DNA of 64,000 nucleotides from Ilumatobacter fluminis (lineage in GTDB: Bacteria; Actinomycetota; Acidimicrobiia; Acidimicrobiales; Ilumatobacteraceae), in assembly GCF_004364865.1 (NCBI RefSeq), contig NZ_SOAU01000001.1, positions 4,310,001 to 4,374,000 of the forward strand, in the 5' to 3' direction. The first letter of the stretch is position 1. Every line of letters begins with the position of its first letter. This document shows positions 1-64,000 of the stretch, piece by piece. The position numbers and the translations under genes were made by a program. The notes under the pieces are model-generated. The model worked only from the letters and a program-made list of their open reading frames with translations, made no database searches and had not been told where the DNA came from.

Positions 1-673
1 AGAAGCCGAGTGAGCGAGCCCAGCGCGCTCCGGCCTCGAGTCCGGCGACGTCGTCGATCGCCGTGTGGACGCTGTCAATCGGCGGGCCGATCTCGGCCGA
101 GCGAGACGCGATCACGATCGCCGACCGGGCAGCCACGGTCGCGAGCTGTTCGTCGTCGGGGGCGAGCAGCGCCATGTCGGCGAGGAAGTCGGTGGATCCG
201 AACGCGATCCGGGCGACCCGGTCGGCGCCGGCGATGGTGTCGATCGCGGTCAGGCCGGCCACCGACTCGATGGTGGGATACAGACCGATCGCTGCAGGGT
301 CGACCCCGGCGTCGGCCGCGGCGGCGTCGATCCATCCGACCACTTCGCGGAGCGCGTCGGCCGACTCGGCTTTGGGCAGCCGGAGACCGTCGACGCCGTC
401 CGCGACCGCTGCGACGACGTCGTCGTGGTCGTAGTGACCGTCGGGGCCACGGTTGACCCGGACGTGCAGTGACCCGACCGGACGCGACCTCAGCTCGTCG
501 AGGAGCCCGACGAGCGACGCCCGGGCGACCTGCTTGTTGGCAGGCGCCACGGCGTCCTCGAGGTCGAAGATCACGGCGTCGGCGGTCGACGCCCACGCCT
601 TCCGGCAGTGCTCGGGACGTTCGGCGCTCGCGTACAGGTACGACCGGTGCAGACGGCGGTCAGCCAACGACAC
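1..673 (-). CDS. HpcH/HpaI aldolase / citrate lyase beta-like (CitE-type), 3' end outside window
   Basis: Reading from a GTG at 673 (in-frame TTG at 667 as alternative) gives a CitE-like protein: RSYLYASAERPEH near the N-terminus, then VIFDLEDAV, the hallmark acidic metal-binding motif of the family, VRVNRGPDGHYD, LRLPKAES, and GLEAGARWARSLGF at the window edge. About 224 residues are present and the C-terminus lies beyond base 1. Members cleave or form C-C bonds in CoA thioesters (citramalyl-CoA, malyl-CoA, hydroxymethylglutaryl-like substrates) using Mg2+. The start overlaps the end of the upstream class III CoA-transferase by about 12 bases, so the pair probably activates a dicarboxylate to its CoA ester and then splits it. 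The exact substrate cannot be read from sequence. Confidence 0.85.
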   Translation of the reverse strand, partial: MSLADRRLHRSYLYASAERPEHCRKAWASTADAVIFDLEDAVAPANKQVARASLVGLLDELRSRPVGSLHVRVNRGPDGHYDHDDVVAAVADGVDGLRLPKAESADALREVVGWIDAAAADAGVDPAAIGLYPTIESVAGLTAIDTIAGADRVARIAFGSTDFLADMALLAPDDEQLATVAARSAIVIASRSAEIGPPIDSVHTAIDDVAGLEAGARWARSLGF

Positions 674-1895
674 CACGCTCCCGCAGTTCGACGATGCGTT
701 CGGCGTCGACGCCGAGCGATGCCAGGACGTCATCGGTGTCCGCGCCGACGGCGCGGCCCGTGTGGCGAATCGAACCGGGCGTGTCGCTGAAGCGACAGAT
801 GACGTTCTGCATCGCCACCCGTCCGAGCTCGTCGTCGTCGACCTCGGTGATCATCTGGCGAGCGCGGACCTGCGGATCGGCCATCAGGTCGTCGATCTCG
901 TAGACGGTCGCGATCGCGGCTTCTGCTTCCTCGAACGAAGCGACGACGTCGGCGTGGGACCGCTCGGCGACCCAGGTGCTGACGGCGCTGTCGATCTCGT
1001 CGGCGTGCTCGACACGCCCGGATCCGCTGGAGAACCAGTCCTGTTCGGCCAGGTCGGCACGTCCCACGAGTCGCATGACCCGCTCGGCGACCGGTGTCGC
1101 ACTGGCCGACACGGCGACCCACTTACCGTCGGCGGTGCGGTACGTGTTGCGGGGCGCGTTGTTCTCCGAGCGGTTCCCCCGGCGGGCCGGGATCTCACCG
1201 AGCTGTTGGTACGCACTCGGCTGAGGGCCGAGCACGGTCACGAGCGGTTCGAGGATCGCGAGGTCGACGACCTGGCCGTCCGACGACGTCGTGTCGCGGT
1301 GGTACAGCGCTGCGACGGTCGCGTACGCAGCGGTGATGCCGGCGATGCCGTCGGCGAGGCCGAACGGGGGCAGCGTCGGCGGGCCGTCCGGCTCACCGGT
1401 CATGGCGGCGAATCCGCTCATCGCCTCGGCGAGGGTGCCGAACGCCGGACGGGTCGCGTACGGGCCCTCCTGTCCGAACCCGGTGACCCGCACCAGGACG
1501 ATCTTCGGGTTGATCTCGCGGAGCCGGTCGTAGCCGAGTCCCCACCGCTCGAGCGTGCCCGGGCGGAAGTTCTCGATGACGACGTCGGCGCCGCGGACCA
1601 TGTCGAGGAACACGCCCGCGCCGTCGGGGTCGGAAAGCTTCAGGCCGACGCAACGCTTGTTGCGTCCGACCATCTTCCACCAGAGCCCGATGCCGTCCTT
1701 CGACGGTCCGTGGGTGCGCAGCGGATCGCCGCGGTCGGGGTGTTCGATCTTGACGACGTCGGCGCCGAGATCGCCCAGCAGCTGGGCACCGAGCGGCCCC
1801 GCGTAGACGGTCGAGATGTCGAGCACCCGCACGCCGGTCAGCGGACCGGACGCGCCAGGCTCACCGTTGGTCGAAGGAGTGGTCACCGTCGTCAC
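660..1895 (-). CDS. Class III (CaiB/BaiF, FRC family) CoA-transferase
   Basis: A 411-residue protein starting at a GTG that overlaps the upstream cupin stop as GTGA. It opens with LTGVRVLDISTVYAGPLGAQLL and has DLGADVVKIEHPDRGD, the canonical CaiB/BaiF N-terminus, NKRCVGLKL, and the catalytic aspartate expected in GLADGIAG (about residue 182). Enzymes of this family move CoA between carboxylic acids through an aspartyl-CoA thioester. Its position directly before a CitE-type lyase suggests it activates the terminal dicarboxylic intermediate of the island. The open frame continues upstream to 2306, but that stretch is only the antisense-like shadow inside the cupin gene, so the GTG is preferred. 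Family assignment is firm; the acid is unknown. Confidence 0.9.
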   Translation of the reverse strand: MTTVTTPSTNGEPGASGPLTGVRVLDISTVYAGPLGAQLLGDLGADVVKIEHPDRGDPLRTHGPSKDGIGLWWKMVGRNKRCVGLKLSDPDGAGVFLDMVRGADVVIENFRPGTLERWGLGYDRLREINPKIVLVRVTGFGQEGPYATRPAFGTLAEAMSGFAAMTGEPDGPPTLPPFGLADGIAGITAAYATVAALYHRDTTSSDGQVVDLAILEPLVTVLGPQPSAYQQLGEIPARRGNRSENNAPRNTYRTADGKWVAVSASATPVAERVMRLVGRADLAEQDWFSSGSGRVEHADEIDSAVSTWVAERSHADVVASFEEAEAAIATVYEIDDLMADPQVRARQMITEVDDDELGRVAMQNVICRFSDTPGSIRHTGRAVGADTDDVLASLGVDAERIVELRERGVVG

Positions 1896-2722
1896 CAGCA
1901 ACCACACCCGGGGGCGGGCTGGCCGTAGGGCTGGAGCTCCGGCGGGAGGATCGGCTTGTGCTCGGGCGACCAGGTGAAGTCGACCTCGTGCTCGGTGTAC
2001 TCCGTCGAGAGCGGCCCGCCCTTGGTACGGAACAGGAACAGGTTGCCGGTCTTCGAGCCGAACGGGCCGTGCCATTCCTCGGGCGGACGCCAGAAGTAGG
2101 CGCCCGGCTGCATCGTGCCGAGCGGGCTGACGAGTTCGCCGGACAGGAGGTACATCTCCTCCACGACCGGGTGGCGTTCGGGCCGACGGCCCGAGCGCAG
2201 CGGCATCGTGCCCAGCAGCCAGGTCTCCTCGCCGTCGTGCGGGTCGCGCCGCAGGAACTTGCGGCCGGCGCCGGGCGGGAACTTCGGGTGGAAGTTCGCA
2301 CCCCATTCGTCGGCGAAGCCGTCGACGAACTCGACCAGACGGGTGGTGTCACAGGCGTCGGACGCGGGCGTGCCGCTGCGAACACCGGGTTCGCCCGAGA
2401 AGAACGTCATCACCACGGCACCGTGCTTGCTCGATGCGGAGGTGCGCGCGTGATGTGCCGGGAGGTGGGCGTAGCACTTCTCGGTGTAGGTGGTCGCGCC
2501 GATGGTCAGGTCGCCACCGAGGACGAACAGTTCTTCGTCGACGTCGAGGTGGTGAGGTTCGTCGACCGTCCAGCCGGCGGGATACTCGATGAGCACGCTC
2601 GACGCACCGGACGCTTCGTCGATGCTGAGGATCTTCGACTTCACCGTTCCGCGCCCACCTCCGTACAACCCGTCGGACCAGGGCAGTGCCTGTGACTGCA
2701 GGAACTCGATGAACGGTCTCAT
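1892..2722 (-). CDS. Two-domain cupin protein (DUF4437/ChrR-like)
   Basis: A 276-residue soluble protein without a signal peptide. Two cupin-like halves are visible: the first around VDEPHHLDVDEELFVLGGDLTIG (residues about 53-76, His and Glu metal ligands), the second around RPERHPVVEEMYLLSGEL with PPEEWHGPFGSKTGNLFLF. Such bicupins are often metal enzymes (isomerases, dioxygenases) or small-molecule sensors. It starts by overlapping the stop of the coiled-coil gene (ATGA) and ends in GTGA with the CoA-transferase, so it is translationally coupled within the island. A role in ring or side-chain processing before CoA activation is inference only; no specific enzyme can be named. Confidence 0.8.
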   Translation of the reverse strand: MRPFIEFLQSQALPWSDGLYGGGRGTVKSKILSIDEASGASSVLIEYPAGWTVDEPHHLDVDEELFVLGGDLTIGATTYTEKCYAHLPAHHARTSASSKHGAVVMTFFSGEPGVRSGTPASDACDTTRLVEFVDGFADEWGANFHPKFPPGAGRKFLRRDPHDGEETWLLGTMPLRSGRRPERHPVVEEMYLLSGELVSPLGTMQPGAYFWRPPEEWHGPFGSKTGNLFLFRTKGGPLSTEYTEHEVDFTWSPEHKPILPPELQPYGQPAPGCGCW

Positions 2723-3036
2723 TGGTGGGGTCCTTTCGTCGTCGCCCGTTCGCGATGCAGCGGGCGTCGTGCGTCGTCGGTCTCGCCGATCACGGCGAAC
2801 AGGCCGTCGAGCGATTCCTGGAGTTCGGATGCTGCAACGGCGTCGAGGTCGTCGGGGTGGTCGAGGCCATCGCGCTCGGCGAGCCGTCGCTCGAGATGGA
2901 GCACGCGAACACGCTGTTCGTGGAGTTGCGCGGCGAGCTCGAACACGAGCCCGGCGAGCCGATCGACGTCGTCGGCCCCGAGGTAGCGGAACTCCGGCCG
3001 AGCGGGCAGCGGGGTCTGGTCGGATGTGTCGGTCAT
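2719..3036 (-). CDS. Small coiled-coil partner of methyltransferase (copy 1)
   Basis: A 105-residue acidic protein (GTG at 3045 is an alternative start giving 108). The central part, LAGLVFELAAQLHEQRVRVLHLERRLAER, is a strong amphipathic helix likely to form a coiled coil. It has a clear relative in the window at 16503-16766, where ELAAELWVVKRRLGKLETELAER aligns with it, and in both places the gene directly follows a paralogous SAM methyltransferase. That conserved pairing suggests a regulatory or structural subunit of the methyltransferase. I do not recognise a named family, and nothing resembles a catalytic motif. Confidence 0.75.
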   Translation of the reverse strand: MTDTSDQTPLPARPEFRYLGADDVDRLAGLVFELAAQLHEQRVRVLHLERRLAERDGLDHPDDLDAVAASELQESLDGLFAVIGETDDARRPLHRERATTKGPHQ

Positions 3037-3037
3037 G

Positions 3038-4114
3038 TCAGCCACCGTCGGTCGCTTCGTCGGGTCGCGTGGCGCTCAGGACGGCCCACGGGAAGTGCCA
3101 CTCGGCCCGATCGGGCCACTCGAGCCCGTCGAGCCGTCCGGCGGCGCGTTCGTCGAATGCGTCCCACCGGGCGTCGGTGAGTCCGGCGGCGGCGCACAAC
3201 GCCGGCACGTCGGTCTCGAACAGCATCGGCATGTACGGCTCGTTGTTCCGTTCGCCGTGGCCGGCCATGACCGTGTCGCGCACGGTGTCGCCGGTCGGAT
3301 GGAAGTCGAGCATCCTGAGCACGCCGCCCGGCTTCAGGATGCGGGCCGCCTCGTGCATCAGCTCGCCGATCGCCGACGGTGGCATCTCGTGGAGCAGCAT
3401 CGTCGAGGTGACGATGTCGGCGCATGCGTCGGGCAACCCGGTGGACCGGGCGTCGGCTTGGCGGTACTCGACCTCGAGACCCCGTTCCGACGTCAGGCGC
3501 TGGGCTGCGGTCACCAGTGGCGCAGCGAGATCGACGCCGATCACCTCGGCGTCGGGGAACTGCTGCTTGAGCGCCCAGGTGCTCTTCCCGAAGCCGCATC
3601 CCACGTCGACGATGCGCTCGGGCGACAGTCCGTCGAGGGTGGTCGTCCCGAACAGCCGGTGGAAGCCGTAGTCGTCGTTGTCGCCGAGCATCACGAGTTT
3701 GGCACCGAGTTCGTAGACCGCAGCCGCCTCGTCGGTCGACCAGACTCCGCCCGGCTGCAGGTGGATGTCGACCGCCGTGTACCAGTCGGGAAGATCGAGG
3801 TCGGGGTCGAGCCGTGCCGAACCGAGCAGGTCGGCGGCGGACGTGGTGTCGACGCCGTCGGCCTCGTCGAGTCGGACCCGTCGTTGGACCGCCCGCCACA
3901 GCTGCTTCTGCGAGTTGCGTTCGGTCCACGCGAACCAGCGGTGGACCGGCGCGTCGTGCACCTGCTCGGGTGTCGCGGGTCCGTCGGCCTCCGCCTGCTC
4001 CCGCAGCAACGGGTAGAGGCGAGTCGCCCATGATCGCCGCAGGGCGAGGGCGAAGCCGACGCGTGCGTCGGCTCGAACTCGCGCCGAATCCGACAGCGAC
4101 GTGGTGCGGGTCAT
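3038..4114 (-). CDS. Class I SAM-dependent methyltransferase (copy 1)
   Basis: A 358-residue protein; the ATG at 4114 overlaps the stop of the ABC ATPase as ATGA. An N-terminal domain of about 160 residues (including HLQPGGVWSTDEAAAVYELGAKLVMLG) precedes a Rossmann methyltransferase domain with motif I IVDVGCGFGKST (about 168-178), an acidic end of strand 2 in VIGVDLAAPL and the post-motif TMLLHEMPPSAIGEL. It is paralogous to 16763-17818: both share the (Q)PG..xDE segment, VDLAAPLL/V and LLHEMP. The lack of tRNA/rRNA-binding domains and the location among catabolic genes point to a small-molecule O- or N-methyltransferase, but the acceptor is unknown. Confidence 0.85.
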   Translation of the reverse strand: MTRTTSLSDSARVRADARVGFALALRRSWATRLYPLLREQAEADGPATPEQVHDAPVHRWFAWTERNSQKQLWRAVQRRVRLDEADGVDTTSAADLLGSARLDPDLDLPDWYTAVDIHLQPGGVWSTDEAAAVYELGAKLVMLGDNDDYGFHRLFGTTTLDGLSPERIVDVGCGFGKSTWALKQQFPDAEVIGVDLAAPLVTAAQRLTSERGLEVEYRQADARSTGLPDACADIVTSTMLLHEMPPSAIGELMHEAARILKPGGVLRMLDFHPTGDTVRDTVMAGHGERNNEPYMPMLFETDVPALCAAAGLTDARWDAFDERAAGRLDGLEWPDRAEWHFPWAVLSATRPDEATDGG

Positions 4115-5130
4115 GGTCGGCCTCCTGACGTGCCGATCGTGAGGCCCGATGCGACCGAGCCGGGGAAGAAGCACGCGACCCGGTGCGACCCGGCGTCGGT
4201 GTTCGTGAGTGCCGGGTTCTCGACGCGGCATCGCTCGACGGCGGCAGGGCATCGGGGGTGGAATGCGCAGCCCGTCGGCTTCGAGATCGGCGACGGCGGC
4301 TCACCGCCCAACACGATCCGCTCGCGACGGTCGGCCGACGTCGTCGGCGTCGCCGACAACAGCGCAGCGGTGTACGGGTGCTGTGGATCGCCGACGACCG
4401 CGTCGACCGGTCCCTCCTCGACGATGCGCCCGAGATACATGACGGCGACGCGATCGGCGATGTGGTGCACGAGTGCGAGGTCGTGCGCGATCACCAGGTA
4501 GGCGAGGTTCTCGGCAGCCTGGAGATCGGCGAGCAACCCGATGATCTGCGCCTGGATCGACACGTCGAGCGCCGAGACGGGTTCGTCGGCGACGATCACA
4601 CTGGGGCGCAACACGAGCGCCCGGGCGATCGAGATCCGTTGACGCTGGCCACCGGAGAACTGGCCGGGGTACCGAGACGCAGCATCGGCGGGGAGCCCGA
4701 CCTGTTCGAGGGTCGCAGCCACGGTGTCGGCGATCTCCTGCCGGGTCCCGAGACGGTGCGCCTTGAGGGGTTCGGCGACGATCTTGCCGACCGTCATTCG
4801 GGGATCGAGACTGGCGTACGGGTCTTGGAGGACGATCTGCAGCCGGCGACGAACCGCCTTCAGCTGTCGCTCGGTGTGGTTCGTGATGTCGGCACCGTCG
4901 AACACGACGGTGCCGGAGTCGACCGGGATCGCCCTGATCATGGCGAGCGCCGTCGTCGTCTTGCCGGAGCCGGATTCTCCGACCAGCGCCAGCGTCTCGC
5001 CGCGACTGACCGAGAGCGACACGCTGTCGACCGCAGTCAACTGGCGTCGCCCGACCGGGAACGTGACCGTGAGATCGTCGGCGGCCAGTACCGGGTCGGA
5101 CGTGGGAGCGGGAGTGGTCGGGTCACTCAT
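4111..5130 (-). CDS. Opp/Dpp-type ABC transporter ATP-binding protein (OppF-like)
   Basis: A 339-residue ATPase; the ATG at 5130 overlaps the preceding ATPase gene by 8 bases. Walker A GESGSGKTT is at about 51-59, signature SGGQRQRISIARAL, Walker B VIVADEPVSALD, and the C-terminal oligopeptide-transporter extension with the Cys-containing CAFHPRCPAAVERCRVENP typical of OppD/OppF proteins, which can bind an Fe-S cluster in some relatives. It pairs with 5123-6094 as the heterodimeric motor for the permeases upstream. The subfamily imports peptides, nickel-chelates, sugars or other small solutes; ATPases do not reveal the substrate. Confidence 0.95.
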   Translation of the reverse strand: MSDPTTPAPTSDPVLAADDLTVTFPVGRRQLTAVDSVSLSVSRGETLALVGESGSGKTTTALAMIRAIPVDSGTVVFDGADITNHTERQLKAVRRRLQIVLQDPYASLDPRMTVGKIVAEPLKAHRLGTRQEIADTVAATLEQVGLPADAASRYPGQFSGGQRQRISIARALVLRPSVIVADEPVSALDVSIQAQIIGLLADLQAAENLAYLVIAHDLALVHHIADRVAVMYLGRIVEEGPVDAVVGDPQHPYTAALLSATPTTSADRRERIVLGGEPPSPISKPTGCAFHPRCPAAVERCRVENPALTNTDAGSHRVACFFPGSVASGLTIGTSGGRP

Positions 5131-6094
5131 GAGGGTTCCAGCAGGCGAGTCGTGTGCCGCCGTCGGCCGAGTCGACGAGCGGCGGCTCGTCGGTGAGGCA
5201 ACGGTCCATGGCATTCGGGCAACGCGGCGCGAACGCGCACCCGGCGGGTCGTGCGAACGGGGACGGTGGTGTGCCCGGAATCGCCGCCAGGGTCCGGCTG
5301 CGATCGAAGTTCGGCGCAGCGGCGAGGAGCGCCACCGTGTACGGGTGACGGGCTCCGTCGAGCACCTCTCGTGTCGGGCCCTCCTCGACGATCTTGCCGG
5401 CGTACATCACCGAGATCCGGTCGCACAGTTCGGCGGCGACGCCGAGGTCGTGGGTGATCAAGATCAGTGCCGCGTCGTGGGTCTGTTCGCGCAGGAGCGA
5501 CATGATCTGAGCCTGGATCGTGGTGTCGAGCGCCGTCGTCGGTTCGTCGGCCAGGATCAGGTCGGGGTCGTTCAGCAACGCCAGCGCGATCATGACGCGC
5601 TGCCGTTGTCCGCCCGACAGCTCGTGCGGGTAGGCGTCGACTCGCTCGCCCGGGCTCGGGATGCCGACGCGCGCCAGCATGTCGATCGCCTGCTGTCGCG
5701 CTTCGCGCCGGTTGACCCGTTGATGGCGTCGGACGGCTTCGCCCAGCAACGACCCGATCTTGCGGACCGGGTTGAGGCCGGTCATCGGGTCCTGGAACAC
5801 CATCGAGACCCGCTCGCCGCGCAGGTCGGAGAACTGTTTCTCGGGGCACCCGATGAGTTCGAGACCGTCGAGTTTCGCCGAACCCCTCGCCTGGAGTGCC
5901 GGAGCGAGCAGGCCGATGAGGCTGAGCACGGTCAGCGACTTGCCGGAGCCGGACTCGCCGACGATGCCGATCGCCTCGCCACGGCGTGCGGTCAGCGACA
6001 CCCCGCGGACCAGTTCGACCGGTTCGGGCCGGTCGGCACCGTGCACGACGGTCAGGTCGTCGACGGACAGCAAGGGGCGATCATCGGTGGTCAT
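5123..6094 (-). CDS. Opp/Dpp-type ABC transporter ATP-binding protein (OppD-like)
   Basis: A 323-residue ATPase with Walker A GESGSGKS at about 46-53, signature [15 protein letters not shown], Walker [13 protein letters not shown] and the C-terminal [21 protein letters not shown] extension of the OppD/DppD type. Its ATG overlaps the stop of permease 6091-6987 (ATGA). Together with 4111-5130 it forms the cytoplasmic motor of the importer encoded from 9711 downwards. The complete SBP-permease-permease-ATPase-ATPase order is the classical dpp arrangement. Confidence 0.95.
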
Positions 6095-6987
6095 CGTTCG
6101 ACCCTCGTCGTCTGGCGGCGACTGCGTTCGGCCATGCCGTCACCGATCATGTTGGCGGCGGTCACGGCGAGCACGATCGCCGTGGCCGGCACGAGCACCA
6201 TCCGCGGTGCGACGAGCAGGTACTGGCGACCGTCGGCGAGGATGTTGCCGAGCGACGGTTCACCGAGGGGCGCACCGATGCCGAGGAACGACAGTGCGCT
6301 CTCGGCGACGAGCAAGTCGGCGAACATGAACGCCCACATCACCATCAACGTGTTGCGCAGTCCGGGGATGACGTGGGTGAACAGGATGCGGACACGCGAC
6401 ACCCCGAGCAGGCGGGCCGCGTTCACGTAGTCGCGCGACATCAGACCGCGAGTCTCCGCGTAGACGACACGCGCCAGGACCGGCCACGAGACCAGGCCCA
6501 GGGTGACCGACAACTGCCAGAAGCCCCGACCGACGGCTGCCATGATCGCCACGGCGACGACGAGGTTGGGCAGCGACAGCATCGTGTCGATGGCGCGGGC
6601 TGCGAAGGCCTGCACGACGCCGCGGGCCGAACCGGCGATCACGCCGATGCACAGGCCGATGAAGGTAACGATCGTCGCGGAGGTGGCGGCGACGGTGCCC
6701 GACCAGGCGAAGCCGGCGATCGTCCAGTCGAACAGGTTCCGACCCAGCTGGTCGGTGCCGAGCATCGCGCCGGGCGTCCCGACGGGTTGCAGGCGTTCGG
6801 CCGGGTCGGTCGGCACCGGGGTGACATCGAAGATCGTAAGAGCGGCGACGGTAGTCAGCACCATCGCGGTGGCGAGGACGACACCGAACGTCAGGCGTGC
6901 GGGGCGGTTCGACGAGCGACGACGGCTCATCAGCCGACCGGTCCACGAGCTCAGTTCCGGTGCTGCTGCACCGTCGGACACGGTCAT
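6091..6987 (-). CDS. Dpp/Opp-type ABC transporter permease (DppC-like)
   Basis: A 298-residue inner-membrane protein beginning at an ATG that overlaps the previous stop (ATGA). After a short cytoplasmic N-terminus there is a first membrane helix (ARLTFGVVLATAMVLTTVAAL), the periplasmic loop with HxLGTDQLGRNLF-like GTDQLGRNLFDW typical of DppC, then five more helices and the EAA-like coupling loop NAARLLGVSRVRILFTHVIPG. The conserved ALSFLGIGAP motif near the C-terminus confirms the subfamily. It forms the channel with 6984-8000. The open frame extends to 7434 but the extension is not membrane-like and overlaps the other permease. Confidence 0.95.
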   Translation of the reverse strand: MTVSDGAAAPELSSWTGRLMSRRRSSNRPARLTFGVVLATAMVLTTVAALTIFDVTPVPTDPAERLQPVGTPGAMLGTDQLGRNLFDWTIAGFAWSGTVAATSATIVTFIGLCIGVIAGSARGVVQAFAARAIDTMLSLPNLVVAVAIMAAVGRGFWQLSVTLGLVSWPVLARVVYAETRGLMSRDYVNAARLLGVSRVRILFTHVIPGLRNTLMVMWAFMFADLLVAESALSFLGIGAPLGEPSLGNILADGRQYLLVAPRMVLVPATAIVLAVTAANMIGDGMAERSRRQTTRVER

Positions 6988-8000
6988 CGCTTCCTCCGGA
7001 GACGGGGGTCGATCACGCCGAGCATCACGTCGGTGAAGGTGTTCGTGAGGAACACCAGGACGGCGACGACGAAGACCGACGCCTGGACGACCGGGAAGTC
7101 GAGTTGTTCGACCGACTGGATCATGAGTTGGCCCAGGCCGGGCCAGGCGAAGATGACCTCGGTGATCAGCGCGCCCGAGAGCAGGTAGGCGAACTGGGTA
7201 CCGATCAGGGCCGATGCGCCCAGGAGCGCGTTGGGAAGTGCGTGCCGTCGCACGACCGTGCGATGGCGGGCGCCGAACGCCCGCGCCGTTCGGACGAAGT
7301 CTTGTTCCATCGCCTCGGAGACGTTGCCGGACAGCACCCGGGTCAGGCGAGGTACGAGGAAGGCGGCGAGTGAGAGCGTCGGGAGGATGTAGGTCTTCCA
7401 TCCTTCGCTGCCGAAGCTGGGCAGCAGTTGCCATCGGACGGAGAAGAGCTGGATCAGGACGAGGGCGACGACGTAGCCCGGGATGCCCTGTCCGATGAAG
7501 ACGACGTTGCCGATGACGGCTTGGGCCCGGCCGTTCGGCCGCGAACCGATCCAGGCGCCGAGCGGCACGGCGACGAGCGTGTTGACGATCACGGCCATGA
7601 CCGCCAGCTGAAGGGTCTTCGGCACCCGATCGAGCACCAGGTCGAGCGCGTTCTCGCCCGTGTTGATCGACTCGCCGAAGTCGAGCTGGGCGACCTGGCC
7701 GAGGAAGCGGAAGTACTGGACGAGGAGCGAGTCGTCGAGACCGTACTGCGCACGGATCGCAGCGATCTGCTCGGGCGTTGCGTTCTCACCGGCGAGGGTC
7801 AGCGCCGGGTCGCCGGTGATGCGCAACAGGAAGAACATCAGGGTCGACACGGCGAACAGCAAGACCACGAGCTGCGCGAACTTGCCGGCAACGGTTCGGC
7901 CGACGGTCGCGTAGCGCGACGGGAGTGCGTTCGGCCGGTCGGCGCCGGGCCCGTTCGAATCGGGCCCGGCGTCGACAGCACCGAGGGTCACATCGGTCAC
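6984..8000 (-). CDS. Dpp/Opp-type ABC transporter permease (DppB-like)
   Basis: A 338-residue membrane protein read from a GTG at 8000. A hydrophilic N-terminal tail of about 35 residues is longer than usual for DppB; then come the first helix (FAQLVVLLFAVSTLMFFLLRI), the periplasmic GDPALTLAGENATPEQI segment, and RTARAFGARHRTVVRRHALPNAL, the EAA coupling loop. It ends with FTDVMLGVIDPRLRRKR, the usual DppB C-terminus. The gene is 49 bases downstream of the binding-protein gene. Solute specificity is set by the binding protein, not by this subunit. Confidence 0.95.
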   Translation of the reverse strand: MTDVTLGAVDAGPDSNGPGADRPNALPSRYATVGRTVAGKFAQLVVLLFAVSTLMFFLLRITGDPALTLAGENATPEQIAAIRAQYGLDDSLLVQYFRFLGQVAQLDFGESINTGENALDLVLDRVPKTLQLAVMAVIVNTLVAVPLGAWIGSRPNGRAQAVIGNVVFIGQGIPGYVVALVLIQLFSVRWQLLPSFGSEGWKTYILPTLSLAAFLVPRLTRVLSGNVSEAMEQDFVRTARAFGARHRTVVRRHALPNALLGASALIGTQFAYLLSGALITEVIFAWPGLGQLMIQSVEQLDFPVVQASVFVVAVLVFLTNTFTDVMLGVIDPRLRRKR

Positions 8001-8049
8001 AGGTGTGACCCGGTGGGGAGGGCGGACAGGGACACGGGACGAGTGGTCC

Positions 8050-9711
8050 TTACTTGGTCATCTCGTCGTAGTTGAAGAAGCGGTTGTCGTTGACGAAGTT
8101 GCCGATCTCGCTGGACACACCGTTCACGTCGATCTGCTGAACGAGGTACAGCGCCGGCGGGTTGTCGTGCATCATCGCAGTGACATCTTGCAGGGCGGCG
8201 GTGCGCTCGGCCGGATCGATCGTCGGCAGGGCGGCTTCGAGTGCGTCGGCCTGCTCCTGGTCGCAGAAGAACGGGTTCGACTTCAAGCACGAGAAGTTCG
8301 TCATGACACGGCCCGAGTCCATCGTCGGCAGGGCGTTCCACGACAGGCCGAACATGCCGGCGTCGAAGGTGCCACCGAGGTACCGCTCGAGCCAGTCGGG
8401 GAAGGTGATCTGGTTCAGTTCGACGTCGACACCGATGTCGGCCAGGTTCTGCTGGGCGAGCTGGTAGATCTCGGCGTCGGCCGGGAACGAACCGACGACC
8501 ACGTCGGCCGTGAAGCTCAGGCCGTCCGGGTAGCCGGCGTCGGCCAGCATCTGCTGGGCGAGCTCGGGGTCGTAGCCGAATGCGTCGATGTCGGGGTTGT
8601 AGCCGGTGGCGTTCGGGGTCGGGCCCTGGCCGGCGGCGCTGCCCTGACCGAGCAGGAGCGCGTCGACGATCGCCTGGCGATCGATGGCGTAGTTGAGGGC
8701 CTGGCGGACCATCGGGTCGGCGACGGGCGAGTCGGCCATCTCGGTGTTGAACGCGAGCGACATCACCTGATTGGCGGTGACGACGTCGGCGGACGCAGCG
8801 TCGCCGAGGGTGTCGACGAGGTCGGGCGAGATGCCGGTGGCGAGGTCGACCTGACCGGCCTGGAGTGCCTGGACCCGAGCGGCGGGTTCGGCGAGCTCCT
8901 GGATCTCGAGACCGCCGACGAGCGGCGCACGCCACGAGTCGGTGAAGGCGGCGAGCTCGATCGTTCCGGCATCCCACGAGGTCACCATGAACGGGCCGGA
9001 GCCGACCGGGTTCTCGGTGATCTCTTCGAGGCCCGCGTCGGCGAGGACGCCAGGAGCCGGGACGTAGATCTCGGTCATCTTGGCGGGCAGGATCGGATCG
9101 GGCGTGGCCGTCGTGACTTCGACCGTGTAGGTGTCGACCGCGGTCGCCGAGGCGATGTTCGCGAGGTCGCGCGCAACGGCGGAGCCTGCGGCGGCTTCGT
9201 CGGTCACGATGAAGTTGATGACGCTGGCGAGGCCTTCGGCGTCGAGCGTCTCACCGTTCGAGAACTGGACGTCGTCGCGCAGCACGAAGTTCCACGTGGT
9301 CTCCGACGTGTTCTCCCACGAGGTGGCGAGCCACGGCTTGATCTCGCCGTCGGTGCTCACGAAGGTGACGGGGTCGTAGATCGCGGCGAGGGTGTAGATG
9401 CCGGGCGAGCCGACCGAGTTGAACGGGTTGCCCTTCGAGGCCGGCAACTGGTTCGTGGCGAGTCGGATGACGGCGTCCGACGAAGCACTGTCGTCGGCGG
9501 TCGTGTCCTCGGTCGTCGCCTCTTCGCCGTCGTCGGTCGCCTCGTCGCCGTCGTCCGCCGGCTCCTCGTCGACCGTCTCTTCCTCGGCGGTGGTGTCACT
9601 CGTGTCGGCGTCGTCGTCGTCGCCACCACAGGCAGCGGCAACGAGCACCAGCGATGCGACTCCGAGCACCGAGGCGAGCCGTGAGGCGCTCCTCATCGTC
9701 GTCCTTCTCAT
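8050..9711 (-). CDS. ABC transporter substrate-binding lipoprotein, family 5 (DppA/OppA/NikA type)
   Basis: A 553-residue exported lipoprotein. The ATG at 9711 is chosen because GGGGAGG lies about 6 bases upstream; a second in-frame ATG at 9696 is possible. The signal peptide ends in the lipobox LVAAAC followed by a very acidic, Thr/Glu-rich spacer of about 50 residues. The mature domain shows family-5 landmarks: FNSVGSPGIYTLAAIYDPVTF, LATSWENTSETTWNFVLRDDVQFSNGE, and VRQALNYAIDRQAIV. It captures the solute for permeases 6984-8000 and 6091-6987. Its promoter carries the same tandem IclR-like sites as the promoter at 17.8 kb, so import is probably induced together with catabolism. Confidence 0.95.
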   Translation of the reverse strand: MRRTTMRSASRLASVLGVASLVLVAAACGGDDDDADTSDTTAEEETVDEEPADDGDEATDDGEEATTEDTTADDSASSDAVIRLATNQLPASKGNPFNSVGSPGIYTLAAIYDPVTFVSTDGEIKPWLATSWENTSETTWNFVLRDDVQFSNGETLDAEGLASVINFIVTDEAAAGSAVARDLANIASATAVDTYTVEVTTATPDPILPAKMTEIYVPAPGVLADAGLEEITENPVGSGPFMVTSWDAGTIELAAFTDSWRAPLVGGLEIQELAEPAARVQALQAGQVDLATGISPDLVDTLGDAASADVVTANQVMSLAFNTEMADSPVADPMVRQALNYAIDRQAIVDALLLGQGSAAGQGPTPNATGYNPDIDAFGYDPELAQQMLADAGYPDGLSFTADVVVGSFPADAEIYQLAQQNLADIGVDVELNQITFPDWLERYLGGTFDAGMFGLSWNALPTMDSGRVMTNFSCLKSNPFFCDQEQADALEAALPTIDPAERTAALQDVTAMMHDNPPALYLVQQIDVNGVSSEIGNFVNDNRFFNYDEMTK

Positions 9712-9729
9712 GGGCTTCCTCCCCGTTCT

Positions 9730-9767
9730 GTTCCGCTGTACGGAACGTAGGTTTCTTGGAGGGGAAC
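9730..9767. promoter_or_regulatory. Tandem IclR-type operator, site pair 2
   Basis: Two 17-bp sites start 21 bp apart. The gene-proximal one (9730-9746) is GTTCCG-N5-CGGAAC, a perfect inverted repeat; the distal one (9751-9767) is the degenerate copy GTTTCTT-GGA-GGGGAAC. The pair lies 19-56 bases upstream of the binding-protein ATG at 9711. The same arrangement (perfect proximal site, degenerate distal site, 21-bp step) is present at 17833-17870. IclR-family regulators commonly bind such TTCCGC-type palindromes, and an IclR gene is in the island at 10720-11523. Confidence 0.7.
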
Positions 9768-9845
9768 ACTACTGAAGCACTCCGAGGACGTCAAGCGACG
9801 GGGTTGTCGAACGGGTGGGCGGCCGGTAGGTCGGCGAGGCGTCAC

Positions 9846-10727
9846 TCAGCCGGCGAAGAACTCGACGAATGCGCCCGGCGCGACCTCGATCGGTGCGCTG
9901 CGCTGGGGTCCCTCGGCGATGACGGCCACCGAGATCACTCCCTGCCGGAGCCGCTGATCGCCGTCGGGATCCGTCGCGACGGCGTGCTGATCGAACTCGA
10001 TCGCAGACTGCCCGGCGAGCTGCACCGTGCTGATCCGGTGGACGGTGTCGGCGGGGAGCCCGTGGACCGTGTTGATCACACCGATCGGCAAACGATGATC
10101 GGTGACCCGCCTTCCGGACGTCGCCTCCTCGAACCGAGCCCTCGACTCCTCGAGGTCGGCGCAGGTGATCACCATGATGAAGACCGGCCCCAGCTCGGCG
10201 ACCGCCGACGGCAGGTCGAACCCCGGGGGCGCACCGCGCACCTCGGTCAGGTACCACAGCTCGCCGGCGGGGCCTTCGACCTGCGCAGCCCGCAGTGAGC
10301 CTCCGCTGCCGACGGTGCGGGGGGCCACCACGACACGAGCACCGGCCCGCTGCGCTCGCTCCATCGCTCGATCGGCGTCCGCGACCAGGAGTTCGATGGC
10401 GGACCAGCCGGGCCGTGCGAGCGGCGGCGAGGGCGCCGCCTCCGGCGACTCGACCAGCCGGATTCGACCGGGGCGGTCGTCCTCGGGCGCCCGGAGCACG
10501 ACCGACGGCGCACCACCGAGCGACGGCTGCCGCCACGAGGCGGCTCGTTCCGGGTCGAGTGCGCCGTGCTCGTCGGCAACTGCGCCGAGCGCCGACTCGT
10601 ACATGGTCGTCGCCCGAGCGATGTCGGCGACGACCACGACCGCCTCTGCGATCGGGCCCACCGACGAGGCCTCGTCCAGTGTGTCGGGCCCGTGTGTCGC
10701 GACGCGTCGTTCGACGGGCTCAGCCAC
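9846..10727 (-). CDS. Two-domain VOC-superfamily (glyoxalase/dioxygenase-fold) protein
   Basis: A 293-residue protein from a GTG at 10727, overlapping the IclR gene by 8 bases. The first half (AEAVVVVADIARATTMYESALGA ... RPGWSAIELLVADADRAMERAQRAGARVV ... EGPAGELWYLTEV) and the second half (GPVFIMVITCADLEESRARFEEA) each look like one VOC unit. The usual metal ligands are only partly present: Glu/Tyr at the end of repeat 1, but no obvious His in the first strand of either half. It might be an extradiol-like enzyme, an isomerase or a ligand-binding protein. Its place among monooxygenase and dehydrogenase genes supports a catabolic step; the reaction is not assignable. Confidence 0.8.
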   Translation of the reverse strand: MAEPVERRVATHGPDTLDEASSVGPIAEAVVVVADIARATTMYESALGAVADEHGALDPERAASWRQPSLGGAPSVVLRAPEDDRPGRIRLVESPEAAPSPPLARPGWSAIELLVADADRAMERAQRAGARVVVAPRTVGSGGSLRAAQVEGPAGELWYLTEVRGAPPGFDLPSAVAELGPVFIMVITCADLEESRARFEEATSGRRVTDHRLPIGVINTVHGLPADTVHRISTVQLAGQSAIEFDQHAVATDPDGDQRLRQGVISVAVIAEGPQRSAPIEVAPGAFVEFFAG

Positions 10728-11523
10728 CCGCCACGCCAGACTGCGGTGGACGAACGCCGCCCATCGCCGTCGTCAGGTTGGCCGACGCCTCGAGCAGCAG
10801 ACCGATCAGGCGGTCGACCTCGGAGCTGAATCGATCGACGGGCCCGGCAACCGACAGCACCGCCAGCACTCGACCATCGGGGCCGAACACCGGCGCGGCG
10901 GCGGAGCCGGCGGTCGCGTCGCGCTCACCGAGTGAGACGGCGTACCCGCACTCGCGGATGCGTTCGAGTTCGTCGACCAGTTCGTCGCGATCGGTGATCG
11001 TCTGACCGGTGAGGCTGCCGAGGTCGCTCCGCTCGAGGTATTCGTCCTGCTGCGACGCCGGGAGGAACGCGAGCAGCGCCTTCGAGGATGCACCAGCGTG
11101 GAGCGGGAACGACCGTCCGAGCTGCACGACCATCTTGACGTCGCGTTCCGGGGTGACCTGGTCGACGTAGACACGTTCCCAGCTCGAGCGGATCGAGAGG
11201 GTCACGGTCTCCGCCGTCGCCTCGGACAGACGGGTCATCACCGGACGGGCGCGTGAACGGACGTCGATCCGGTCGAGGTAGGCCATGCCCAACTCGACGA
11301 AGCGCGGTCCCAACGCGTAGCGGCGCGTGTTCGGATCGAACTCGACGAAGTTGTTCTTGCGACAGGTCGCGAGGATCCGGTGCACGACCGCCTTCGAGTA
11401 GCCCAATCGGTCGGCGATCTCGGTGACACCGAGCGTCGGACTCTCCGACTCGGCGAACAGCGTCAGTACTTCGAAGGCCCGCTCGATCGATCCGACGGTG
11501 GCGGCTGGTGGGTCACTGCTCAT
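10720..11523 (-). CDS. IclR-family transcriptional regulator
   Basis: A 267-residue regulator with an N-terminal winged helix-turn-helix (SIERAFEVLTLFAESESPTLGVTEIADRLGYSKAVVHRI, about residues 12-50) and a C-terminal IclR effector domain (TLSIRSSWERVYVDQVTPERDVKMVVQLG, then FPLHAGASSKALLAFLP). IclR proteins bind 15-17 bp palindromes as dimers or tetramers and respond to small aromatic or organic acids. It lies inside the island between the aldehyde dehydrogenases and the VOC gene. The two tandem palindromic sites at 9730-9767 and 17833-17870 are its best candidate operators. Whether it activates or represses cannot be told from sequence. Confidence 0.95.
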   Translation of the reverse strand: MSSDPPAATVGSIERAFEVLTLFAESESPTLGVTEIADRLGYSKAVVHRILATCRKNNFVEFDPNTRRYALGPRFVELGMAYLDRIDVRSRARPVMTRLSEATAETVTLSIRSSWERVYVDQVTPERDVKMVVQLGRSFPLHAGASSKALLAFLPASQQDEYLERSDLGSLTGQTITDRDELVDELERIRECGYAVSLGERDATAGSAAAPVFGPDGRVLAVLSVAGPVDRFSSEVDRLIGLLLEASANLTTAMGGVRPPQSGVAGG

Positions 11524-11529
11524 CGGAGG

Positions 11530-13041
11530 TCACCGAATCCCGGTGCGATGGATCGACTGATAGCGCACATAGCTCGCAAACCCTTCCCGTCCGAGTTCGA
11601 CACCGATTCCACTCGACTTCCAACCAGCGAGTGGCGCCGCCGTGTTGAAGCCGTAGCCGTTCACCCCGACGGTTCCCGAGTCGACGCGCTGTGCCACCGC
11701 TTCCGCTCGGCCATCATCGCTGCTCCACACGGAGCCCGCCAAACCGAAGTCGGAGTCGTTGGCGACGGCGACGGCCTCGTCGTCACCGTCCACGGCGATC
11801 ACCGAGATCACCGGTCCGAAGATCTCCTCACGACAGATCCGCATCGCGTTCGTGGCGTCGGCGAACACCGTCGGCCGGACGTACCAGCCCTGGTCGATCC
11901 GAGGTCGATCTCCACCGGTGACGACGCGTGCGCCTTCGCTCCGTCCGATGTCGACATAGCGCTCGACGCGGTCTCGGTGCTCGGCCGAGATGACGGGTCC
12001 GAGGTCGGTCGTCGGATCGAGCGGGTCGCCGACGGTCAGGCGCTCGCTCGCAACCACGAGGGCGTCGACGACCTCGTCGACGCGGCGGCGATCGACGACG
12101 AAACGACTGTGGATGAAGCAGTTCTGACCACTGAAGGTGTAGGCGAGGAACGGGATCGCTGCAGCGAGCCGGTCGACGTCGACATCGTCGAGCACGATCG
12201 CCGCCGACTTCCCGCCGAGTTCGAGCACGACGGGCCGGAGTCGTTCCGCGCACGCCACGGCGACCTGTCGGCCCGCAGCGGTCGAGCCGGTGAAACCGAC
12301 CATGTCGACACCATCGTGTTCGACGAGCGCGCGCCCGGTCTCCGCGCCACCCGACACGACGTTGAGCACGCCCGGTGGGAGTCCGGCGTCGGCGGCGATC
12401 TCGGCGAGCACGAACGCCTCGAGGGGAGCCTGCGGCGGCGGTTTGAACACGACGGACCCGCCGGCGGCGAGGGTCGGACCGATCTTGTAGAGGCCGAGCG
12501 GGAGCGTGCCGTTGTAGGGCGAGATGGCCGCCGTCACGCCGTGCGATCGGCGACGCACGAGGCTGCGCTGGACGGCATACCGCGGCCGCTTCTCCGGAAC
12601 GGGTCGGACCTCGTCGACGAGGTCGGACCGTGCCGACGCCGCGGCGTGCCGCAACAGTTCGGCGGGTCGACTCGGTCGCTTGCCCGAACCGCCGATCGGA
12701 CGGCCGACCTCGTGGGCGAGTAAGACGTCGAGATCACGATCGAGCGCCTCGATCGAGTCCGCCATTCGCTCGAGGACGTCGGCGCGCTCGCCCGGGCTCA
12801 TCGATGCCCACGGCGCGCCGGGCTCGATCGCCGCCCGGGCCGAGCGAACGGCACGGTCGACGTCGGCGGCGTCGGCGTCCGGCACCGAACCGATCGACTG
12901 CTCGGTGCTCGGCGAGACGACGTCGAGCCGCGCCCCGCCCGAGGGGAGCTCCCAGGTGCCGTCGATCCAGAGACCGTCCCTCGACAGCCAGTCGTCGTCG
13001 ATCGATTCGAGGGCGACGGAGCGACCATCGGATGCGGTCAC
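11530..13041 (-). CDS. NAD(P)-dependent aldehyde dehydrogenase
   Basis: A 503-residue ALDH. The GTG at 13041 overlaps the stop of the upstream ALDH (GTGA); the frame stays open to 13905 but only as a shadow of that gene. Catalytic features are intact: Asn in ISPYNGTL (177), Lys in VVFKPPPQAP (200), Glu in LELGGKS (274) and the nucleophile Cys308 in SGQNCFIHSR. It oxidises an aldehyde to the acid, probably one intermediate of the island pathway. Two adjacent but clearly different ALDHs imply two aldehyde steps or a split of specificities. Confidence 0.95.
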   Translation of the reverse strand: MTASDGRSVALESIDDDWLSRDGLWIDGTWELPSGGARLDVVSPSTEQSIGSVPDADAADVDRAVRSARAAIEPGAPWASMSPGERADVLERMADSIEALDRDLDVLLAHEVGRPIGGSGKRPSRPAELLRHAAASARSDLVDEVRPVPEKRPRYAVQRSLVRRRSHGVTAAISPYNGTLPLGLYKIGPTLAAGGSVVFKPPPQAPLEAFVLAEIAADAGLPPGVLNVVSGGAETGRALVEHDGVDMVGFTGSTAAGRQVAVACAERLRPVVLELGGKSAAIVLDDVDVDRLAAAIPFLAYTFSGQNCFIHSRFVVDRRRVDEVVDALVVASERLTVGDPLDPTTDLGPVISAEHRDRVERYVDIGRSEGARVVTGGDRPRIDQGWYVRPTVFADATNAMRICREEIFGPVISVIAVDGDDEAVAVANDSDFGLAGSVWSSDDGRAEAVAQRVDSGTVGVNGYGFNTAAPLAGWKSSGIGVELGREGFASYVRYQSIHRTGIR

Positions 13042-14459
13042 GACGGGTCCTTTCGGTACGGCTGGGGGACGCCTGGTTCCACCGACACCCAGACCGACTT
13101 CGCCCACGTGTACAACGCAGGTGCTTCCGTCCCGTTCTCGCGTCCGTACCCCGATTGTCCGACGCCGCCGAAGGGCACCATGTCGTCGAGGATCCGGTAC
13201 GTGTTCACCCACACGGTGCCGACGCGCAGATCGGAGGCGAGTCGGTGAGCGCGCCCGATGTCGCCCGTCCACAGCCCGGCCGCCAGACCGAACTCGGTGT
13301 CGTGCGCGAGCGCCAACGCCTCGTCGGCGTCGTCGAAGGCCGCGACGGACAGGACCGGACCGAAGATCTCGTCCCGAACGGCTCGGTGATCGAGGGGCAG
13401 ATCGGCGAATGCGACGGGCGCCACCCAGTTGCCCGCGGTGAGGTCGTCGGGAACCTCGAGCGGCGTCTCGGCGAGCACCCGGCCGCTGCGCTTGGCGTCG
13501 GCGACGTACTCGCGGGTCTTGGCGGCTTGCGCAGCCGTGGCCTGCGGACCGACCTGGCTCGACGCCAGGCGCGGGTCGCCGACACGCAGCGCCGCAACCC
13601 GCGCGACGAGCCGGTCGACGAACTCGTCGTGGACGCTGCGTTCGACGAAGAGTCGTGAACCGGCGATGCACATCTGGCCGCACGAGCCGGCGAATCCTTC
13701 GACGACGCCCGCCGCGGCGGCGTCGAGGTCGGCGTCCGCGAAGACCAACTGAGGCGACTTGCCACCCAGCTCCAACGCCGACGGGACGAGGCGTTCGGCT
13801 GCCGTCGCGCCGACGTGGCGCCCGGCACCGTCCGACCCGGTGAACACGACGAGATCGACTCGCGGGTCGGCGACCAACCCACGGCCGACATCGGGGCCGC
13901 CACATACGACCTGGGCGACGCCGGGCGGCGCGCCACAGTCGTCGAGGAGCTCACCGAGGCGCATCGCGGTCAACGGGGTCTCGAGTGCCGGTTTCAGGAT
14001 CGATACGTTCCCGAACGCGAGCGCCGGGGCGATCTTCTTCGCGGCGAACACGAACGGAGCGTTCCAGGGCACGATGCCGGCCACGACGCCGTAGGGCTCG
14101 CGCGTGGTGTACGTGTGGAAGCCGTCGCCGACCGGCACGACCGTCCCGGTGACCTTGTCGGCGTACCCGCCGTAGTACTCGAAGCAGCGCGCCGCACGTT
14201 CGACCTCACGTCGGGTGTCGGCGAGCAGCTTGCCGCAGTTGCGCGTCTCGAGTACGGCGATGTCGTCGAGTTCCTCGCGGATCCTACGTGCGACGGCGAA
14301 CAACAGCGCCGCCCGCTCACGAGGCGGCGTGCGCCGCCAACGGTCCGCAGCGGCGACGGCGCGGGCGACGACCGCGTCGAGTGACGACTCGTCGTGGAGT
14401 TCGATCGTGGCGATCGTGCTCCCGTCGATCGGTGAGGTGACCTCGTGTCCGGTCGTCAT
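13038..14459 (-). CDS. NAD(P)-dependent aldehyde dehydrogenase (betaine-aldehyde-dehydrogenase-like)
   Basis: A 473-residue ALDH starting at an ATG that overlaps the monooxygenase stop (ATGA). Key residues: Asn133 in VPWNAPF, Lys156 in LKPALETP, Glu230 in LELGGKSP and Cys264 in GQMCIAGSR; FGGVGQSGYGRENG near the C-terminus is typical of the betaine/gamma-aminobutyraldehyde group. It is more canonical than its downstream neighbour 11530-13041. It probably oxidises an aldehyde produced in this pathway; its substrate is not determined. Confidence 0.95.
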   Translation of the reverse strand: MTTGHEVTSPIDGSTIATIELHDESSLDAVVARAVAAADRWRRTPPRERAALLFAVARRIREELDDIAVLETRNCGKLLADTRREVERAARCFEYYGGYADKVTGTVVPVGDGFHTYTTREPYGVVAGIVPWNAPFVFAAKKIAPALAFGNVSILKPALETPLTAMRLGELLDDCGAPPGVAQVVCGGPDVGRGLVADPRVDLVVFTGSDGAGRHVGATAAERLVPSALELGGKSPQLVFADADLDAAAAGVVEGFAGSCGQMCIAGSRLFVERSVHDEFVDRLVARVAALRVGDPRLASSQVGPQATAAQAAKTREYVADAKRSGRVLAETPLEVPDDLTAGNWVAPVAFADLPLDHRAVRDEIFGPVLSVAAFDDADEALALAHDTEFGLAAGLWTGDIGRAHRLASDLRVGTVWVNTYRILDDMVPFGGVGQSGYGRENGTEAPALYTWAKSVWVSVEPGVPQPYRKDPS

Positions 14460-15709
14460 GATGCCTCCGTGCTGGTGCGTGGTCCGGGCACGGCGTCGAA
14501 CATCGCCGCGGCGCGCAGATGGTCGCCGCACCGCTGCGGGTCGGCGGCGGCTGCCTGCAGGTCGGCGAGCCGGGCCGCTCGTGCGTCGGGTGAGCGAGCG
14601 TCCATCTCCGCGCGGGTGCGTGACGTCGCCCGTTGCACGACCTCCATCGCAACGGCGCGGCGCACGGTTGCGTAGTCGGCGAGCGCCTCGTCGATACCGA
14701 ACGCGTCGAGGGCGTCGACGAGATGGGCGGCGTCGTGCACCCCCGAGTTCAGACCCATCCCGCCGGTGGTGCTGGTCAGGTGGGCGGCATCACCGATCAG
14801 CGCGACCCGTCCGTCGACCATCCGGTCGGCGACGCGCTGGTGGCTCCGATACATCTGGTGCTGCCGCAGCGGCGCCGCGGCCCACGAGTGGTCTCCGACG
14901 TAGGCGTCGAGTGCGGCCACGAGGGCCGGGTGGGCGTCTCGTGCGTCGTCGACGGGTGCGACGTTGCTCAGGTCGGTGTCGACCGGTTCGTCGGTCGACA
15001 CCGCGACACGCCAGATGTCGGGGGTGCGGATCAGGGAGAGTCGACCCGCCCCGCCCGTGTAGTACGCCACGGGCGTCGACGGTCGACCGGCGACGGCACC
15101 GAAGTCGAACTCGGACGCGACGACGAGGCTCAGCGTCGGATAGGTCGAGCCGTCCATGCCGATGTCGAGCGCCGAGCGGACGGCGCTGTGGCTGCCGTCC
15201 GCTGCGACCAGGAGCGGGGTCTCCCATCGCACCGTTCCGGTCGGGGTGTCGATCGTGACGTCCGCCTGCGTCGCCGACGTCGAGACGGCGACGATCTCGT
15301 GTTCCCAGCACATCTCGATCGCGTCGGAGTCCGCCGCAGCGGCCCGGAGATCATCGAGGAGTTTGTACTGCTCGTACTGCAGGCGGAACGGGTATCGGGT
15401 GAGCCCGTCGAGGACGTCGTAGTCGAACACCGCGGCGTCGTCGGAGTCGAGATCGCCGTACGCGAGCCGGTCGACTCGAACACCTCGGGCGATCGCCCGA
15501 TCGGTGAGTCCGATGCGGTCGAGGATCTCGAGGGTCGGTGGGTGCAGCGTCGAACCGCGCCACTCGCGGGCGACCTCGGGACGGGCTCGTTCGGCGACGC
15601 GAACCGGTACGCGGCGCGACGCGAGCAGGAGGGCCGTCGTCAGGCCGACGGGTCCTGCACCGGCGACGACGACCGGGTGATCGGGGGTGGCTGCGGTGAT
15701 GTCGTTCAT
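14456..15709 (-). CDS. FAD-dependent aromatic-ring-type monooxygenase (PHBH/UbiH fold)
   Basis: A 417-residue flavoprotein from the ATG at 15709, overlapping the preceding stop (ATGA). It has the dinucleotide motif VVVAGAGPVGLTTALLL (about 13-29), the DG motif VAADGSHSAVR and the GD motif VALIGDAAHLTSTTGGMGLNSG, which together define group A flavin monooxygenases that hydroxylate phenolic rings with NAD(P)H and O2. It lacks the thioredoxin-like C-terminal domain of phenol hydroxylases and is closest in size to salicylate or 3-hydroxybenzoate hydroxylases. This suggests that the island degrades an aromatic or heteroaromatic compound, an inference that rests largely on this gene. Confidence 0.9.
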   Translation of the reverse strand: MNDITAATPDHPVVVAGAGPVGLTTALLLASRRVPVRVAERARPEVAREWRGSTLHPPTLEILDRIGLTDRAIARGVRVDRLAYGDLDSDDAAVFDYDVLDGLTRYPFRLQYEQYKLLDDLRAAAADSDAIEMCWEHEIVAVSTSATQADVTIDTPTGTVRWETPLLVAADGSHSAVRSALDIGMDGSTYPTLSLVVASEFDFGAVAGRPSTPVAYYTGGAGRLSLIRTPDIWRVAVSTDEPVDTDLSNVAPVDDARDAHPALVAALDAYVGDHSWAAAPLRQHQMYRSHQRVADRMVDGRVALIGDAAHLTSTTGGMGLNSGVHDAAHLVDALDAFGIDEALADYATVRRAVAMEVVQRATSRTRAEMDARSPDARAARLADLQAAAADPQRCGDHLRAAAMFDAVPGPRTSTEAS

Positions 15710-16506
15710 CTGGTGGGTCCTTCGATCGATCGTTCGGCAGCCGGCCGGTCGCTGTGCGCCGGTGACATCGCGCGGCGGTCGACCCACCGGTCGAGTTCGG
15801 CCATGGCCGTCGAGGTGCTGCGGTCGCTGCCGACTGTGCCGGCCAGTGCTCGTGCCAATGCCAGGTTCGACGACACGATCGGGCACGGCGATCCGGGTGC
15901 GAGCCCGTCGATCGCGTCGGCCGTCGCCGCGCCGGTACCGGCCACGACCACGATGTCGTCGCCGTGGTCATGGTCGGCGATCTCGGCGAGCGCGCGCTCG
16001 ATCGCCGCTCGTGACGCGTCGGCGGTCGTCGTGTAGATCGAGTCGTTCTCGACCGGCACCGTCGTCGGCACTGTGTAGCCGCAGCCCTCCCAGAACGAGC
16101 GCGCCGACTCGGTCAACCAGTTCGGGTACGGCGACACCAGGGTGACGCGTCGCGACCGCGTCTCGTCGGCGACGGACAGCAGCGCACCGGCTGCTGTGAC
16201 GACGCGTGTGTTGGTCACGTCGCTCAGGTCGGCGGCCCAGCGAGCGTCGCCGTCGCGACCGAGCGGATAGGACGCCCCCGTGCAGGCGATGCCGATCGCG
16301 TCGAGCCCGAGGCCGCTCAGTCGACCGACGGCTGCGTACGACGTGGTTCGGTACGCGACGAGGCGGTCGGCGAGATCGCCCGGCTGGTGATCGAATCGCG
16401 CCACGTACACCGCACCGACGTCGGCCAGGTACGAAGCGACTTCGTGTTCGGCGGTGGGGTTGGCGGGCGGTACCACGACGCCCCATCGCGTCGGTCGGTC
16501 GGTCAA
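15706..16506 (-). CDS. Maleate isomerase / Asp-Glu racemase superfamily protein
   Basis: A 266-residue protein from a TTG at 16506 that overlaps the upstream stop (TTGA). The N-terminus TRWGVVVPPANPTAEHEV is typical of the maleate cis-trans isomerase group, and the first catalytic cysteine is in IGIACTGASY (Cys75). The second half has VVVAGTGAATADAIDGL where family enzymes usually carry the second cysteine, and no Cys is seen there. Two-Cys members isomerise maleate to fumarate; single-Cys relatives can be decarboxylases or racemases. It could process a ring-cleavage diacid, but the missing cysteine makes the classical reaction doubtful. Confidence 0.85.
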   Translation of the reverse strand: MTDRPTRWGVVVPPANPTAEHEVASYLADVGAVYVARFDHQPGDLADRLVAYRTTSYAAVGRLSGLGLDAIGIACTGASYPLGRDGDARWAADLSDVTNTRVVTAAGALLSVADETRSRRVTLVSPYPNWLTESARSFWEGCGYTVPTTVPVENDSIYTTTADASRAAIERALAEIADHDHGDDIVVVAGTGAATADAIDGLAPGSPCPIVSSNLALARALAGTVGSDRSTSTAMAELDRWVDRRAMSPAHSDRPAAERSIEGPTR

Positions 16507-16766
16507 CGGTCGTCCGGGGTCGTCGAAGTCGCCAGGAGCGGGCCGAAGATGCGTGCGACGAACTCGTCGCGGGCCGCCACCTCGTCGGGGGTCGACGGCG
16601 CAGCTTCACCGTCGAGGTCGAGCGACAGGCCGCGCTCGGCCAACTCCGTTTCGAGCTTCCCGAGCCGTCGTTTGACGACCCACAGCTCGGCCGCGAGTTC
16701 GGCGATCACGCCGATCATGGCGTCGTCGGGAGTGCGCTCGTCTGCGGGATGTGACGATGCGCTCAT
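16503..16766 (-). CDS. Small coiled-coil partner of methyltransferase (copy 2)
   Basis: An 87-residue acidic protein; the ATG at 16766 overlaps the methyltransferase stop (ATGA) and its own stop overlaps the isomerase start. The core MIGVIAELAAELWVVKRR followed by LGKLETELAER is a predicted amphipathic helix, related in sequence and gene position to 2719-3036. The repeated methyltransferase plus coiled-coil arrangement within one island suggests a dedicated subunit. No catalytic residues or known domain are recognisable. Confidence 0.75.
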   Translation of the reverse strand: MSASSHPADERTPDDAMIGVIAELAAELWVVKRRLGKLETELAERGLSLDLDGEAAPSTPDEVAARDEFVARIFGPLLATSTTPDDR

Positions 16767-17818
16767 GCGCGGCAGATCCAGGTCGTCGTCCGGGTCGAGG
16801 CCGACTCGACCGACGGGTAGAGCTCCCGCACGTCGGCGTCGACGTTCGAGTAGACGAAGTCGAACGCGTACGGCTCTCGGTTGTGATCGGTGTCGAAGCC
16901 ACGGTCGTACACCGCCCACGCGTCGGGCGGGTCGCTCGGCTGCAGCATGTCGTGGAGGACGAAGACCCCGCCGGGACGCAGGACGCGACGTGCGGCGGCG
17001 AGCGCGCGACGACCGTCGTCGAGCGGCATCTCGTGGAGGAGGGTGCCCATGTAGACCACGTCGAACGATTCGTCCTCGAAGCGGTCGAGTGTGCGGGCGT
17101 CGACCTGAGCGAACGTGACGTCGGCGCCGAGTCGCCGGGCTCGGGCGTGGCCGTAGCGCAGCAGTGGTGCCGCGAGGTCGACGCCCCACACCTCGGCGTC
17201 GGGCCACCGGTCGGCGAAGCCGCAGGTGACCTGTCCGATCGAGCAGCCGATGTCGAGCACCCGAGCGACGTGGCCGTCTTCGGGCTCGGGCACCTCGTCG
17301 GCACGGGCGATCTTGGCCTCGTCGAGGTCGTTCGCGCCGAGGTGGAACACCTTGGTGCCGTAGTGGTACACGTGACCGCCGAGCTCGTCGCCGTGGTAGC
17401 TGCCGGGCTGACGATGGAACTCGACCTCGTCGTAGTAGTCGGGCGTGACGAAGTCGGGGTCGAGGATCAGTCGACCGTCGTCGGGTCCGTCGATGTCGGC
17501 GATGAGTTCGTCGCGGTACGGCTCGTAGGCCTCCGTGACGCGGCGCCAGTTCATGCCCTGAGTGGTCCGGAGCAGGGAGTCGCGAGCAGCGACGACGGGG
17601 ATGCGTTCGGCCAGGTCGGCGAGCTGTGCCCGCGACTGGCGATCGGTGGCGATCGGACGGTCGCCGACGGCGGCGCGCAGGGCGGTCGCGGCGCGAGGGT
17701 TGAGCTGGCGCAGGGTGAACTTACGCAGGCCCTCGACGAAATCGAGGTAGCTCTCGTCGTCGAGGGACGGCATGGCCGTCATCGTGCCGAGCCGACCGCG
17801 TTGACTTCCGCCACTCAT
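16763..17818 (-). CDS. Class I SAM-dependent methyltransferase (copy 2), first gene of the island
   Basis: A 351-residue protein; the ATG at 17818 has a strong GGGAGGTG ribosome-binding site about 7 bases upstream. The N-terminal domain of about 180 residues includes HRQPGSYHGDELGGHVYHYG and GTKVFHLGAND; the SAM domain has RVLDIGCSIGQVT (about 186-197), VWGVDLAAPLL and YMGTLLHEMPLDDGRRAL, then LRPGGVFVLHDML. It is paralogous to 3038-4114 and followed in the same way by a coiled-coil gene. As the first gene behind the tandem IclR-like operator it is probably the most strongly regulated. The substrate is unknown. Confidence 0.88.
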   Translation of the reverse strand: MSGGSQRGRLGTMTAMPSLDDESYLDFVEGLRKFTLRQLNPRAATALRAAVGDRPIATDRQSRAQLADLAERIPVVAARDSLLRTTQGMNWRRVTEAYEPYRDELIADIDGPDDGRLILDPDFVTPDYYDEVEFHRQPGSYHGDELGGHVYHYGTKVFHLGANDLDEAKIARADEVPEPEDGHVARVLDIGCSIGQVTCGFADRWPDAEVWGVDLAAPLLRYGHARARRLGADVTFAQVDARTLDRFEDESFDVVYMGTLLHEMPLDDGRRALAAARRVLRPGGVFVLHDMLQPSDPPDAWAVYDRGFDTDHNREPYAFDFVYSNVDADVRELYPSVESASTRTTTWICRA

Positions 17819-17832
17819 GTGGCACCTCCCTC

Positions 17833-17870
17833 GTTCCGCTATGCGGAACCGTTGTTCCTTCATGCGCAAC
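17833..17870. promoter_or_regulatory. Tandem IclR-type operator, site pair 1
   Basis: The proximal site 17833-17849 reads GTTCCGC-TAT-GCGGAAC, a perfect 7+7 palindrome; the distal site 17854-17870 reads GTTCCTT-CAT-GCGCAAC, the same layout with mismatches. The starts are 21 bp apart, two helical turns. The pair sits 15-52 bases upstream of the first island gene (ATG 17818). It matches 9730-9767 in sequence, orientation and spacing. Confidence 0.72.
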
Positions 17871-18008
17871 GCTAGTCGCTGGTTGCGAGGTGGGCAAGCC
17901 GATCCTCCCACGTCCGAGCGCTGCGCAACAGAGCTGCGTCCGCCGCCGCAGTGCTCCGGCGCCGGTTCACCGGTCCGGCAGCGACGGTTGCTCGGCACAT
18001 CGATGCCG

Positions 18009-18470
18009 TCAGCCGAACGGCGGTTCGAGATTCGCGCACCCGAGCCCGCTCACCGTCCATTCGAGGAGAGCGCTGTCGGTCGAATCGGGAACGGTGACAG
18101 CGATCCGATCGACCTGGCTCTGCACCACGACGTGGTCTCCGTTGCCGAGCGGCACGAATCCGAGACCACCGGACGGAACGACGAACTTCGAGCGAGCGCC
18201 GGACGAGCTGACGACCTCCACGGCGAGGTCGTCGTCGCACTTGTTGATAATCGGCCAGAGCACGTCGGCCTGCGCTTCGGTCGGCTCGTTGCGAGCGGCG
18301 AACAGGCCGCCGACGCCGGCCAGAACGAACGCACCGCCGATCAGCGCGAATCGGCCGCGAGTCGTCCGACCGGTGTTCGTTTCCGTCGCCGGTTGTCGTC
18401 GAAGCGAACGGAGTTCGGCAATGATCAGCAGCACGCCGACCAGCACCATCCCGACGAGGAGCACGGTCAC
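18009..18470 (-). CDS. Small membrane protein with extracytoplasmic domain
   Basis: A 153-residue protein from a GTG at 18470 with an AAGGA ribosome-binding site. Two membrane segments are predicted, VLLVGMVLVGVLLIIAEL (about 3-20) and FALIGGAFVLAGVGGLFAA (about 41-59), followed by an extracytoplasmic beta-rich region with two cysteines (NKCDDDL and GLGCANLE) that could form a disulfide. I do not recognise the family. Its neighbours 18519-18722 and 18727-19191 are also small membrane proteins on the same strand. Confidence 0.6.
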   Translation of the reverse strand: MTVLLVGMVLVGVLLIIAELRSLRRQPATETNTGRTTRGRFALIGGAFVLAGVGGLFAARNEPTEAQADVLWPIINKCDDDLAVEVVSSSGARSKFVVPSGGLGFVPLGNGDHVVVQSQVDRIAVTVPDSTDSALLEWTVSGLGCANLEPPFG

Positions 18471-18518
18471 GGCGTCCTTCCGGCGCAGCGCATCATTCGA
18501 CGGTCGGCTGGCATTCGA

Positions 18519-18722
18519 TCACCATCCTGTCGCTGCGATCCGGATCGCTGCGACGAGCGCGATGACGCCGACGCCGAACATGCTCATGAACGCGCTGCGG
18601 TCCATGTAGGTCCACAGCGCTGCCGCTCTTCGACGAGCTCGCCAACGCAGCGAGGACCAGATCAATGCTGCCCCGATGAATACGAGGAGCAGCACGACCG
18701 CCGGTCGAACGATCGGCCCCAT
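18519..18722 (-). CDS. Small hypothetical membrane protein
   Basis: A 67-residue protein with two hydrophobic segments, PAVVLLLVFIGAALIWSSL and FMSMFGVGVIALVAAIRIA, separated by a basic loop (RWRARRRAAALW) that should face the cytoplasm. It starts 4 bases after the stop of 18727-19191, so the two are probably cotranscribed. No family is recognised. The length and hydrophobic pattern support a real gene, but the ribosome-binding site is weak. Confidence 0.5.
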   Translation of the reverse strand: MGPIVRPAVVLLLVFIGAALIWSSLRWRARRRAAALWTYMDRSAFMSMFGVGVIALVAAIRIAATGW

Positions 18723-18726
18723 AGCG

Positions 18727-19191
18727 CTATCGCTCGCTCACGCCGATTCGCTTCGCAAGGGCGGGCACATACTGCTCCCACTCGCCGCCTTCCGGTCGAA
18801 GCACCGGTTGGATGCGTCGGCCGTCGCGCAGTTCGATCGTCAAGGCCCGATGCTTCCCGGTGAGCCCGATCGCAGTGACCGAACCGATCGGCACGACCTG
18901 CCGTCCCCGCGGTGTCAAGACCTCGACCGCGTCGTGTGTGACCCGCACGAGGCCGTCGCGCCGTCGAATCAGTGCCGTGAGGACGATCCGGCCCAGCCAC
19001 AGCACGGTGCACATCGCAAGGACACCGCCGACCACGAAGCCGGCCGTACCGAGACGGAGCCCGTTCGGCTCTCCGATCGGCACGAACACGCCGATCGCAG
19101 CGCCGACGGCGCACAAGGTGAAGAAGAGCACCCCGCCGGCGCCGAGCCCCAGCGCCCTCGCCGACACCAGAATCGTGACGTCCTGTCCCAC
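18727..19191 (-). CDS. PH-like-domain membrane protein
   Basis: About 154 residues from a GTG at 19191 (a TTG at 19212 would add seven). Two membrane segments (ALGLGAGGVLFFTLCAVGAAIGVF and LGTAGFVVGGVLAMCTVLWLG) precede a basic region and a small beta domain, VRVTHDAVEVLTPRGRQVVPIGSVTAIGL, which looks like the bacterial PH-like domains in short actinobacterial membrane proteins. No enzymatic motif is seen. It resembles 19270-19878 in overall plan, two helices joined to a short beta domain. Confidence 0.55.
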   Translation of the reverse strand: MGQDVTILVSARALGLGAGGVLFFTLCAVGAAIGVFVPIGEPNGLRLGTAGFVVGGVLAMCTVLWLGRIVLTALIRRRDGLVRVTHDAVEVLTPRGRQVVPIGSVTAIGLTGKHRALTIELRDGRRIQPVLRPEGGEWEQYVPALAKRIGVSER

Positions 19192-19269
19192 CCTGAGCCA
19201 GACACTACGCAACGGCCGACAGACGCGCTGCCGGACGGCCGACGTGAGTTCGACAACTGCCTCGGCTGG

Positions 19270-19878
19270 CTAGCTGATGCGTTTGCCGGCGGTGGCGTTG
19301 AAGATGCACAGCGCTCCGATGGCGTAGATGACGACGGCGATCATCGCGGTGCCGATTGCGACGCCGATGCCGTGGGCGAGGTAGGGGTACCGGAACTCCT
19401 CGCCGAACGGGCCGACTGCTTCCTTGGTCGCCAGCACGATCGTCGCGCCCACGATCAGCCCGAAGGCAGCGAATGCGAACGCGATGATCTGGACGAGCTT
19501 GCCGAGACCGGCGAGGCGTTCCGCCGCAGGACGAGTAGGCGCCCGAGTGGACGGGCCGGTCGGCCCGTACTGGCCAGCGGTTCCCGACGTGGTTGCGCCC
19601 GCGAGCGCCTCGATCGCCGCTGTGAGTCGGTCGGCGTCTGCCGGGTCGTCGAGGGTGTACGTCGTCGACTTCATCGTCACGTTCTGTCCAGAGACACGAA
19701 CGAGGCCCAGCGGCACTGGCTCGAGACCGAGCGACACCCCGGTCGTGCGCCTCGGAACGAGATGTCCGTGACCGGGGTTGATCGTCAGCTCGACCGGACG
19801 ACCTTTGGGGTCCATGGCGGGATACGGCCCGAGTGAGACCGTGCTGTTCGTCAAGGCGCGCTCCTGTCGGGTGTCCAT
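19270..19878 (-). CDS. Hypothetical membrane protein with N-terminal beta domain
   Basis: About 202 residues from the ATG at 19878; an internal ATG at 19815 is also possible. The N-terminal part (RPVELTINPGHGHLVPRRTTGVSLGLEPVPLGLVRVSGQNVTMKSTTYTLDD) is beta-rich, followed by a Pro/Thr linker and two membrane helices (LVQIIAFAFAAFGLIVGATIVLA and GIGVAIGTAMIAVVIYAIGALCIF). The family is not recognised. The open frame reaches 20397 through the tRNA gene, and that extension is spurious. Confidence 0.55.
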   Translation of the reverse strand: MDTRQERALTNSTVSLGPYPAMDPKGRPVELTINPGHGHLVPRRTTGVSLGLEPVPLGLVRVSGQNVTMKSTTYTLDDPADADRLTAAIEALAGATTSGTAGQYGPTGPSTRAPTRPAAERLAGLGKLVQIIAFAFAAFGLIVGATIVLATKEAVGPFGEEFRYPYLAHGIGVAIGTAMIAVVIYAIGALCIFNATAGKRIS

Positions 19879-20140
19879 CGTGGCCGCGCGACACCGCCCG
19901 ACGCGACATCGGATTCGTCGCCCCGATCGCGCACGCCGTTCTCCGATCCCACCATGACTTTGCCCCCGTGTCGTCGAGCAGCGTGAACGTCGCTGCCGGT
20001 TCCCACCTGTTCTCCTACCACACAGCAGCGCACAGCGCGCGCCGTGCGTGGCGATGTCGTACGGAGCGACGCGGCGACTGCTGGCACAGTCGAGCGCCAC
20101 GGCCCGCCAGTGCCGCAGGACCGCTCGCCAGACGCGAAAC

Positions 20141-20160
20141 GGCCCCGCCGGAGCGGGGCC
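20141..20160 (-). terminator. Intrinsic terminator hairpin downstream of tRNA-Leu
   Basis: A perfect 8-bp stem (GGCCCCGC / GCGGGGCC) with a CGGA loop, starting 4 bases after the tRNA 3' end on the minus strand and followed by GTTTCG, a short T stretch. This is typical of a stable-RNA terminator in a high-GC genome. Confidence 0.75.
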
Positions 20161-20163
20161 ATC

Positions 20164-20250
20164 TGGTGGGCGAGGGGGGACTTGAACCCCCACGATCTTG
20201 CGATCACTGGCACCTGAAGCCAGCGCGTCTGCCAATTCCGCCACTCGCCC
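20164..20250 (-). tRNA. tRNA-Leu(CAG)
   Basis: The minus strand folds as a class II tRNA. The acceptor stem GGGCGAG (5') pairs with CTCGCCC (3'), followed by discriminator A and an encoded CCA. The D-arm contains AATTGGCAGACGCG, the anticodon stem CTGGC/GCCAG encloses the loop TTCAGGT (anticodon CAG), a long variable arm (GATCGCAAGATC) follows, and the T-arm carries GGTTCAAGTC. The long variable arm together with the CAG anticodon identifies leucine. Confidence 0.97.
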
Positions 20251-20297
20251 GAGTGACGCCTGAACGCTAGCGGGCGCGCGAGAAATCGCCACCACCC

Positions 20298-20475
20298 GTT
20301 CTCGGCGGCTCCCGTTGCGGAATGTGCCACAGGAGCAACCGAGAAGCGGACGCCGGGTTCTCGGCGGAGTCAGTCCACGATGTTGGACCAGGTTCACCGA
20401 GAACTCGCTCGGGAGGGCCGGTGCCGGGATCTCGGCGGACTCGGTTCATCATGGTGAACTCGGTCCACCGAGAAC
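20298..20475. repeat. 48-bp hairpin repeat array A (3 units)
   Basis: Three units at 20298-20346, 20357-20404 and 20428-20475. Each starts with G(T/A)TCTCGGCGG and ends with (C)ACCGAGAA(C/G), the ends being inverted repeats of each other. The interiors are more divergent here than in arrays B-D. The array lies immediately upstream of the tRNA-Leu gene on its promoter side. Confidence 0.85.
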
Positions 20476-20483
20476 GGTGGCCG

Positions 20484-21335
20484 TCAGTCGGCGGGGCCGC
20501 CGACGGTCTGGATCTCGACGACGGGGTAGTCGAGCGTCGACGTCAGCACGATCGGTGGCTGGACACCGCTGACGCCGCGGGAACTCGTCCACGTCACCGT
20601 CCAGGTCGAGGTGATGGTGACCGGGTACGGCCTGCCGTCATTGAGATCGCGATACGTGTAGCCGCAGACCGGGCTCGGGTCGGCCGAGTCGAGAGCGCTG
20701 TCGGGGATCGGGTCGCCCGCACCGGTGCACTCGACGACGTCGCCGTTGCCCATGTCGAACACGGTCTGGCTGAGCTCGGCACGAGCCGTCACCCACGAGC
20801 CCGGCGCCGCGCTGGCCGTCACCTCATAGGGGCCGGGGTCGTCGACCGCGAGCCACATGCCGAGCTGCACGACGCCCTGGTCGGTCGGGCTCAACGCCGG
20901 TGCCGGCGGATCGATCTCTCGCGCTGCTCGGTCGCGCAGGATCGACGCGACCAGTGCCGGGTCCGGATCGGTGATCAGCAGCCAGATCGTGTCGCCGCTC
21001 ACCACCTCGTCGCCTCGGCGACAGGTCTTCTGGGCGCGGACCCAGCTGGCGCCGGTCTCGGAATCGAATCGGAACTGCCGAGCGTCGACGAAGACATATG
21101 TGTAGCCACCGGACTCGTACCGCCCCCGCTGCGGCACCGTCAGCTCCGTTGTCGTACACACCACCGGCACCTCCGGCGGATCGTCGGAGTCCGACGGCTC
21201 CGAGCCCTCGGCCGTCGCCTCGTCGGTGACGGCGAGGCCACCGCCACCACCAGCGCTGCCCCCGGCCTCGGCGGGCGACGAGGTTCCGAACAAGAACAGC
21301 AGAACCAACCCGACTGCAGCTACAGGTCGCCGCAC
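20484..21335 (-). CDS. Secreted hypothetical protein
   Basis: About 283 residues from a GTG at 21335 that has AGGAG just upstream and overlaps the end of the lipoprotein gene 21320-22093 by 16 bases. The N-terminus RRPVAAVGLVLLFLFGTSSPAEA is a cleavable signal peptide. It is followed by a Gly/Ser/Asp-rich low-complexity stretch and a mature beta-rich region with VCTTTEL, TCRRGDEV, VECTGAG and VCGYTYRD, four cysteines that may pair. No domain is recognised. Overlap with the upstream lipoprotein indicates cotranscription; both are probably cell-envelope proteins. Confidence 0.65.
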   Translation of the reverse strand: MRRPVAAVGLVLLFLFGTSSPAEAGGSAGGGGGLAVTDEATAEGSEPSDSDDPPEVPVVCTTTELTVPQRGRYESGGYTYVFVDARQFRFDSETGASWVRAQKTCRRGDEVVSGDTIWLLITDPDPALVASILRDRAAREIDPPAPALSPTDQGVVQLGMWLAVDDPGPYEVTASAAPGSWVTARAELSQTVFDMGNGDVVECTGAGDPIPDSALDSADPSPVCGYTYRDLNDGRPYPVTITSTWTVTWTSSRGVSGVQPPIVLTSTLDYPVVEIQTVGGPAD

Positions 21336-22093
21336 TGCTCCTGGCCCTCCCAGAACCCGAATCGCTGGAGACCGTTGACGACCCACGCGCCGTCGACAAG
21401 AGCCAGGCTGTACGACAAGTCGGCGGCATTCACGGAATCGTCGACGACAAGATCCTCGCCATCGTCCCCGGCATCGACCTCGACGCGGATGTCACCGTCG
21501 ATCGCGCAGGCGTCGAAGGCAGCGATGTCGTCGACAACGATCAGCGACGGCGGGTAGATGTCGGTGTGAGTGATCGGGACCGAAACAATCGCCTCACCGT
21601 TCGCGATCAGTTCGTCGAGGAACGTCTCGACCCGTTCTGCGAAGGGGTTTCCGACCGTCGCACGCACGCCCTCTCGCAACGCCGTGTCCGACGGATCGGC
21701 GGATGCCGCTCGCATCGCGTCGGAGTACGCGTAGAACGCGTCGACGACCGCCTGCTTGTCTTCGTCGTCGGGGAAGGTGACTCGGGGTGGGACGCCCTCG
21801 GGGAGGGTGGTCGTCGTGGGTTCGGGGCTCGTCGTCTCGGGCGGGGCGGTGGACGGGACCGTCGTGGGCTCCGCCGTGGTCGGGGCAGCGACCGTCGTGG
21901 GGGCGCTCGTGGTCTCGGGCGCGGTCGTCGGCGGAGCGCTCGTCGTGGGTGCGGCCGTCGTGGGTGCGGCCGTCGTGGTGGCCTGCACGGTCGTGGTCGA
22001 GGCGGCGTCGTCGTCGCCGGAGCAGGCGGCGGCGATCAGGAGTGACGCGGCGACGAGGGTTCCCGCCGCGAGCCGTGGTCGGTGGCTCACCAT
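21320..22093 (-). CDS. Lipoprotein with Thr/Pro-rich linker and NTF2-like domain
   Basis: A 257-residue protein with a lipoprotein signal peptide (LVAASLLIAAAC lipobox, acidic SGDDD after the Cys), a spacer of about 70 residues built from TTAAPTT/TSAPPTT-type repeats, and a globular C-terminal domain (KQAVVDAFYAYSDAMRAASADP ... SLALVDGAWVVNGLQRFGFWEG) that resembles NTF2-like folds of actinobacterial surface lipoproteins. It is probably anchored outside the membrane with its domain held away from it. Its function is unknown. Confidence 0.7.
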   Translation of the reverse strand: MVSHRPRLAAGTLVAASLLIAAACSGDDDAASTTTVQATTTAAPTTAAPTTSAPPTTAPETTSAPTTVAAPTTAEPTTVPSTAPPETTSPEPTTTTLPEGVPPRVTFPDDEDKQAVVDAFYAYSDAMRAASADPSDTALREGVRATVGNPFAERVETFLDELIANGEAIVSVPITHTDIYPPSLIVVDDIAAFDACAIDGDIRVEVDAGDDGEDLVVDDSVNAADLSYSLALVDGAWVVNGLQRFGFWEGQEQCGDL

Positions 22094-22165
22094 GCGAGCA
22101 AACTACCCCGCCCCACGGACCCGCGGGGATGGGGACAACTCCCCGCCAGTGAGCCCGACCCCACC

Positions 22166-22577
22166 GATCTCGGCGGCTCCGGTCCACGATCCCGGACTCA
22201 GCTCACCGAGAACCCCAGGCGCCAGACCCCGAGCCCGGTTCTCGGCGGCACACGTCCGGAAACTCGCACCACAGTCACCGAGAACCCCAGGCGCCGGACC
22301 AGTCCCCGTTCTCGGCGGCACACGTCCGAAAACCCGCACCACAGCCACCGAGATCCCCAGGCGCCGGGCCAGTCCCCGTTCTCGGCGGCACACGTCCGGA
22401 AACTCGCACCACAGTCACCGAGAACCCCAGGCGCCGGACCAGTCCCCGTTCTCGGCGGCTCTCGTCCGGGAAACCGCACCACAGCCGCCGAGAACGTGGC
22501 GAAGATCCCCACCACCACCCATCACCCCGGTTCTCGGCGGCTCCGGTCCGAGATCCCGGACCACAGCCACCGAGAAG
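22166..22577. repeat. 48-bp hairpin repeat array B (6 units)
   Basis: Six units, each exactly 48 bp, start at 22166, 22238, 22308, 22378, 22448 and 22530; the four central ones have an exact 70-bp period. Consensus ends are GTTCTCGGCGG and CCACCGAGAAC; the interior of most units keeps CGTCCG and CGCACCACAG. Between units lie 22-34 bp spacers that are themselves similar (CCCAGGCGCCGG-type). The array fills most of the 590-base gap between the divergent lipoprotein and fhaA genes; outside it I see no gene in that gap. Confidence 0.92.
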
Positions 22578-22686
22578 CCGTGAGCGGTCCCGAATGCACC
22601 GCGACTCGGGCTGAGGAACGCCCTCAGCGGCCACCGGCGGAACTCGACCCATCGGCCGAATGAGGCCAGTACGCTGGCGCATTCCT

Positions 22687-23346
22687 ATGGGCATGCAAGG
22701 ACTGGAGCACCGCCTCGAACGTATGGTGGATGGTGTGTTCCGTCGTTCGCGCAACTCCATCCGGCCGATCGAGCTCGGCCGACGCCTGATCCGGGAGATG
22801 GACGACCACCGTTCGGTCGACGTCAAGGGTCAGCGAATCGTCCCCAACGATTTCGTCGTGCTGCTCTCCGCCGACGACCACAACGGCTTCGCCGACATCG
22901 AGGATGCGCTGCGGACCGAACTGGTCGAGGCCTGCCGTGAGTACGCCCGCGAGGAGGGCTACCACTTCATGGGCCCGGTCAGCGTCGACCTCCGGATCGA
23001 CAACTCGTTGAAGCCCGGCCGGTTCGGCATCGCCTCGCAGCTCAAGCAGTCCGATCCCGGTCATCGGCCCGGATCGATCGTCATGCCGTCGGGCGACCGC
23101 ATCAGCCTCGTCGACGACACCCACACGATCGGCCGCCTCCCCGACTGCACCGTCGTCGTGTCCGACAGCAACGTCAGCCGCCACCACAGCCGCATCACCC
23201 GGTCGGGCAGCGGCTTCGTGATCGCCGACCTCAACTCGACGAACGGCACGTTCGTGAACGGCGAGCGTCTCCTCGCCGACCACCGTCTGACCGAGGGCGA
23301 CATCATCACCATCGGCTCCGTCAACCTTCGTTTCGAAGCGTCCTGA
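22687..23346 (+). CDS. fhaA: FhaA-like protein (DUF3662 plus FHA domain)
   Basis: A 219-residue protein starting MGMQGLEHRLERMVDGVFRR. Residues 1-110 match the FhaA N-terminal domain (PIELGRRLIREMDDHRSVD, VPNDFVVLLSADD); residues about 130-219 form an FHA phosphothreonine-binding domain with IGRLPDC, SRHHSRI and LNSTNGTFVNGE. In mycobacteria FhaA binds phosphorylated MviN and restrains peptidoglycan synthesis. It is much shorter than mycobacterial FhaA because the long central linker is missing. First gene of the signalling operon, 22 bases before the next FHA gene. Confidence 0.92.
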   Translation: MGMQGLEHRLERMVDGVFRRSRNSIRPIELGRRLIREMDDHRSVDVKGQRIVPNDFVVLLSADDHNGFADIEDALRTELVEACREYAREEGYHFMGPVSVDLRIDNSLKPGRFGIASQLKQSDPGHRPGSIVMPSGDRISLVDDTHTIGRLPDCTVVVSDSNVSRHHSRITRSGSGFVIADLNSTNGTFVNGERLLADHRLTEGDIITIGSVNLRFEAS

Positions 23347-23368
23347 ACGGCACCACACCCACCCACGC

Positions 23369-23914
23369 ATGACCGACCAGGTACTCGACATCCTCAAGCT
23401 GGTGCTGCTGGCACTGCTGTACCTGTTCTTCGCGCGTGTGCTCTGGGCGGTGTGGAGCGAGGTGCGACAGCCCGACGCCCGCAGCATCGACCCGCAGCCC
23501 GCAGCGCAGCCACAGGCCGCGCCCCAACCGGCTGCAGCCCCACTCGATGGCACCCCGACCGGCGGCATCAACTGGCGTTCGAACCAGAAGCCGGTCCGTC
23601 CGGCCCGTGGCCAGGGAGGCCGACCCGCACGACTGGTCGTGCTCGAACCAAAGGAACGCCGCGGCACCACGTACGCGATCGGCGAGTCGTCGATCAAGAT
23701 CGGCCGTGAGACGACGAACACGATCGTCATCGCCGACGACGCGTACGTCTCAGGACACCACGCGACGATCGCGCTGATCGGCGGCAACGTGGTCGTCGAC
23801 GACATCGTCAGCAAGAACGGCACCTACGTCAACGGCACCCGGGTCAGCCAACAGCGTGCGCTCCACGTGGGCGACCGCGTCCAGATCGGCGCCACGATCC
23901 TGGAGGCGCAGTGA
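23369..23914 (+). CDS. fhaB: Membrane-anchored FHA-domain protein (FhaB/FipA-like)
   Basis: A 181-residue protein with an N-terminal membrane helix (ILKLVLLALLYLFFARVLWAVW), a Pro/Ala/Gln linker, and a C-terminal FHA domain with IGRETTN, SGHHATI and VSKNGTYVNGTRVS. The layout matches mycobacterial FipA (FhaB), which is phosphorylated by PknA/PknB and acts at the septum. Its stop overlaps the start of the phosphatase gene, as in other actinobacteria. Confidence 0.93.
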   Translation: MTDQVLDILKLVLLALLYLFFARVLWAVWSEVRQPDARSIDPQPAAQPQAAPQPAAAPLDGTPTGGINWRSNQKPVRPARGQGGRPARLVVLEPKERRGTTYAIGESSIKIGRETTNTIVIADDAYVSGHHATIALIGGNVVVDDIVSKNGTYVNGTRVSQQRALHVGDRVQIGATILEAQ

Positions 23915-25410
23915 TGGCCGAGCTGCGCTGGGGAGCCGCCACCCACGAGGGACAGCTGCGCTCCCAGAACGAAGATCACCACTACGTCGGTGAGAACCTG
24001 TTCGTCGTCGCCGACGGCATGGGCGGCCATCTGGCGGGCGAGGTCGCCAGCGAGATGGCGGTCGACCGCCTCCGTGACAACCTGCCCGGCGACGCCGACA
24101 ACACGCTCGATCAGTTGGTCGCCGCGATCGACGAGGCGAACGACGAGATCTACGACGGGTCGATGCACAACCCCGATCAGGCGGGCATGGGCACGACCGT
24201 CACGGCCGTGGCGGTCGTCGCCGATCCGCACGACGGGGAGGCGTTCGGCATCGCGAACGTCGGCGACTCGCGCGGCTACGTCATGCGACACGCCCGCCTG
24301 CGCCAGCTGACGATCGACCACAGCTTCGTGCAGGAACTCGTCGCCGAGGGCGCGATCTCGCGCGAGGAGGCCCGCTACCACCCGCGCCGCAACATCGTCA
24401 CCCGGGCGCTCGGCATCGAGCCGGGCGTGCGCGTCGACTCGTGGACGATGCCGATCTTCCAGGGCGACCGAATCCTGTTGTGCTCCGACGGGCTCGTCGA
24501 CGAGATCACCGACGATCACATCACCGAGGTCCTGCTCGAGCATCCCGATCCGAACGAGGCCGCGCAGGCGCTGGTCGATGCCGCCAACGAGGCTGGCGGA
24601 CGCGACAACATCACCGTCGTCATCATCGATGTCGTCGAAGGTGACGACCCGCCCGACCCGACCGAGGAGTTCGACGTCGTCCCGCTGTGGGCCGACGACG
24701 ACGGCGACGACACCGGCGAGGTCCAGATCGTCGCCGACCCGCTCCCCGACGACGAGCACGACGACGCGAACGACGACGACGGTGATGGCGACGAGCACGA
24801 CGACACGACCGGGGTGATCGCCGCCACGGCCGCCGTCGCAGCCGTCACCGCCGACGAGTCGACCGATGCTGCGACCGGCACCGACGTCGATGCTGCCGGC
24901 GACACCGTCGAGGTCGACGAGCCGCAGCTCCCGCCCGCCGACGACGGCGCACCGGCCGTCGTGCCGACCCCGCCACCGGTCGCCACCCCGAAACGCAAGC
25001 GCAGCCGCACCCAGGGCTTCTTCCGATTCCTGCTGATCCTCGGCGTCGCCGCCGTGCTCGTGCTCGGCTTCGTGATCATGGCGGCCTGGGCGCGCAGCGG
25101 GTACTTCGTGGCGTTCGACGAGCAGGACCGAGTCGTCGTCTACCAGGGTCGCGAAGACGGCTTCCTCTGGTTCGAGCCGACCCCCGAGGCGTACGGGCAG
25201 TACACCCGCGACGAACTCGACGACGAGTCGATCGCACTCGTCGAGGACAACGTCCACTTCGAATCTCGCGACAACGCGAAGGCGTTCGTGGCCCAGCGTC
25301 TCAGCCCCCGCTCCGAACTCGACGACTCGAGCGAAGGGGGCGAACCGGCCACGTCATCGGCCGACAGCTCCGGCACTTCGTCCGCCACGTCGAGTCCGGG
25401 CGACGGCTAG
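23911..25410 (+). CDS. pstP: PP2C-family Ser/Thr phosphatase (PstP-like) with long acidic linker
   Basis: A 499-residue phosphatase that removes phosphate from PknB-type kinases and their targets. The PP2C catalytic domain (about 1-240) has RSQNEDHHY, VVADGMGGHLAGEVAS, GTTVTAVAVV, VGDSRGYVMRHARL, LCSDGLVDEI and GGRDNITVVII, including the metal-binding aspartates. Then comes an unusually long, acidic linker (about 245-350, rich in Asp/Glu and Ala/Val), a basic stretch (KRKRSRT), one membrane helix (FFRFLLILGVAAVLVLGFVIMAAW) and an extracytoplasmic domain of about 125 residues. It overlaps fhaB and is followed by rodA after 9 bases. Confidence 0.93.
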   Translation: MMAELRWGAATHEGQLRSQNEDHHYVGENLFVVADGMGGHLAGEVASEMAVDRLRDNLPGDADNTLDQLVAAIDEANDEIYDGSMHNPDQAGMGTTVTAVAVVADPHDGEAFGIANVGDSRGYVMRHARLRQLTIDHSFVQELVAEGAISREEARYHPRRNIVTRALGIEPGVRVDSWTMPIFQGDRILLCSDGLVDEITDDHITEVLLEHPDPNEAAQALVDAANEAGGRDNITVVIIDVVEGDDPPDPTEEFDVVPLWADDDGDDTGEVQIVADPLPDDEHDDANDDDGDGDEHDDTTGVIAATAAVAAVTADESTDAATGTDVDAAGDTVEVDEPQLPPADDGAPAVVPTPPPVATPKRKRSRTQGFFRFLLILGVAAVLVLGFVIMAAWARSGYFVAFDEQDRVVVYQGREDGFLWFEPTPEAYGQYTRDELDDESIALVEDNVHFESRDNAKAFVAQRLSPRSELDDSSEGGEPATSSADSSGTSSATSSPGDG

Positions 25411-25419
25411 CGAGGCGAC

Positions 25420-26790
25420 ATGAGCGTTCGCACGGTCGTCCAGTACCGCCGGCAGACCGAGCTCACCCTGATCGTGATGGCTGCGGCCATCGTCGGCGTC
25501 GCCTACACCCTGGCGTCGCTCGGCGCGAACTCGGTGATCCCGGCCCGGATGGGGCCCTTCCTCGGGCTCGTCCTGATCCTCATCGCCGTCGCCCACATCG
25601 CCGTCCGCAAGCTGGCCCGTGGCGCCGACGGCACCCTGCTGCCGCTCGCGTTCCTCCTCCACGGTCTCGGGTTCGTCATGATCACCCGACTCGACGAAGA
25701 CCTGGCCGGCTTCCAGGCGTTGTGGTCGCTCATCGCCGTCGGCGCGTTCTGCGCCACCCTCCTGTTCGTCCAGCGGGCGATCGACCTCGCCCGCTACAAG
25801 TGGACCCTGTTCTTCATCGGCGCCGGCATGTTGCTGCTCCCGATGCTGCCCGGGCTGGGATACGCGGCGGGCGGCGCCCGCATCTGGGTCAGCGTCGGGC
25901 CGATCAACTTCCAGCCGGGCGAGTTCGCCAAGCTCGCGTTGGCGATCTTCTTCGCCGCCTACCTCGCCGACCGGCGGGAGCTGATCGCCGCCTCCACGTG
26001 GAAGGTCGGCCCACTCCGGCTCCCCGAACCGCAGCACATCCTGCCGCTCGTCGTGGCGTGGGGCTTCGCCGTGCTGGTGATGGTCGGCCAGCGCGATCTT
26101 GGCTCGTCACTGCTGTTCTTCACCCTGTTCGTGGTGATGCTGTGGGTCGCGACCGAACGCAACATCTACCTGATCCTCGGCATCGTGCTGTTCAGCGGTG
26201 CTGCGTACGTGGCGTGGCGGCTGTTCGACCATGTGCAGACCCGTGTCTCGATCTGGCTCGACCCGTGGGAGGACGAGTACGGCAGCGGCTTCCAGATCGT
26301 GCAGGCCCTCTACGGCATCGGCGACGGCGGCATCACCGGCACCGGCCTCGGCCGCGGCTCACCCGACAAGGTGCCGCTCGCCCAGAACGACTTCATCTTC
26401 GCGGCGATCACCGAGGAGATGGGGCTCATCGGTGCCACCTCGATCCTGATGGCGTACCTGCTCTTGATCGGTGCGGGGTTTCGGATCGCGATCCGCACCG
26501 ACCGCACGTTCGAGAAGCTGCTGGCGACCGGCCTCACCACGATCGTCGGCATCCAGGCGTTCATCATCATCGGTGGCGTCATCAAGCTGGTGCCGCTCAC
26601 CGGCATCACCCTGCCGTTCGTGTCGTACGGCGGTTCGTCGTTGCTCGCCAACTACATCCTGCTGGCGCTGCTGATCCGGTTGTCCGACGCCGGAGCGATC
26701 CGCCGCGGCGAACGCACCGACGACCCGACGCCCCGCGAACGGTGGGCCGCGTGGAAACTGCGCCGAGCAGAGCGGAAACTGGCGTCATGA
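25420..26790 (+). CDS. rodA: SEDS peptidoglycan glycosyltransferase (RodA/FtsW)
   Basis: A 456-residue polytopic membrane protein of the SEDS family, which polymerises lipid II into glycan strands with a partner class B PBP. About 12 helices are predicted. Family landmarks are visible: GGARIWVSVGPINFQPGEFAKLALAIF, QRDLGSSLLFF, LDPWEDEYGSGFQIVQALYGIGDGGITGTGLGRGSP, NDFIFAAITEEMGLIG and LPFVSYGGSSLLANY. A GAGGCGAC ribosome-binding site precedes the ATG. Position between pstP and pbpA matches the Mycobacterium order, which favours RodA over FtsW. Confidence 0.95.
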   Translation: MSVRTVVQYRRQTELTLIVMAAAIVGVAYTLASLGANSVIPARMGPFLGLVLILIAVAHIAVRKLARGADGTLLPLAFLLHGLGFVMITRLDEDLAGFQALWSLIAVGAFCATLLFVQRAIDLARYKWTLFFIGAGMLLLPMLPGLGYAAGGARIWVSVGPINFQPGEFAKLALAIFFAAYLADRRELIAASTWKVGPLRLPEPQHILPLVVAWGFAVLVMVGQRDLGSSLLFFTLFVVMLWVATERNIYLILGIVLFSGAAYVAWRLFDHVQTRVSIWLDPWEDEYGSGFQIVQALYGIGDGGITGTGLGRGSPDKVPLAQNDFIFAAITEEMGLIGATSILMAYLLLIGAGFRIAIRTDRTFEKLLATGLTTIVGIQAFIIIGGVIKLVPLTGITLPFVSYGGSSLLANYILLALLIRLSDAGAIRRGERTDDPTPRERWAAWKLRRAERKLAS

Positions 26791-26839
26791 CCGCGGCCCT
26801 CCTCCCGCCGCCCGGCACCCCCGTGCGCCGGCCCCGTCC

Positions 26840-27028
26840 CCACCCGGCGGACGCCAAGGCGATTAAATCCACCACGAGTCCACCGGTGGACCCCAAGGCG
26901 ATTAAATCCACCAGGAGTCCGGCAAGGCCCTGTCCCCACCCGGCGGACGCCAAGGCGATTAAATCCACCTCGAGTCCACCGGTGGACCCCAAGGCGATTA
27001 AATCCACCAGGAGTCCGGCGGAGTCGCA
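26840..27028. repeat. Composite 96-bp tandem duplication with four CCAAGGCGATTAAATCCACC copies
   Basis: A 20-bp core, CCAAGGCGATTAAATCCACC, occurs at 26854, 26893, 26950 and 26989. The spacing 39-57-39 shows two copies of a 96-bp composite unit. Each unit also holds GTCCACCGGTGGAC, a perfect 14-bp palindrome, between its two cores. The GATTAAATC segment is conspicuously AT-rich for this genome. The block fills most of the 274-base gap between rodA and pbpA, an otherwise tight operon. Confidence 0.85.
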
Positions 27029-27064
27029 GCCGAACGCCACCACGCGTCCGGGGGTGGTGGGGCG

Positions 27065-28591
27065 ATGAACCGGAAGATCCGACAGCTGGCCGTCGTCTTG
27101 ATGGGGTTGTACGTGGCGTTGTTCGCCGCGCTCAACTACTGGGCCGTCGACCGCACCGACGAACTGGCGTCCGAGCCGGGCAACACCCGCGCCGTCATCA
27201 AGGAGTTCGACACGCCACGCGGGCAGATCGTCACCGCCGACGGCGTGGTCGTGGCCCGCTCCACGCCGATCGACGACCCCGAGAGCGACGTCGCCTACCA
27301 GCGCGAATACCCGACCGGCGATCTGTTCGCCCAGATCGTCGGCTACTACACGTTCGGTCTCGGCTCGACCCAACTCGAACGTTCGAAGTCCGACGTGCTC
27401 ACCGGCGACACGTTCACCCAGCAGGTGCGCGCTCTCGGCGACCTCCTGTCGACCGAGAACGACCAGTCCGGCGAGATCCGCCTCACGCTCCGCGAAGACA
27501 TGCAGCAGGTCGCCAAATTCCTGCTCGGTCAGCGGCAGGGGTCGATCGTGTTGATGGACGTCGAGACCGGCGCACTGATCTCGATGTGGTCGTGGCCGAG
27601 CTTCGACCCGAACCGGGTGGCCGACCCCGACTACGACGCGGCGTTCGAGTACGTCACCGAGCTGCAGGAGGACGAACGCGACCCGCTCCTGGCGAACGCC
27701 TACATGCAGCGGTACATGCCGGGCTCGACGTTCAAGATCCTCACCACCGGCGCCGGCCTCGACTCGGGCACGATCACGCCCGAGACGACGTGGCCGTACG
27801 AGACCGAGTGGGTACCGCCCCAGACGGACGACCCGATCATGAACTACGGCGGCACGAGCTGCGGCGGCGACCTGGCCGAAGTCTTCCGTCGGTCGTGCAA
27901 CATCCCGTTCGCCAAGATCGCGGTCGACATGGGCCCCGACCAGTACCCCGAGTACATCGACCGGTGGGGTGTCGAAGAGGACGTACCGATCGACCTGCCC
28001 CGCCCGGCGGCCAGCACCCTCGGCAACACCGACGACCTCGACGAGCGGCTGCCGATCCTCGCCATCAGCGGGTTCGGTCAGGCCGAGGTGCAGATGGTGC
28101 CGTTGCACATGGCGATGGCGGCCGGCGCCGTGGCGAACGACGGCGAGATGATGAGCCCGTTCGTCGTCGACGCCGAACTCGATCACGACGGCCGGGTGAT
28201 CAGCCGCACCCAGCCCGACGTGTGGAAGCGGCCGATCAGCCGCCAGTCGGCCGAGATCATCCAGGACCTGATGGTGCAGGTCGCCGAGTCGGGCACGGCC
28301 AGCTGCTGCATCGCCCTCGAGGGCGGGATCCCGGTCGCCGCCAAGACCGGCACGGCCCAGCTCAACGGCCCGGGCGAGCCCGAACGGTCGCACGCCTGGA
28401 TCACCGCCTATGCGCCGGCCGACGATCCCAAGTACGTGGTCGCCGTCATCATCCAGGGCACGAACGCCGAGATCTCGGCCAGCACCGGCGGCCGCCTCGC
28501 CGGGCCCGTCGCCAAGGCGATGCTCGACGAGATGTTCCGCATCGACCCGCCGACCCCGGCCGGGGCACCTGCGACGGAGCCACAACCGTGA
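27065..28591 (+). CDS. pbpA: Class B penicillin-binding protein (PbpA-like transpeptidase)
   Basis: A 508-residue peptidoglycan D,D-transpeptidase with an N-terminal membrane anchor (QLAVVLMGLYVALFAALNYW) and a large extracytoplasmic part. Penicillin-binding motifs are intact: STFK with catalytic Ser221, SCN at 277-279 and KTG at 427-429. A short dimerisation/pedestal region precedes the transpeptidase domain, as in mycobacterial PbpA. It partners RodA, encoded just upstream. Confidence 0.95.
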   Translation: MNRKIRQLAVVLMGLYVALFAALNYWAVDRTDELASEPGNTRAVIKEFDTPRGQIVTADGVVVARSTPIDDPESDVAYQREYPTGDLFAQIVGYYTFGLGSTQLERSKSDVLTGDTFTQQVRALGDLLSTENDQSGEIRLTLREDMQQVAKFLLGQRQGSIVLMDVETGALISMWSWPSFDPNRVADPDYDAAFEYVTELQEDERDPLLANAYMQRYMPGSTFKILTTGAGLDSGTITPETTWPYETEWVPPQTDDPIMNYGGTSCGGDLAEVFRRSCNIPFAKIAVDMGPDQYPEYIDRWGVEEDVPIDLPRPAASTLGNTDDLDERLPILAISGFGQAEVQMVPLHMAMAAGAVANDGEMMSPFVVDAELDHDGRVISRTQPDVWKRPISRQSAEIIQDLMVQVAESGTASCCIALEGGIPVAAKTGTAQLNGPGEPERSHAWITAYAPADDPKYVVAVIIQGTNAEISASTGGRLAGPVAKAMLDEMFRIDPPTPAGAPATEPQP

Positions 28592-28593
28592 TC

Positions 28594-28752
28594 ATGGACC
28601 GGCCGATCGGCGCCGATGAACCAGCTGAGAAGCGGTCCGTCGGGTACGGTCCGCGGCACCCCCATGACGGTGAGTCGGCGAAACCCGTCGGTATCCTCGT
28701 GGATCGGCCCGTTCCGCCCCTGTGGCGCCGCGGGCATGAGGCAATCAGATGA
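28594..28752 (+). CDS. Possible small ORF between pbpA and pknB
   Basis: A 52-codon frame starts 2 bases after the pbpA stop and ends in an ATGA overlap with pknB. It encodes a Pro/Arg/Gly-rich hydrophilic peptide (begins MDRPIGADEPAEKRSVGYG, ends PVPPLWRRGHEAIR) with no recognisable domain. The tight junctions at both ends look like operon coupling. However, composition is low in hydrophobic residues and no strong ribosome-binding site is seen, so it may only be a spacer. Confidence 0.35.
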   Translation: MDRPIGADEPAEKRSVGYGPRHPHDGESAKPVGILVDRPVPPLWRRGHEAIR

Positions 28753-30917
28753 GTGAGAGCGGCAAAGCGACGGTCATCAGCGACCGATACGAGATCCACA
28801 AGCGGGTCGGGCGCGGCGGCATGGCCGACGTGTTCCTCGCCAAGGACCTCCTGCTCGACCGCCAGGTCGCCATCAAGATCCTGTTCCCCGAGTTCGCGGT
28901 CGACCCGAACTTCGTGGAACGGTTCCGTCGCGAGGCGCAGGCCGCCGCCAACCTCAGCCACCCCAACATCGTCAACGTGTACGACTGGGGCAAGTACGAG
29001 GGCACCTACTTCATCGCGATGGAGTACGTGCAGGGCCGCAGCCTCGCCGAGATCCTCAAGACGAATCAGCAGCTGACGCCGAAGCAGGCGGCCGAGATCG
29101 CCAGCGAGGTCGCCGCCGCCCTCGGGTTCGCCCACGAGGCCGGGCTCGCCCACCGCGACATCAAGCCGGCCAACATCATGGTCGGCGCCAACGGCCAGGT
29201 GAAGGTCGCCGACTTCGGTATCGCCCGCGCCATGAACGCCGGCACCGAATCGAACCTGACCCAGGCCGGGTCGGTCATGGGTACGGCCAGCTACTTCAGC
29301 CCCGAACAGGCCCAGGGCGCCCAGCCCGACCCGCGCAGCGACCTGTACTCGCTCGGCATCGTGATGTACGAGATGGTGGCCGGTCGGCCGCCGTTCACCG
29401 GCGAGAACCCGGTCGCGATCGCCTACAAGCAGGTGCACGACAAGCCGACGCCGCTCAACCAGCTGGTCGAGGGCATGCCGCGCCCGTTCGAGGCGATCGT
29501 CGCCAAGCTGCTCGCGAAGGATCCCAAGCTGCGCTACCCGAGCGCACACGCGCTGCGCGACGACCTGCGCCGGTTCCGCAACGGCGAGCAGGTGCAGGCA
29601 CTCGTCGCCGCCGCCGCCCGACCGGGCACGCCGGCTGCGGGCATGGCTCGTCCCGGCACCGCTGCCGCCGCCGGGGCTGCCGCTGCAGCTGCTGCGGCTG
29701 CCACCACGGTCGGGACGACGCCGCCGGGAGTCGACCCGGCCACCCGCACGGCCCACGCCCATCCCCAGATCGCCGGCGCCCCGACCAACGCCCTGCCGGC
29801 GCAGCCGAACGCCGACATCACCACCTTGCCGCCCGGCGCGTCGCCCGAGGCCCGCTACTACCAGGACTCCAACAGCCGCACCGGCTGGTACGCCCTCGCT
29901 GCGTTCATCGCGCTAGTGGCCCTCGTCGCCGGTGGCGTGCTCCTGTACCAGGGGCTCACGCAGGAGAGCGACGACGTCTCCGCCGCCCGCACCCTCGACG
30001 ACTACACGGGTCAGCCGCTCGACAGCGTCACCCAGGCACTCACCTCGCTCGGGCTCGAGTACCGCGTGTTCGCCGAGGAGAACCCGACCGTGCCGGAGGA
30101 GTTCGTGCACCGGACGGTGCCCGGTCCCGGCACGATCGTGACCGAAGGTCAGGTCGTCGAGGTGTACTACAACCCGACGGCGGCCCTCGTCACCGTGCCG
30201 AACGTCGCCGGGCGAACGCTCGAGGAGGCAGCCGCGCTCCTCGGCAACGAGGGATTCGAGATCGCGGAGACATCCGAGTTGAGCGACGTCGCCGAAGGGC
30301 TCGTCATCCGCACCGAGCCGCCCGCCGACAGCCGCGTCCCGCAGGACACCGTCATCACCGTCGTCGTGTCGGGTGGCCCCGACCAGGTGGCGATCCCGCC
30401 GATCATCATCGGCGACCCCGAGGCCGAGGCCCGCGCCCTGCTCGAATCCGACCAGTACGGACTGCTCGTCACCGTCACCACGCAGGTCGACGAGGTCATC
30501 CCGGCCGGCACCGTGATCAGCACGAACCCGCCACCGAACACCTTGGTCGACCGCGGTTCGACGGTCGAACTGATCGTCAGTTCGGGCCCAGGTCAGGTGC
30601 GGGTGCCGCCGCTGGTCGGCTTGTCGGAAGGTCAGGCACGCAACCTGCTCGCCGACGAGGGTCTCGGCATCGAACCGCAGTACCGCGAGCTCGAACCGGG
30701 CGATCCGAACGACGGCACGGTGCTCGAGCAGAGCATCCCGCCGAACCAGGAAGTCGACAAGGGCACCGTCGTCGGTGTCGTGATCGGTCAGGCACGCGTC
30801 GCCGAGACGACGACCACGACCTCCACCACGACCACCACGACGACGACCACCACGGTCCCCCCGACGACCACCACGACGGCGCCCGCCACCACCACGTCGT
30901 CGACCGCCGCGCCCTGA
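28749..30917 (+). CDS. pknB: Receptor Ser/Thr protein kinase PknB with four PASTA domains
   Basis: A 722-residue transmembrane kinase. The kinase domain (about 13-275) has the Gly loop GRGGMADVF, catalytic Lys43 in VAIKIL, HRDIKPANI (Asp137), DFG (155-157) and the activation segment with GTASYFSPEQ. A juxtamembrane Ala/Pro-rich linker, one membrane helix (about 380-400) and four extracytoplasmic PASTA repeats follow (PNVAGRTLEEA, PPLVGLSEGQA and others), which sense muropeptides or lipid II in relatives. A Thr-only tail ends the protein. No pknA gene is present between pbpA and pknB, unlike Mycobacterium. Confidence 0.96.
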   Translation: MSESGKATVISDRYEIHKRVGRGGMADVFLAKDLLLDRQVAIKILFPEFAVDPNFVERFRREAQAAANLSHPNIVNVYDWGKYEGTYFIAMEYVQGRSLAEILKTNQQLTPKQAAEIASEVAAALGFAHEAGLAHRDIKPANIMVGANGQVKVADFGIARAMNAGTESNLTQAGSVMGTASYFSPEQAQGAQPDPRSDLYSLGIVMYEMVAGRPPFTGENPVAIAYKQVHDKPTPLNQLVEGMPRPFEAIVAKLLAKDPKLRYPSAHALRDDLRRFRNGEQVQALVAAAARPGTPAAGMARPGTAAAAGAAAAAAAAATTVGTTPPGVDPATRTAHAHPQIAGAPTNALPAQPNADITTLPPGASPEARYYQDSNSRTGWYALAAFIALVALVAGGVLLYQGLTQESDDVSAARTLDDYTGQPLDSVTQALTSLGLEYRVFAEENPTVPEEFVHRTVPGPGTIVTEGQVVEVYYNPTAALVTVPNVAGRTLEEAAALLGNEGFEIAETSELSDVAEGLVIRTEPPADSRVPQDTVITVVVSGGPDQVAIPPIIIGDPEAEARALLESDQYGLLVTVTTQVDEVIPAGTVISTNPPPNTLVDRGSTVELIVSSGPGQVRVPPLVGLSEGQARNLLADEGLGIEPQYRELEPGDPNDGTVLEQSIPPNQEVDKGTVVGVVIGQARVAETTTTTSTTTTTTTTTTVPPTTTTTAPATTTSSTAAP

Positions 30918-31312
30918 TGCCCGACGCGCTGTACCGATTCACGTCGGGCGAGCGGCTGCCGGTCGAGGTCCTCGTCTTCGACGTCGACCCGGCGCATCTC
31001 GACGAGTTCCTCCGCGTCGACCACGAGGTCTGGACGCTCGGCGAGGCGTTGCTGCCGGGATTCGAGCGAATCCCCTTCCTGTCGAAGGAAGTGTGGGTCG
31101 ACGACGCCCACCCCGGGCGGGTGCACCTGGTGTTCGTGTGGGAGTCGATGGCGGCGTGGGAGCGTGTCGGCGACACCGAGATCCAGCGCCGTCTGCAAGC
31201 CGAGTTCGACGAGCGCTTCACCCACCCGGTCACGCTGGTCGCCGCACTCCACGAGGACTCGAACTTCGGCATCCACCGAGTCAGCCGATTCGAACGCCCC
31301 GACCAGCCCTGA
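30917..31312 (+). CDS. Small dimeric alpha/beta-barrel-type protein (TIGR03792-like)
   Basis: A 131-residue soluble protein whose ATG overlaps the pknB stop (TGATG). The pattern VEVLVFDVDPAHLDEFLRVDHEVWTLGEALLPGFERIPFLSKEVWVDDAHPGRVHLVFVWESMAAWERV fits small ferredoxin-like barrel proteins, and I recall a similar arrangement in the TIGR03792 family of unknown function. The coupling to pknB suggests cotranscription with the growth-control operon. Its role is unknown. Confidence 0.75.
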   Translation: MPDALYRFTSGERLPVEVLVFDVDPAHLDEFLRVDHEVWTLGEALLPGFERIPFLSKEVWVDDAHPGRVHLVFVWESMAAWERVGDTEIQRRLQAEFDERFTHPVTLVAALHEDSNFGIHRVSRFERPDQP

Positions 31313-31382
31313 CCGCCCCGGGGCGGTCTCGGTGGTGCCCGCTGCGCTGCCCCCGAGCAGCCGGCCAACCCAGGCCTCCGGC

Positions 31383-32058
31383 GATCTCGGCGCCCCCAGT
31401 TGCGTTCGCCGCAACCAACGCCACCGAGAACCCAACCGCACCCGGTCCCCATCGATCTCGGTGACCTCAGTCCGACATCCCGCACCACAGCCACCGAGGA
31501 CCCAGCGGCACCCAGGCCTCATCGATCTCGGTGATCTCAGGTGCGACCCGCGCAACACACGCCGCCGAGAACCGGCAACACCTACCCTCCACCATCTCGG
31601 CGGCCCCAGTCCGACAACCCGCACCACAGCCACCGAGAACCCAACCGCACCCGGCCCCCATCGATCTCGGCGGCCCCAGTCCGACAACCCGCACCACAGC
31701 CACCGAGAACCCAACCGCACCCGGCCCCCATCGATCTCGGCGGCCCCAGTCCGACAACCCGCACCACAGCCACCGAGAACCCAACCGCACCCGGCCCCCA
31801 TCGATCTCGGCGGCCCCAGTCCGACAACCCGCACCACAGCCACCGAGAACCCAACCGCACCCGGCCCCCATCGATCTCGGTGAACCCAGGTGCGACCCGC
31901 GCAACACACGCCGCCGAGATCCCACAACCCTCCCCAGCGCGATCTCGGCGGACCCGGTCCGACATTCCGCACCACAGCCGCCGAGAACCGGCGACACCCA
32001 GGCCACCACGATCTCGGTGACCTCAGGTGCGGCCCGGTGAACCAACGCCGCCGAAAGC
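31383..32058. repeat. 48/49-bp hairpin repeat array C (10 units)
   Basis: Ten units start at 31383, 31454, 31524, 31593, 31663, 31733, 31803, 31873, 31941 and 32010, a 68-71 bp period throughout. Three consecutive periods (31663-31872) are identical 70-mers. Two interior subtypes alternate: a 48-bp type with CCAGTCCGACA and CGCACCACAG, and a 49-bp type with AGGTGCGACCCGCGCAACACACG. The array fills the gap between the convergent gene 30917-31312 and trpG; no gene is supported there. Confidence 0.93.
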
Positions 32059-32072
32059 GGGGCCTGGCGAGG

Positions 32073-32651
32073 TCAGTTGGCGCGGGCGAGGAAGGTACGG
32101 AGGAGGTCGTGGCCGCAGCCGGTGAGGATGCTCTCGGGGTGGAACTGCACACCCTCGACGTCGTGCTCACGGTGGCGGACACCCATCACGATCCCGTCGA
32201 CCGAGCGGGCGGTCACCTCGAGCTCGTCGGGCACGGTGTCGGGGTCGAGCACGAGGGAGTGGTACCGCGTCGCGGTGAGCGGCGTCGGCAGACCGGCGAA
32301 CACCCCGGCCCCCTCGTGCTCGATCGGCGACGTCTTGCCGTGCATCAGCTCGGGCGCTCGCACGACGTCGGCGCCGTAGACGTGGCCGATCGCCTGATGG
32401 CCGAGGCACACCCCGAGCACCGGCGTGCCGGCGTCGGCGAAGGCTCCGATCGCGTCGCAGATGATGCCGGACGTCTCGGGCCGACCCGGCCCGGGTGAGA
32501 TCAAGACGGCGTCGGGTTCGATGGCCAGTGCTTCGTCGACCGTGATCTGATCGTTGCGATGCACGATCGGGTCGGCCCCGAGCTCACCCAGGTACTGGAC
32601 GAGGTTGTAGACGAACGAGTCGTACGAGTCGATGACGAGCACCCGGGTCAC
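32073..32651 (-). CDS. trpG: Glutamine amidotransferase subunit of anthranilate/aminodeoxychorismate synthase
   Basis: A 192-residue class I glutamine amidotransferase from a GTG at 32651. It hydrolyses glutamine and hands ammonia to the TrpE/PabB partner, which is not encoded nearby. Motifs: VLVIDSYDSFVYNLVQYLG, SPGPGRPE, the nucleophile Cys82 in GVCLGHQAIG, and His171/Glu173 in VQFHPES. Placement beside pknB and crgA is the same as mycobacterial Rv0013. It could serve folate (pabA) or tryptophan synthesis. The open frame upstream to 32831 runs into the repeats and is not used. Confidence 0.93.
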   Translation of the reverse strand: MTRVLVIDSYDSFVYNLVQYLGELGADPIVHRNDQITVDEALAIEPDAVLISPGPGRPETSGIICDAIGAFADAGTPVLGVCLGHQAIGHVYGADVVRAPELMHGKTSPIEHEGAGVFAGLPTPLTATRYHSLVLDPDTVPDELEVTARSVDGIVMGVRHREHDVEGVQFHPESILTGCGHDLLRTFLARAN

Positions 32652-32735
32652 GACGGCGACGCTACCCGCGAGCCCCACCCCCTCCCCCAACGGTTCCACG
32701 GCGCCCGACTGCGACCCGAACCCGGACGCCATCCA

Positions 32736-33202
32736 CATCTCGGCGGCGCACGTCCGAGAAACCGCACCACAGCCACCGAGAAGCCACTGGACGCCGCTGC
32801 CACCCAGACCTCGATGACAACAGTCCAGCATCCGGAACTCAGATCACCGAGAACCCGACCACGCCGAACACCACCGCCTTCAGGCGCGAACACCGCACCC
32901 GACGCTGCGACAAGGGCACCGGGGGACCCGACCACCCGCAATCTCGGCGGCACACGTCCGACATTCCGCACCACAACCACCGAGCACCAACCCGGCACCC
33001 ACACCGCCCGCAATCCCGGCGGCACACGTCCGACATTCCGCACCACAACCACCGAGCACCAACCCGACACCCACACCACCCGCGATCTCGGCGGCACACG
33101 TCCGACATTCCGCACCACAACCACCGAGAACCAACCCGACACCCGCGCCACCCCACTGTCCGGCGTGCCTGGTCCCCCACCGGAACCCAGATCGCCGAGA
33201 AC
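32736..33202. repeat. 48-bp hairpin repeat array D (5-6 units)
   Basis: Clear units start at 32736, 32940, 33012 and 33084; 32807-32854 is a degenerate unit, and 33154-33202 keeps only the right end (ATCGCCGAGAAC). Several carry CGAGCAC instead of CGAGAAC at the right end, so this array is decaying. The last three clear units are spaced 72 bp. It occupies the divergent trpG/crgA gap, which otherwise contains only the crgA promoter region. Confidence 0.88.
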
Positions 33203-33267
33203 CGACTGAACCCGGTTTCCAGGCGGTCGCCTGTGTCGGGCGGCACTTCCCCGTAGACTCGTCGATC

Positions 33268-33582
33268 GTGGCACCTCCGAAGCGCAAGACCGGCGGCGGC
33301 CGTGTGACCCCGAAGGGAACCCGTCCCGGCGAGGGCCAGCGGATCGCCAACCCCGAAGAGAACGAGCGCGGCGTACACACGTCGTCTCGCTACACCCCAC
33401 CGGTGACGTCGGAGATGCGCGAGCCGAAGCCGTGGATCCCGGTGCTGATGCTCGTCCTGCTCGGGCTCGGCATGGTGATCATCATCGTGCGCAACCTCGG
33501 CTTGGTCGACGGCAACTGGCCGCTCTTCATCGGCCTCGGTTGCTTCCTCGGCGGTCTCTACACCGCCACCAAGTGGCGCTAG
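33268..33582 (+). CDS. crgA: Cell division protein CrgA
   Basis: A 104-residue protein read from a GTG. The hydrophilic, basic N-terminal half (APPKRKTGGGRVTPKGT) is followed by two membrane helices, WIPVLMLVLLGLGMVIIIV and WPLFIGLGCFLGGLYTATKWR, with the YTATKWR-like C-terminus typical of CrgA. CrgA recruits PBPs and other division proteins to the septum in actinobacteria. Its location near the pknB operon and trpG repeats the mycobacterial layout. Confidence 0.95.
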   Translation: MAPPKRKTGGGRVTPKGTRPGEGQRIANPEENERGVHTSSRYTPPVTSEMREPKPWIPVLMLVLLGLGMVIIIVRNLGLVDGNWPLFIGLGCFLGGLYTATKWR

Positions 33583-33674
33583 TCGTCCGCCGCTGACGGC
33601 CCGTCTCCGGGCAACGACATACCCTCACCCGCGTCAACAGTTGCGCGCGCACGGTGACATCCGACACGGACAGG

Positions 33675-33740
33675 TTGTCCACATTCGGAGAATCACACCA
33701 GTGTCATTTCCCCCAGACTTATCCACAGGTGTGTGGACGA
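33675..33740. promoter_or_regulatory. Cluster of DnaA-box-like sites
   Basis: TTGTCCACA at 33675-33683 and TTATCCACA at 33719-33727 are perfect DnaA boxes, and TGTGGACGA at 33732-33740 is a one-mismatch box in the opposite orientation. A further near-box, TTATCCCCA, lies at 34035-34043. They occupy the 159-base convergent gap after crgA. No AT-rich unwinding element is evident. This block is close to oriC in Mycobacterium, which makes the sites more plausible. Confidence 0.5.
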
Positions 33741-33741
33741 G

Positions 33742-34017
33742 TCAGTCGTACAGGGGCGGAACGATCACCATGTCCTCGAGACAGTGCCTCGGCGGGGGCG
33801 GATCGTCATCGGGGGCCACGGTCAACTTCAGCTCCACACCGCAGACATCACAGCGATACCTGACGTTCACCTTGCGGAGTTCTCCGGGCTCGGGCGGCTC
33901 GATCGGCGGCGCCGAAAGCGCTTGCAGCATCGCCCACCCCATTCGCCAGATGCCGACCATCAGGAGTAGGCCCAGGGCGACCCACACCACGGTGCCCACA
34001 GCCGACGCCACGATCAT
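33742..34017 (-). CDS. Membrane-anchored zinc-ribbon-like small protein
   Basis: A 91-residue protein: one N-terminal membrane helix (VASAVGTVVWVALGLLLMVGIWRMGWAML), a short Pro-rich linker, then VRYRCDVCGVELKLTVAPDDDPPPPRHCLEDMVIVPPLYD. The CxxC plus a later RHC could hold a metal as a rudimentary zinc ribbon. The cytoplasmic or extracytoplasmic placement of the ribbon is uncertain. I do not know a named family. Confidence 0.7.
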   Translation of the reverse strand: MIVASAVGTVVWVALGLLLMVGIWRMGWAMLQALSAPPIEPPEPGELRKVNVRYRCDVCGVELKLTVAPDDDPPPPRHCLEDMVIVPPLYD

Positions 34018-34154
34018 GCGGTCACGCTATCGGTTTATCCCCAGCCCCTGTGCACAGCGGGAAATCGGCCGACGAGCACCCGTTTGAGACCCGCTTTGCA
34101 CAGGCATCACACCCCTCGAACGCGGCCCACAGGCCATTCGGAACGCCGCCTCGG

Positions 34155-35327
34155 TCAGGCGTCGAGACGCTCGATGATGGTGGCGTTGGCCATGCCGCCG
34201 CCCTCGCACATGACCTGGAGGCCGTATCGCCCGCCGGTCCGCTCGAGCTCGTGCAGGAGCGTGGTGAGCAGGCGGGCACCGGAGCACCCGAGCGGATGCC
34301 CGAGTGCGATGGCGCCACCGTTGACGTTGACCTTGTCGAGATCGGCCCCCGTCTCGCGCTGCCACGCCGCGACGACGGCCGCGAACGCCTCGTTGATCTC
34401 GATCAGGTCGATGTCGTCGAGGGTCAGGCCGGCCCGTTCGAGCACCTTGCGCGTCGCCGGGATGGGGGCGGTGAGCATCAGCCGCGGGTCGGCGCCGGCG
34501 ACGGCGAACTCGACGAATCGGGCTCGCGGTCGGAGCCCCAACCGGTGCGCGGCTTCCTCGCTCGTGATCAACACGGCGGCGGCGCCGTCGGTGATCTGGC
34601 TGGAGTTGCCGGCGGTCACGCGCCCGCCCGACTCGGCCGGGACGAACACCGGCTTCAGCCGGGAGAGCGTCTCGAGGTCGGTCGGACGGATGCCCTCGTC
34701 GTCGGTCATCGTCGATCCGGCAGCGTCGACGAGCGGCACGATCTCACGCTCGAACCGGCCCTCCGACACCGCTCGCGCCGCCCGGCGCTGCGACTCGAAA
34801 CCGATCCGGTCCATCTCGTCGCGGCTGACGTCCCACTCGTCGGCGACCAACTCGGCCGACACGCCCTGAGGCACCAGCCCGCCGGCGGGTGCGTAGCGGG
34901 CGCCGAGCTTCGGGCCGAACGGGTAGCCGTACCGGCCGTCGGCCATCGACGAGCCCATCGGCACCCTGGTCATCACCTCCACGCCCCCGGCGACGACCAC
35001 GTCGTACGAACCGGCCATCACGCCCTGGGCGGCGAAGTGCGCCGCCTGCTGGCTCGATCCGCACTGACGGTCGACGGTGGTGCCGGGCACGGTGTCGGGC
35101 CAGCCGGCGGCGAGCACTGCGTTGCGGGCGACGTTGATGGCCTGTTCGCCGACCTGCATCACGCAGCCCATGATCACGTCGTCGACGACGGCCGGGTCGA
35201 GGTCGGCCCGCTCGCGGAGCGCCTCGAGTACGACCGATGCGAGGTCGACCGGATGCCACTCGCGCAGGCGGCCGTTGCGCTTGCCGAGTGGGGTGCGGAC
35301 CGCATCGACGATCACGGCGGTGGACAT
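34155..35327 (-). CDS. Acetyl-CoA C-acyltransferase (thiolase)
   Basis: A 390-residue thiolase: cleaves 3-ketoacyl-CoA (or condenses acyl-CoA) in fatty-acid beta-oxidation. Nucleophile Cys89 in TVDRQCGSSQQA; INEAFAAVVAAW, NVNGGAIALGHPLGCSGARL with the catalytic His, and CEGGGMANA with the second Cys. The ATG at 35327 is preferred; an upstream extension is non-conserved. It is divergent from the acyl-CoA ligase at 35444 with a shared 116-base promoter region, consistent with a fatty-acid degradation pair. Confidence 0.95.
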   Translation of the reverse strand: MSTAVIVDAVRTPLGKRNGRLREWHPVDLASVVLEALRERADLDPAVVDDVIMGCVMQVGEQAINVARNAVLAAGWPDTVPGTTVDRQCGSSQQAAHFAAQGVMAGSYDVVVAGGVEVMTRVPMGSSMADGRYGYPFGPKLGARYAPAGGLVPQGVSAELVADEWDVSRDEMDRIGFESQRRAARAVSEGRFEREIVPLVDAAGSTMTDDEGIRPTDLETLSRLKPVFVPAESGGRVTAGNSSQITDGAAAVLITSEEAAHRLGLRPRARFVEFAVAGADPRLMLTAPIPATRKVLERAGLTLDDIDLIEINEAFAAVVAAWQRETGADLDKVNVNGGAIALGHPLGCSGARLLTTLLHELERTGGRYGLQVMCEGGGMANATIIERLDA

Positions 35328-35443
35328 CGCCACAGTGTGACCGACGACACGTTCCCGCGCCGAACCCAGCCCGGAACGAATCGTCCGAAGCCGGGAACAA
35401 CGCCTCTTGGCGCTGTGCCCGAGGTCACGCGAGACTGTGCCGC

Positions 35444-37255
35444 ATGACACAGCGCTCCACGATCGCCGAGCTCGACGCCAAGGTCGCCGGACAGACGGCC
35501 CCCCGCTGCTTCCTGCAACAGGCGGCCGAGCAGCCCGACTTCCCGTTGCTCAACTCGATGGACGACAGCGGCGGCTGGAACCGCTGGACCGTCGCCCAGG
35601 TTCGCGAGCTCGCTGCCCGGACCGCGGCCGGCCTCCTCGCCGACGGTGTCACGCCCGGCGAGCGAGTTCTGCTGATGATGCGCAACTGTCCCGACTTCCA
35701 CTGGCACGACCTGGGTGCACAGTTCGTCCGGGCGACGCCGGTGTCGATCTACAACTCGTCGTCGCCCGAGGAGATCGAGTTCCTCGCCGGCGACGCCGGT
35801 GCCCGCATCGCCATCCTCGAAGACGATGGATTCCTGCAGCGCATGTTGAAGGTGCGAGGCGCCCTGCCGCTGCTCGAGAAGATCTACGTCATCCATCCGC
35901 CCGAGGGCGACCTGCCCGAGGGCGTCTTCCCGGTCGCCGACCTGATGGCGCACGGCGAAGCCGATCTCGATGCGCTCGCCGAGGCGACCCAGCCCGACGA
36001 CCTCGCCACCCTGATCTACACCTCCGGCACGACCGGCCCGCCGAAGGGCGTGATGATCAGCCAGTACAACGTGGTCTACACCGCCGAGTCGCTGTGGGAG
36101 TCGATCGAGCGTCCCGACGCGAAGGGTTGGCGCGTCATCTCGTACCTGCCGATGGCGCACATCGCCGAGCGCATGACGAGCCACTACCGCTCCCTCATCG
36201 ACGGGCTCGAGGTCTACTGCTGCCCCGACCCGAGCGAACTCACCTCGTACCTGCGCGAGGTCCACCCGCAGATGCTGTTCGGCGTGCCGCGGGTGTTCGA
36301 GAAGATCTACGCGGGCGTGATCGCTGCCCTGTCGGCCGACCCCGAGAAGAAGCAGCAGTTCGACGACGGCGTCGCCGCTGCGATCGAGATCAAGCGTGCG
36401 CAGCGCGAGGGCACGGCGACCGAGGAGCAGATCGGCACCCTCGAGTTCCTCGACGCGATCGCCTTCTCGACGGTCCGCGGCCTGGTCGGTCTCGACGAGC
36501 TCGAACTGGCGATCACCGGTGCGGCGCCGCTGCCGGCCCAGGTGCTCGAATGGTTCAACGCAATCGGGGTCAACCTCGCCGAGGTGTACGGCTTGTCGGA
36601 GACCAGCGGCCCGATGACGTTCACACCGGCTCGCAACAAGCCGGGATGGGTCGGCCAGGCCATTCCCGGTTGCGAGGTCGCGATCGCCGACGACGGCGAG
36701 GTCATCTGCCGCGGCGGCAACGTGTTCCAGGGCTACCTGAACCAGCCGGAGAAGACCGCCGAGGTGCTCGTCGACGGCTGGTTCCACTCGGGCGACATCG
36801 GCGAGATGGACGACGAGGGATACGTGCGCATCGTCGATCGCAAGAAGGAACTGATCATCACGTCGGGCGGCAAGAACATCAGCCCGGCCAACCTCGAAGC
36901 GGCGCTCAAGCTGATCCCGTTGGTCGGCCAGGCGTGCGCGATCGGCGATCAGCGCAAGTTCATCTCGGCGCTGCTCGTGCTCGACCCGGAGGTCGCCCCG
37001 GTCTGGGCAGCCGACAACGGCAAGGCCGGCATGTCGCTCACCGAACTGGCGACCGACCCCGACGTGATCGCCCTCGTGCAGGAAGGCGTCACCGAGATCA
37101 ACGAGCAGTTCGCCCAGGTCGAGCAGATCAAGAAGTTCGTCTTGATCGGCGAGGAGTGGATGCCCGACTCCGACGTGCTCACCCCGACCTCGAAGCTCAA
37201 GCGGCGTGGCATCCACGCCCGCTACGCGGAGCAGATCGAGGCGCTCTACGCCTGA
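35444..37255 (+). CDS. Long-chain fatty-acid-CoA ligase (AMP-binding, FadD type)
   Basis: A 603-residue adenylate-forming enzyme that activates fatty acids to acyl-CoA with ATP. AMP-binding P-loop IYTSGTTGPPKG (about 191-202), SYLPMAHIAERM, VYGLSETSGPMTF, the DGWFHSGDIGEMDDEGYVRIVDRKKELIITSGGKNISP hinge region and a C-terminal TSKLKRRG lysine. The ATG at 35444 is 116 bases from the divergent thiolase start. It resembles the FadD15-like group of actinobacteria. Confidence 0.95.
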   Translation: MTQRSTIAELDAKVAGQTAPRCFLQQAAEQPDFPLLNSMDDSGGWNRWTVAQVRELAARTAAGLLADGVTPGERVLLMMRNCPDFHWHDLGAQFVRATPVSIYNSSSPEEIEFLAGDAGARIAILEDDGFLQRMLKVRGALPLLEKIYVIHPPEGDLPEGVFPVADLMAHGEADLDALAEATQPDDLATLIYTSGTTGPPKGVMISQYNVVYTAESLWESIERPDAKGWRVISYLPMAHIAERMTSHYRSLIDGLEVYCCPDPSELTSYLREVHPQMLFGVPRVFEKIYAGVIAALSADPEKKQQFDDGVAAAIEIKRAQREGTATEEQIGTLEFLDAIAFSTVRGLVGLDELELAITGAAPLPAQVLEWFNAIGVNLAEVYGLSETSGPMTFTPARNKPGWVGQAIPGCEVAIADDGEVICRGGNVFQGYLNQPEKTAEVLVDGWFHSGDIGEMDDEGYVRIVDRKKELIITSGGKNISPANLEAALKLIPLVGQACAIGDQRKFISALLVLDPEVAPVWAADNGKAGMSLTELATDPDVIALVQEGVTEINEQFAQVEQIKKFVLIGEEWMPDSDVLTPTSKLKRRGIHARYAEQIEALYA

Positions 37256-37258
37256 CGA

Positions 37259-37280
37259 ACGTCGGGGCCTGCCCCGACGT
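37259..37280. terminator. Bidirectional terminator-like hairpin between convergent genes
   Basis: A perfect 10-bp stem (ACGTCGGGGC / GCCCCGACGT) with a 2-base loop lies exactly between the ligase stop (37255) and the TetR stop (37280-37282). There is no T tract, which is common in this GC range. Confidence 0.6.
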
Positions 37281-37858
37281 CAGGCCGTGACCGGCTGCGG
37301 CGCGAGTGCTCGGCAGGAGAGCTCGATCATCTGATCGAGTCGTTCGTCGAGCGCGATCGCGTCGGGCCGGAGCAGGTGCTGCACGAGGAACGGCCCCTGG
37401 AGGAACTGCATCGCGAGCGTCACGTCGATCTCGGGATCGACCTCACCGCGTGCGATCGCCCGTTGGAGCACGATCCGCAGCGGGCCGTACTCGGCTTCGC
37501 GGGTGCGACGGAACGCCTGCTCGAACTGGGGGTGGTCGATCGCTCGGTGCAGCATCGACACGAACAGCCGCCGGGAGACGGTGGGTTCGACCCCGTCGAC
37601 GAAGCGTTCGACCATCGCTCGCAGGTCGCCGGCCAGCGAACCGGTGTCGGGTGCCTCGACGTCGGTCTTGATGCATTCGACCGCCGCGATCACCACCTCG
37701 TCACCGTTGGCGAAGTGCCGGTAGATCGTCGTCTTGGCGACGCCGGAGCGGCGTGCGACCTCGTCGACCGTGCAGGCGTCGATGCCGTCGGCGATGATGA
37801 TCGCCTGGGCGGCGTCGAGCATCTTCGTGCGGGCTGCGGCGCTGAGCGGACGGGGCAT
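37280..37858 (-). CDS. TetR-family transcriptional regulator
   Basis: A 192-residue regulator from the ATG at 37858. The N-terminal helix-turn-helix ARTKMLDAAQAIIIADGIDACTVDEVARRSGVAKTTIYRHFANGDEVV is typical; the C-terminal domain resembles the TetR_C group with RLFVSMLHRAIDHPQFEQAF. It is divergent from the MMPL transporter gene and probably represses it and itself. Palindromic candidates lie at 37934-37973. Confidence 0.93.
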   Translation of the reverse strand: MPRPLSAAARTKMLDAAQAIIIADGIDACTVDEVARRSGVAKTTIYRHFANGDEVVIAAVECIKTDVEAPDTGSLAGDLRAMVERFVDGVEPTVSRRLFVSMLHRAIDHPQFEQAFRRTREAEYGPLRIVLQRAIARGEVDPEIDVTLAMQFLQGPFLVQHLLRPDAIALDERLDQMIELSCRALAPQPVTA

Positions 37859-37933
37859 GGTGCTACTCGACGGTAGCGGTATGACCCGATTCGACAACGA
37901 GGCGTGCGGTGTGACGTCTGGCATATTGCGCTA

Positions 37934-37973
37934 CGGAACCGTTGCGGAACGTGTGAGCATTCGGTAGAACCGA
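37934..37973. promoter_or_regulatory. Candidate TetR operators in the tetR/MMPL gap
   Basis: CGGAACCGTTGCG (37934-37946) fits CGnAAC-n-GTTnCG, and TCGGT-AGA-ACCGA (37961-37973) is a perfect 5+5 palindrome. Both lie in the 156-base divergent gap between the regulator and the transporter. Assignment is by position and symmetry only. Confidence 0.35.
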
Positions 37974-38014
37974 ACCGCTCGCCCGAGTTCGCCGACCCCA
38001 GGAGCCACCCCCAC

Positions 38015-40354
38015 ATGTTTCGTTCGTTCGCACGTTGGTGCCATCAACATCCCTGGACCGTCATCGGCGCATGGCTCGCGGCCATCGTCGCTGCCATGAC
38101 CCTGGCCGGCGTCGTCGGCCCCTCCTACGACAGCAGCTTCTCGTCACCCGAGTCGGAGAGTTCCGACGGGTTCGAGACCATCAGCGAGTACTTCCCCGGT
38201 GCCACCAGCCAGTTCGGCGGCCAGCTCGTCTTCCAGGCCGAGCAGGGCATCGCCGACCCGGCGGTGCGTTCCGAGATCGAGGAGATCCTCGTCGAGGTCG
38301 CGGAGATCGACGGCGTCACCGTCATCAGCCCGTTCAGCGAGCAGGGTGCCGCCCAGATCGCCCCCGACGGGACGATCGCCTACGCCCAGCTGAACCTCTC
38401 CGACGACGTCGACCAGACGGAGTCGGGAGAGATCGGCGAGGAGTTGAACGAGATCGTCGCCGACACCGGCGACCTGCGAGTCGAGATCGGCGGCGCCATG
38501 TTCGCCGAGTTCGAGCCGCCCGAGACCGAGCTGATCGGTCTGGCGTTCGCGATCATCGTCCTGATCGTGTCGTTCGGTTCGGTGCTGGCGATGGGTCTGC
38601 CGATCGGCGTCGCCCTGTCGGGTGTGATCGTCGGCAGCGCCGGCCTCGTCACCCTGCTGACCAAGGCGTTCACCATCCCCGACTTCGCCCCGCTGATCGG
38701 CATCATGATCGGCCTCGGCGCAGGCATCGACTATGCCCTCTTCATCGTCACCCGCTACCGCGAGCTGACCCACGCCGGCGTCGAGCCGAAGACGGCGATC
38801 GAGGCGGCGATGGACACCGCCGGCCGCGCCGTCGTGTTCGCCGGCATCACCGTCGTCGTGTCGCTGCTCGGCATGCTCCTCATCGGTCTGCCGTTCGTGG
38901 CCGGCATGGGCATGTCGGCGGCCGCCACCGTGTTCGTGACCCTCATCTCGTCGGTCACGCTCCTCCCGGCGCTGCTGTCGCTCACGCACAGCCGCATCGA
39001 GGTCACCCGCTGGCGCGGCCTGATCGCCGCCGGTTTCGTGGCGCTCGGCCTGCTCGGCGCCGGCCTCGGCAACCCGACCCTGTTCCTGTTCGGCGCCGGC
39101 CTGGCGATCGTCACCCTGATCGCCGGCTCGTTCGTGCCGGCGCTCAAGAAGATGGTGCCCGAGCGCAAGCGCAAGCCGCTGCGTGACACCCTCGCCTACA
39201 AGTGGAGTCGCGGCATCCAGCACCGTCCGTGGATCGCCCTCATCGGCGGCACGGCCATCCTCGTCCTGCTCACCCTCCCCGTGTTCGGGATGCGGCTCGG
39301 GTTCTCCGACGAAGGCAACTTCGCCGAGGACACCACGACCCGTCAGGCGTACGACCTCGTCGCCGAAGGCTTCGGCGACGGCTACAACGGACCGTTCGTC
39401 CTCGCGATCGAGACCGACAGCCCCGACGACGTCGCCGTCGTGCAAGAACTGGCAGCCGCCGCAGAGGCGACCGAGGGCGTCGCCGCCGTCGGCCAGCCGT
39501 TCCCGAACAACTTCCAGGACCCGGCCGCCTCCGAGGCGTTCATCATCCAGATCATCCCGGAGGGCGCGCCGCAGGACGCCGACACCGAGGACACCGTGCT
39601 CGCCCTGCGCGAGGCCTTCGAGCCGATCGTCGAGGGCACCGGCGTCGAGGCCAACCTGACGGGTGCCGTGCCGGCGTCGATCGACTTCTCCGACTACCTC
39701 AGCGGTCGCAACATCATCTTCTTCGGTGCGGTGCTGATCGTGTCGTTCTTCCTCCTGATGATGGTGTTCCGTTCGATCCTGGTGCCGATCAAGGCCGTGA
39801 TCATGAACGTGTTGTCGATCACCGCCGCCTTCGGCGTCGTCGTGGCGATCTTCCAGCAGGGCTGGCTCGGTATCGAGGGCGGCCCGATCGAGCCCTTCAT
39901 CCCGATGATGATGTTCGCGATCGTCTTCGGTCTGTCGATGGACTACGAGGTGTTCCTCCTGTCACGCGTCAAGGAGGAGTACGACCGCACGGGCGACCCG
40001 CGCAACTCCGTCGCCGACGGCCTCGCCGCGACGGCACGAGTCATCACCGCTGCGGCGGCGATCATGGTCGTGGTGTTCGGCGCCTTCCTGCTCGAGGACG
40101 ACCGCATCATCCGCCTGTTCGGTACCGGTCTCGCCTTGGCGGTGCTCCTCGACGCCACCCTCGTCCGCATGCTGCTCGTGCCTGCCACGATGGAGCTGCT
40201 CGGCAACCGCAACTGGTGGCTCCCGCGCTGGATCGACAAGATCCTGCCGCGACTCAACGTGGAGGGCGCTCACCTCGAGGAGCTGCTCGCCGAGAGCGGT
40301 GTCGACGTCGAGGTGCCCGACACTCCCGAAGACCTGGTCGAACCGGTCCGATAG
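38015..40354 (+). CDS. MMPL-family RND transporter
   Basis: A 779-residue RND-type membrane protein driven by the proton gradient. Layout: membrane helix 1 (HPWTVIGAWLAAIVAAMTLAGVV), a periplasmic loop (about 40-180), a block of five helices with GIMIGLGAGIDYALFIVTRYREL, a second pair of loop and helix block with MMMFAIVFGLSMDYEVFLLSRVKEEY. The two GxxxDY(A/E)xF motifs carry the proton-relay Asp-Tyr pairs. Family members export lipids, siderophores or toxic hydrophobic compounds. Divergent TetR regulation suggests an inducible exporter. Confidence 0.95.
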   Translation: MFRSFARWCHQHPWTVIGAWLAAIVAAMTLAGVVGPSYDSSFSSPESESSDGFETISEYFPGATSQFGGQLVFQAEQGIADPAVRSEIEEILVEVAEIDGVTVISPFSEQGAAQIAPDGTIAYAQLNLSDDVDQTESGEIGEELNEIVADTGDLRVEIGGAMFAEFEPPETELIGLAFAIIVLIVSFGSVLAMGLPIGVALSGVIVGSAGLVTLLTKAFTIPDFAPLIGIMIGLGAGIDYALFIVTRYRELTHAGVEPKTAIEAAMDTAGRAVVFAGITVVVSLLGMLLIGLPFVAGMGMSAAATVFVTLISSVTLLPALLSLTHSRIEVTRWRGLIAAGFVALGLLGAGLGNPTLFLFGAGLAIVTLIAGSFVPALKKMVPERKRKPLRDTLAYKWSRGIQHRPWIALIGGTAILVLLTLPVFGMRLGFSDEGNFAEDTTTRQAYDLVAEGFGDGYNGPFVLAIETDSPDDVAVVQELAAAAEATEGVAAVGQPFPNNFQDPAASEAFIIQIIPEGAPQDADTEDTVLALREAFEPIVEGTGVEANLTGAVPASIDFSDYLSGRNIIFFGAVLIVSFFLLMMVFRSILVPIKAVIMNVLSITAAFGVVVAIFQQGWLGIEGGPIEPFIPMMMFAIVFGLSMDYEVFLLSRVKEEYDRTGDPRNSVADGLAATARVITAAAAIMVVVFGAFLLEDDRIIRLFGTGLALAVLLDATLVRMLLVPATMELLGNRNWWLPRWIDKILPRLNVEGAHLEELLAESGVDVEVPDTPEDLVEPVR

Positions 40355-40360
40355 AGCGCG

Positions 40361-40816
40361 TCAGTCGGCGGGTCGATCGTGATGGTCGACCCGCCGGGTG
40401 ATCTCGTCGACGAGGGCGATCTCGTCGTCGGTGAGCCGGCTGGCGAACCGGGCCTGCACCGACCGGCGGAACGACAGGTTCATCTCCCGCCACAGCGTGC
40501 GACCACGCGGCGTCAGCTCGACGTCGACGGCGCGGTGGTCGAGCGGATCGACGTCTCGATGGCGCGCGATCCAGCCCTCTTCCTCGAGCCGGTCGAGTCG
40601 ACGGCTGAGGCTCGAGGGTGGGATCCGCATCCACGCCGCGACGTCTTGCGGCCTGGCTCGCCCGCCGAGGTCGCGCAGTGCGTTGAGAACCTCGAACGAG
40701 ACGAGCGGCACCGCCCATTCGCGACGCAGGTCGTCGTCGATGTCGCGGTGGATGGCAGCGACGACCGACTGGAGTTCGCGCCAGGCGAGCAGTCGGGCGG
40801 CGTCGAGACGGGGCAC
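40361..40816 (-). CDS. MarR-family transcriptional regulator
   Basis: A 151-residue winged helix regulator from a GTG at 40816. VSFEVLNALRDLGGRARPQDVAAWMRIPPSSLSRRLDRLEEEGWIARHRDVDPLDHRAVDVELTPRGR is a textbook MarR DNA-binding domain with the wing DPLDHRAVDV. It follows the aminotransferase after 7 bases on the same strand, so it may control that gene. Confidence 0.93.
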   Translation of the reverse strand: MPRLDAARLLAWRELQSVVAAIHRDIDDDLRREWAVPLVSFEVLNALRDLGGRARPQDVAAWMRIPPSSLSRRLDRLEEEGWIARHRDVDPLDHRAVDVELTPRGRTLWREMNLSFRRSVQARFASRLTDDEIALVDEITRRVDHHDRPAD

Positions 40817-40823
40817 GGTCGGG

Positions 40824-42053
40824 TCAGGCGGTCGCCTTCAGCGCCGCGGCGAAGGCGCCGACGGCCTCGTCGATCTCGCCGGACGTGACGATCAGCGGCG
40901 GCATCCACCGGACGATGTTGCCGGCGGTCCCGGCGTTCATCAGGATCAGGCGGCCCTCACGCAGACAGTGCTCGAGCACCGGGCCGACCCGGCTCGAGTC
41001 CTCGAAGCTGGCGGCGACCATCAGACCCGGGCCGCGCACCTGGCGCAGCTCGGGATGCAGCTCCTTCAACTCGCTCAGTCCGTCGCGCAGCTGGGTGCCG
41101 CGCGCCCGCACGTTGTCCATGAAGCCCGGCTCGCTCATCACGTCGATGGTGGCGATCGCCGCGGCGCACCCGATCGGGTTGCCGCCGTACGTGCCACCGT
41201 GGCTGCCGGTGGGCCACAGGTCGTCGAGTTCGCGTCGGGTGCCGAGAGCGCTCAGCGGGAAGCCCGACGCGATGCCCTTCGCCATGCAGATGATGTCGGG
41301 TTCGACACCGAGCCGGTCGACGGCGAACCACTCGCCGGTGCGACCGAAGCCCGACTGGACCTCGTCGGCGATGAACAAGATGCCGTGCTCGCGGCACCGT
41401 TCGATGATGCCTTCGACGAACGCCTGCGGCGCCGGGATGTAGCCGCCCTCGCCGAGCACCGGCTCGAGGATCACGCACGCGGTCTCCGACGGTGCGGTCT
41501 GGGTGGCGAGCAGGCGGTCGAACGCACGGAGCGATGCGCTGACCGTGGCTTCCTGATCGGATGCCAACGGGTCGGGGAACGGTGAGACGTAGACGCCACT
41601 CGGCAGCGGGGCGTGACCCGCTCGGTACACCGTCTTCGACGTGGTCATCGACATCGCGAGGTGGGTGCGGCCGTGGAACGACCCCTGGAACACGATCGTG
41701 TTGGGTCGCTTCGTCGCCTGCTTGGCCAGCTTGACCGCGGCCTCGGTGATCTCGGCGCCCGAGTTCGCGAAGAAGAACGTGTCGATCGACTCGGGCGTGA
41801 TCGCGTCGAGCTTGCCGGCCAGCGTCTCGAGCAGGTCGTGGGTGTACACGTTGGCCTGCGCGTGGATGAACTTCTCCGCCTGCGCGGCGATCGCCTCGGT
41901 CACCTTCGGGTGGCAGTGGCCCGTGGAGTTGACGGCGATGCCGGCGGCGAAGTCGAGGTACTCGTGACCGTCGACGGTGGTGACGCGGCACCCGCGTCCG
42001 CTGGCGACGTGGAGGTCGGTGACCTTGAACCAAACCTTCGAGAGATTCGACAT
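40824..42053 (-). CDS. Class III PLP-dependent aminotransferase (GabT/acetylornithine type)
   Basis: A 409-residue aminotransferase moving an omega-amino group to 2-oxoglutarate or pyruvate. NSGAEITEAAVKLAKQAT binds the cofactor phosphate; LFIADEVQSGFGRTGEWFA provides the Asp that contacts the PLP ring; Lys in CMAKGIASGFPLSA is the Schiff-base lysine; GGTYGGNPIGCAAA follows. Substrate could be 4-aminobutyrate or a related omega-amino acid. It is upstream of and probably cotranscribed with the MarR gene. Confidence 0.93.
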   Translation of the reverse strand: MSNLSKVWFKVTDLHVASGRGCRVTTVDGHEYLDFAAGIAVNSTGHCHPKVTEAIAAQAEKFIHAQANVYTHDLLETLAGKLDAITPESIDTFFFANSGAEITEAAVKLAKQATKRPNTIVFQGSFHGRTHLAMSMTTSKTVYRAGHAPLPSGVYVSPFPDPLASDQEATVSASLRAFDRLLATQTAPSETACVILEPVLGEGGYIPAPQAFVEGIIERCREHGILFIADEVQSGFGRTGEWFAVDRLGVEPDIICMAKGIASGFPLSALGTRRELDDLWPTGSHGGTYGGNPIGCAAAIATIDVMSEPGFMDNVRARGTQLRDGLSELKELHPELRQVRGPGLMVAASFEDSSRVGPVLEHCLREGRLILMNAGTAGNIVRWMPPLIVTSGEIDEAVGAFAAALKATA

Positions 42054-42111
42054 GTCGCGAGCCTATGCACGCGGAGACCTCCTCCGATACCCCCGACGAT
42101 GAGGCCGGTTG

Positions 42112-43323
42112 TCAGGACGTCAGTTCGGCGGCGACGTCGACGGCGTCGTCGAACGAGATGCGCTGCTCGAGGTGCTTCCGGAACGGCATGACGAGACGGG
42201 GCATGTCGAGCCCGAGCACGCCCCGTAGCCGTCCGCCACTGCCGTAGAGGGCAGCGAACTTGCGGTCGTCGACCGAACCCGCGACCGCGCACACCTCGTC
42301 GTCTCCGGCCGGACGTCCGAGGAACTGGATGCGGTGGTGATACTGCTCGCTCCAGAAGAACGGGACGGGTTCGTAGGCGCGGGTCGGTTCGCCGTCCCGC
42401 CAGGCGATCAGATTCGAACCGACGATGGCGCCCTGCTCGGCGGCGTTGGTCCAGTGCTCCACGCGCATCGCCTCGTCGAACAGGGGGTTGTGCCAGCGGG
42501 CGACGTCGCCAGCGGCGAAGATGCCGTCGTGGCCGACGCCGAGGTCGGGGCCGCACACGACACCGTCGTGGATGGTGAGGCCCGATCCGTCGAGCCAGTC
42601 GACCGCCGGGCTGACACCGATCCCGACGACGAGCACGTCGGCGTCGACCGTCGTGCCGTCGGCCAACTCGACGTGACGGCCTGCGATGGCGGCGACCGAC
42701 ACACCGCACCGGACGTCGACGCCGTGATCGTCGTGCATCGCGGCGACGGCTGCGCCCATCTCGGCACCGAGCCCTCGCATGAGCGGCGCCGGGGCGCCTT
42801 CGAGGACGGTGACCTCGTTGCCGAGTCCGCGGGCGGTCGCGGCGACCTCGAGCCCGATGAAGCCGGCGCCGATGACGACGACCCGCTTGCCACCGTCGGC
42901 GATCTCGGCGCGCAGTGCGAGCGAGTCGTCGAGGGTGCGCAACACGTGCGCCGAATCGTGGGCGTGTTGGCCGGGCAGGGTGCGAGGGTCGGCGCCCGTG
43001 GCGATCACGAGGCCGTCGAACTCGACGTGGGTCCCGTCGCCGACGAGGACGGTGCGCGACTCGACGTCGAGCCCGACCGCTCGGGCGCCGGTGCGCCACG
43101 TGAGGTCGAGGCCGTCCATCTGATCGGGTTTGCGGAGTGCGATGCGATCGGGTTCCCACTCCCCGCTCAGCAACCGCTTCGACAGGGGCGGCCGGTCGTA
43201 GGGGTGGTGGGTCTCGCCGCCGATCATCGTGATCCGCCCGTCGAAGTCGGCGCCCCGCAGCGTCTCCGCCGCCCGCAGCCCCGCCAACGACGCCCCCACG
43301 ATCACCACATGCTCCATGCTCAT
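42112..43323 (-). CDS. FAD-dependent ferredoxin/rubredoxin-reductase-type oxidoreductase
   Basis: A 403-residue flavoprotein. FAD-binding VVIVGASLAGLRAAETLR at the start, PYDRPPLSKRLLSG, VIATGADPRTLPG, NAD-binding VVVIGAGFIGLEVAATARGLG, and DGIFAAGDVARWHNPLF near residue 275. These proteins pass electrons from NAD(P)H to a ferredoxin or rubredoxin that feeds a P450 or dioxygenase; no such partner gene is adjacent here. The C-terminal reductase-specific domain is present. Confidence 0.93.
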   Translation of the reverse strand: MSMEHVVIVGASLAGLRAAETLRGADFDGRITMIGGETHHPYDRPPLSKRLLSGEWEPDRIALRKPDQMDGLDLTWRTGARAVGLDVESRTVLVGDGTHVEFDGLVIATGADPRTLPGQHAHDSAHVLRTLDDSLALRAEIADGGKRVVVIGAGFIGLEVAATARGLGNEVTVLEGAPAPLMRGLGAEMGAAVAAMHDDHGVDVRCGVSVAAIAGRHVELADGTTVDADVLVVGIGVSPAVDWLDGSGLTIHDGVVCGPDLGVGHDGIFAAGDVARWHNPLFDEAMRVEHWTNAAEQGAIVGSNLIAWRDGEPTRAYEPVPFFWSEQYHHRIQFLGRPAGDDEVCAVAGSVDDRKFAALYGSGGRLRGVLGLDMPRLVMPFRKHLEQRISFDDAVDVAAELTS

Positions 43324-43351
43324 GTCCTACCACGACGGACGGCCGCGACGA

Positions 43352-43425
43352 ATGGGGTCGGATACGTTTCGTCGAAGCGACCCGAGGCACGGACCGGCTG
43401 GCCGACGAAACGTATCCGACCCCAT
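43352..43425. repeat. Long inverted repeat (23-bp arms), GGGGTC family element 1
   Basis: Arms 43352-43374 and 43403-43425 are exact reverse complements, outer end ATGGGGTCGGATACG, with a 28-base loop. It lies between the flavoprotein and thioesterase promoters (divergent). The GGGGTC end is shared with elements at 54817 and 62533 and the 59-bp array at 45451. Confidence 0.88.
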
Positions 43426-43471
43426 GGTCCGACCCCGCTCGTCCGGGTGGCTGTCTCGTAGCGTGCTGGCG

Positions 43472-43891
43472 GTGAGCGAGCTGACGCCGGAGTTGATCAA
43501 CGAGACCATCCTCGCCGAGTACGAGGAAATGCGGAACCTGTGCACCGAGATCGGTGACGGGTACGTGATGACCTCGTGGGAGGTCGACGAGGCCACAGAC
43601 ATTCGGCCCGGCGGCTACGTGTCCGGACCGACGCAGTTCAAGATCGCCGACGGCGCGCTCTGGTACCTCACGTTCGCCGCGCTCGGCCGGATCGAGCCGA
43701 TGGCGTTGACGTCGGAGCTGTCGATGCGCTTCCTGCGTCCGGCGATCGGCACCCGCATGATCTGCCGAGCGACGCTCGAGGCGGCGAACCGGCGCAGCGT
43801 CGTCGGTACGTGCCACATCTGGGTCGACGGCGCTCCCGATCGCATCACCTCGACGGCGCAGGGCACGTACGCGATCCCGATGCCTCGCTGA
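43472..43891 (+). CDS. Hotdog-fold thioesterase (PaaI-like)
   Basis: A 139-residue protein from a GTG at 43472 (GTG 43463 also in frame). The C-terminal part PGGYVSGPTQFKIADGALWYLTFAALGRIEPMALTSELSMRFLRPAIGTRMICRATLE has the hotdog helix and the beta pattern of PaaI/YbgC-type acyl-CoA thioesterases, with the catalytic-acid region around FKIADGA. It probably hydrolyses a CoA thioester in the cytoplasm. Physiological substrate unknown. Confidence 0.8.
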   Translation: MSELTPELINETILAEYEEMRNLCTEIGDGYVMTSWEVDEATDIRPGGYVSGPTQFKIADGALWYLTFAALGRIEPMALTSELSMRFLRPAIGTRMICRATLEAANRRSVVGTCHIWVDGAPDRITSTAQGTYAIPMPR

Positions 43892-43915
43892 CGAGACGGT
43901 CGTACGCTGACGGCG

Positions 43916-44335
43916 ATGTCCGATCGTCCTCGCTTCCACCTCGCCTTCCCGGTCCACGACCTCGCCGCGGCACGACGCTTCTACGGCGAGGTGCTCGGAT
44001 GCCCCGAAGGTCGCAGCGCCGATCACTGGGTCGACTTCGATCTGTACGGCCACCAGATCGTCGCCCATCTCACCGCGCAGGCCGGCGATCGTGTGACGAA
44101 TCCGGTCGACGGCGACGACGTACCCGTTCCCCACTTCGGCCTCCTGCTCACGCCCGACGACTGGCGCACGCTCGCCGACCGCCTCGAGGCCGCCGCCGTC
44201 GACTTCGTGATCGAGCCGCACACCCGCTTCGCCGGCGAGCCGGGCGAGCAGTCGACGATGTTCGTGCTCGACCCGTCGGGCAACGCGCTCGAGTTCAAGG
44301 CGTTCGCGGACGACTCGATGGTGTTCGCCCGCTGA
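43916..44335 (+). CDS. VOC-superfamily protein (glyoxalase/bleomycin-resistance fold)
   Basis: A 139-residue single VOC unit. Metal-ligand positions look intact: His8 in [18 protein letters not shown], His in VPHFGLLL and Glu in [12 protein letters not shown]. The family includes glyoxalases, dioxygenases and resistance proteins; I recall similar short proteins annotated as putative dioxygenases. It is 24 bases after the thioesterase gene and before the ROK kinase. Confidence 0.85.
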
Positions 44336-44432
44336 CCGACCCGATCGACACCGCTCGGCGGGCCGTTGGTGGCGCGTGCCGTATCATCCGACCGATGCCG
44401 AACCGAACCCCCACTCCCCCGGCGACCGAACG

Positions 44433-45446
44433 ATGACCCTCGACTACATCGTCGGGCTCGACAACGGCGGCACGGCGAACAAGTTCACCGTCATGGATCG
44501 CTCGGGCAACTATCTGGTCGACGAGCTCATCGAGCTCCCGAGTCGAGTCACCGAGGGTCCGGGCGCGGCACTCGGCGCGCTGAAGGATGCGTTCGAGGCG
44601 GCGCTCACGACCGCCGGCATCTCTCGTGACCAGGTGCTCGGCGTCGGTTTCGACAGCCCCGGTCCGGCGTCGGCCGACGGCGTGCTGTCGTCGCGGGGCG
44701 CCACGAACTTCGCACATCGCGAGTGGTGGGGATTCGACTTCCGGAGCGCGCTCGAGAAGATCCTCGAACTGCCGGTCGTCTACTCGAACGACACCAACGC
44801 GGCGGCGCTGTACGCGCACCACCGCCACTTCGGTGCGGTCGCCGCCGACCGGTCGTCGGCTGCTGCGATCGTCGGCACCGGCCTCGGCGGCGGCCTGATC
44901 CACGAGGGCCACATGATCAAGGGCGCCGCCGGCATGGCGGGCGAGCTCGGACACGTCCACATCCCGACCGACGGGATCCTGCGCGAGGGGCAGCCGGTGC
45001 CGGTCTGCAACTGCGGCTTCGTCGGCGACGCCGAGAGCTTTGCGTCACTCACCGGCATCCGGAACAACCTGCTGCCCTACTGGCTGACCCAGTATCCCGA
45101 TCACGAACTGAACCAGCTCGACATCGCCGACGCCGCCAAGGCCGTGCGCGGGTTCGGCGAGCGCGGCGACGAGATGGCGCTGACGATCTTCGAGCAGCAG
45201 GCGATGGCGATCGGGCGGTTGTTCACCATCGTCGCGAACGTGTTCGACCCCGACGTGTACTTCATCGGCGGTGGCGTGCTCGAGGCCGAACCGCACTTCC
45301 GGGACTGGTTCCTCGACCAGGTGCGCCGGCACACCAACCTGCGGGCCGAGCAGCGCGACGTCGCCGAGGTGCTCGAGGTGACCGACCTCGACATGGCCGG
45401 CTGCCGAGGCGCCGCCGTCGCCGCCCTCAGCACCCTCGGCCACTGA
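44433..45446 (+). CDS. ROK-family sugar kinase-like protein
   Basis: A 337-residue protein with the ASKHA ATP fold: N-terminal phosphate loop VGLDNGGTANKFTV, SNDTNAAALYAHH with catalytic Asp120, GTGLGGGLIHEGHMIKGAAGMAGELGHVHI, and FIGGGVLEAEPHF. The ROK zinc site is normally one His plus three Cys in CxCGxxGCxE; here His174, Cys192 and Cys194 are seen but the third Cys is Asp (CNCGFVGDAE). That suggests a modified or missing metal site. Candidate glucokinase or an N-acetyl-sugar kinase. Confidence 0.9.
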   Translation: MTLDYIVGLDNGGTANKFTVMDRSGNYLVDELIELPSRVTEGPGAALGALKDAFEAALTTAGISRDQVLGVGFDSPGPASADGVLSSRGATNFAHREWWGFDFRSALEKILELPVVYSNDTNAAALYAHHRHFGAVAADRSSAAAIVGTGLGGGLIHEGHMIKGAAGMAGELGHVHIPTDGILREGQPVPVCNCGFVGDAESFASLTGIRNNLLPYWLTQYPDHELNQLDIADAAKAVRGFGERGDEMALTIFEQQAMAIGRLFTIVANVFDPDVYFIGGGVLEAEPHFRDWFLDQVRRHTNLRAEQRDVAEVLEVTDLDMAGCRGAAVAALSTLGH

Positions 45447-45450
45447 CCAC

Positions 45451-46119
45451 AAGGGGTCAGGCACCTTCTGGGCGGCATGCTCGACGCTCGCCAAACCGTG
45501 CGAGACCAGAAGATGCCTGACCCCTTGCGGGCGGCATGCTCGACGCTCGCCAAACCGTGCGAGACCAGAAGATGCCTGACCCCTTGCGGGCGGCATGCTC
45601 GACGCTCACCAAACCGTGCGAGACCAGAAGATGCCTGACCCCTTGCGGGCGGCATGCTCGACGCTCACCAAACCGTGCGAGACCAGAAGATGCCTGACCC
45701 CTTGCGGGCGGCATGCTCGACGCTCACCAAACCGTGCGAGACCAGAAGATGCCTGACCCCTTGCGGGCGGCATGCTCGACGCTCACCAAACCGTGCGAGA
45801 CCAGAAGATGCCTGACCCCTTGCGGGCGGCATGCTCGACGCTCACCAAACCGTGCGAGACCAGAAGATGCCTGACCCCTTGCGGGCGGCATGCTCGACGC
45901 TCGCCAAACCGTGCGAGACCAGAAGGTGCCTGACCCCTTGTGGGCGGCATGCTCGACGCTCGCCAAACCGTGTGAGACCAGAAGGTGCCTGACCCCTTGT
46001 GGGCGGCATGCTCGACGCTCGCCAAACCGTGTGAGACCAGAAGGTGCCTGACCCCTTGTGGGCGGCATGCTCGACGCTCGCCGGACCGTGTGAGACCAGA
46101 AGGTGCCTGACCCCTTGTG
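45451..46119. repeat. 59-bp direct tandem repeat array (11 units) with inverted GGGGTC cap
   Basis: Eleven nearly identical 59-bp units beginning GCGGCATGCTCGACGCT recur from 45472 in exact 59-base steps to about 46119. Each ends AGA(A/G)GTGCCTGACCCCTT-like. The array opens at 45451 with AAGGGGTCAGGCACCTTCTGG-type sequence, the inverted complement of the unit end, occurring once only. Units 1-7 and 8-11 form two sub-blocks by shared variants (AGAAGATGC versus AGAAGGTGC, TTGCGGG versus TTGTGGG). No protein is supported: 59 is not a multiple of three. Confidence 0.95.
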
Positions 46120-46131
46120 GTCGACCGTCGG

Positions 46132-46737
46132 TCAGGCGGAGCGGAAGGTGATGCTGAGTCGGGGGCCGGTGGTGAGGCGGACCTTGGGGACGGTGTGCTC
46201 CCAGGTGTGCTGGCAGGCGCCGCCCATCACGAACAGGTCGCCGTTGCCGAGGCTCCAGCTGAGCGACTGACCGCCGCCTCGGGGGCGGAGCCGCAACGGG
46301 CGCGGTGCGCCGACGCTCAGGATCGCGATGACGGGGTTGTTCACCACGTGGCGGTGGCGGTCGCCGTGCCAGGCGACGGAGTCGTTGCCGTCGCGGTAGA
46401 GGTTGAACCCGATCGAGTCGAACGGTTCGGCGTAGCGCTCGGCGAGCATGAGCCGGATGTCGTGGAGCAGTGGGAGTGGCTCGGGCGTGCCGTGTTCGAC
46501 CCGCCACCAGGCGGTGAGGCGCGGTTCGGCGACGATCGAGTCGTACATCCGCACGCCCGTGCGCTGTCGGAACGGGAGGGTGGTGGTGAGTTCGTCGAAC
46601 ACGTCGTCGGCGCCGCGCAGCCAGCCCGGGACCAGCTCGACCCAGGTGGTGTGGTCGAGCGCCAGCCGCTGCGCCTCGGCGAACGAGGCGTCGACCTCGG
46701 GCGCCAACGTCCCGAACAGCGACCCTTGATAGAACAC
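46132..46737 (-). CDS. AlkB-like 2-oxoglutarate/Fe(II) dioxygenase
   Basis: A 201-residue protein from a GTG at 46737. It has the AlkB core: NLYRDGNDSVAWHGDRHRHV with Fe ligands His124 and Asp126, third ligand His181 in HTWEHTVPK, and RLSITFR with the 2-oxoglutarate-binding Arg residues. NxY (Asn112, Tyr114) is also typical. AlkB proteins reverse alkyl damage on DNA or RNA by oxidative demethylation. A LexA-like palindrome lies 18 bases upstream of its start. Confidence 0.93.
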   Translation of the reverse strand: MFYQGSLFGTLAPEVDASFAEAQRLALDHTTWVELVPGWLRGADDVFDELTTTLPFRQRTGVRMYDSIVAEPRLTAWWRVEHGTPEPLPLLHDIRLMLAERYAEPFDSIGFNLYRDGNDSVAWHGDRHRHVVNNPVIAILSVGAPRPLRLRPRGGGQSLSWSLGNGDLFVMGGACQHTWEHTVPKVRLTTGPRLSITFRSA

Positions 46738-46754
46738 GTGTTCGATCGTACAGA

Positions 46755-46770
46755 ACGAACACCAGTTCGT
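46755..46770. promoter_or_regulatory. LexA/SOS-box-like palindrome
   Basis: ACGAAC-ACCA-GTTCGT: perfect 6-bp arms with a 4-base spacer, matching the actinobacterial/Gram-positive SOS box core GAAC-N4-GTTC. It sits in the 59-base divergent gap between the AlkB-like gene and the SpoU methyltransferase gene, so it could control either. Confidence 0.6.
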
Positions 46771-46796
46771 CCACCCACCCGCCAGACTACGGCCCG

Positions 46797-47594
46797 ATGG
46801 AACGCATCGCCGACGCCGCCGATCCGCGACTCGCCGACTACCGCGAGCTGCGCGACGCCGCAGCGCGACGCCGCATCGAGGGCGACGAGTTCTTCATCGC
46901 CGAGGGCCCGACGTCGATCGAGCGACTGCTGGCGTCCGACCACCGGGTGCGCAGCGTGCTGGTCTCGGAACAGAAGTACGAGCGTCTGGCCGATCTCCTC
47001 GATCCGCTCGACGCCCCGACATACGTCGTCGACAAGGCACTGCTGCGCCACATCGTCGGTTTCGACCTCCACCGCGGCGCCATCGCCGCCGCCGACCGCC
47101 GGCCGCTCCCCGACCTCGCCCACGTGCTCGCCACCTCGCGACGGGTCGCCGTCCTCGAGGGGCTCAACGACCCCGAGAACCTCGGGGCGATCGCCCGCAG
47201 CGCACGCGCCCTCGGCGTCGACGCGTTCGTGCTCGACCCCACCTGCATCGACCCGTACACCCGCCGCACCGTGCGAGTCAGCATGGGCGAGATCCTGTTC
47301 CTGCCGTCGTGTCGGGTCGACGCGGCGATGTGGCCGGGTGCGGCGCTCGACGCGATGCACGACGCCGGCTTCGAGACGTGGGCGATGACACCGGCCGACG
47401 ACGCCGTCGACATCTGGAGCCTCGACGTCCCCGATCGCCTCGCCATCGTGCTCGGCGCCGAAGGTCCCGGGCTCGAACGACGGACCATGGCCTCGACGAC
47501 GCGTCGGGTGCGCCTGCCGATCCGCTCCGACGTCGACTCGCTGAACGTCGGCAACGCCGCCGCCGTCTCGTTCGCGATCACGAACCGCCCCTGA
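46797..47594 (+). CDS. SpoU (TrmH)-family RNA 2'-O-methyltransferase
   Basis: A 265-residue SPOUT enzyme. The N-terminal substrate-binding domain (FFIAEGPTSIERLL) precedes the SpoU catalytic domain with motif 1 LNDPENLGAIARSARAL, motif 2 IVLGAEGPGL and motif 3 IPIRSDVDSLNVGNAAAVSF-like VRLPIRSDVDSLNVG. It transfers a methyl group from SAM to a ribose 2'-OH, probably in rRNA. The knot motifs are complete. Confidence 0.95.
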   Translation: MERIADAADPRLADYRELRDAAARRRIEGDEFFIAEGPTSIERLLASDHRVRSVLVSEQKYERLADLLDPLDAPTYVVDKALLRHIVGFDLHRGAIAAADRRPLPDLAHVLATSRRVAVLEGLNDPENLGAIARSARALGVDAFVLDPTCIDPYTRRTVRVSMGEILFLPSCRVDAAMWPGAALDAMHDAGFETWAMTPADDAVDIWSLDVPDRLAIVLGAEGPGLERRTMASTTRRVRLPIRSDVDSLNVGNAAAVSFAITNRP

Positions 47595-47636
47595 CGGTTC
47601 GTTGTGAGCGCACGTTTCCGTGCAAGACTCCGGGCC

Positions 47637-48287
47637 ATGACGAACGCGGGGATCGTCGAACTCGGCCGCCACGCGGATTACACACGTCCCCAGCCGTTCG
47701 CCGGCCCCGACCACCCGATGCGCCTCCTCACCCGAGCGACGGCGTTCGGCGATCCGTGGACCGACCAGGACGCGGCCCGGGTCGCCCAGGTGTTCGACGA
47801 CCTCGCCCCGTCGTGGAGCACCGATCACGTCGACCCCCTGAAGGCCGCGCCGCTCCTCGATGCGATCGATCGGGGTGGTGTGCCGACGTCGGGCCGGTGG
47901 ATCGAACTCGGATCGGGCACCGGGGCCGGTTGTCGGGCGCTCGACGGTCGAGTCGACGAGCACATCTCGTTCGACCTCTCGTTCCAGATGCTCGCCCACG
48001 CCCCCGACCGGGTGCCCCGGGTGCAAGCAGACTCCTCCCAGCTGCCTCTCGCCGACGACACCGCCGACGTGGTGCTCATGATCAACATGCTGCTGTTCCC
48101 CGGCGAGGTCGACCGGATCCTCCGGCCCGACGGTGCCGTCGTGTGGATCAACACTCTCGGCGACCAGACGCCGATCCACCTGCCGCCCGGCGACGTCGCC
48201 GAGGCGCTGCCGGGCGACTGGGCGGGGTGCAGCGCCCACGCCGGCACCGGCTTCTGGGTGGTGCTCCGACGCTTCGCCGCCGACTGA
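47637..48287 (+). CDS. Class I SAM-dependent methyltransferase
   Basis: About 216 residues from the ATG at 47637 (GTG 47604 gives 227). Motif I WIELGSGTGAGCRAL, DLSFQMLAHAPDRVPRVQADSSQLPLADDTADVVLMINMLLF with the acidic and post-I motifs, and an IL.P.G region DRILRPDGAVVWINTL. The target is unknown. It has no relation to the two island methyltransferases. Confidence 0.88.
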   Translation: MTNAGIVELGRHADYTRPQPFAGPDHPMRLLTRATAFGDPWTDQDAARVAQVFDDLAPSWSTDHVDPLKAAPLLDAIDRGGVPTSGRWIELGSGTGAGCRALDGRVDEHISFDLSFQMLAHAPDRVPRVQADSSQLPLADDTADVVLMINMLLFPGEVDRILRPDGAVVWINTLGDQTPIHLPPGDVAEALPGDWAGCSAHAGTGFWVVLRRFAAD

Positions 48288-48306
48288 TCGGCGCGAAGCT
48301 CGTGGC

Positions 48307-48876
48307 ATGAGCGAGCACCCGATCTCCCGCTTCGACGTTCCCGACCTCGACGATCTCCCCGACGACATCCGCGACACGATCCTCGGCGTGCAGATGAAGG
48401 CCGGTTTCGTGCCCAACGTCTTCCTCGCGTTCGCGCGTCGCCCGGCCGAGTTCCGAGCCTTCTTCGCCTTCCACGACGCCCTGATGGAGAGCGACGAGGG
48501 GCTCTCCAAGGCCGAACGGGAGATGATCGTCGTCGCCACCTCGGCGGAGAACCAGTGCCTCTACTGCGTCGTGTCGCACGGCGCGATCCTGCGGATCCGG
48601 GCGAAGAACCCGTTGATCGCCGACCAGGTCGCGACCAACCCGGTGAAGGCCGACCTGACCGACCGTGAGCGCCACATCGTCGACTTCGCTCTGATGGTGG
48701 CGAACGACTCCGCCGACATCACCGACGACGACCTCGCCGACATGCGCGACAAGGGCTTCACCGACGACGAGATCTGGGACATCGGTGCCATCACGTCCCT
48801 GTTCGCGCTCTCCAACCGCTACGCCAACTTCGCCGGCATCCGCCCCAACGACGAGTTCTACGCCATGGCCCGCTAG
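48307..48876 (+). CDS. AhpD/CMD-family peroxidase-related protein
   Basis: A 189-residue all-helical protein of the carboxymuconolactone decarboxylase/AhpD fold. The redox motif ENQCLYCVVSHG gives the CxxC (Cys84, Cys87) plus His91 that in AhpD reduces peroxides. The N-terminal half (GFVPNVFLAFARRPAEFRAFFAFHDALM) and KAEREMIVVATSA match the TIGR01926-type peroxidase-related group. It is 19 bases downstream of the methyltransferase gene, likely cotranscribed. Confidence 0.9.
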   Translation: MSEHPISRFDVPDLDDLPDDIRDTILGVQMKAGFVPNVFLAFARRPAEFRAFFAFHDALMESDEGLSKAEREMIVVATSAENQCLYCVVSHGAILRIRAKNPLIADQVATNPVKADLTDRERHIVDFALMVANDSADITDDDLADMRDKGFTDDEIWDIGAITSLFALSNRYANFAGIRPNDEFYAMAR

Positions 48877-49070
48877 GGGCCGGATAGGACCCCATGTCGC
48901 TCATGTCGCTGAACCCGCTCTGAGGCTCGCCGGCCCCGACCAGGTGTCCGAACGGCGTCGAGCGGGCATGCTCCGGAGGTGAAACGGCGGATCGGAATAG
49001 GTGACGGGGGCACCCGGTTGTACCCATGTTCTGTGCTCCGAGGGCGGGTGCAGTGCAGGAGGACCATCGC

Positions 49071-49907
49071 ATGACCACCCGACGACGGCCGGACGGCCCG
49101 GTGCTGTTCGCCGAGCTGATGCTCGTCGCTGCAGCGACCGCGCTCGTCGGCGTGATCGCGTTCGCGTTCAAGTCGTCGGAACCGGCCGTGTTCGCCGACG
49201 CCGAGATCGACACCGCCGACGAAACCGCCGAGGTCGTCGATCTCGACGACGGTGCGGTCGCCGACCGCGATGCCGACGTGACCGAGGTGGTCGCAGCATC
49301 GGCCGAGGCGATGGGTGCCGTCACCAGCGTCGAGTTCCGACTCGATCGCGACGGAGCCCCGATCTACATCGACGAGTTCGAGTCACTCGCCCTCGACTCG
49401 CTGATCGGGCAGTTCACCGTGCCGACGCGGGCCCGAGCCCAGCTCACGGTCACCGTCGACGGCAACCTGACGACCGAGATCGGCGCCGTCGCGATCGACG
49501 ACGAGGTGTGGATCTCGAACCCGGTCACCGGCGACTTCGAGACGCTCCCTCCCGGCTTCGACATCGACCCGTCCCGCTTCTTCGATCCCGAGGACGGTTG
49601 GCAGCCGCTGCTCGCCAACCTTCGCGACGTCGAGCTCGTCGGCATCGACGACCGAGGCGGCGAGCGCTACCACGTGCGCGGTGTCGCCCCGGCGAGTGAG
49701 GTCGAGAACATCACGGTCGGCCTCGTCGACGGGCAGGACGTGCCCGTCGATCTCTGGATCCATCCGGGCACGTTCCTGGTGACCCGCCTCGAGTTCGAGA
49801 CCACGATCGACGGTGCCAAGTCGCAGTGGGAACTCGAACTCGATCGCTACGGCGAGTCGTTCACGATCCGCCCACCCGCCAACGTGCGCACGGAGGCCGG
49901 AGCATGA
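49071..49907 (+). CDS. LppX/LprG-family cell-envelope protein
   Basis: A 278-residue protein with an AGGAGG ribosome-binding site about 9 bases before the ATG. One N-terminal membrane segment (LFAELMLVAAATALVGVIAFAF) lacks a lipobox Cys, so it is a membrane-anchored rather than lipidated member. The rest has the LppX_LprAFG pattern: ASAEAMGAVTSVEFRLDR, TTEIGAVAIDDEVWISNPVTGDFE and VPVDLWIHPGTFLVTRLEFETT. LprG in mycobacteria binds triacylated glycolipids and works with the MFS pump P55. The next gene is an MFS transporter overlapping by 4 bases. Confidence 0.9.
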   Translation: MTTRRRPDGPVLFAELMLVAAATALVGVIAFAFKSSEPAVFADAEIDTADETAEVVDLDDGAVADRDADVTEVVAASAEAMGAVTSVEFRLDRDGAPIYIDEFESLALDSLIGQFTVPTRARAQLTVTVDGNLTTEIGAVAIDDEVWISNPVTGDFETLPPGFDIDPSRFFDPEDGWQPLLANLRDVELVGIDDRGGERYHVRGVAPASEVENITVGLVDGQDVPVDLWIHPGTFLVTRLEFETTIDGAKSQWELELDRYGESFTIRPPANVRTEAGA

Positions 49908-51493
49908 CCGCCGTCGACGAACGCCCCGACACCGGCACCGGGCGCCGACCGTCGCCGGGCGCGATCCTGGCCGTCGTCGGCTTCAGCGTCTTCGTCGCGG
50001 CCGACGACCTCACCGTCGTCTCGACGATGCTGCGCCCGATCATCGGCGACCTCGGCCTCGTCCTGCCCGACGGCCTCGACGACGCCGCCTGGATCGTGAA
50101 CGCCTACCTGATCGCCTTCGTCGCCGTGATGCCGATCGCCGGACGCGTCAGCGACGTGCTCGGTCGTCGGCGCACCTTCGTCGGTGCCTACTTGCTGTTC
50201 CTCGTCGGCACGATCCTGATCCCGTTGTCGATCCAGTTCGATGAACCGTTCCGCTGGTTCCTGCTCGGTCGCATCCTCACCGCGATCGGCGGTGGCGCCA
50301 TGGTGCCGGTCGCGTTGGCCGTCGTCGGCGACGTCTACGAGGAGGGCAAGCGAGCCCGAGCGCTCGGCACACTCGGCGCGATCGAGACGCTCGGTTGGGT
50401 GTGGGGTCCGTTGTACGGCGCCATGCTCGTGCGGTTCCTGTCGTGGGAGTGGCAGTTCTGGCTCAACATCCCGATGGCGATCGGCGGCCTGGCCGTGTCG
50501 TGGTGGGCCCTCGCCGGACAGGACAAGCCCGAGCACGGAGCCCGCATCGACTGGGTCGGCGCCACCCTGCTCACGATCGCGCTCGTCAGCCTCAACCTCG
50601 CGCTGCTCGGCGGTGCCGAGATCCAGAGCGTCAACGGACTCGACGAACTCACCGGTGGCAGCGGCCCCGACCTGTGGTGGCTCTACCCCGTCGCCACGCT
50701 CGCGACCGGCTTGTTCATCGTCCAGCAGTCGTACTCGAAGCACCCGCTGTTCGACCCTCGCATCTTCCAGGGTCGCAACCTGCTGATCGCGCTCGGCGTC
50801 AACTTCGTCGTCGGCGCCGGCCTCGTCATCGCGATGGTCGACGTGCCGCTGTTCATCAACTCGGTCGAACTCGATCTCGAGCGGGCCGCCGTCTACTCGG
50901 GGTGGATCCTCTCGGCGCTCACCGCCGCCATGGCGATCACCTCCTACGTCGGCGGACGCATCACCGAGCGGTGGTGGTATCAGCCGCCGGTACTGCTCGG
51001 CGTCGCGATGTCGACGGCGGCGTATGCGTGGATGGGTGCCACGTGGACCGCCGACACCAGCTACCCGATCTTCGCCGTGCAACTCGCCCTCCTCGGCGGT
51101 GGATTCGGCCTCACCGTCGCACCCACGACGAGCGCCGTCGTCGACGCCGCACCACCCGACCAGCGCGGCGCCGCCGCGTCGGTGGTGATGGTCGTGCGCC
51201 TGCTCGGCTTGAGCGTCGGCCTGTCGGCGCTGACCGCGTGGGGCCTCTCCCGTTTCGAGAGCCTGCGCTCGACGATCGAGCTGCCGCCGATCACCGATCC
51301 CGGATTCGAGGACGCCGTCGTCGCCGCTCAGGAGACCCTCACCGCCCAGGCGATCGCCGAGACGTTCACTGCGGCCGCCGTCGTGCTCGGCGCCGGCCTT
51401 CTCGCCACCTTCTTCATGCGGCGCAACCGTGCCGCCACGCATCCTGACGACCATTCTTCTCACCATCACTCGAGCGAAGGAGCCACGCCGTGA
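49904..51493 (+). CDS. MFS transporter, 14-helix EmrB/QacA (P55-like) type
   Basis: A 529-residue major facilitator protein. Helix 1 region FSVFVAADDLTVVSTMLRPI carries the acidic residues of drug:H+ antiporters; motif A-like GRVSDVLGRRRTFVGAYLL follows helix 2, and GWVWGPLYGAMLVRFLSWEWQFWLNIPM is the motif C/14-TMS signature. Coupling (ATGA) to an LppX/LprG-type gene matches the lprG-Rv1410c operon, which exports lipids and drugs. Confidence 0.94.
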   Translation: MTAVDERPDTGTGRRPSPGAILAVVGFSVFVAADDLTVVSTMLRPIIGDLGLVLPDGLDDAAWIVNAYLIAFVAVMPIAGRVSDVLGRRRTFVGAYLLFLVGTILIPLSIQFDEPFRWFLLGRILTAIGGGAMVPVALAVVGDVYEEGKRARALGTLGAIETLGWVWGPLYGAMLVRFLSWEWQFWLNIPMAIGGLAVSWWALAGQDKPEHGARIDWVGATLLTIALVSLNLALLGGAEIQSVNGLDELTGGSGPDLWWLYPVATLATGLFIVQQSYSKHPLFDPRIFQGRNLLIALGVNFVVGAGLVIAMVDVPLFINSVELDLERAAVYSGWILSALTAAMAITSYVGGRITERWWYQPPVLLGVAMSTAAYAWMGATWTADTSYPIFAVQLALLGGGFGLTVAPTTSAVVDAAPPDQRGAAASVVMVVRLLGLSVGLSALTAWGLSRFESLRSTIELPPITDPGFEDAVVAAQETLTAQAIAETFTAAAVVLGAGLLATFFMRRNRAATHPDDHSSHHHSSEGATP

Positions 51494-52296
51494 CCGACCA
51501 TCACGACACCACGCCCATGACCGACATCGGTCCGGCCGCGCTGCCCGAACCGGTGCCCGCCGCCAGCGAGGCCAACACCGCGGCGATCGCCGAACTGACG
51601 CGGCGCACCAACCTGATGATCGGCATCCTCGCCGCGCTGCTCGTCGGTGCGTTCGTCGTGATCGGGCTGCTGTTCGGCCGCGTGGCGTCGGCCGAGAGCG
51701 ACGCCGAAGCCGCCCGCACGGAGCTGGCGACCGTGATGGCGAACGGTGGTGCGTCGTCGGCCGAGGTCGAGGAGCTGCGTGCCGATCTCGACCGGGTCGA
51801 AGCCGGCGCCGCGCTGTACGCGTCGCAGGTCGAGGGGTTCGTCGATCAGCTGGCCGAGCTCTCACCCGAGATCGAGGCGGGCGTCGCCGAGGCGATCACC
51901 GGCCTGCGTGACTTCGGCGAGTCGACCATCTCGTTCGACGTCAACATCGACGAGGTCATCCCGATCGACACCGAGGTCGTCATCAGCCGCACCGTCGAGG
52001 TGCCGATCGTGACCGAGATCCCGATCAACGAGGAGATCGACACCACCATCACCATCGACACGCCGCTCGGCGGGATCCCCGTCGACGTCAACGTGCCGGT
52101 CGACGTGGTCGTACCGATCGATCTCGTCGTCGACATCCCGATCGACGAGACGGTGCCGATCCAGGACGAGTTCCCCGTCCAGCTCGACGTGCCGATCGCC
52201 ATCGACGTCGGCGAAACCGAACTGAAGAACCTCACCGACTCCCTGGCCGCCGGCCTCGAGAGCCTCGAAGGTGTCCTCACCGGCCTCGCCGGCTGA
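51490..52296 (+). CDS. Membrane protein with coiled-coil and beta-repeat domain
   Basis: A 268-residue protein from a GTG (GTGA overlap with the MFS gene). One membrane helix (LMIGILAALLVGAFVVIGLLFG), then an acidic coiled-coil stalk (AESDAEAARTELATVMANGG ... AEVEELRADLDRVEAGA), then about 90 residues of alternating hydrophobic short beta motifs: VIPIDTEVVI, VEVPIVTEIPI, VNVPVDVVVPIDLVVDIPIDE, VPIQDEFPVQLDVPIAI. The repeated (V/I)P(I/V)D pattern suggests a long beta-solenoid or lipid-sliding surface. Unknown family; its place behind the LprG/MFS pair is striking. Confidence 0.75.
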   Translation: MTDHHDTTPMTDIGPAALPEPVPAASEANTAAIAELTRRTNLMIGILAALLVGAFVVIGLLFGRVASAESDAEAARTELATVMANGGASSAEVEELRADLDRVEAGAALYASQVEGFVDQLAELSPEIEAGVAEAITGLRDFGESTISFDVNIDEVIPIDTEVVISRTVEVPIVTEIPINEEIDTTITIDTPLGGIPVDVNVPVDVVVPIDLVVDIPIDETVPIQDEFPVQLDVPIAIDVGETELKNLTDSLAAGLESLEGVLTGLAG

Positions 52297-52328
52297 CCGC
52301 CACGCCTCACCGGCTCCGCGCCCTCCGG

Positions 52329-52340
52329 TATACTCCGGGT
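52329..52340 (+). promoter_or_regulatory. Leaderless promoter of the MazEF-type operon
   Basis: TATACT (52329-52334) matches a -10 box and ends 6 bases before the ATG at 52341, so transcription would start at or next to the start codon. The surrounding TCCGGTAT / TCCGGGTAT direct repeat could be the autoregulatory operator. Confidence 0.5.
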
Positions 52341-52571
52341 ATGGCGACCACGGTCAAGGTCAGCACGGAGACCCGCGATCGCATCAAGGCGTTCGGCCGG
52401 GCGACGCTCGAGGACACCATCATTGAGGCGTTGGACGCCCTCGAGGAACGCGAGTTCTGGGCTCAGGCCGAACGTGCGGCAGCGTGGAGAGCGACGTTGT
52501 CCGACGACGAGCAGGCACAGCGACGCGCACGCGAAGCCGAGATCGACGCAGCGTTCGACAGCATCGAGTGA
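52341..52571 (+). CDS. Antitoxin of MazEF-type module
   Basis: A 76-residue protein with a ribbon-helix-helix-like start (TTVKVSTETRDRIKAFGRATLEDTIIEALDALEE) and an acidic, disordered C-terminal tail that would wrap the toxin. The -10 box TATACT lies 7-12 bases upstream of the ATG. It is translationally coupled to the toxin (TGATG). Confidence 0.8.
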   Translation: MATTVKVSTETRDRIKAFGRATLEDTIIEALDALEEREFWAQAERAAAWRATLSDDEQAQRRAREAEIDAAFDSIE

Positions 52572-52861
52572 TGGACGTCGGTGACGTCTACGACGCAGAC
52601 CTGAACGAGGACCGGCGACGTCGGGTCCTGGTGATCTCCCCGGCCCGCTTCAACCGACTCGCCGGTCGCGCCGTCGTCATACCCGAGCAGCACGGTTCGC
52701 CCGACGACGTCCTCGATCCCTGGCGGGTCGTGGTCGACGACACGGTCTACGCCGTCGACCATGTCCGCTCCGTCCCAGCCGAGCGGCTCCTGAAGCTGAT
52801 CGATCGCGCCCCGGCCGCCGCAGTCAACACCATCCGCCGCGCCATGCGCGCCATCACCTGA
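52571..52861 (+). CDS. MazF/PemK-family endoribonuclease toxin
   Basis: A 96-residue MazF fold protein: MDVGDVYDADLNEDRRRRVLVISPARFNRLAGRAVVIPEQ has the GDVY start, the Arg in the first loop region (here within RRRRVLV) and the FNR/VVIP strands. DTVYAVDHVRSVPAERLLKLI matches the C-terminal helix region. It probably cleaves RNA; the target is unknown. Overlap with the antitoxin supports a type II module. Confidence 0.85.
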   Translation: MDVGDVYDADLNEDRRRRVLVISPARFNRLAGRAVVIPEQHGSPDDVLDPWRVVVDDTVYAVDHVRSVPAERLLKLIDRAPAAAVNTIRRAMRAIT

Positions 52862-52907
52862 CGAAACCGGCAGCGCGCGCCCTCGGGCGAAGGAGCAAGC
52901 TGATCGC

Positions 52908-53645
52908 ATGGATCGGTTCGCTGAGCTGCTCGTCGAGGTCGACGCGGCGTTCGCCGTGACCGCGCGCGGGCTGCGGCAGTGGGACGATCCGCACCCCGAC
53001 CGGATGCCGTTGGACGAGGAGTACTCGCGGGTGCTCGATCCGGCGAAGTGGCGGATCATCGGGGCACGCGTCGACGCGTGGGCCGACGCTCTCGTGGCGG
53101 CCGGTCTCGCCACCATGGAGCGCGACGTCACCACCGACTGGATCGATCCGCCAGGCACCGATCTGCAGCGAACCGACCGCCTGGTGCCGACGCGCTCCGG
53201 TGCCCTGCCCATCGTGTTCGCCCGCAGCCGAATCGAAGGGCTCCTCGACACCGGGGTGACGATCGGAGCCGGCGACCCGGCGGCCACGGTCGAGATGATT
53301 CCCGACTGTGGTTGCGACGCATGCGACAGCGGATCCGATGACGTGCTCGAGCAGATCGACCGCAGCGTCGGAGGCGTCGTCCGGGGCGACTTCCGGCACC
53401 TCTGGCGGCGGGTGAAGCGTCCGAGGCAACCGGGCTGGTTCCGCTACCTTCCTGCGCCCGGGACCCCGATCGACGACGCACCGTTCGCCGAGACCTGGGC
53501 ACTGCCGGAGCTGGAGACGATCACGGTCCGCGGAGGCGGACGGGGAGCTCACAACCTGACCGACGAGCGGGGCATCGACGCCATCCTCGCCGACCCCGTC
53601 GGTTGGACCGAGACGACGGGCGAGCCCTGGTTCGACGAGTCGTAG
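52908..53645 (+). CDS. DUF6226-like protein
   Basis: A 245-residue soluble protein with an AAGGAG site upstream. It carries GVTIGAGDPAATVEMIPDCGCDACDSGSDDVLEQIDRSVGGVV, a Cys-rich CGCDAC motif I associate with an uncharacterised actinobacterial family (DUF6226, from memory), and ends EPWFDES. Function unknown; the CxCxxC could bind a metal. Confidence 0.75.
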   Translation: MDRFAELLVEVDAAFAVTARGLRQWDDPHPDRMPLDEEYSRVLDPAKWRIIGARVDAWADALVAAGLATMERDVTTDWIDPPGTDLQRTDRLVPTRSGALPIVFARSRIEGLLDTGVTIGAGDPAATVEMIPDCGCDACDSGSDDVLEQIDRSVGGVVRGDFRHLWRRVKRPRQPGWFRYLPAPGTPIDDAPFAETWALPELETITVRGGGRGAHNLTDERGIDAILADPVGWTETTGEPWFDES

Positions 53646-53693
53646 CCATCCGATCCGACGCCGACCGACGATCGGGGTGCATCGCGAGGTTGA

Positions 53694-54806
53694 TCAGGCG
53701 TGTTCGTCGAGGGCGGGGACGTGGCCGCCTTCGTCGGTGTGGCCGCTGATGTTGAACGGGGCTCTGAACACCTGAGCGGTACCGGTCTCGGTGGTGACGT
53801 CGACCTTGCGCTGCCGCGCCGCGTGTTGTACGTGGTGCCAGACGTCGAGCGGGTCGCGGACGTCGGCGACGGTGATGCGCGACGCTCGCAGACGGTCCCT
53901 CGCCTCGTCGGCGCCGATCGCTGCCAGCGCTCCGCTGATGATCGACTCGAGTTCGTCGACGTTGGCGATTCGGTCACGGTTGCCCGCGAAGCGCGGGTCG
54001 TTGCCGAGTTCGGGCCGGGCGAGGACGCCCTCGGCCATCGCCCGCCACTCCCGGTCGGACTGCACGGCGATCAGCACCGTCGCGCCGTCGGCGAGTTCGA
54101 ACATGCCGTAGGGAGCGATCATCGGGTGCCGTCGCGGCGAGCGGGCCGGAGCCTCACCGGTCGCCGCGGCGGTCAGGACCTGCGGCGACGTCCACTCGGT
54201 GAGGCACTCGAGCATCGACAGCGAGATCGCCGCGCCCTCGCCGGTGCGGTCGCGCCGGTACAGCGCAGCGAGGATCGAGCTGAGGGCGTACATGGCGGCG
54301 GAGATGTCGGCGATCGAGATGCCGACCTTGGACGGCTCGTCGGGCGAGCCGGTGAGCATCACCGCGCCGGCTTCGGACTGGATCGCGAGGTCGTAGGCCT
54401 TGTCGTCGGCCCGTGGCCCGTCGAGCCCGTAGCCGGAGATGTCGCAGGCGACGATCGTCGGGTGCCGGTCGAGGAGTTGGTGGGCGAGCAGGCCTGCTCG
54501 TTCGGCGGCACCGGCGGAGAGGTTCTGGACGAACACGTCGGCGCCGGCGATGAGGGCGTCGAGGCGGTCACGGCCGGCGTCGGTCTTCAGGTCGACGACG
54601 ACGCTCTGCTTGCCGCGGTTCGCCCAGACGAAGTAGGTCGACTGGCCGGCGGTGTTGTCGTCGTAGTGGCGGGCGAAGTCGCCGCCGTCGGGGTGTTCGA
54701 CCTTGATCACGGTCGCTCCGAGGTCGGCCAGGTGCCGCGTCGCCAACGGCGCAGCGATCGCCTGCTCCACCGCAACGATCACCACCCCCGCCAACGGCGC
54801 CGTCAT
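53694..54806 (-). CDS. Class III (CaiB/BaiF) CoA-transferase, second copy
   Basis: A 370-residue protein (ATG 54806; an upstream GTG at 54815 is possible). PLAGVVIVAVEQAIAAPLATRHLADLGATVIKVEHPDGGDFARHYD, NRGKQSVVVDLKTD and the catalytic Asp167 in GISIADISAA. It is closer to the succinyl-CoA:carboxylate or mesaconyl-type subgroup than to the copy at 660-1895. It is flanked upstream by an acyl-CoA dehydrogenase, so it probably activates an acid for beta-oxidation. Confidence 0.9.
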   Translation of the reverse strand: MTAPLAGVVIVAVEQAIAAPLATRHLADLGATVIKVEHPDGGDFARHYDDNTAGQSTYFVWANRGKQSVVVDLKTDAGRDRLDALIAGADVFVQNLSAGAAERAGLLAHQLLDRHPTIVACDISGYGLDGPRADDKAYDLAIQSEAGAVMLTGSPDEPSKVGISIADISAAMYALSSILAALYRRDRTGEGAAISLSMLECLTEWTSPQVLTAAATGEAPARSPRRHPMIAPYGMFELADGATVLIAVQSDREWRAMAEGVLARPELGNDPRFAGNRDRIANVDELESIISGALAAIGADEARDRLRASRITVADVRDPLDVWHHVQHAARQRKVDVTTETGTAQVFRAPFNISGHTDEGGHVPALDEHA

Positions 54807-54816
54807 TGCTGCCACC

Positions 54817-54900
54817 GTCGGTTGAGGTCAGACCCCAACCGACCGCCAGTCGCCTCGCACCCTCGACGGGCTCGTCGGTTGGGGTCTGACCTCAACCGAC
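54817..54900. repeat. Long inverted repeat (27-bp arms), GGGGTC family element 2
   Basis: Arms 54817-54843 and 54874-54900 are exact reverse complements; each arm is itself nearly palindromic around GGTCTGACC / GGTCAGACC. The loop is 30 bases. The right arm ends in the stop codon of the acyl-CoA dehydrogenase gene, the left arm is 10 bases from the CoA-transferase start. Confidence 0.88.
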
Positions 54901-56069
54901 TAGTAGCTCTTCGGGAGGCCGAGACACTTTTCGGCGACGAAGGCGAGGACGAGATTGTTGTTGATCGGGGCGACTTGGTAGAGCCGGGTCTCACGCAGCT
55001 TGCGTTCGATGTCGTACTCGGCGGCGAACCCGTACCCACCATGGGCGTCGAGCGCAGCGTTCCCCGCCGCCCACGATGCCTCGCTCGCGAGCAGCTTCGA
55101 CATGTTCGCCTCGGCGCCGCAGCTCTTGCCGGCGTCGAACAGTGACGCCGCCTTCCATCGCATCAGGTCGGCGGCCTGCAACTGGGCGTACGCCTTGGCG
55201 AGGGGGAACGCCACGCCCTGGTTCTGGCCGATCGGTCGCCCGAACACCTCCCGTTCGTTCGCGTACTGCGACGCACGCTCGAGGAAGAAGGTGCCGTCGC
55301 CGATGCACTCGGCGGCGATCAGGATCCGTTCGGCGTTCATGCCATCGAGGATCTGGCGGAACCCGTTCCCCTCGACACCGATCAGCGACGACGCCGGGAT
55401 CTCGACGTCGTCGAAGAACACCTGGGTCGTGTTGTGGTTCATCCACGTGTCGATCGGATCGATGCGAAGCCCGGGGATCAGTTCGCCCGAGTCATCGCGC
55501 ATCTCGACGATGAAGACCGACAGCCCGTCGAGGCGGTGCTCGACCTCGTCGATCGGCGTCGTGCGCGCCAGCAGGATCATCAGGTCGGAGTAGAGCGCTC
55601 GCGACGTCCAGATCTTCTGCCCGTTGATGCGGTACACGTCGCCGTCGCGTTCGGCACGGGTGGTGATGCGCGTCGTCTCCGAACCGGCGGCCGGCTCGGT
55701 GACGCCGAACGCCTGGAGTCGTTTGCGGCCGTCGGCGACCTGCGGGAGGTAGTGCTCTTTCTGCTCGTCGGAGCCGTGGCGGAGCAGGGTGCCCATCACG
55801 TACATCTGCGCGTGGCAGGCCGAGGGGTTGCCACCGCTGGCGGCGATCTCTTCGAGGATGACCGAGGCGCCGGCGAGGCTGAGCCCACCACCGCCGTATT
55901 GCTCGGGGATGAGCGCGGCGAGCCAGCCGTGGCGGGTCAGATCGGCGACGAACTCCTCCGGGTAGCGGTCGGGTTCGAGCCCGCGCCAGTACTCGTTGCC
56001 GTACTTGTCGCACAGCCGCCGCACCTCGGTGCGGATGACGGCGAAGTCGTCGGGTTGCTCGAAGTCCAT
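54900..56069 (-). CDS. Acyl-CoA dehydrogenase
   Basis: A 389-residue flavoprotein that desaturates an acyl-CoA at the alpha-beta position. ACAD landmarks: GVTEPAAGSETTRITTRAERDGDVYRINGQKIWTS, VDWLF-like regions absent, RILIAAECIGDGTFFLERASQYANEREVFGRPIGQNQGVAFPLA and LDAHGGYGFAAEYDIERKLRETRLYQVAP. The catalytic Glu position is near HGGYGFAAEY as in short-branched relatives. Paired with the CoA-transferase downstream. Confidence 0.94.
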   Translation of the reverse strand: MDFEQPDDFAVIRTEVRRLCDKYGNEYWRGLEPDRYPEEFVADLTRHGWLAALIPEQYGGGGLSLAGASVILEEIAASGGNPSACHAQMYVMGTLLRHGSDEQKEHYLPQVADGRKRLQAFGVTEPAAGSETTRITTRAERDGDVYRINGQKIWTSRALYSDLMILLARTTPIDEVEHRLDGLSVFIVEMRDDSGELIPGLRIDPIDTWMNHNTTQVFFDDVEIPASSLIGVEGNGFRQILDGMNAERILIAAECIGDGTFFLERASQYANEREVFGRPIGQNQGVAFPLAKAYAQLQAADLMRWKAASLFDAGKSCGAEANMSKLLASEASWAAGNAALDAHGGYGFAAEYDIERKLRETRLYQVAPINNNLVLAFVAEKCLGLPKSY

Positions 56070-56243
56070 CGCCGACCAGTCGACCACGCCGAGCTCGTCA
56101 CGGCAAAGCCGGAGATGCTGCGGCGGGAATTGGACCGGGCCGGGCGATCCTCGGGAGCGCTGCGGAGAGCGGTCCGTCGGAAACCCGGCCCGTGTGGTCG
56201 TCTGCACGCTCGGCGACGGTGGCCGAGCGTTGAATCGCTGTGG

Positions 56244-56399
56244 TCAGCGATCGAGGGTGAGGTGGAGCTTGGTCCGTGCGTCCTCGAGGTCGGCGCGGGC
56301 CGATGCGAGGGCGCGGAAGTTGCTCTGGCTGCGAGCATCCTCACGGCGATTCCACGCCGCCAGGAGCTCCCGGAATGCGAGGGTCTGCTGTGCGTTCAC
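56244..56399 (-). CDS. Possible small helical protein
   Basis: A 51-residue frame from a GTG at 56399 encoding one charged amphipathic helix (NAQQTLAFRELLAAWNRRED ... FRALASARADLEDARTKLHLTLDR). The frame stays open upstream but the helical part starts here. No ribosome-binding site is seen; TAGCGT 7 bases upstream could be a -10 box of a leaderless transcript. Divergent from the Lrp regulator. The rest of the 56070-56529 gap holds only its promoter. Confidence 0.45.
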   Translation of the reverse strand: MNAQQTLAFRELLAAWNRREDARSQSNFRALASARADLEDARTKLHLTLDR

Positions 56400-56482
56400 G
56401 TGTTCAACGCTAGGGAAATCGGCCCGAATGTACAATCCGTCAACGTTCGGAACTTCGGCCGTTTCGGGCGATGTGCCCATGG

Positions 56483-56523
56483 TTTCCAAAGTCATTCCGA
56501 GCATTTGCTTTGGAAAGTACAGT
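56483..56523 (+). promoter_or_regulatory. Lrp/AsnC promoter and palindromic operator, leaderless
   Basis: TTTCCAAAG (56483-56491) and CTTTGGAAA (56508-56516) form a perfect inverted repeat with 9-bp arms, and TACAGT (56518-56523) is a -10 box ending 6 bases before the GTG at 56530. Binding at the palindrome would cover the -35/-10 region, consistent with autorepression. Confidence 0.6.
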
Positions 56524-56529
56524 ACGGGT

Positions 56530-56997
56530 GTGATCCACCTCGACGAGATCAACCGCGACCTGCTCGACCTGCTGCAGCACGACGGGCGGTTGTCGTATCG
56601 AGAACTGGGTGAACGGATCGGCCTGTCGCCACCGGCGGTCGCCGAACGCATCCGCAAGCTGGAGGAGTCGGGTGTGATCACCGGCTACCGGGCGATGGTC
56701 GACTACGAGGCGATCGGGTTCCCGATCCTGTGCATCATCCGCCTGAACGCGACGAACCTCGACCGTGCGACGATCGACGACGTCATGACGGCGATCCCCG
56801 AGATCATCGAGGCGAACCGGGTGACCGGGTCGGAGTCGCACGTGATCCGGGCACGGGTCCGCTCGACCGCCCATCTGGAGGAGTTGCTCGAACTCGTGAC
56901 CGGCCATGGCGCCACGGTCACGAACATCGTCACCAGCTCGCCCGTGCCGCGCCGCCCCATGAACCTGCGCTCGGCCCTCGCCTACGTCGACGACTGA
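56530..56997 (+). CDS. Lrp/AsnC-family transcriptional regulator
   Basis: A 155-residue regulator from a GTG (HTH: LDEINRDLLDLLQHDGRLSYRELGERIGLSPPAVAERIRKLEESGVITGYRAMVDYEAIGF), with a C-terminal RAM/AsnC effector domain (VIRARVRSTAHLEELLELVTGHGATVTNIVTSSPV). These proteins sense amino acids. The protein ends in an 11-bp repeat: see the finding at 56987. Confidence 0.94.
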   Translation: MIHLDEINRDLLDLLQHDGRLSYRELGERIGLSPPAVAERIRKLEESGVITGYRAMVDYEAIGFPILCIIRLNATNLDRATIDDVMTAIPEIIEANRVTGSESHVIRARVRSTAHLEELLELVTGHGATVTNIVTSSPVPRRPMNLRSALAYVDD

Positions 56998-57019
56998 TCG
57001 ACGACTGATCGACGACTGA
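56987..57019. repeat. Three copies of an 11-bp direct repeat at the Lrp stop codon
   Basis: TCGACGACTGA occurs three times head to tail at 56987, 56998 and 57009; the first copy contains the Lrp stop codon TGA, so extra copies are non-coding. Confidence 0.85.
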
Positions 57020-57051
57020 TCGCCGAAGGCGTGAACGCCTTGGGTGCTTGT

Positions 57052-57519
57052 TCACGCATTGGCGGAGTCGACGGGGCCGACGGTGAGGCCGATGGCGGTG
57101 CCGCGTTCGCGCATGGCGTCGGGGTAGAAGCCGGCGCTGACGAACCACTCCGGGCCTTCGACGGTGAACAGGATGTTCTCGGTCGAGTCGGCGCGGCTGG
57201 TGATCTCGTAGCCGAGGTCGCGCAGCTCGGCGAGATACGCCTCGCCGAGCGGAACCGGGTCACCGGCGTTCCACCCGGTGATGTCGAAGATCGTCGCCTG
57301 CCCGCCGGTCAGCTCGTTCGCCTCGTCGAGCTCGATACCCGCCGGCATCGGCACGTCGTCGGGGAACGACTCGGGGAGCTGCACGGTCGGCAGCGTCGCG
57401 ATCACCGGCGTCACGGTCGACGACACGGTCTCGTCGTCGCTGCCGCCGCAGGCCGTCATTCCCATCACTCCCACGGAGAGGGCGACGAACGAGGGAACGA
57501 CGATCGTGCTGCGGCGCAT
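57052..57519 (-). CDS. Lipoprotein of unknown function
   Basis: A 155-residue lipoprotein (signal peptide ending MGMTAC, then GGSDDE). The mature part starts with an acidic/Thr linker and holds VQLPESFPDDVPMPAGIELDEANELTGGQATIFDITGWNAG ... GPEWFVSAGFYP, a small beta domain. No family recognised; similar short DDVPMPxG lipoproteins occur in other high-GC Gram-positive genomes. Confidence 0.7.
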   Translation of the reverse strand: MRRSTIVVPSFVALSVGVMGMTACGGSDDETVSSTVTPVIATLPTVQLPESFPDDVPMPAGIELDEANELTGGQATIFDITGWNAGDPVPLGEAYLAELRDLGYEITSRADSTENILFTVEGPEWFVSAGFYPDAMRERGTAIGLTVGPVDSANA

Positions 57520-57545
57520 CCGGCCAACCTACGGTGCCCGGGCGG

Positions 57546-57585
57546 GACAGCGGCAGGGCCGGAAGTCCCCGACCCTGCCGCTGTC
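57546..57585. terminator. Strong hairpin, putative terminator
   Basis: Perfect 13-bp arms GACAGCGGCAGGG (57546-57558) and CCCTGCCGCTGTC (57573-57585) with a 14-base loop. It follows the binding-protein gene (stop at 57630) on the minus strand by 45 bases. There is no T run, so termination in this orientation is plausible but not proven. Confidence 0.55.
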
Positions 57586-57629
57586 TTCCGTTCACGTCAC
57601 CGCGGGATGGTGACGAGGTGCCGGTCTCG

Positions 57630-58949
57630 TCAGGCGCCGCCCTCGTTCAGGGTGACCTCGATCGGCTGGTACACCTCACCGGTCACGGCGACCGGGATGC
57701 CCAGCTCGGCGAGGAGTTCGAGCGCCTCGGTCGCGATGTCGGTGCGGTACGCGTCGTCCGACGGCTCCTCGGTGAGCACCGTCGCTCCTTCGAGGTTCGG
57801 CGTGTTCAGCGCGATCTCGACGGTGCGATCCCACGCCGCCGGATCGACGATGCCGGGACCGTTGTCGGACGGCCAGATGAGCTTGTTGACCTCGTTCATC
57901 TGCCAGAGCTGGTGGCTGGCACCCAGGGTGGGGCCGGCGGCCAGCACGATGTCGGCGCATTCCTGCACGTTGTCGCGGCAGTACAGCCAACCGCCGATCG
58001 AGGCGGCGACGAATCGGGTGGTGATGTCGACGTACTCGGGGTCGTCGGCGAGACGGTCGCCGCTGGCCCAGATCGCGTCCTGCAACATCCCGACGCCGAC
58101 CTCTTCGTACGAGATGACGTTGAAGTCCTCCGGCTGGTACAGCTCACCGGTGTCGGGGTTCACGGCCTCCAGCACCTGTGCGTACTCGTTGTAGGTCATT
58201 GCCTCGGCAGCGTCGATCTCCCCGTCGAGGAGGGCGACCATGTCGAAGTTCTGCCCGACGAGTTCGACGTCGGAGGCGGGGTCGAGCCCCTCCTGGCCGA
58301 GCGCTGCGAACACCTCGTACTCGTTGCCGAAGCCCCAGTTGCCGATCTTCTTGCCGGCGAAGTCGGCCGGCGACTCGATGCCCGAGTCGGCGAACGACAC
58401 CTGCAGGGTGCCGGAGCGCTGGTAGATCTGAGCGACGTTCACGATGTTCGCTCCGGCTTCACGGCTGGCGAGGGCCTTGGGCACCCACGCGAGGGCGAAG
58501 TCGACGTCGCCGTTGGCGAGCTGGGTCTGCGGGACGATGTCGACGCCACCTTCGACGATGGTCACGTCGAGACACGCCGCGTCGTAGTAGCCCTGGTCGA
58601 TCGCTGCGTAGTAGCCGGCGAACTGTGCCTGGACGAACCACTGCAGCTGCAGGCTGACCTCGTCGGGCGTCTCGCACTCGATGCCGTCGGCCATGTCGTC
58701 GTCGGCGTCGTCCATCGCGTCCTCGGCCTCGTCCACCGCGTCCTCGGCGGCGTCCTCGGCCTCGTCGACGGCGTCTTCGGCTTCGTCCACCGCATCGTCG
58801 GCGGCGTCCTCGGCCTCGTCGACCGCGTCGTCGACGGCGTCCTCGATGTCGTCGGCCGTGTCGTCGTCGTCACCGCACGCAGCGGCGACCAGCGACAGTG
58901 CGACGACGCCGGCGAGCGCCGTCCGTACTGATCGGTTCCGTGTTCTCAT
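57630..58949 (-). CDS. ABC transporter substrate-binding lipoprotein (NMT1/THI5-like) with acidic repeat linker
   Basis: A 439-residue lipoprotein (lipobox LSLVAAAC). Residues about 25-90 are an extraordinary acidic linker made of DAVDEAEDA-like repeats, predicted helical. The binding domain follows: VSLQLQWFVQAQFAGYYAAIDQGYYDAACLDVTIVEGG is the NMT1/THI5 signature start, also NGDVDFALAWVPKAL and IGNWGFGNEYEVFAA. A GGAGG ribosome-binding site is 9 bases before the ATG. Likely ligands are pyrimidine-like, thiamine-precursor or sulfonate compounds. Confidence 0.93.
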   Translation of the reverse strand: MRTRNRSVRTALAGVVALSLVAAACGDDDDTADDIEDAVDDAVDEAEDAADDAVDEAEDAVDEAEDAAEDAVDEAEDAMDDADDDMADGIECETPDEVSLQLQWFVQAQFAGYYAAIDQGYYDAACLDVTIVEGGVDIVPQTQLANGDVDFALAWVPKALASREAGANIVNVAQIYQRSGTLQVSFADSGIESPADFAGKKIGNWGFGNEYEVFAALGQEGLDPASDVELVGQNFDMVALLDGEIDAAEAMTYNEYAQVLEAVNPDTGELYQPEDFNVISYEEVGVGMLQDAIWASGDRLADDPEYVDITTRFVAASIGGWLYCRDNVQECADIVLAAGPTLGASHQLWQMNEVNKLIWPSDNGPGIVDPAAWDRTVEIALNTPNLEGATVLTEEPSDDAYRTDIATEALELLAELGIPVAVTGEVYQPIEVTLNEGGA

Positions 58950-58950
58950 G

Positions 58951-59733
58951 TCATGCTCCTCCCCCAGGGGCTTCGCCCCGTCGGTGTCTGGTTGTTGACT
59001 CCATCGCCATGGAGATCAGGTAGAACAGCAGGCCCAACAGGCAGGCGCCGAGCACATAGGCCCACGCGACTGCGTTCCTGGAGTTCGCGAAGTTGGATGG
59101 GATCCGACGGCCGAGCCCGATGTCTCGTCCGCCGAAGTACTCGGCGACGAACGCCGTGATGACCGACGCCGGTGCCGCGATCTTGAGCGCCGTGAACAGA
59201 TACGGCACGGCGTTCGGGATGCGGGCCTTCATCAGGACCGCCGAGGGCGACGCCGCGTACGAACGCATCAGCTCGAGATGGGTGGGCTGCACCTGCCGCA
59301 GTCCCTTCGCCACGTTGACGAGCACGATGAAGAACACGATCAAGGTCACCATCAGCCGACGCGGGATGTCGCTCGTGGCGCCGTACATGTTGAGGAAGAC
59401 GGTGACGAGCACGACGATCGGGATCGCGTTGAGCGCGACGGCCATCGGCGTCACCAGCTCGGTCATGAACTGGAACCGCACGAGCAGGAAGGCGACGGCC
59501 ACGCCGAGCAGGGTGCCGGCGACGAGCCCGATCAGTGCGTTGGTGCCGGAGTACACGGTGGCGTCCCAGATGACGCCGATGTTGTCGACGAACGCTTCGA
59601 AGATCGCCGACGGCGACGGCAGGAAGTACGGCTTCAGGTCGAAGATCTGGACGACGGCCTCCCAGAGCGCGAGGAAGATCGCACCGAACAGCAACGGCCA
59701 GGCGACCGTGGCGACGGCGTGACGGCCGTTCAT
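58951..59733 (-). CDS. ABC transporter permease (SsuC/ThiX-type), second copy
   Basis: A 260-residue permease, ATG overlapping the ATPase stop (ATGA). Helices include HAVATVAWPLLFGAIFLALWEAVVQIF, the loop GTLLGVAVAFLLVRF and the coupling segment MRSYAASPSAVLMKARIPNAVPYLFTALKIAAPASVITAF. Shares the EAA loop with 60530-61405. Together they form the channel. Confidence 0.94.
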   Translation of the reverse strand: MNGRHAVATVAWPLLFGAIFLALWEAVVQIFDLKPYFLPSPSAIFEAFVDNIGVIWDATVYSGTNALIGLVAGTLLGVAVAFLLVRFQFMTELVTPMAVALNAIPIVVLVTVFLNMYGATSDIPRRLMVTLIVFFIVLVNVAKGLRQVQPTHLELMRSYAASPSAVLMKARIPNAVPYLFTALKIAAPASVITAFVAEYFGGRDIGLGRRIPSNFANSRNAVAWAYVLGACLLGLLFYLISMAMESTTRHRRGEAPGGGA

Positions 59734-60533
59734 CGGTCGTCGACCCCGCCCATCACCGGTTGCTCGATGCCGCGCAGGGCTTCGCGGACCTCGGTGATCT
59801 TGTCGTAGAAGCCACTTGCTTCGCGCGTGTCCTCGTCGCGGTCGTCGCCGAGCGCGACGTCGATCGTCTGCGTGATCCGGCCGGGGCGCGGCGACATGAC
59901 GACGACGCGATCGGACAGGAACACGGCTTCGGGGATCGAGTGCGTCACGAACACGACGGTGGTCTGGGTCTCGGCGCAGATGCGGAGGAGTTCGGCCTGC
60001 ATGTGTTCGCGGGTCATCTCGTCGAGCGCGCCGAACGGTTCGTCCATCAGCAGCAGCGACGGCGACGCTGCGAGTGCTCGAGCGATCGCGATGCGTTGCT
60101 GCATGCCACCCGACAATTGCCACGGCATGTGTCGGGCGAATTCCGGGAGTTTGACGAGTTCGAGCATCTCGTGCGCGCGTTCGCGGCGCTGGTTCTTGTC
60201 CCAGCCCTTCAGCTCGAGCGGCAACTCGATGTTCTTCTCGACCGATCGCCACTCGAACAGGCCGGCCTGCTGGAACGCCATCCCGTAGTCCTGGTCGAGT
60301 CGGGCCTGGCGGGCGTTCTTGCCGTTGATCGTGATCGCGCCCTCGCTCGGCTCGAGCAGGTCGGCGATCAGTCGGAGCAGGGTCGACTTGCCGCAACCCG
60401 ACGGGCCGATCAACGACACGAACTCGCCGGGGGCGATCGTGAGATCGACGTCGACGAGGGCGTCGACCTGCCCGGGCGTGCCGGGGTTGAACACCTTCGA
60501 CACCTTGCTGACCGCGACGGCGGATGTGGTCAC
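59730..60533 (-). CDS. ABC transporter ATP-binding protein (SsuB/TauB-like)
   Basis: A 267-residue ATPase from a GTG overlapping the permease stop (GTGA). Walker A GPSGCGKST at 43-51, signature LSGGMQQRIAIARAL, Walker B LLLMDEPFGALDE, H-loop VTHSIPEAVFLSDR. Drives import of the NMT1-type solute. Confidence 0.95.
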   Translation of the reverse strand: MTTSAVAVSKVSKVFNPGTPGQVDALVDVDLTIAPGEFVSLIGPSGCGKSTLLRLIADLLEPSEGAITINGKNARQARLDQDYGMAFQQAGLFEWRSVEKNIELPLELKGWDKNQRRERAHEMLELVKLPEFARHMPWQLSGGMQQRIAIARALAASPSLLLMDEPFGALDEMTREHMQAELLRICAETQTTVVFVTHSIPEAVFLSDRVVVMSPRPGRITQTIDVALGDDRDEDTREASGFYDKITEVREALRGIEQPVMGGVDDR

Positions 60534-61405
60534 GTGAGTTCCTCCTGCGGGCGATCTCGCATGACCACCACTTCCATCAACACGACCAGGCCGTAGAGCA
60601 CCAGCCCGAGCGCGGCGGCGCCGAAGATGGCGCCGTACAACTTCTCCGGGTCACTCGTGGCCGCCTGGCCGTACGAGATGACCGCTCGCCCGATCCCGCC
60701 GGGGATGCCGGTCGAGATCTCGGACACGATCACGCCGATCACCGACGCCGTGGCCCCCAGCTTGAGCGCCGGGATGAGGTACGACACCGAGGCCGGCAGC
60801 CGCAACCGCCAGAGCGTCTGCCACCACGAGGCGGCGTAGCTGTCCATCAGTTCGAGCGCGGCGGCAGGCGGCGAGTTGAGTCCGCGCAGTGTGCCGACGG
60901 CGATCGGGAAGAACGACAGGAAGGCGGCGAGTACGCACACCGACGCCCAACGCGGCCACTCCCAACCGAACAGGTCGAATCGGCCCGACCACGACACGAC
61001 CTGCGGCGCCAAGGCGATCAGCGGCACGGTCTGCGACATGATGATCCACGGCAGCAGACCCCGCTCGACGAGCCGGAACCGGGCCATGACGATCGCGAGG
61101 CCGACACCGATGATCGAGCCGAGGATGAGCCCGCCGAGGGCGAGCCGGAACGTGTACCAGGCGTACCCGACGACGGCGACCCAGAGCGGACGCGAGTCGG
61201 CGGCGGTGCTCTCGTTCTCGAACAGCCTCGACACCATGTCCCAGGTGTGCGGCATCGCACGATCGGACGTCTTGGGGAGGATGTTCATGCCGAGGACCGA
61301 GCCGCCGTCCTCGGGGCCGATCCACTTGTAGAACTCCCACCACGCCGCGACGAGCACCAGCGCGAGCACGAACATCGCTGCGCGCCGGGCACCGCGGGCG
61401 ATCAC
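60530..61405 (-). CDS. ABC transporter permease (SsuC/ThiX-type), first copy
   Basis: A 291-residue permease; GTG at 61405 with a GGGAGG site 7-8 bases upstream. Predicted helices include MFVLALVLVAAWWEFYKWI and LALGGLILGSIIGVGLAIVMARF, and the coupling loop ELMDSYAASWWQTLWRLRLPASVSYLIPALKLGATASVIGVIVSEI. The frame is open up to 61975, which only shadows the oxidoreductase gene. Confidence 0.93.
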   Translation of the reverse strand: MIARGARRAAMFVLALVLVAAWWEFYKWIGPEDGGSVLGMNILPKTSDRAMPHTWDMVSRLFENESTAADSRPLWVAVVGYAWYTFRLALGGLILGSIIGVGLAIVMARFRLVERGLLPWIIMSQTVPLIALAPQVVSWSGRFDLFGWEWPRWASVCVLAAFLSFFPIAVGTLRGLNSPPAAALELMDSYAASWWQTLWRLRLPASVSYLIPALKLGATASVIGVIVSEISTGIPGGIGRAVISYGQAATSDPEKLYGAIFGAAALGLVLYGLVVLMEVVVMRDRPQEELT

Positions 61406-61439
61406 CGCCGGCCTCCCGCTCGGGCGAGCGCAGATCGGG

Positions 61440-62459
61440 TCACGTCTTGGCGAGCTTGGTCTCGTTGACGAACGGGATGACGCGCTCGCCGTACTCGGTG
61501 AGGGTGTGGTCCTTGCCGTCGTGCTGGAGGTAGATCGAGAACTGGTCGACACCGAGCTCGCGCAGTTCGGCGAGGCGCTCGAGCTGCGCCGACGGCGGCC
61601 CGAGGATGCAGAACCGGTCGACGATCTCGTCGGGCACGAAGTCGGCGTGGGTGTTGCCGGCCTGGCCGTGCTGGTTGTAGTCGTAGCCCTGGCGGCCCTT
61701 GATGTAGTCGGTGAGCGCCTGCGGCACGGCGTCGGTCTCGTCGCCGTAGCGCGTGACGATGTCAGCGACGTGGTTGCCGACCATGCCACCGAACCAGCGC
61801 ACCTGGTCGCGCATGTATTCGATGTCGTCGCCCACGTAGGCGGGCGCCGCCACACAGATCGTGATGTCGTCGGGGTCGCGACCGGCGTCAGCCGCTGCGG
61901 TACGGACTGCCGAGATCGTCCACTCGGCGATCTGGGTGTCGGCGAGCTGGAGGATGAACCCGTCGCACGTCTCACCGATCATCTTGAGCGCCTTGGGGCC
62001 GTAGCCGGCGCCCCAGACCTCGAGCTCCGATTTCTCCGCCCACGGCAACGTGATGGTGGAACCCTTGTAGTCGACGCTGCGGCCGTTGGCGAGTTCGCGG
62101 ATCACGTTGACGGCGTCGGTCATCGTGGCGAGCGTGGTCGGCTTGCCGTTGGTGACACGCACCGCCGAGTCGCCGCGACCGATGCCGCAGACGGTTCGGT
62201 TGCCGTACATCTCGTTGAGCGTGGCGTACGTGGACGCGGTGACGGTCCAGTCTCGGGTGGCCGGGTTGGTGACCATCGGCCCGACGATCACGTTGCGCGT
62301 CTCGGCGAGGATCTGGGAGTGGATGACGTACGGCTCCTCCCACAAGATGTGCGAATCGAACGTCCACACGTGTGAGAAGCCGAGGGCTTCGGCACGCTTG
62401 GCCAGGTCGATCACCCGCCTCGCAGGCGGTGTGGTTTGGAGGACGATCCCGATGTCCAT
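61440..62459 (-). CDS. LLM-class flavin/F420-dependent oxidoreductase (TIGR03842-like)
   Basis: A 339-residue luciferase-like TIM-barrel enzyme: MDIGIVLQTTPPARRVIDLAKRAEALGFSHVWTFDSHILWEEPYVIHSQILAETRNVIVGPMVTNPATRD, then LNEMYGNRTVCGIGRGDSAVR and VWGAGYGPKALKMIGETCDGFIL. It matches the TIGR03842 family that I associate with NMT1-type importers. First gene of the importer operon; probable oxidation of the imported compound. Confidence 0.93.
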   Translation of the reverse strand: MDIGIVLQTTPPARRVIDLAKRAEALGFSHVWTFDSHILWEEPYVIHSQILAETRNVIVGPMVTNPATRDWTVTASTYATLNEMYGNRTVCGIGRGDSAVRVTNGKPTTLATMTDAVNVIRELANGRSVDYKGSTITLPWAEKSELEVWGAGYGPKALKMIGETCDGFILQLADTQIAEWTISAVRTAAADAGRDPDDITICVAAPAYVGDDIEYMRDQVRWFGGMVGNHVADIVTRYGDETDAVPQALTDYIKGRQGYDYNQHGQAGNTHADFVPDEIVDRFCILGPPSAQLERLAELRELGVDQFSIYLQHDGKDHTLTEYGERVIPFVNETKLAKT

Positions 62460-62532
62460 GGAGCGACACTAGCGATCGTCTTGACAGGCCGTAAAGGAGA
62501 CGGTGCCCTGTCACGCAGCGTTCACAAACCCG

Positions 62533-62615
62533 GTCGGATGGGGTCAGACCCCAACCGACCAACGGACGCTGTGGCCAATGCGCTGCTCGTCGGTTGGGGT
62601 CTGACCCCATCCGAC
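62533..62615. repeat. Long inverted repeat (27-bp arms), GGGGTC family element 3
   Basis: Arms 62533-62559 and 62589-62615 are exact reverse complements with a 29-base loop; each arm contains GGGGTC(A/T)GACCCC, itself a palindrome. It sits between the oxidoreductase start and the GNAT stop. Confidence 0.9.
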
Positions 62616-62620
62616 TGACA

Positions 62621-63238
62621 TCATCCGACGGCTGCGGGTTCGAGGGTGCGTGCCATGACGTGGGAATCGTCGAGCGTGTCGACGATGTCGAACCCGAGGG
62701 AGCGGTAGAAACCGATCGCTCGCTCGTTGCGCTGGTCGACTTCGAGGTGCACCCCGTGCGCGCCTGCGTCGGCGAGCGCCTGCATCATCTGCGTCATGGC
62801 GGCACGCCCCACGCCGCGGCCACGGCAACGTTCGAGGAGGTCGATGTGGAGGTGAGCCGGGAACCGCTCGACCAGTTCGTCGGCGACGGGGTACGGCGCA
62901 TCGAACAGTTCCAGGATCTCGCGGTCGGCCGGAGTGAGCAACGCGGTGTCGACGACGTCGTACCTCCGTCGTAGCGGCGCGAACCAGTCGAGTTCGCGTT
63001 CGGCGAGGAACGTCGGCGTCGATGGCGTACCGAGGACGTAGCCGGCGATGCCGCGCTCGTCGACGACGGCGAACGACCTGCCCGACGCCAACTCGACGTA
63101 CGGCCCGACGAACACGTGACCGATCAGATCCGGGTCGCCGTGCTGAGCGGTCGCGTCGTCGCCACCGTCGCCGGTGACGAGCGCCACCCGGTAGAGCGCC
63201 GGCAGATCGGACGATGCTGCCGCCATCAGTTCGAACAT
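62621..63238 (-). CDS. GNAT-family N-acetyltransferase
   Basis: A 205-residue acetyltransferase (ATG 63238). N-terminal variable region, then SFAVVDERGIAGYVLGT with the GNAT beta-hairpin and HLHIDLLERCRGRGVGRAAMTQMMQALADAGAHGVHLEVDQRNERAIGFYRSLGF, containing the acetyl-CoA loop RGRGVGRA (Q/RxxGxG/A) and the NERAIGFY tyrosine. Resembles the C-terminal acetyltransferase domain of human O-GlcNAcase-like GNATs. Substrate unknown. Confidence 0.9.
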   Translation of the reverse strand: MFELMAAASSDLPALYRVALVTGDGGDDATAQHGDPDLIGHVFVGPYVELASGRSFAVVDERGIAGYVLGTPSTPTFLAERELDWFAPLRRRYDVVDTALLTPADREILELFDAPYPVADELVERFPAHLHIDLLERCRGRGVGRAAMTQMMQALADAGAHGVHLEVDQRNERAIGFYRSLGFDIVDTLDDSHVMARTLEPAAVG

Positions 63239-63331
63239 CTCAGAAACCTACTGTTCATAGACCAATTTGAAACGATCAGAATGCTGTGACCAGGTCTAAC
63301 GTGCTCCATTTTGCATGACGCGCTTGACCAA

Positions 63332-63342
63332 TGTGGTACACA
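63332..63342. promoter_or_regulatory. Palindrome TGTG-GTA-CACA upstream of gntR
   Basis: The perfect 4+4 palindrome overlaps TACACA (63338-63343), a candidate -10 box 7 bases from the GntR ATG, so the transcript would be leaderless. Likely an autoregulatory operator. The 112-base GNAT/GntR divergent gap holds no gene. Confidence 0.4.
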
Positions 63343-63350
63343 GTAATGCC

Positions 63351-64000
63351 ATGACGAAGGCACCGTCGACCGACGGCAAGGCCGCACGAGCGGTCCTCCA
63401 ACTGCGAGAGCTGATCTCGCGCATGGCGGTCGGCGCGCGCATTCCGAGCGAGCGCGATCTCGCCGAGGAGTGGGGCGTCGCCCGGATGACCGCCCGCAAG
63501 GCGATCGAGGCACTCGCCCACGAAGGGCTGCTCGAGCGTCGACGCGGATCGGGCACCTTCGTGGCACCCCGCCCCCAGGCACGCATGGTCGGCCTCTCCG
63601 GATTCACGGCCGACATGCAGCGCGCCGGGCGCACCGCCCGGGCGGAGACGTTGTCGTTCGAAGAGGTCCCTGCCGACGCCACACTCGCCGCGTCGCTCGG
63701 CATCGCCGAGGGAGAATCGGTCGTCCGCTTCCGACGACTGCGCCTCGCCGACGACGTCCCGATGGCCGTCGAGACGACGTGCATCGCACGGTCGTCAGCG
63801 CCGTCGCTCGGTCCCGACGATCTGGACGGGTCCCTGATCGATCTCCTCGTCGAGCGGTTCGGTCGGCGGCCCGGTCAGGCGACCAGCACGATCCATGCCG
63901 TCGGGGCGCCCGCCGACATCGCCGACCATCTCGATGTCGACGAAGGGCACCCGTGTCTCCTCGTCGACATGCGGTACCTGGACGCGGGGAGGCGACCGCT
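63351..64000 (+). CDS. GntR-family (HutC/UTRA) transcriptional regulator, 3' end outside window
   Basis: 216 residues to the window edge. N-terminal wHTH (LQLRELISRMAVGARIPSERDLAEEWGVARMTARKAIEALAHEGLLERRRGSGTFVAPRP) followed by a UTRA ligand-binding domain (LSGFTADMQRAGRTARAETLSFEEVPADATLAASLGIAEGESVVRFRRLRLADDVPMAVETT). HutC subfamily members sense sugars, phosphonates or histidine derivatives. Confidence 0.93.
   Translation, partial: MTKAPSTDGKAARAVLQLRELISRMAVGARIPSERDLAEEWGVARMTARKAIEALAHEGLLERRRGSGTFVAPRPQARMVGLSGFTADMQRAGRTARAETLSFEEVPADATLAASLGIAEGESVVRFRRLRLADDVPMAVETTCIARSSAPSLGPDDLDGSLIDLLVERFGRRPGQATSTIHAVGAPADIADHLDVDEGHPCLLVDMRYLDAGRRP

Follow-up and report, generated by a model that had tools for sequence, protein, structure and literature searches.

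In the closed genome of Ilumatobacter fluminis (G000), arrays of intergenic hairpin elements are co-oriented with the replication fork whatever the direction of the flanking genes (27/27 clusters; p=1.5×10−8). In related species, arrays lie at syntenic sites in the same orientation despite turnover of inner and spacer sequences. Intergenic palindromes are commonly regarded as unoriented or as transcription-linked debris. On this chromosome, one palindrome family is fully fork-co-oriented while another is not, and we found no described repeat family that combines tandem intergenic palindromes with full fork orientation irrespective of gene direction. The system allows a direct test between by-products of lagging-strand single-stranded DNA and polar landmarks used by the cell.

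Within the window, i.e. the whole 64,000-nucleotide stretch analysed, four intergenic arrays hold 24 full copies (48–49 bp) and a decayed one, and the repeat family described in the first-pass annotation is real. All copies have the same orientation (minus strand), which the first-pass annotation did not mention. Array A (20298..20475) has three copies (20298-20346, 20357-20404 and 20428-20475) between a tRNA-Leu (cag) gene (20164..20250, minus strand) and a minus-strand ORF (20484-21308). Array B (22166..22577; 22166-22213, 22238-22285, 22308-22355, 22378-22425, 22448-22495 and 22530-22577) has six copies in the divergent gap between a minus-strand ORF (21320-22093) and the FhaA_N/FHA gene. 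The ten copies of array C (31383..32058; 31383-31431, 31454-31501, 31524-31572, 31593-31640, 31663-31710, 31733-31780, 31803-31850, 31873-31921, 31941-31988 and 32010-32058) lie in a convergent gap between a plus-strand ORF (30917-31312) and a minus-strand GATase (TrpG-like) gene. Array D (32736..33131; 32736-32783, 32807-32854, 32940-32987, 33012-33059 and 33084-33131) has five copies in the divergent gap between this GATase gene and crgA (plus strand), and at its end the decayed copy (33158..33202, minus strand; 13.3 bits) retains the right arm. With up to two mismatches, the left end had 161 matches vs 61.3 expected (maximum of 100 shuffles, 79); the right end had 86 vs 31.6 (shuffle maximum, 46). 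The window copies scored 45–73 bits on the better strand with a covariance model (R1) built from these same copies. A search of the window against Rfam 15 at gathering scores matched only the tRNA and gave no known RNA family for the element.

The unit consists of the palindrome, whose inner stem is variable, and a G-rich tail of ~23 bp, two features missing from the earlier description; an example of the tail is the 22 bp spacer at 31641..31662 (minus strand G-rich and A-poor). Read in fork orientation, the spacers of G000 contain G at 0.551 and A at 0.043. They recur within arrays, unlike the unique spacers of CRISPR. The reported period of about 70 bp was confirmed, spacings in element clusters being mostly 68–72 bp, with 59, 82 and 133 bp also present. 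Off-mode spacings followed ~10-bp steps with a 10.1-bp period (equally high in 14/2000 null draws), which suggests double-stranded DNA. The earlier idea of protein-binding sites is compatible with this stepped spacing and with the conserved arms.

The motif is not confined to one window or one genome. The G000 count is at least 112 copies, grouped into 27 clusters; three matches of 21.9–24.7 bits that were 27, 28 and 93 bases long (L036 8992, L058 3237 and L051 14169) were excluded from the copies, and the copies at 251954 and 602127 (both plus strand), removed from the 110-copy set by a rank cut, are included only in this minimum count. Cluster orientation flips at dnaA and again within the 2.30–2.39 Mb interval, which also holds the AT-skew flip; a dif search of the stretches 2.248–2.261 and 2.286–2.406 Mb gave one poor match. 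Within each cluster all copies are direct (one copy was re-read by its neighbours). Successive 0.8-Mb bands from dnaA hold 12, 6 and 9 clusters, without a rise towards the terminus. On opposite arms, two clusters, each fork-oriented, match one another over 249 bp at 91%, in their elements as well as their spacers.

Among ten Ilumatobacter genomes examined, elements were absent or nearly so in seven. The three element-rich genomes group together: the crgA-side match to G003 and G004 was 92–93%, vs 70–85% for the other seven. In six of these seven (both flanks matched) the gap before crgA was short (34–241 bp) and free of R1 matches. G004 also carries arrays that are absent from the collinear DNA of G000. 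Array orientation was retained at 20/20 syntenic loci in two relatives. At orthologous sites the arms were ~87% alike; similarity of the inner parts, the spacers and the 60-bp flanks was close to that between unrelated arrays. Tail composition was preserved (G 0.55 and A 0.04 in G000; G 0.52 and A 0.06 in relatives, where one site from a wrong neighbouring cluster and one ambiguous site are included), and tail sequence was not. Array placement has been retained from one species to another through a turnover of inner and spacer sequences. Polarity in the relatives is not absolute. Of their non-syntenic array sites, 11/14 agreed with the expected orientation and three were reversed (one poorly mapped, one partly ambiguous); single copies ran against it in 11/97 cases in G004 and 8/55 in G003. 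Local skew agreed with array orientation at 21/22 (AT) and 18/22 (keto) loci in G000, 16/21 and 16/21 in G004, 8/13 and 10/13 in G003, and 6/12 for each in G032. It is noisy in the draft relatives, where we judged polarity by synteny instead; the copies of G032, which sit on short contigs, are so close to perfect palindromes that they have no callable orientation.

The first-pass annotation had predicted that RNA from the minus strand folds better, and this was so for 6/6 window copies folded as RNA. Across 102 distinct genome copies, the more stable strand was the model strand in 92 with RNA parameters and in 89 with DNA parameters. When a fork leaves dnaA, the model strand serves as its template for lagging-strand synthesis. 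Covariation within the stems was weak, with only a few base pairs above shuffles, and the arms are kept mainly as sequence. Covariation as proof of RNA structure was rejected.

The gaps of 28 arrays comprised nine tandem head-on, nine convergent, five divergent and five tandem co-directional cases. The arrays occur in all four gap types with an orientation that tracks replication, which supports the earlier view that promoters or terminators do not explain them; on these gap types we rejected transcription as the driver of orientation. RNA processing, also proposed, is an unlikely driver, because in 9/28 arrays the genes on both sides are read from the opposite strand. The element might still act in transcripts, as a Rho-type terminator of head-on transcripts, a 3'-UTR stabiliser or a processed RNA hairpin. 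The better folding of the model strand as RNA would fit, as would the C-rich, G-poor head-on RNA (C 0.55 and G 0.19 in spacers, the complement reading) and the head-on gene on the model 3' side in 18/28 arrays vs 58/141 background gaps (p=0.036). We nevertheless consider such a role improbable, since orientation stays the same in each of the four gene contexts, the ratio of tandem head-on to co-directional gaps (9:5) differs little from background (38:43; p=0.26), no T-run follows the hairpins, the convergent enrichment (9/28 vs 20/141; p=0.029) fits plain promoter avoidance, and 10-bp phasing is a feature of DNA. The orientation of an intrinsic terminator tracks the upstream gene and is accompanied by a U-tract; the element is independent of the upstream gene and has no U-tract. 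We also rejected, as barely credible, an apparent polarity of randomly oriented palindromes in which strand-biased mutation has enriched the leading strand in G and T. C to T changes on that strand could yield the common T-G pair, but fork-oriented background intergenic DNA is nearly skewless (G 0.350, C 0.333, T 0.162 and A 0.155; n=34949) in contrast to the spacers, transversions too separate the two readings of the element, and the chromosome's resident REP family shows no polarity. That REP family belongs to a RAYT-like gene, the only Y1_Tnp match found in the genome (E=2.4×10−7); no IS200-type TnpA was found there. Multi-copy intergenic palindromes would suit this RAYT as owner of the 48-bp element, and a Y1_Tnp gene is present in all three element-rich genomes of the genus. 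Yet the gene is flanked by its own, different repeats (75 copies, 39 with and 36 against the fork), and R1 gave no match adjoining it and five of at most 14.2 bits within 11 kb around. Distribution does not fit either: G001, G002, G005, G006 and G008 have Y1_Tnp with zero or one element, and G032, at 63% completeness, gave 22 R1 matches on the two strands together but no Y1_Tnp match. We consider this ownership highly improbable and rejected it.

We tentatively favour a REP-like element that is renewed through the single-stranded lagging-strand template and recognised there by a putative protein, an account we hold to be somewhat less than an even chance. A non-coding palindrome with its G-rich tail would have spread in one Ilumatobacter clade and formed short direct arrays in intergenic gaps. 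Copies would be made and renewed via single-stranded DNA at the fork, where the hairpin may form on the exposed template and its arms may be recognised by a single-strand nuclease, a transposase or a host protein. Such recognition would make orientation follow replication, as in IS200/IS605 elements, whose orientation recapitulates replication direction as reported in PMC5371812. The arrays may then grow, shrink and homogenise through tandem duplication or slippage. The 27/27 polarity with its flips at dnaA and the AT-skew change, its independence from gene direction, the greater stability of the lagging-strand template (DNA parameters), dispersal of the 249 bp between opposite arms, clade-specific gain and the arm conservation against near-baseline surroundings argue for this account, together with the IS200/IS605 precedent. 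Against it stand the spacing steps, the reversed arrays and copies in relatives, a sole Y1_Tnp that belongs with an unpolarised REP family, the lack of a 5' guide tetranucleotide, and no target-site duplication, the expected mark of the MITE-like units suggested earlier, visible in four aligned filled/empty site pairs, whose flanks had diverged and whose alignments yielded no defined insertion boundary. A mobilising enzyme was likewise not found: among 40 non-window flanking proteins (from 48 references listed, leaving out seven short proteins and one duplicate row), none had a mobile-element domain or resembled a REPtron-like linked enzyme, and six had no Pfam family at 1e-5. Nearly as likely as renewal through single strands is a host-selected array of polar binding sites, in which a putative DNA-binding protein would occupy helically phased duplex sites read directionally by the fork or a translocating motor. 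Conserved arms amid diverged inner, spacer and flank sequences, orientation retained at all syntenic loci, the 10.1-bp period and the retained tail composition point to it; absence or near-absence from seven of the ten genomes, patchy gain and loss, the lack of a rise towards the terminus and the three reversed non-syntenic arrays count against it. We think it rather unlikely that phased palindrome and G-rich-tail arrays, fixed in site and orientation despite content turnover, constitute a new kind of chromosome-polarity system read directionally by a putative protein travelling with or meeting the fork.

BIMEs and REPINs are pairs in inverted orientation, unlike the direct copies in G000 clusters; in G003 and G004 a few copies are reversed. 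The element shares with the REP/BIME/REPIN group (TnpA_REP, RAYT) short, intergenic, multi-copy palindromes, single or clustered, and falls within the REP size range of 21–65 nt given in PMC6006769. The earlier label 'REP/BIME-like' holds for this appearance; it fails on two defining features, as GT[AG]G is missing 5' of the first copy (1/27 had GTGG) and the repeats that flank the resident RAYT are of a different family. The 71-bp period with G-rich tail and the replication-set orientation also differ from REP. Like IS200/IS605 elements and their non-autonomous ends, as described in PMC5371812, the element has hairpins and follows replication, but it has no linked transposase gene or recognised LE/RE pair and forms tandem arrays with conserved placement and internal turnover.

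KOPS and AIMS are short, frequent polar octamers that spread through genes and rise towards the terminus, and in principle the orientation of KOPS and of Ter is read directionally by the fork or a translocating motor. The element is replichore-polarised like the octamers described in PMC5993296, but consists of 48-bp palindromes at 27 intergenic places without such a rise. The betaproteobacterial repeat BRE, as presented in PMC3110155, is repeated, usually intergenic and differs in tandem number between genomes; it is ~90 bp long, and the orientations given there for Bordetella do not follow the fork.

A phage-borne origin was among the readings rejected: in a viral collection, the arm pattern occurred in 13 records, of which 12 had a single place each and the remaining one had one palindrome matched on both strands. 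Among the 80 of 118 stretches listed in a wider contig scan, only the NZZV and JAGQSS records had more than one distinct place. On 11 pattern-selected loci, R1 scored best at L208 (36.6 bits, Acidimicrobiaceae), followed by L148 (33.3 bits, Nocardioidaceae), both single places.

The element is a palindrome of 48-49 bp. In the window it occurs as 24 full copies and one decayed copy, distributed over four intergenic arrays (A to D), and the match counts of its left and right ends each exceeded those of all 100 shuffles. Rfam gave no match for the element in the window; only the neighbouring tRNA-Leu was matched. The first-pass annotation had proposed that minus-strand RNA folds better than plus-strand RNA, and this held for 6/6 window copies folded. 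The genome-wide count with a covariance model that it suggested as a check showed the family to extend beyond the window. A model (R1) built from 22 window copies and run on the Ilumatobacter fluminis genome (4,775,416 bp in one contig) found 110 copies in 27 clusters on rescanning of the fetched stretches, a lower bound, as scoring covered the best 150 of the 13,093 candidates from the first look. Two further copies fell outside this set by rank, and three short or overlong matches (21.9-24.7 bits) were dropped. An arms-only pattern matched at 94 places in the genome; it gave no extra cluster among the places listed (up to 2.96 Mb) and seven stray single matches that are unlike the element.

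The orientation of the clusters followed replication. With dnaA at 4,680,185, the model strand, on which R1 reads the element, was plus in all clusters from 4,708,566 across the zero coordinate to 2,299,503 and minus in all clusters from 2,394,687 to 4,635,585; copy 247900, which scored slightly better reversed, was assigned plus by its near-identity to its array neighbours. Because a plus cluster lies 7 kb to the right of the exact antipode of dnaA (~2,292,500 by arithmetic), we placed the terminus by the sign change of the AT skew, which falls between the stretches that begin at 2,366,000 and 2,386,000. No dif site was found in the fetched stretches (2.248-2.261 and 2.286-2.406 Mb). All 27 clusters were co-oriented with the fork (p 1.5e-8). 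The control was another repeat family of this chromosome, the one flanking the only Y1_Tnp gene found, a resident REP-type transposase gene. Of its 75 places, counted at <=3 mismatches, 39 were oriented with and 36 against the fork.

Genes were called by a home-made dicodon caller (86% coding), array edge overlaps of <=60 bp being permitted. All 28 arrays sit between called genes, with two edge overlaps (~10 bp at cluster CL11, ~3 bp at array D). The gaps were tandem head-on (9), convergent (9), divergent (5) and tandem co-directional (5), and this spread over all gap types indicates that orientation is not set by transcription. Convergent gaps were enriched (9/28 arrays versus 20/141 background gaps, p 0.029), and the model-3' neighbour was head-on at 18/28 arrays versus 58/141 in the background (p 0.036). 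Promoter avoidance may explain both.

R1 matched at E <= 1e-5 in 11 of 100 genomes, I. fluminis included. Among the 100, counts above six (over both strands) were reached only in I. fluminis, the congeners G003 and G004, and G032, which belongs to a different genus of the family. The prevailing orientation with respect to the genes was the same at 20/20 G003/G004 loci syntenic with an I. fluminis array (nucleotide flanks mostly 75-92% alike). Sites without such an array, mapped by joined-fragment searches, agreed in 11/14 cases and disagreed in 3/14 (one-sided p 0.029); the agreeing ones include contig C74, mapped via one gene (71-77% alike), and C39, with one copy each way and scored by the better copy, and the G004 contig ends C140 and C128 were merged into one site. 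The disagreeing sites were C138 at 14749 (two copies, one of them almost tied), C172 at 1262 (collinear with 59-60 kb of I. fluminis) and C88 of G003 (mapping only 73-74% alike). By copies, 86/97 in G004 and 47/55 in G003 had the expected orientation. The element was absent from the gap before crgA, the gene beside array D, in six congeners, where this gap is short. At G003 L095 2374-2494, compared with window 20163-22590, the array A and array B sites seem to be joined into one, and the two minus-strand ORFs between these arrays have no match at that locus.

Over 257 copies from three genomes, left arm positions 3-8 (TCTCGG) were 96-99% conserved, and their right-arm counterpart CCGAGA 94-99%. 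The inner stems form two classes (48-mers mostly GTNCG/CGNAC, 49-mers GTTGCG/CGCAAC-like), with weak covariation within either. Spacers in I. fluminis contained G 0.55, T 0.22, C 0.19 and A 0.04; the fork-oriented intergenic background contained G 0.35, C 0.33, T 0.16 and A 0.16. The G-rich stretch of the spacers is also present after the last copy of arrays but absent before the first, and is therefore the 3' tail of each unit. Centre-to-centre spacing peaked at 71-72 bp. With near-identical spacers of one array counted once, the off-mode spacings (37/170, range 45-116 bp) had a 10.1-bp period, a value reached by 14/2000 uniform draws; the larger spacings may be sums and were not treated as independent.

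Orthologous arrays were compared in 15 pairs, of which 11 served for the spacers and 14 for the flanks. Their identity was barely above the non-orthologous level for the inner part (0.680 versus 0.666), the spacers (0.642 versus 0.621) and the 60-bp flanks (0.644 and 0.640 versus 0.606 and 0.620). Arm identity at orthologous pairs was 0.866. Arms that persist amid turnover of all else are probably recognised by something. Clusters CL9 (1072481) and CL25 (4464995), on opposite replication arms and each in fork orientation, have 249 bp of elements and spacers in common (91% alike), a visible dispersal event.

For IS200/IS605, the sections consulted of two papers describe an orientation set by replication and the use of lagging-strand single-stranded DNA (PMC5371812, PMC6006769). 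The element resembles this precedent in that its orientation follows replication, and of its two strands the better-folding one is that which the lagging-strand template exposes. We propose that the element would be renewed through single-stranded DNA, its arms being recognised. A host-selected polar site array is nearly as likely: the spacing is phased, the sites are kept and no enzyme was found for the element. The nearest repeat with an examined orientation, BRE, is unlike the element in being reported, in the part of the source consulted, as not fork-co-oriented (PMC3110155). We found no description of fork-oriented intergenic palindromes in open-licence papers.

Other palindromic repeats were also seen. 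The Y1_Tnp gene is RAYT-like (G000:C1:4551885-4553030; L010 4886-6031) and is flanked by a REP family of its own, GGTCAGGTGYCAGAGGTGACG. About 10 of the 75 places of that family are inverted doublets, 147-150 bp apart, which look REPIN- or MITE-like. G032 (L075, L097-L107) carries dispersed near-perfect 49-bp palindromes with window-family arms, GATCTCGGTGAC...GTCACCGAGATC; these occupy 13 places on the 12 contigs fetched and represent a related form that is not arrayed. G072 belongs to a different family within the order. Its related palindromes are 50 bp long (L108 8378-8488, L109 7909-7958), and their arms, GTTCTGGGTGGC/GCCACCCAGAAC, differ from those of the window family by a paired change; the two L108 copies are 61 bp apart.
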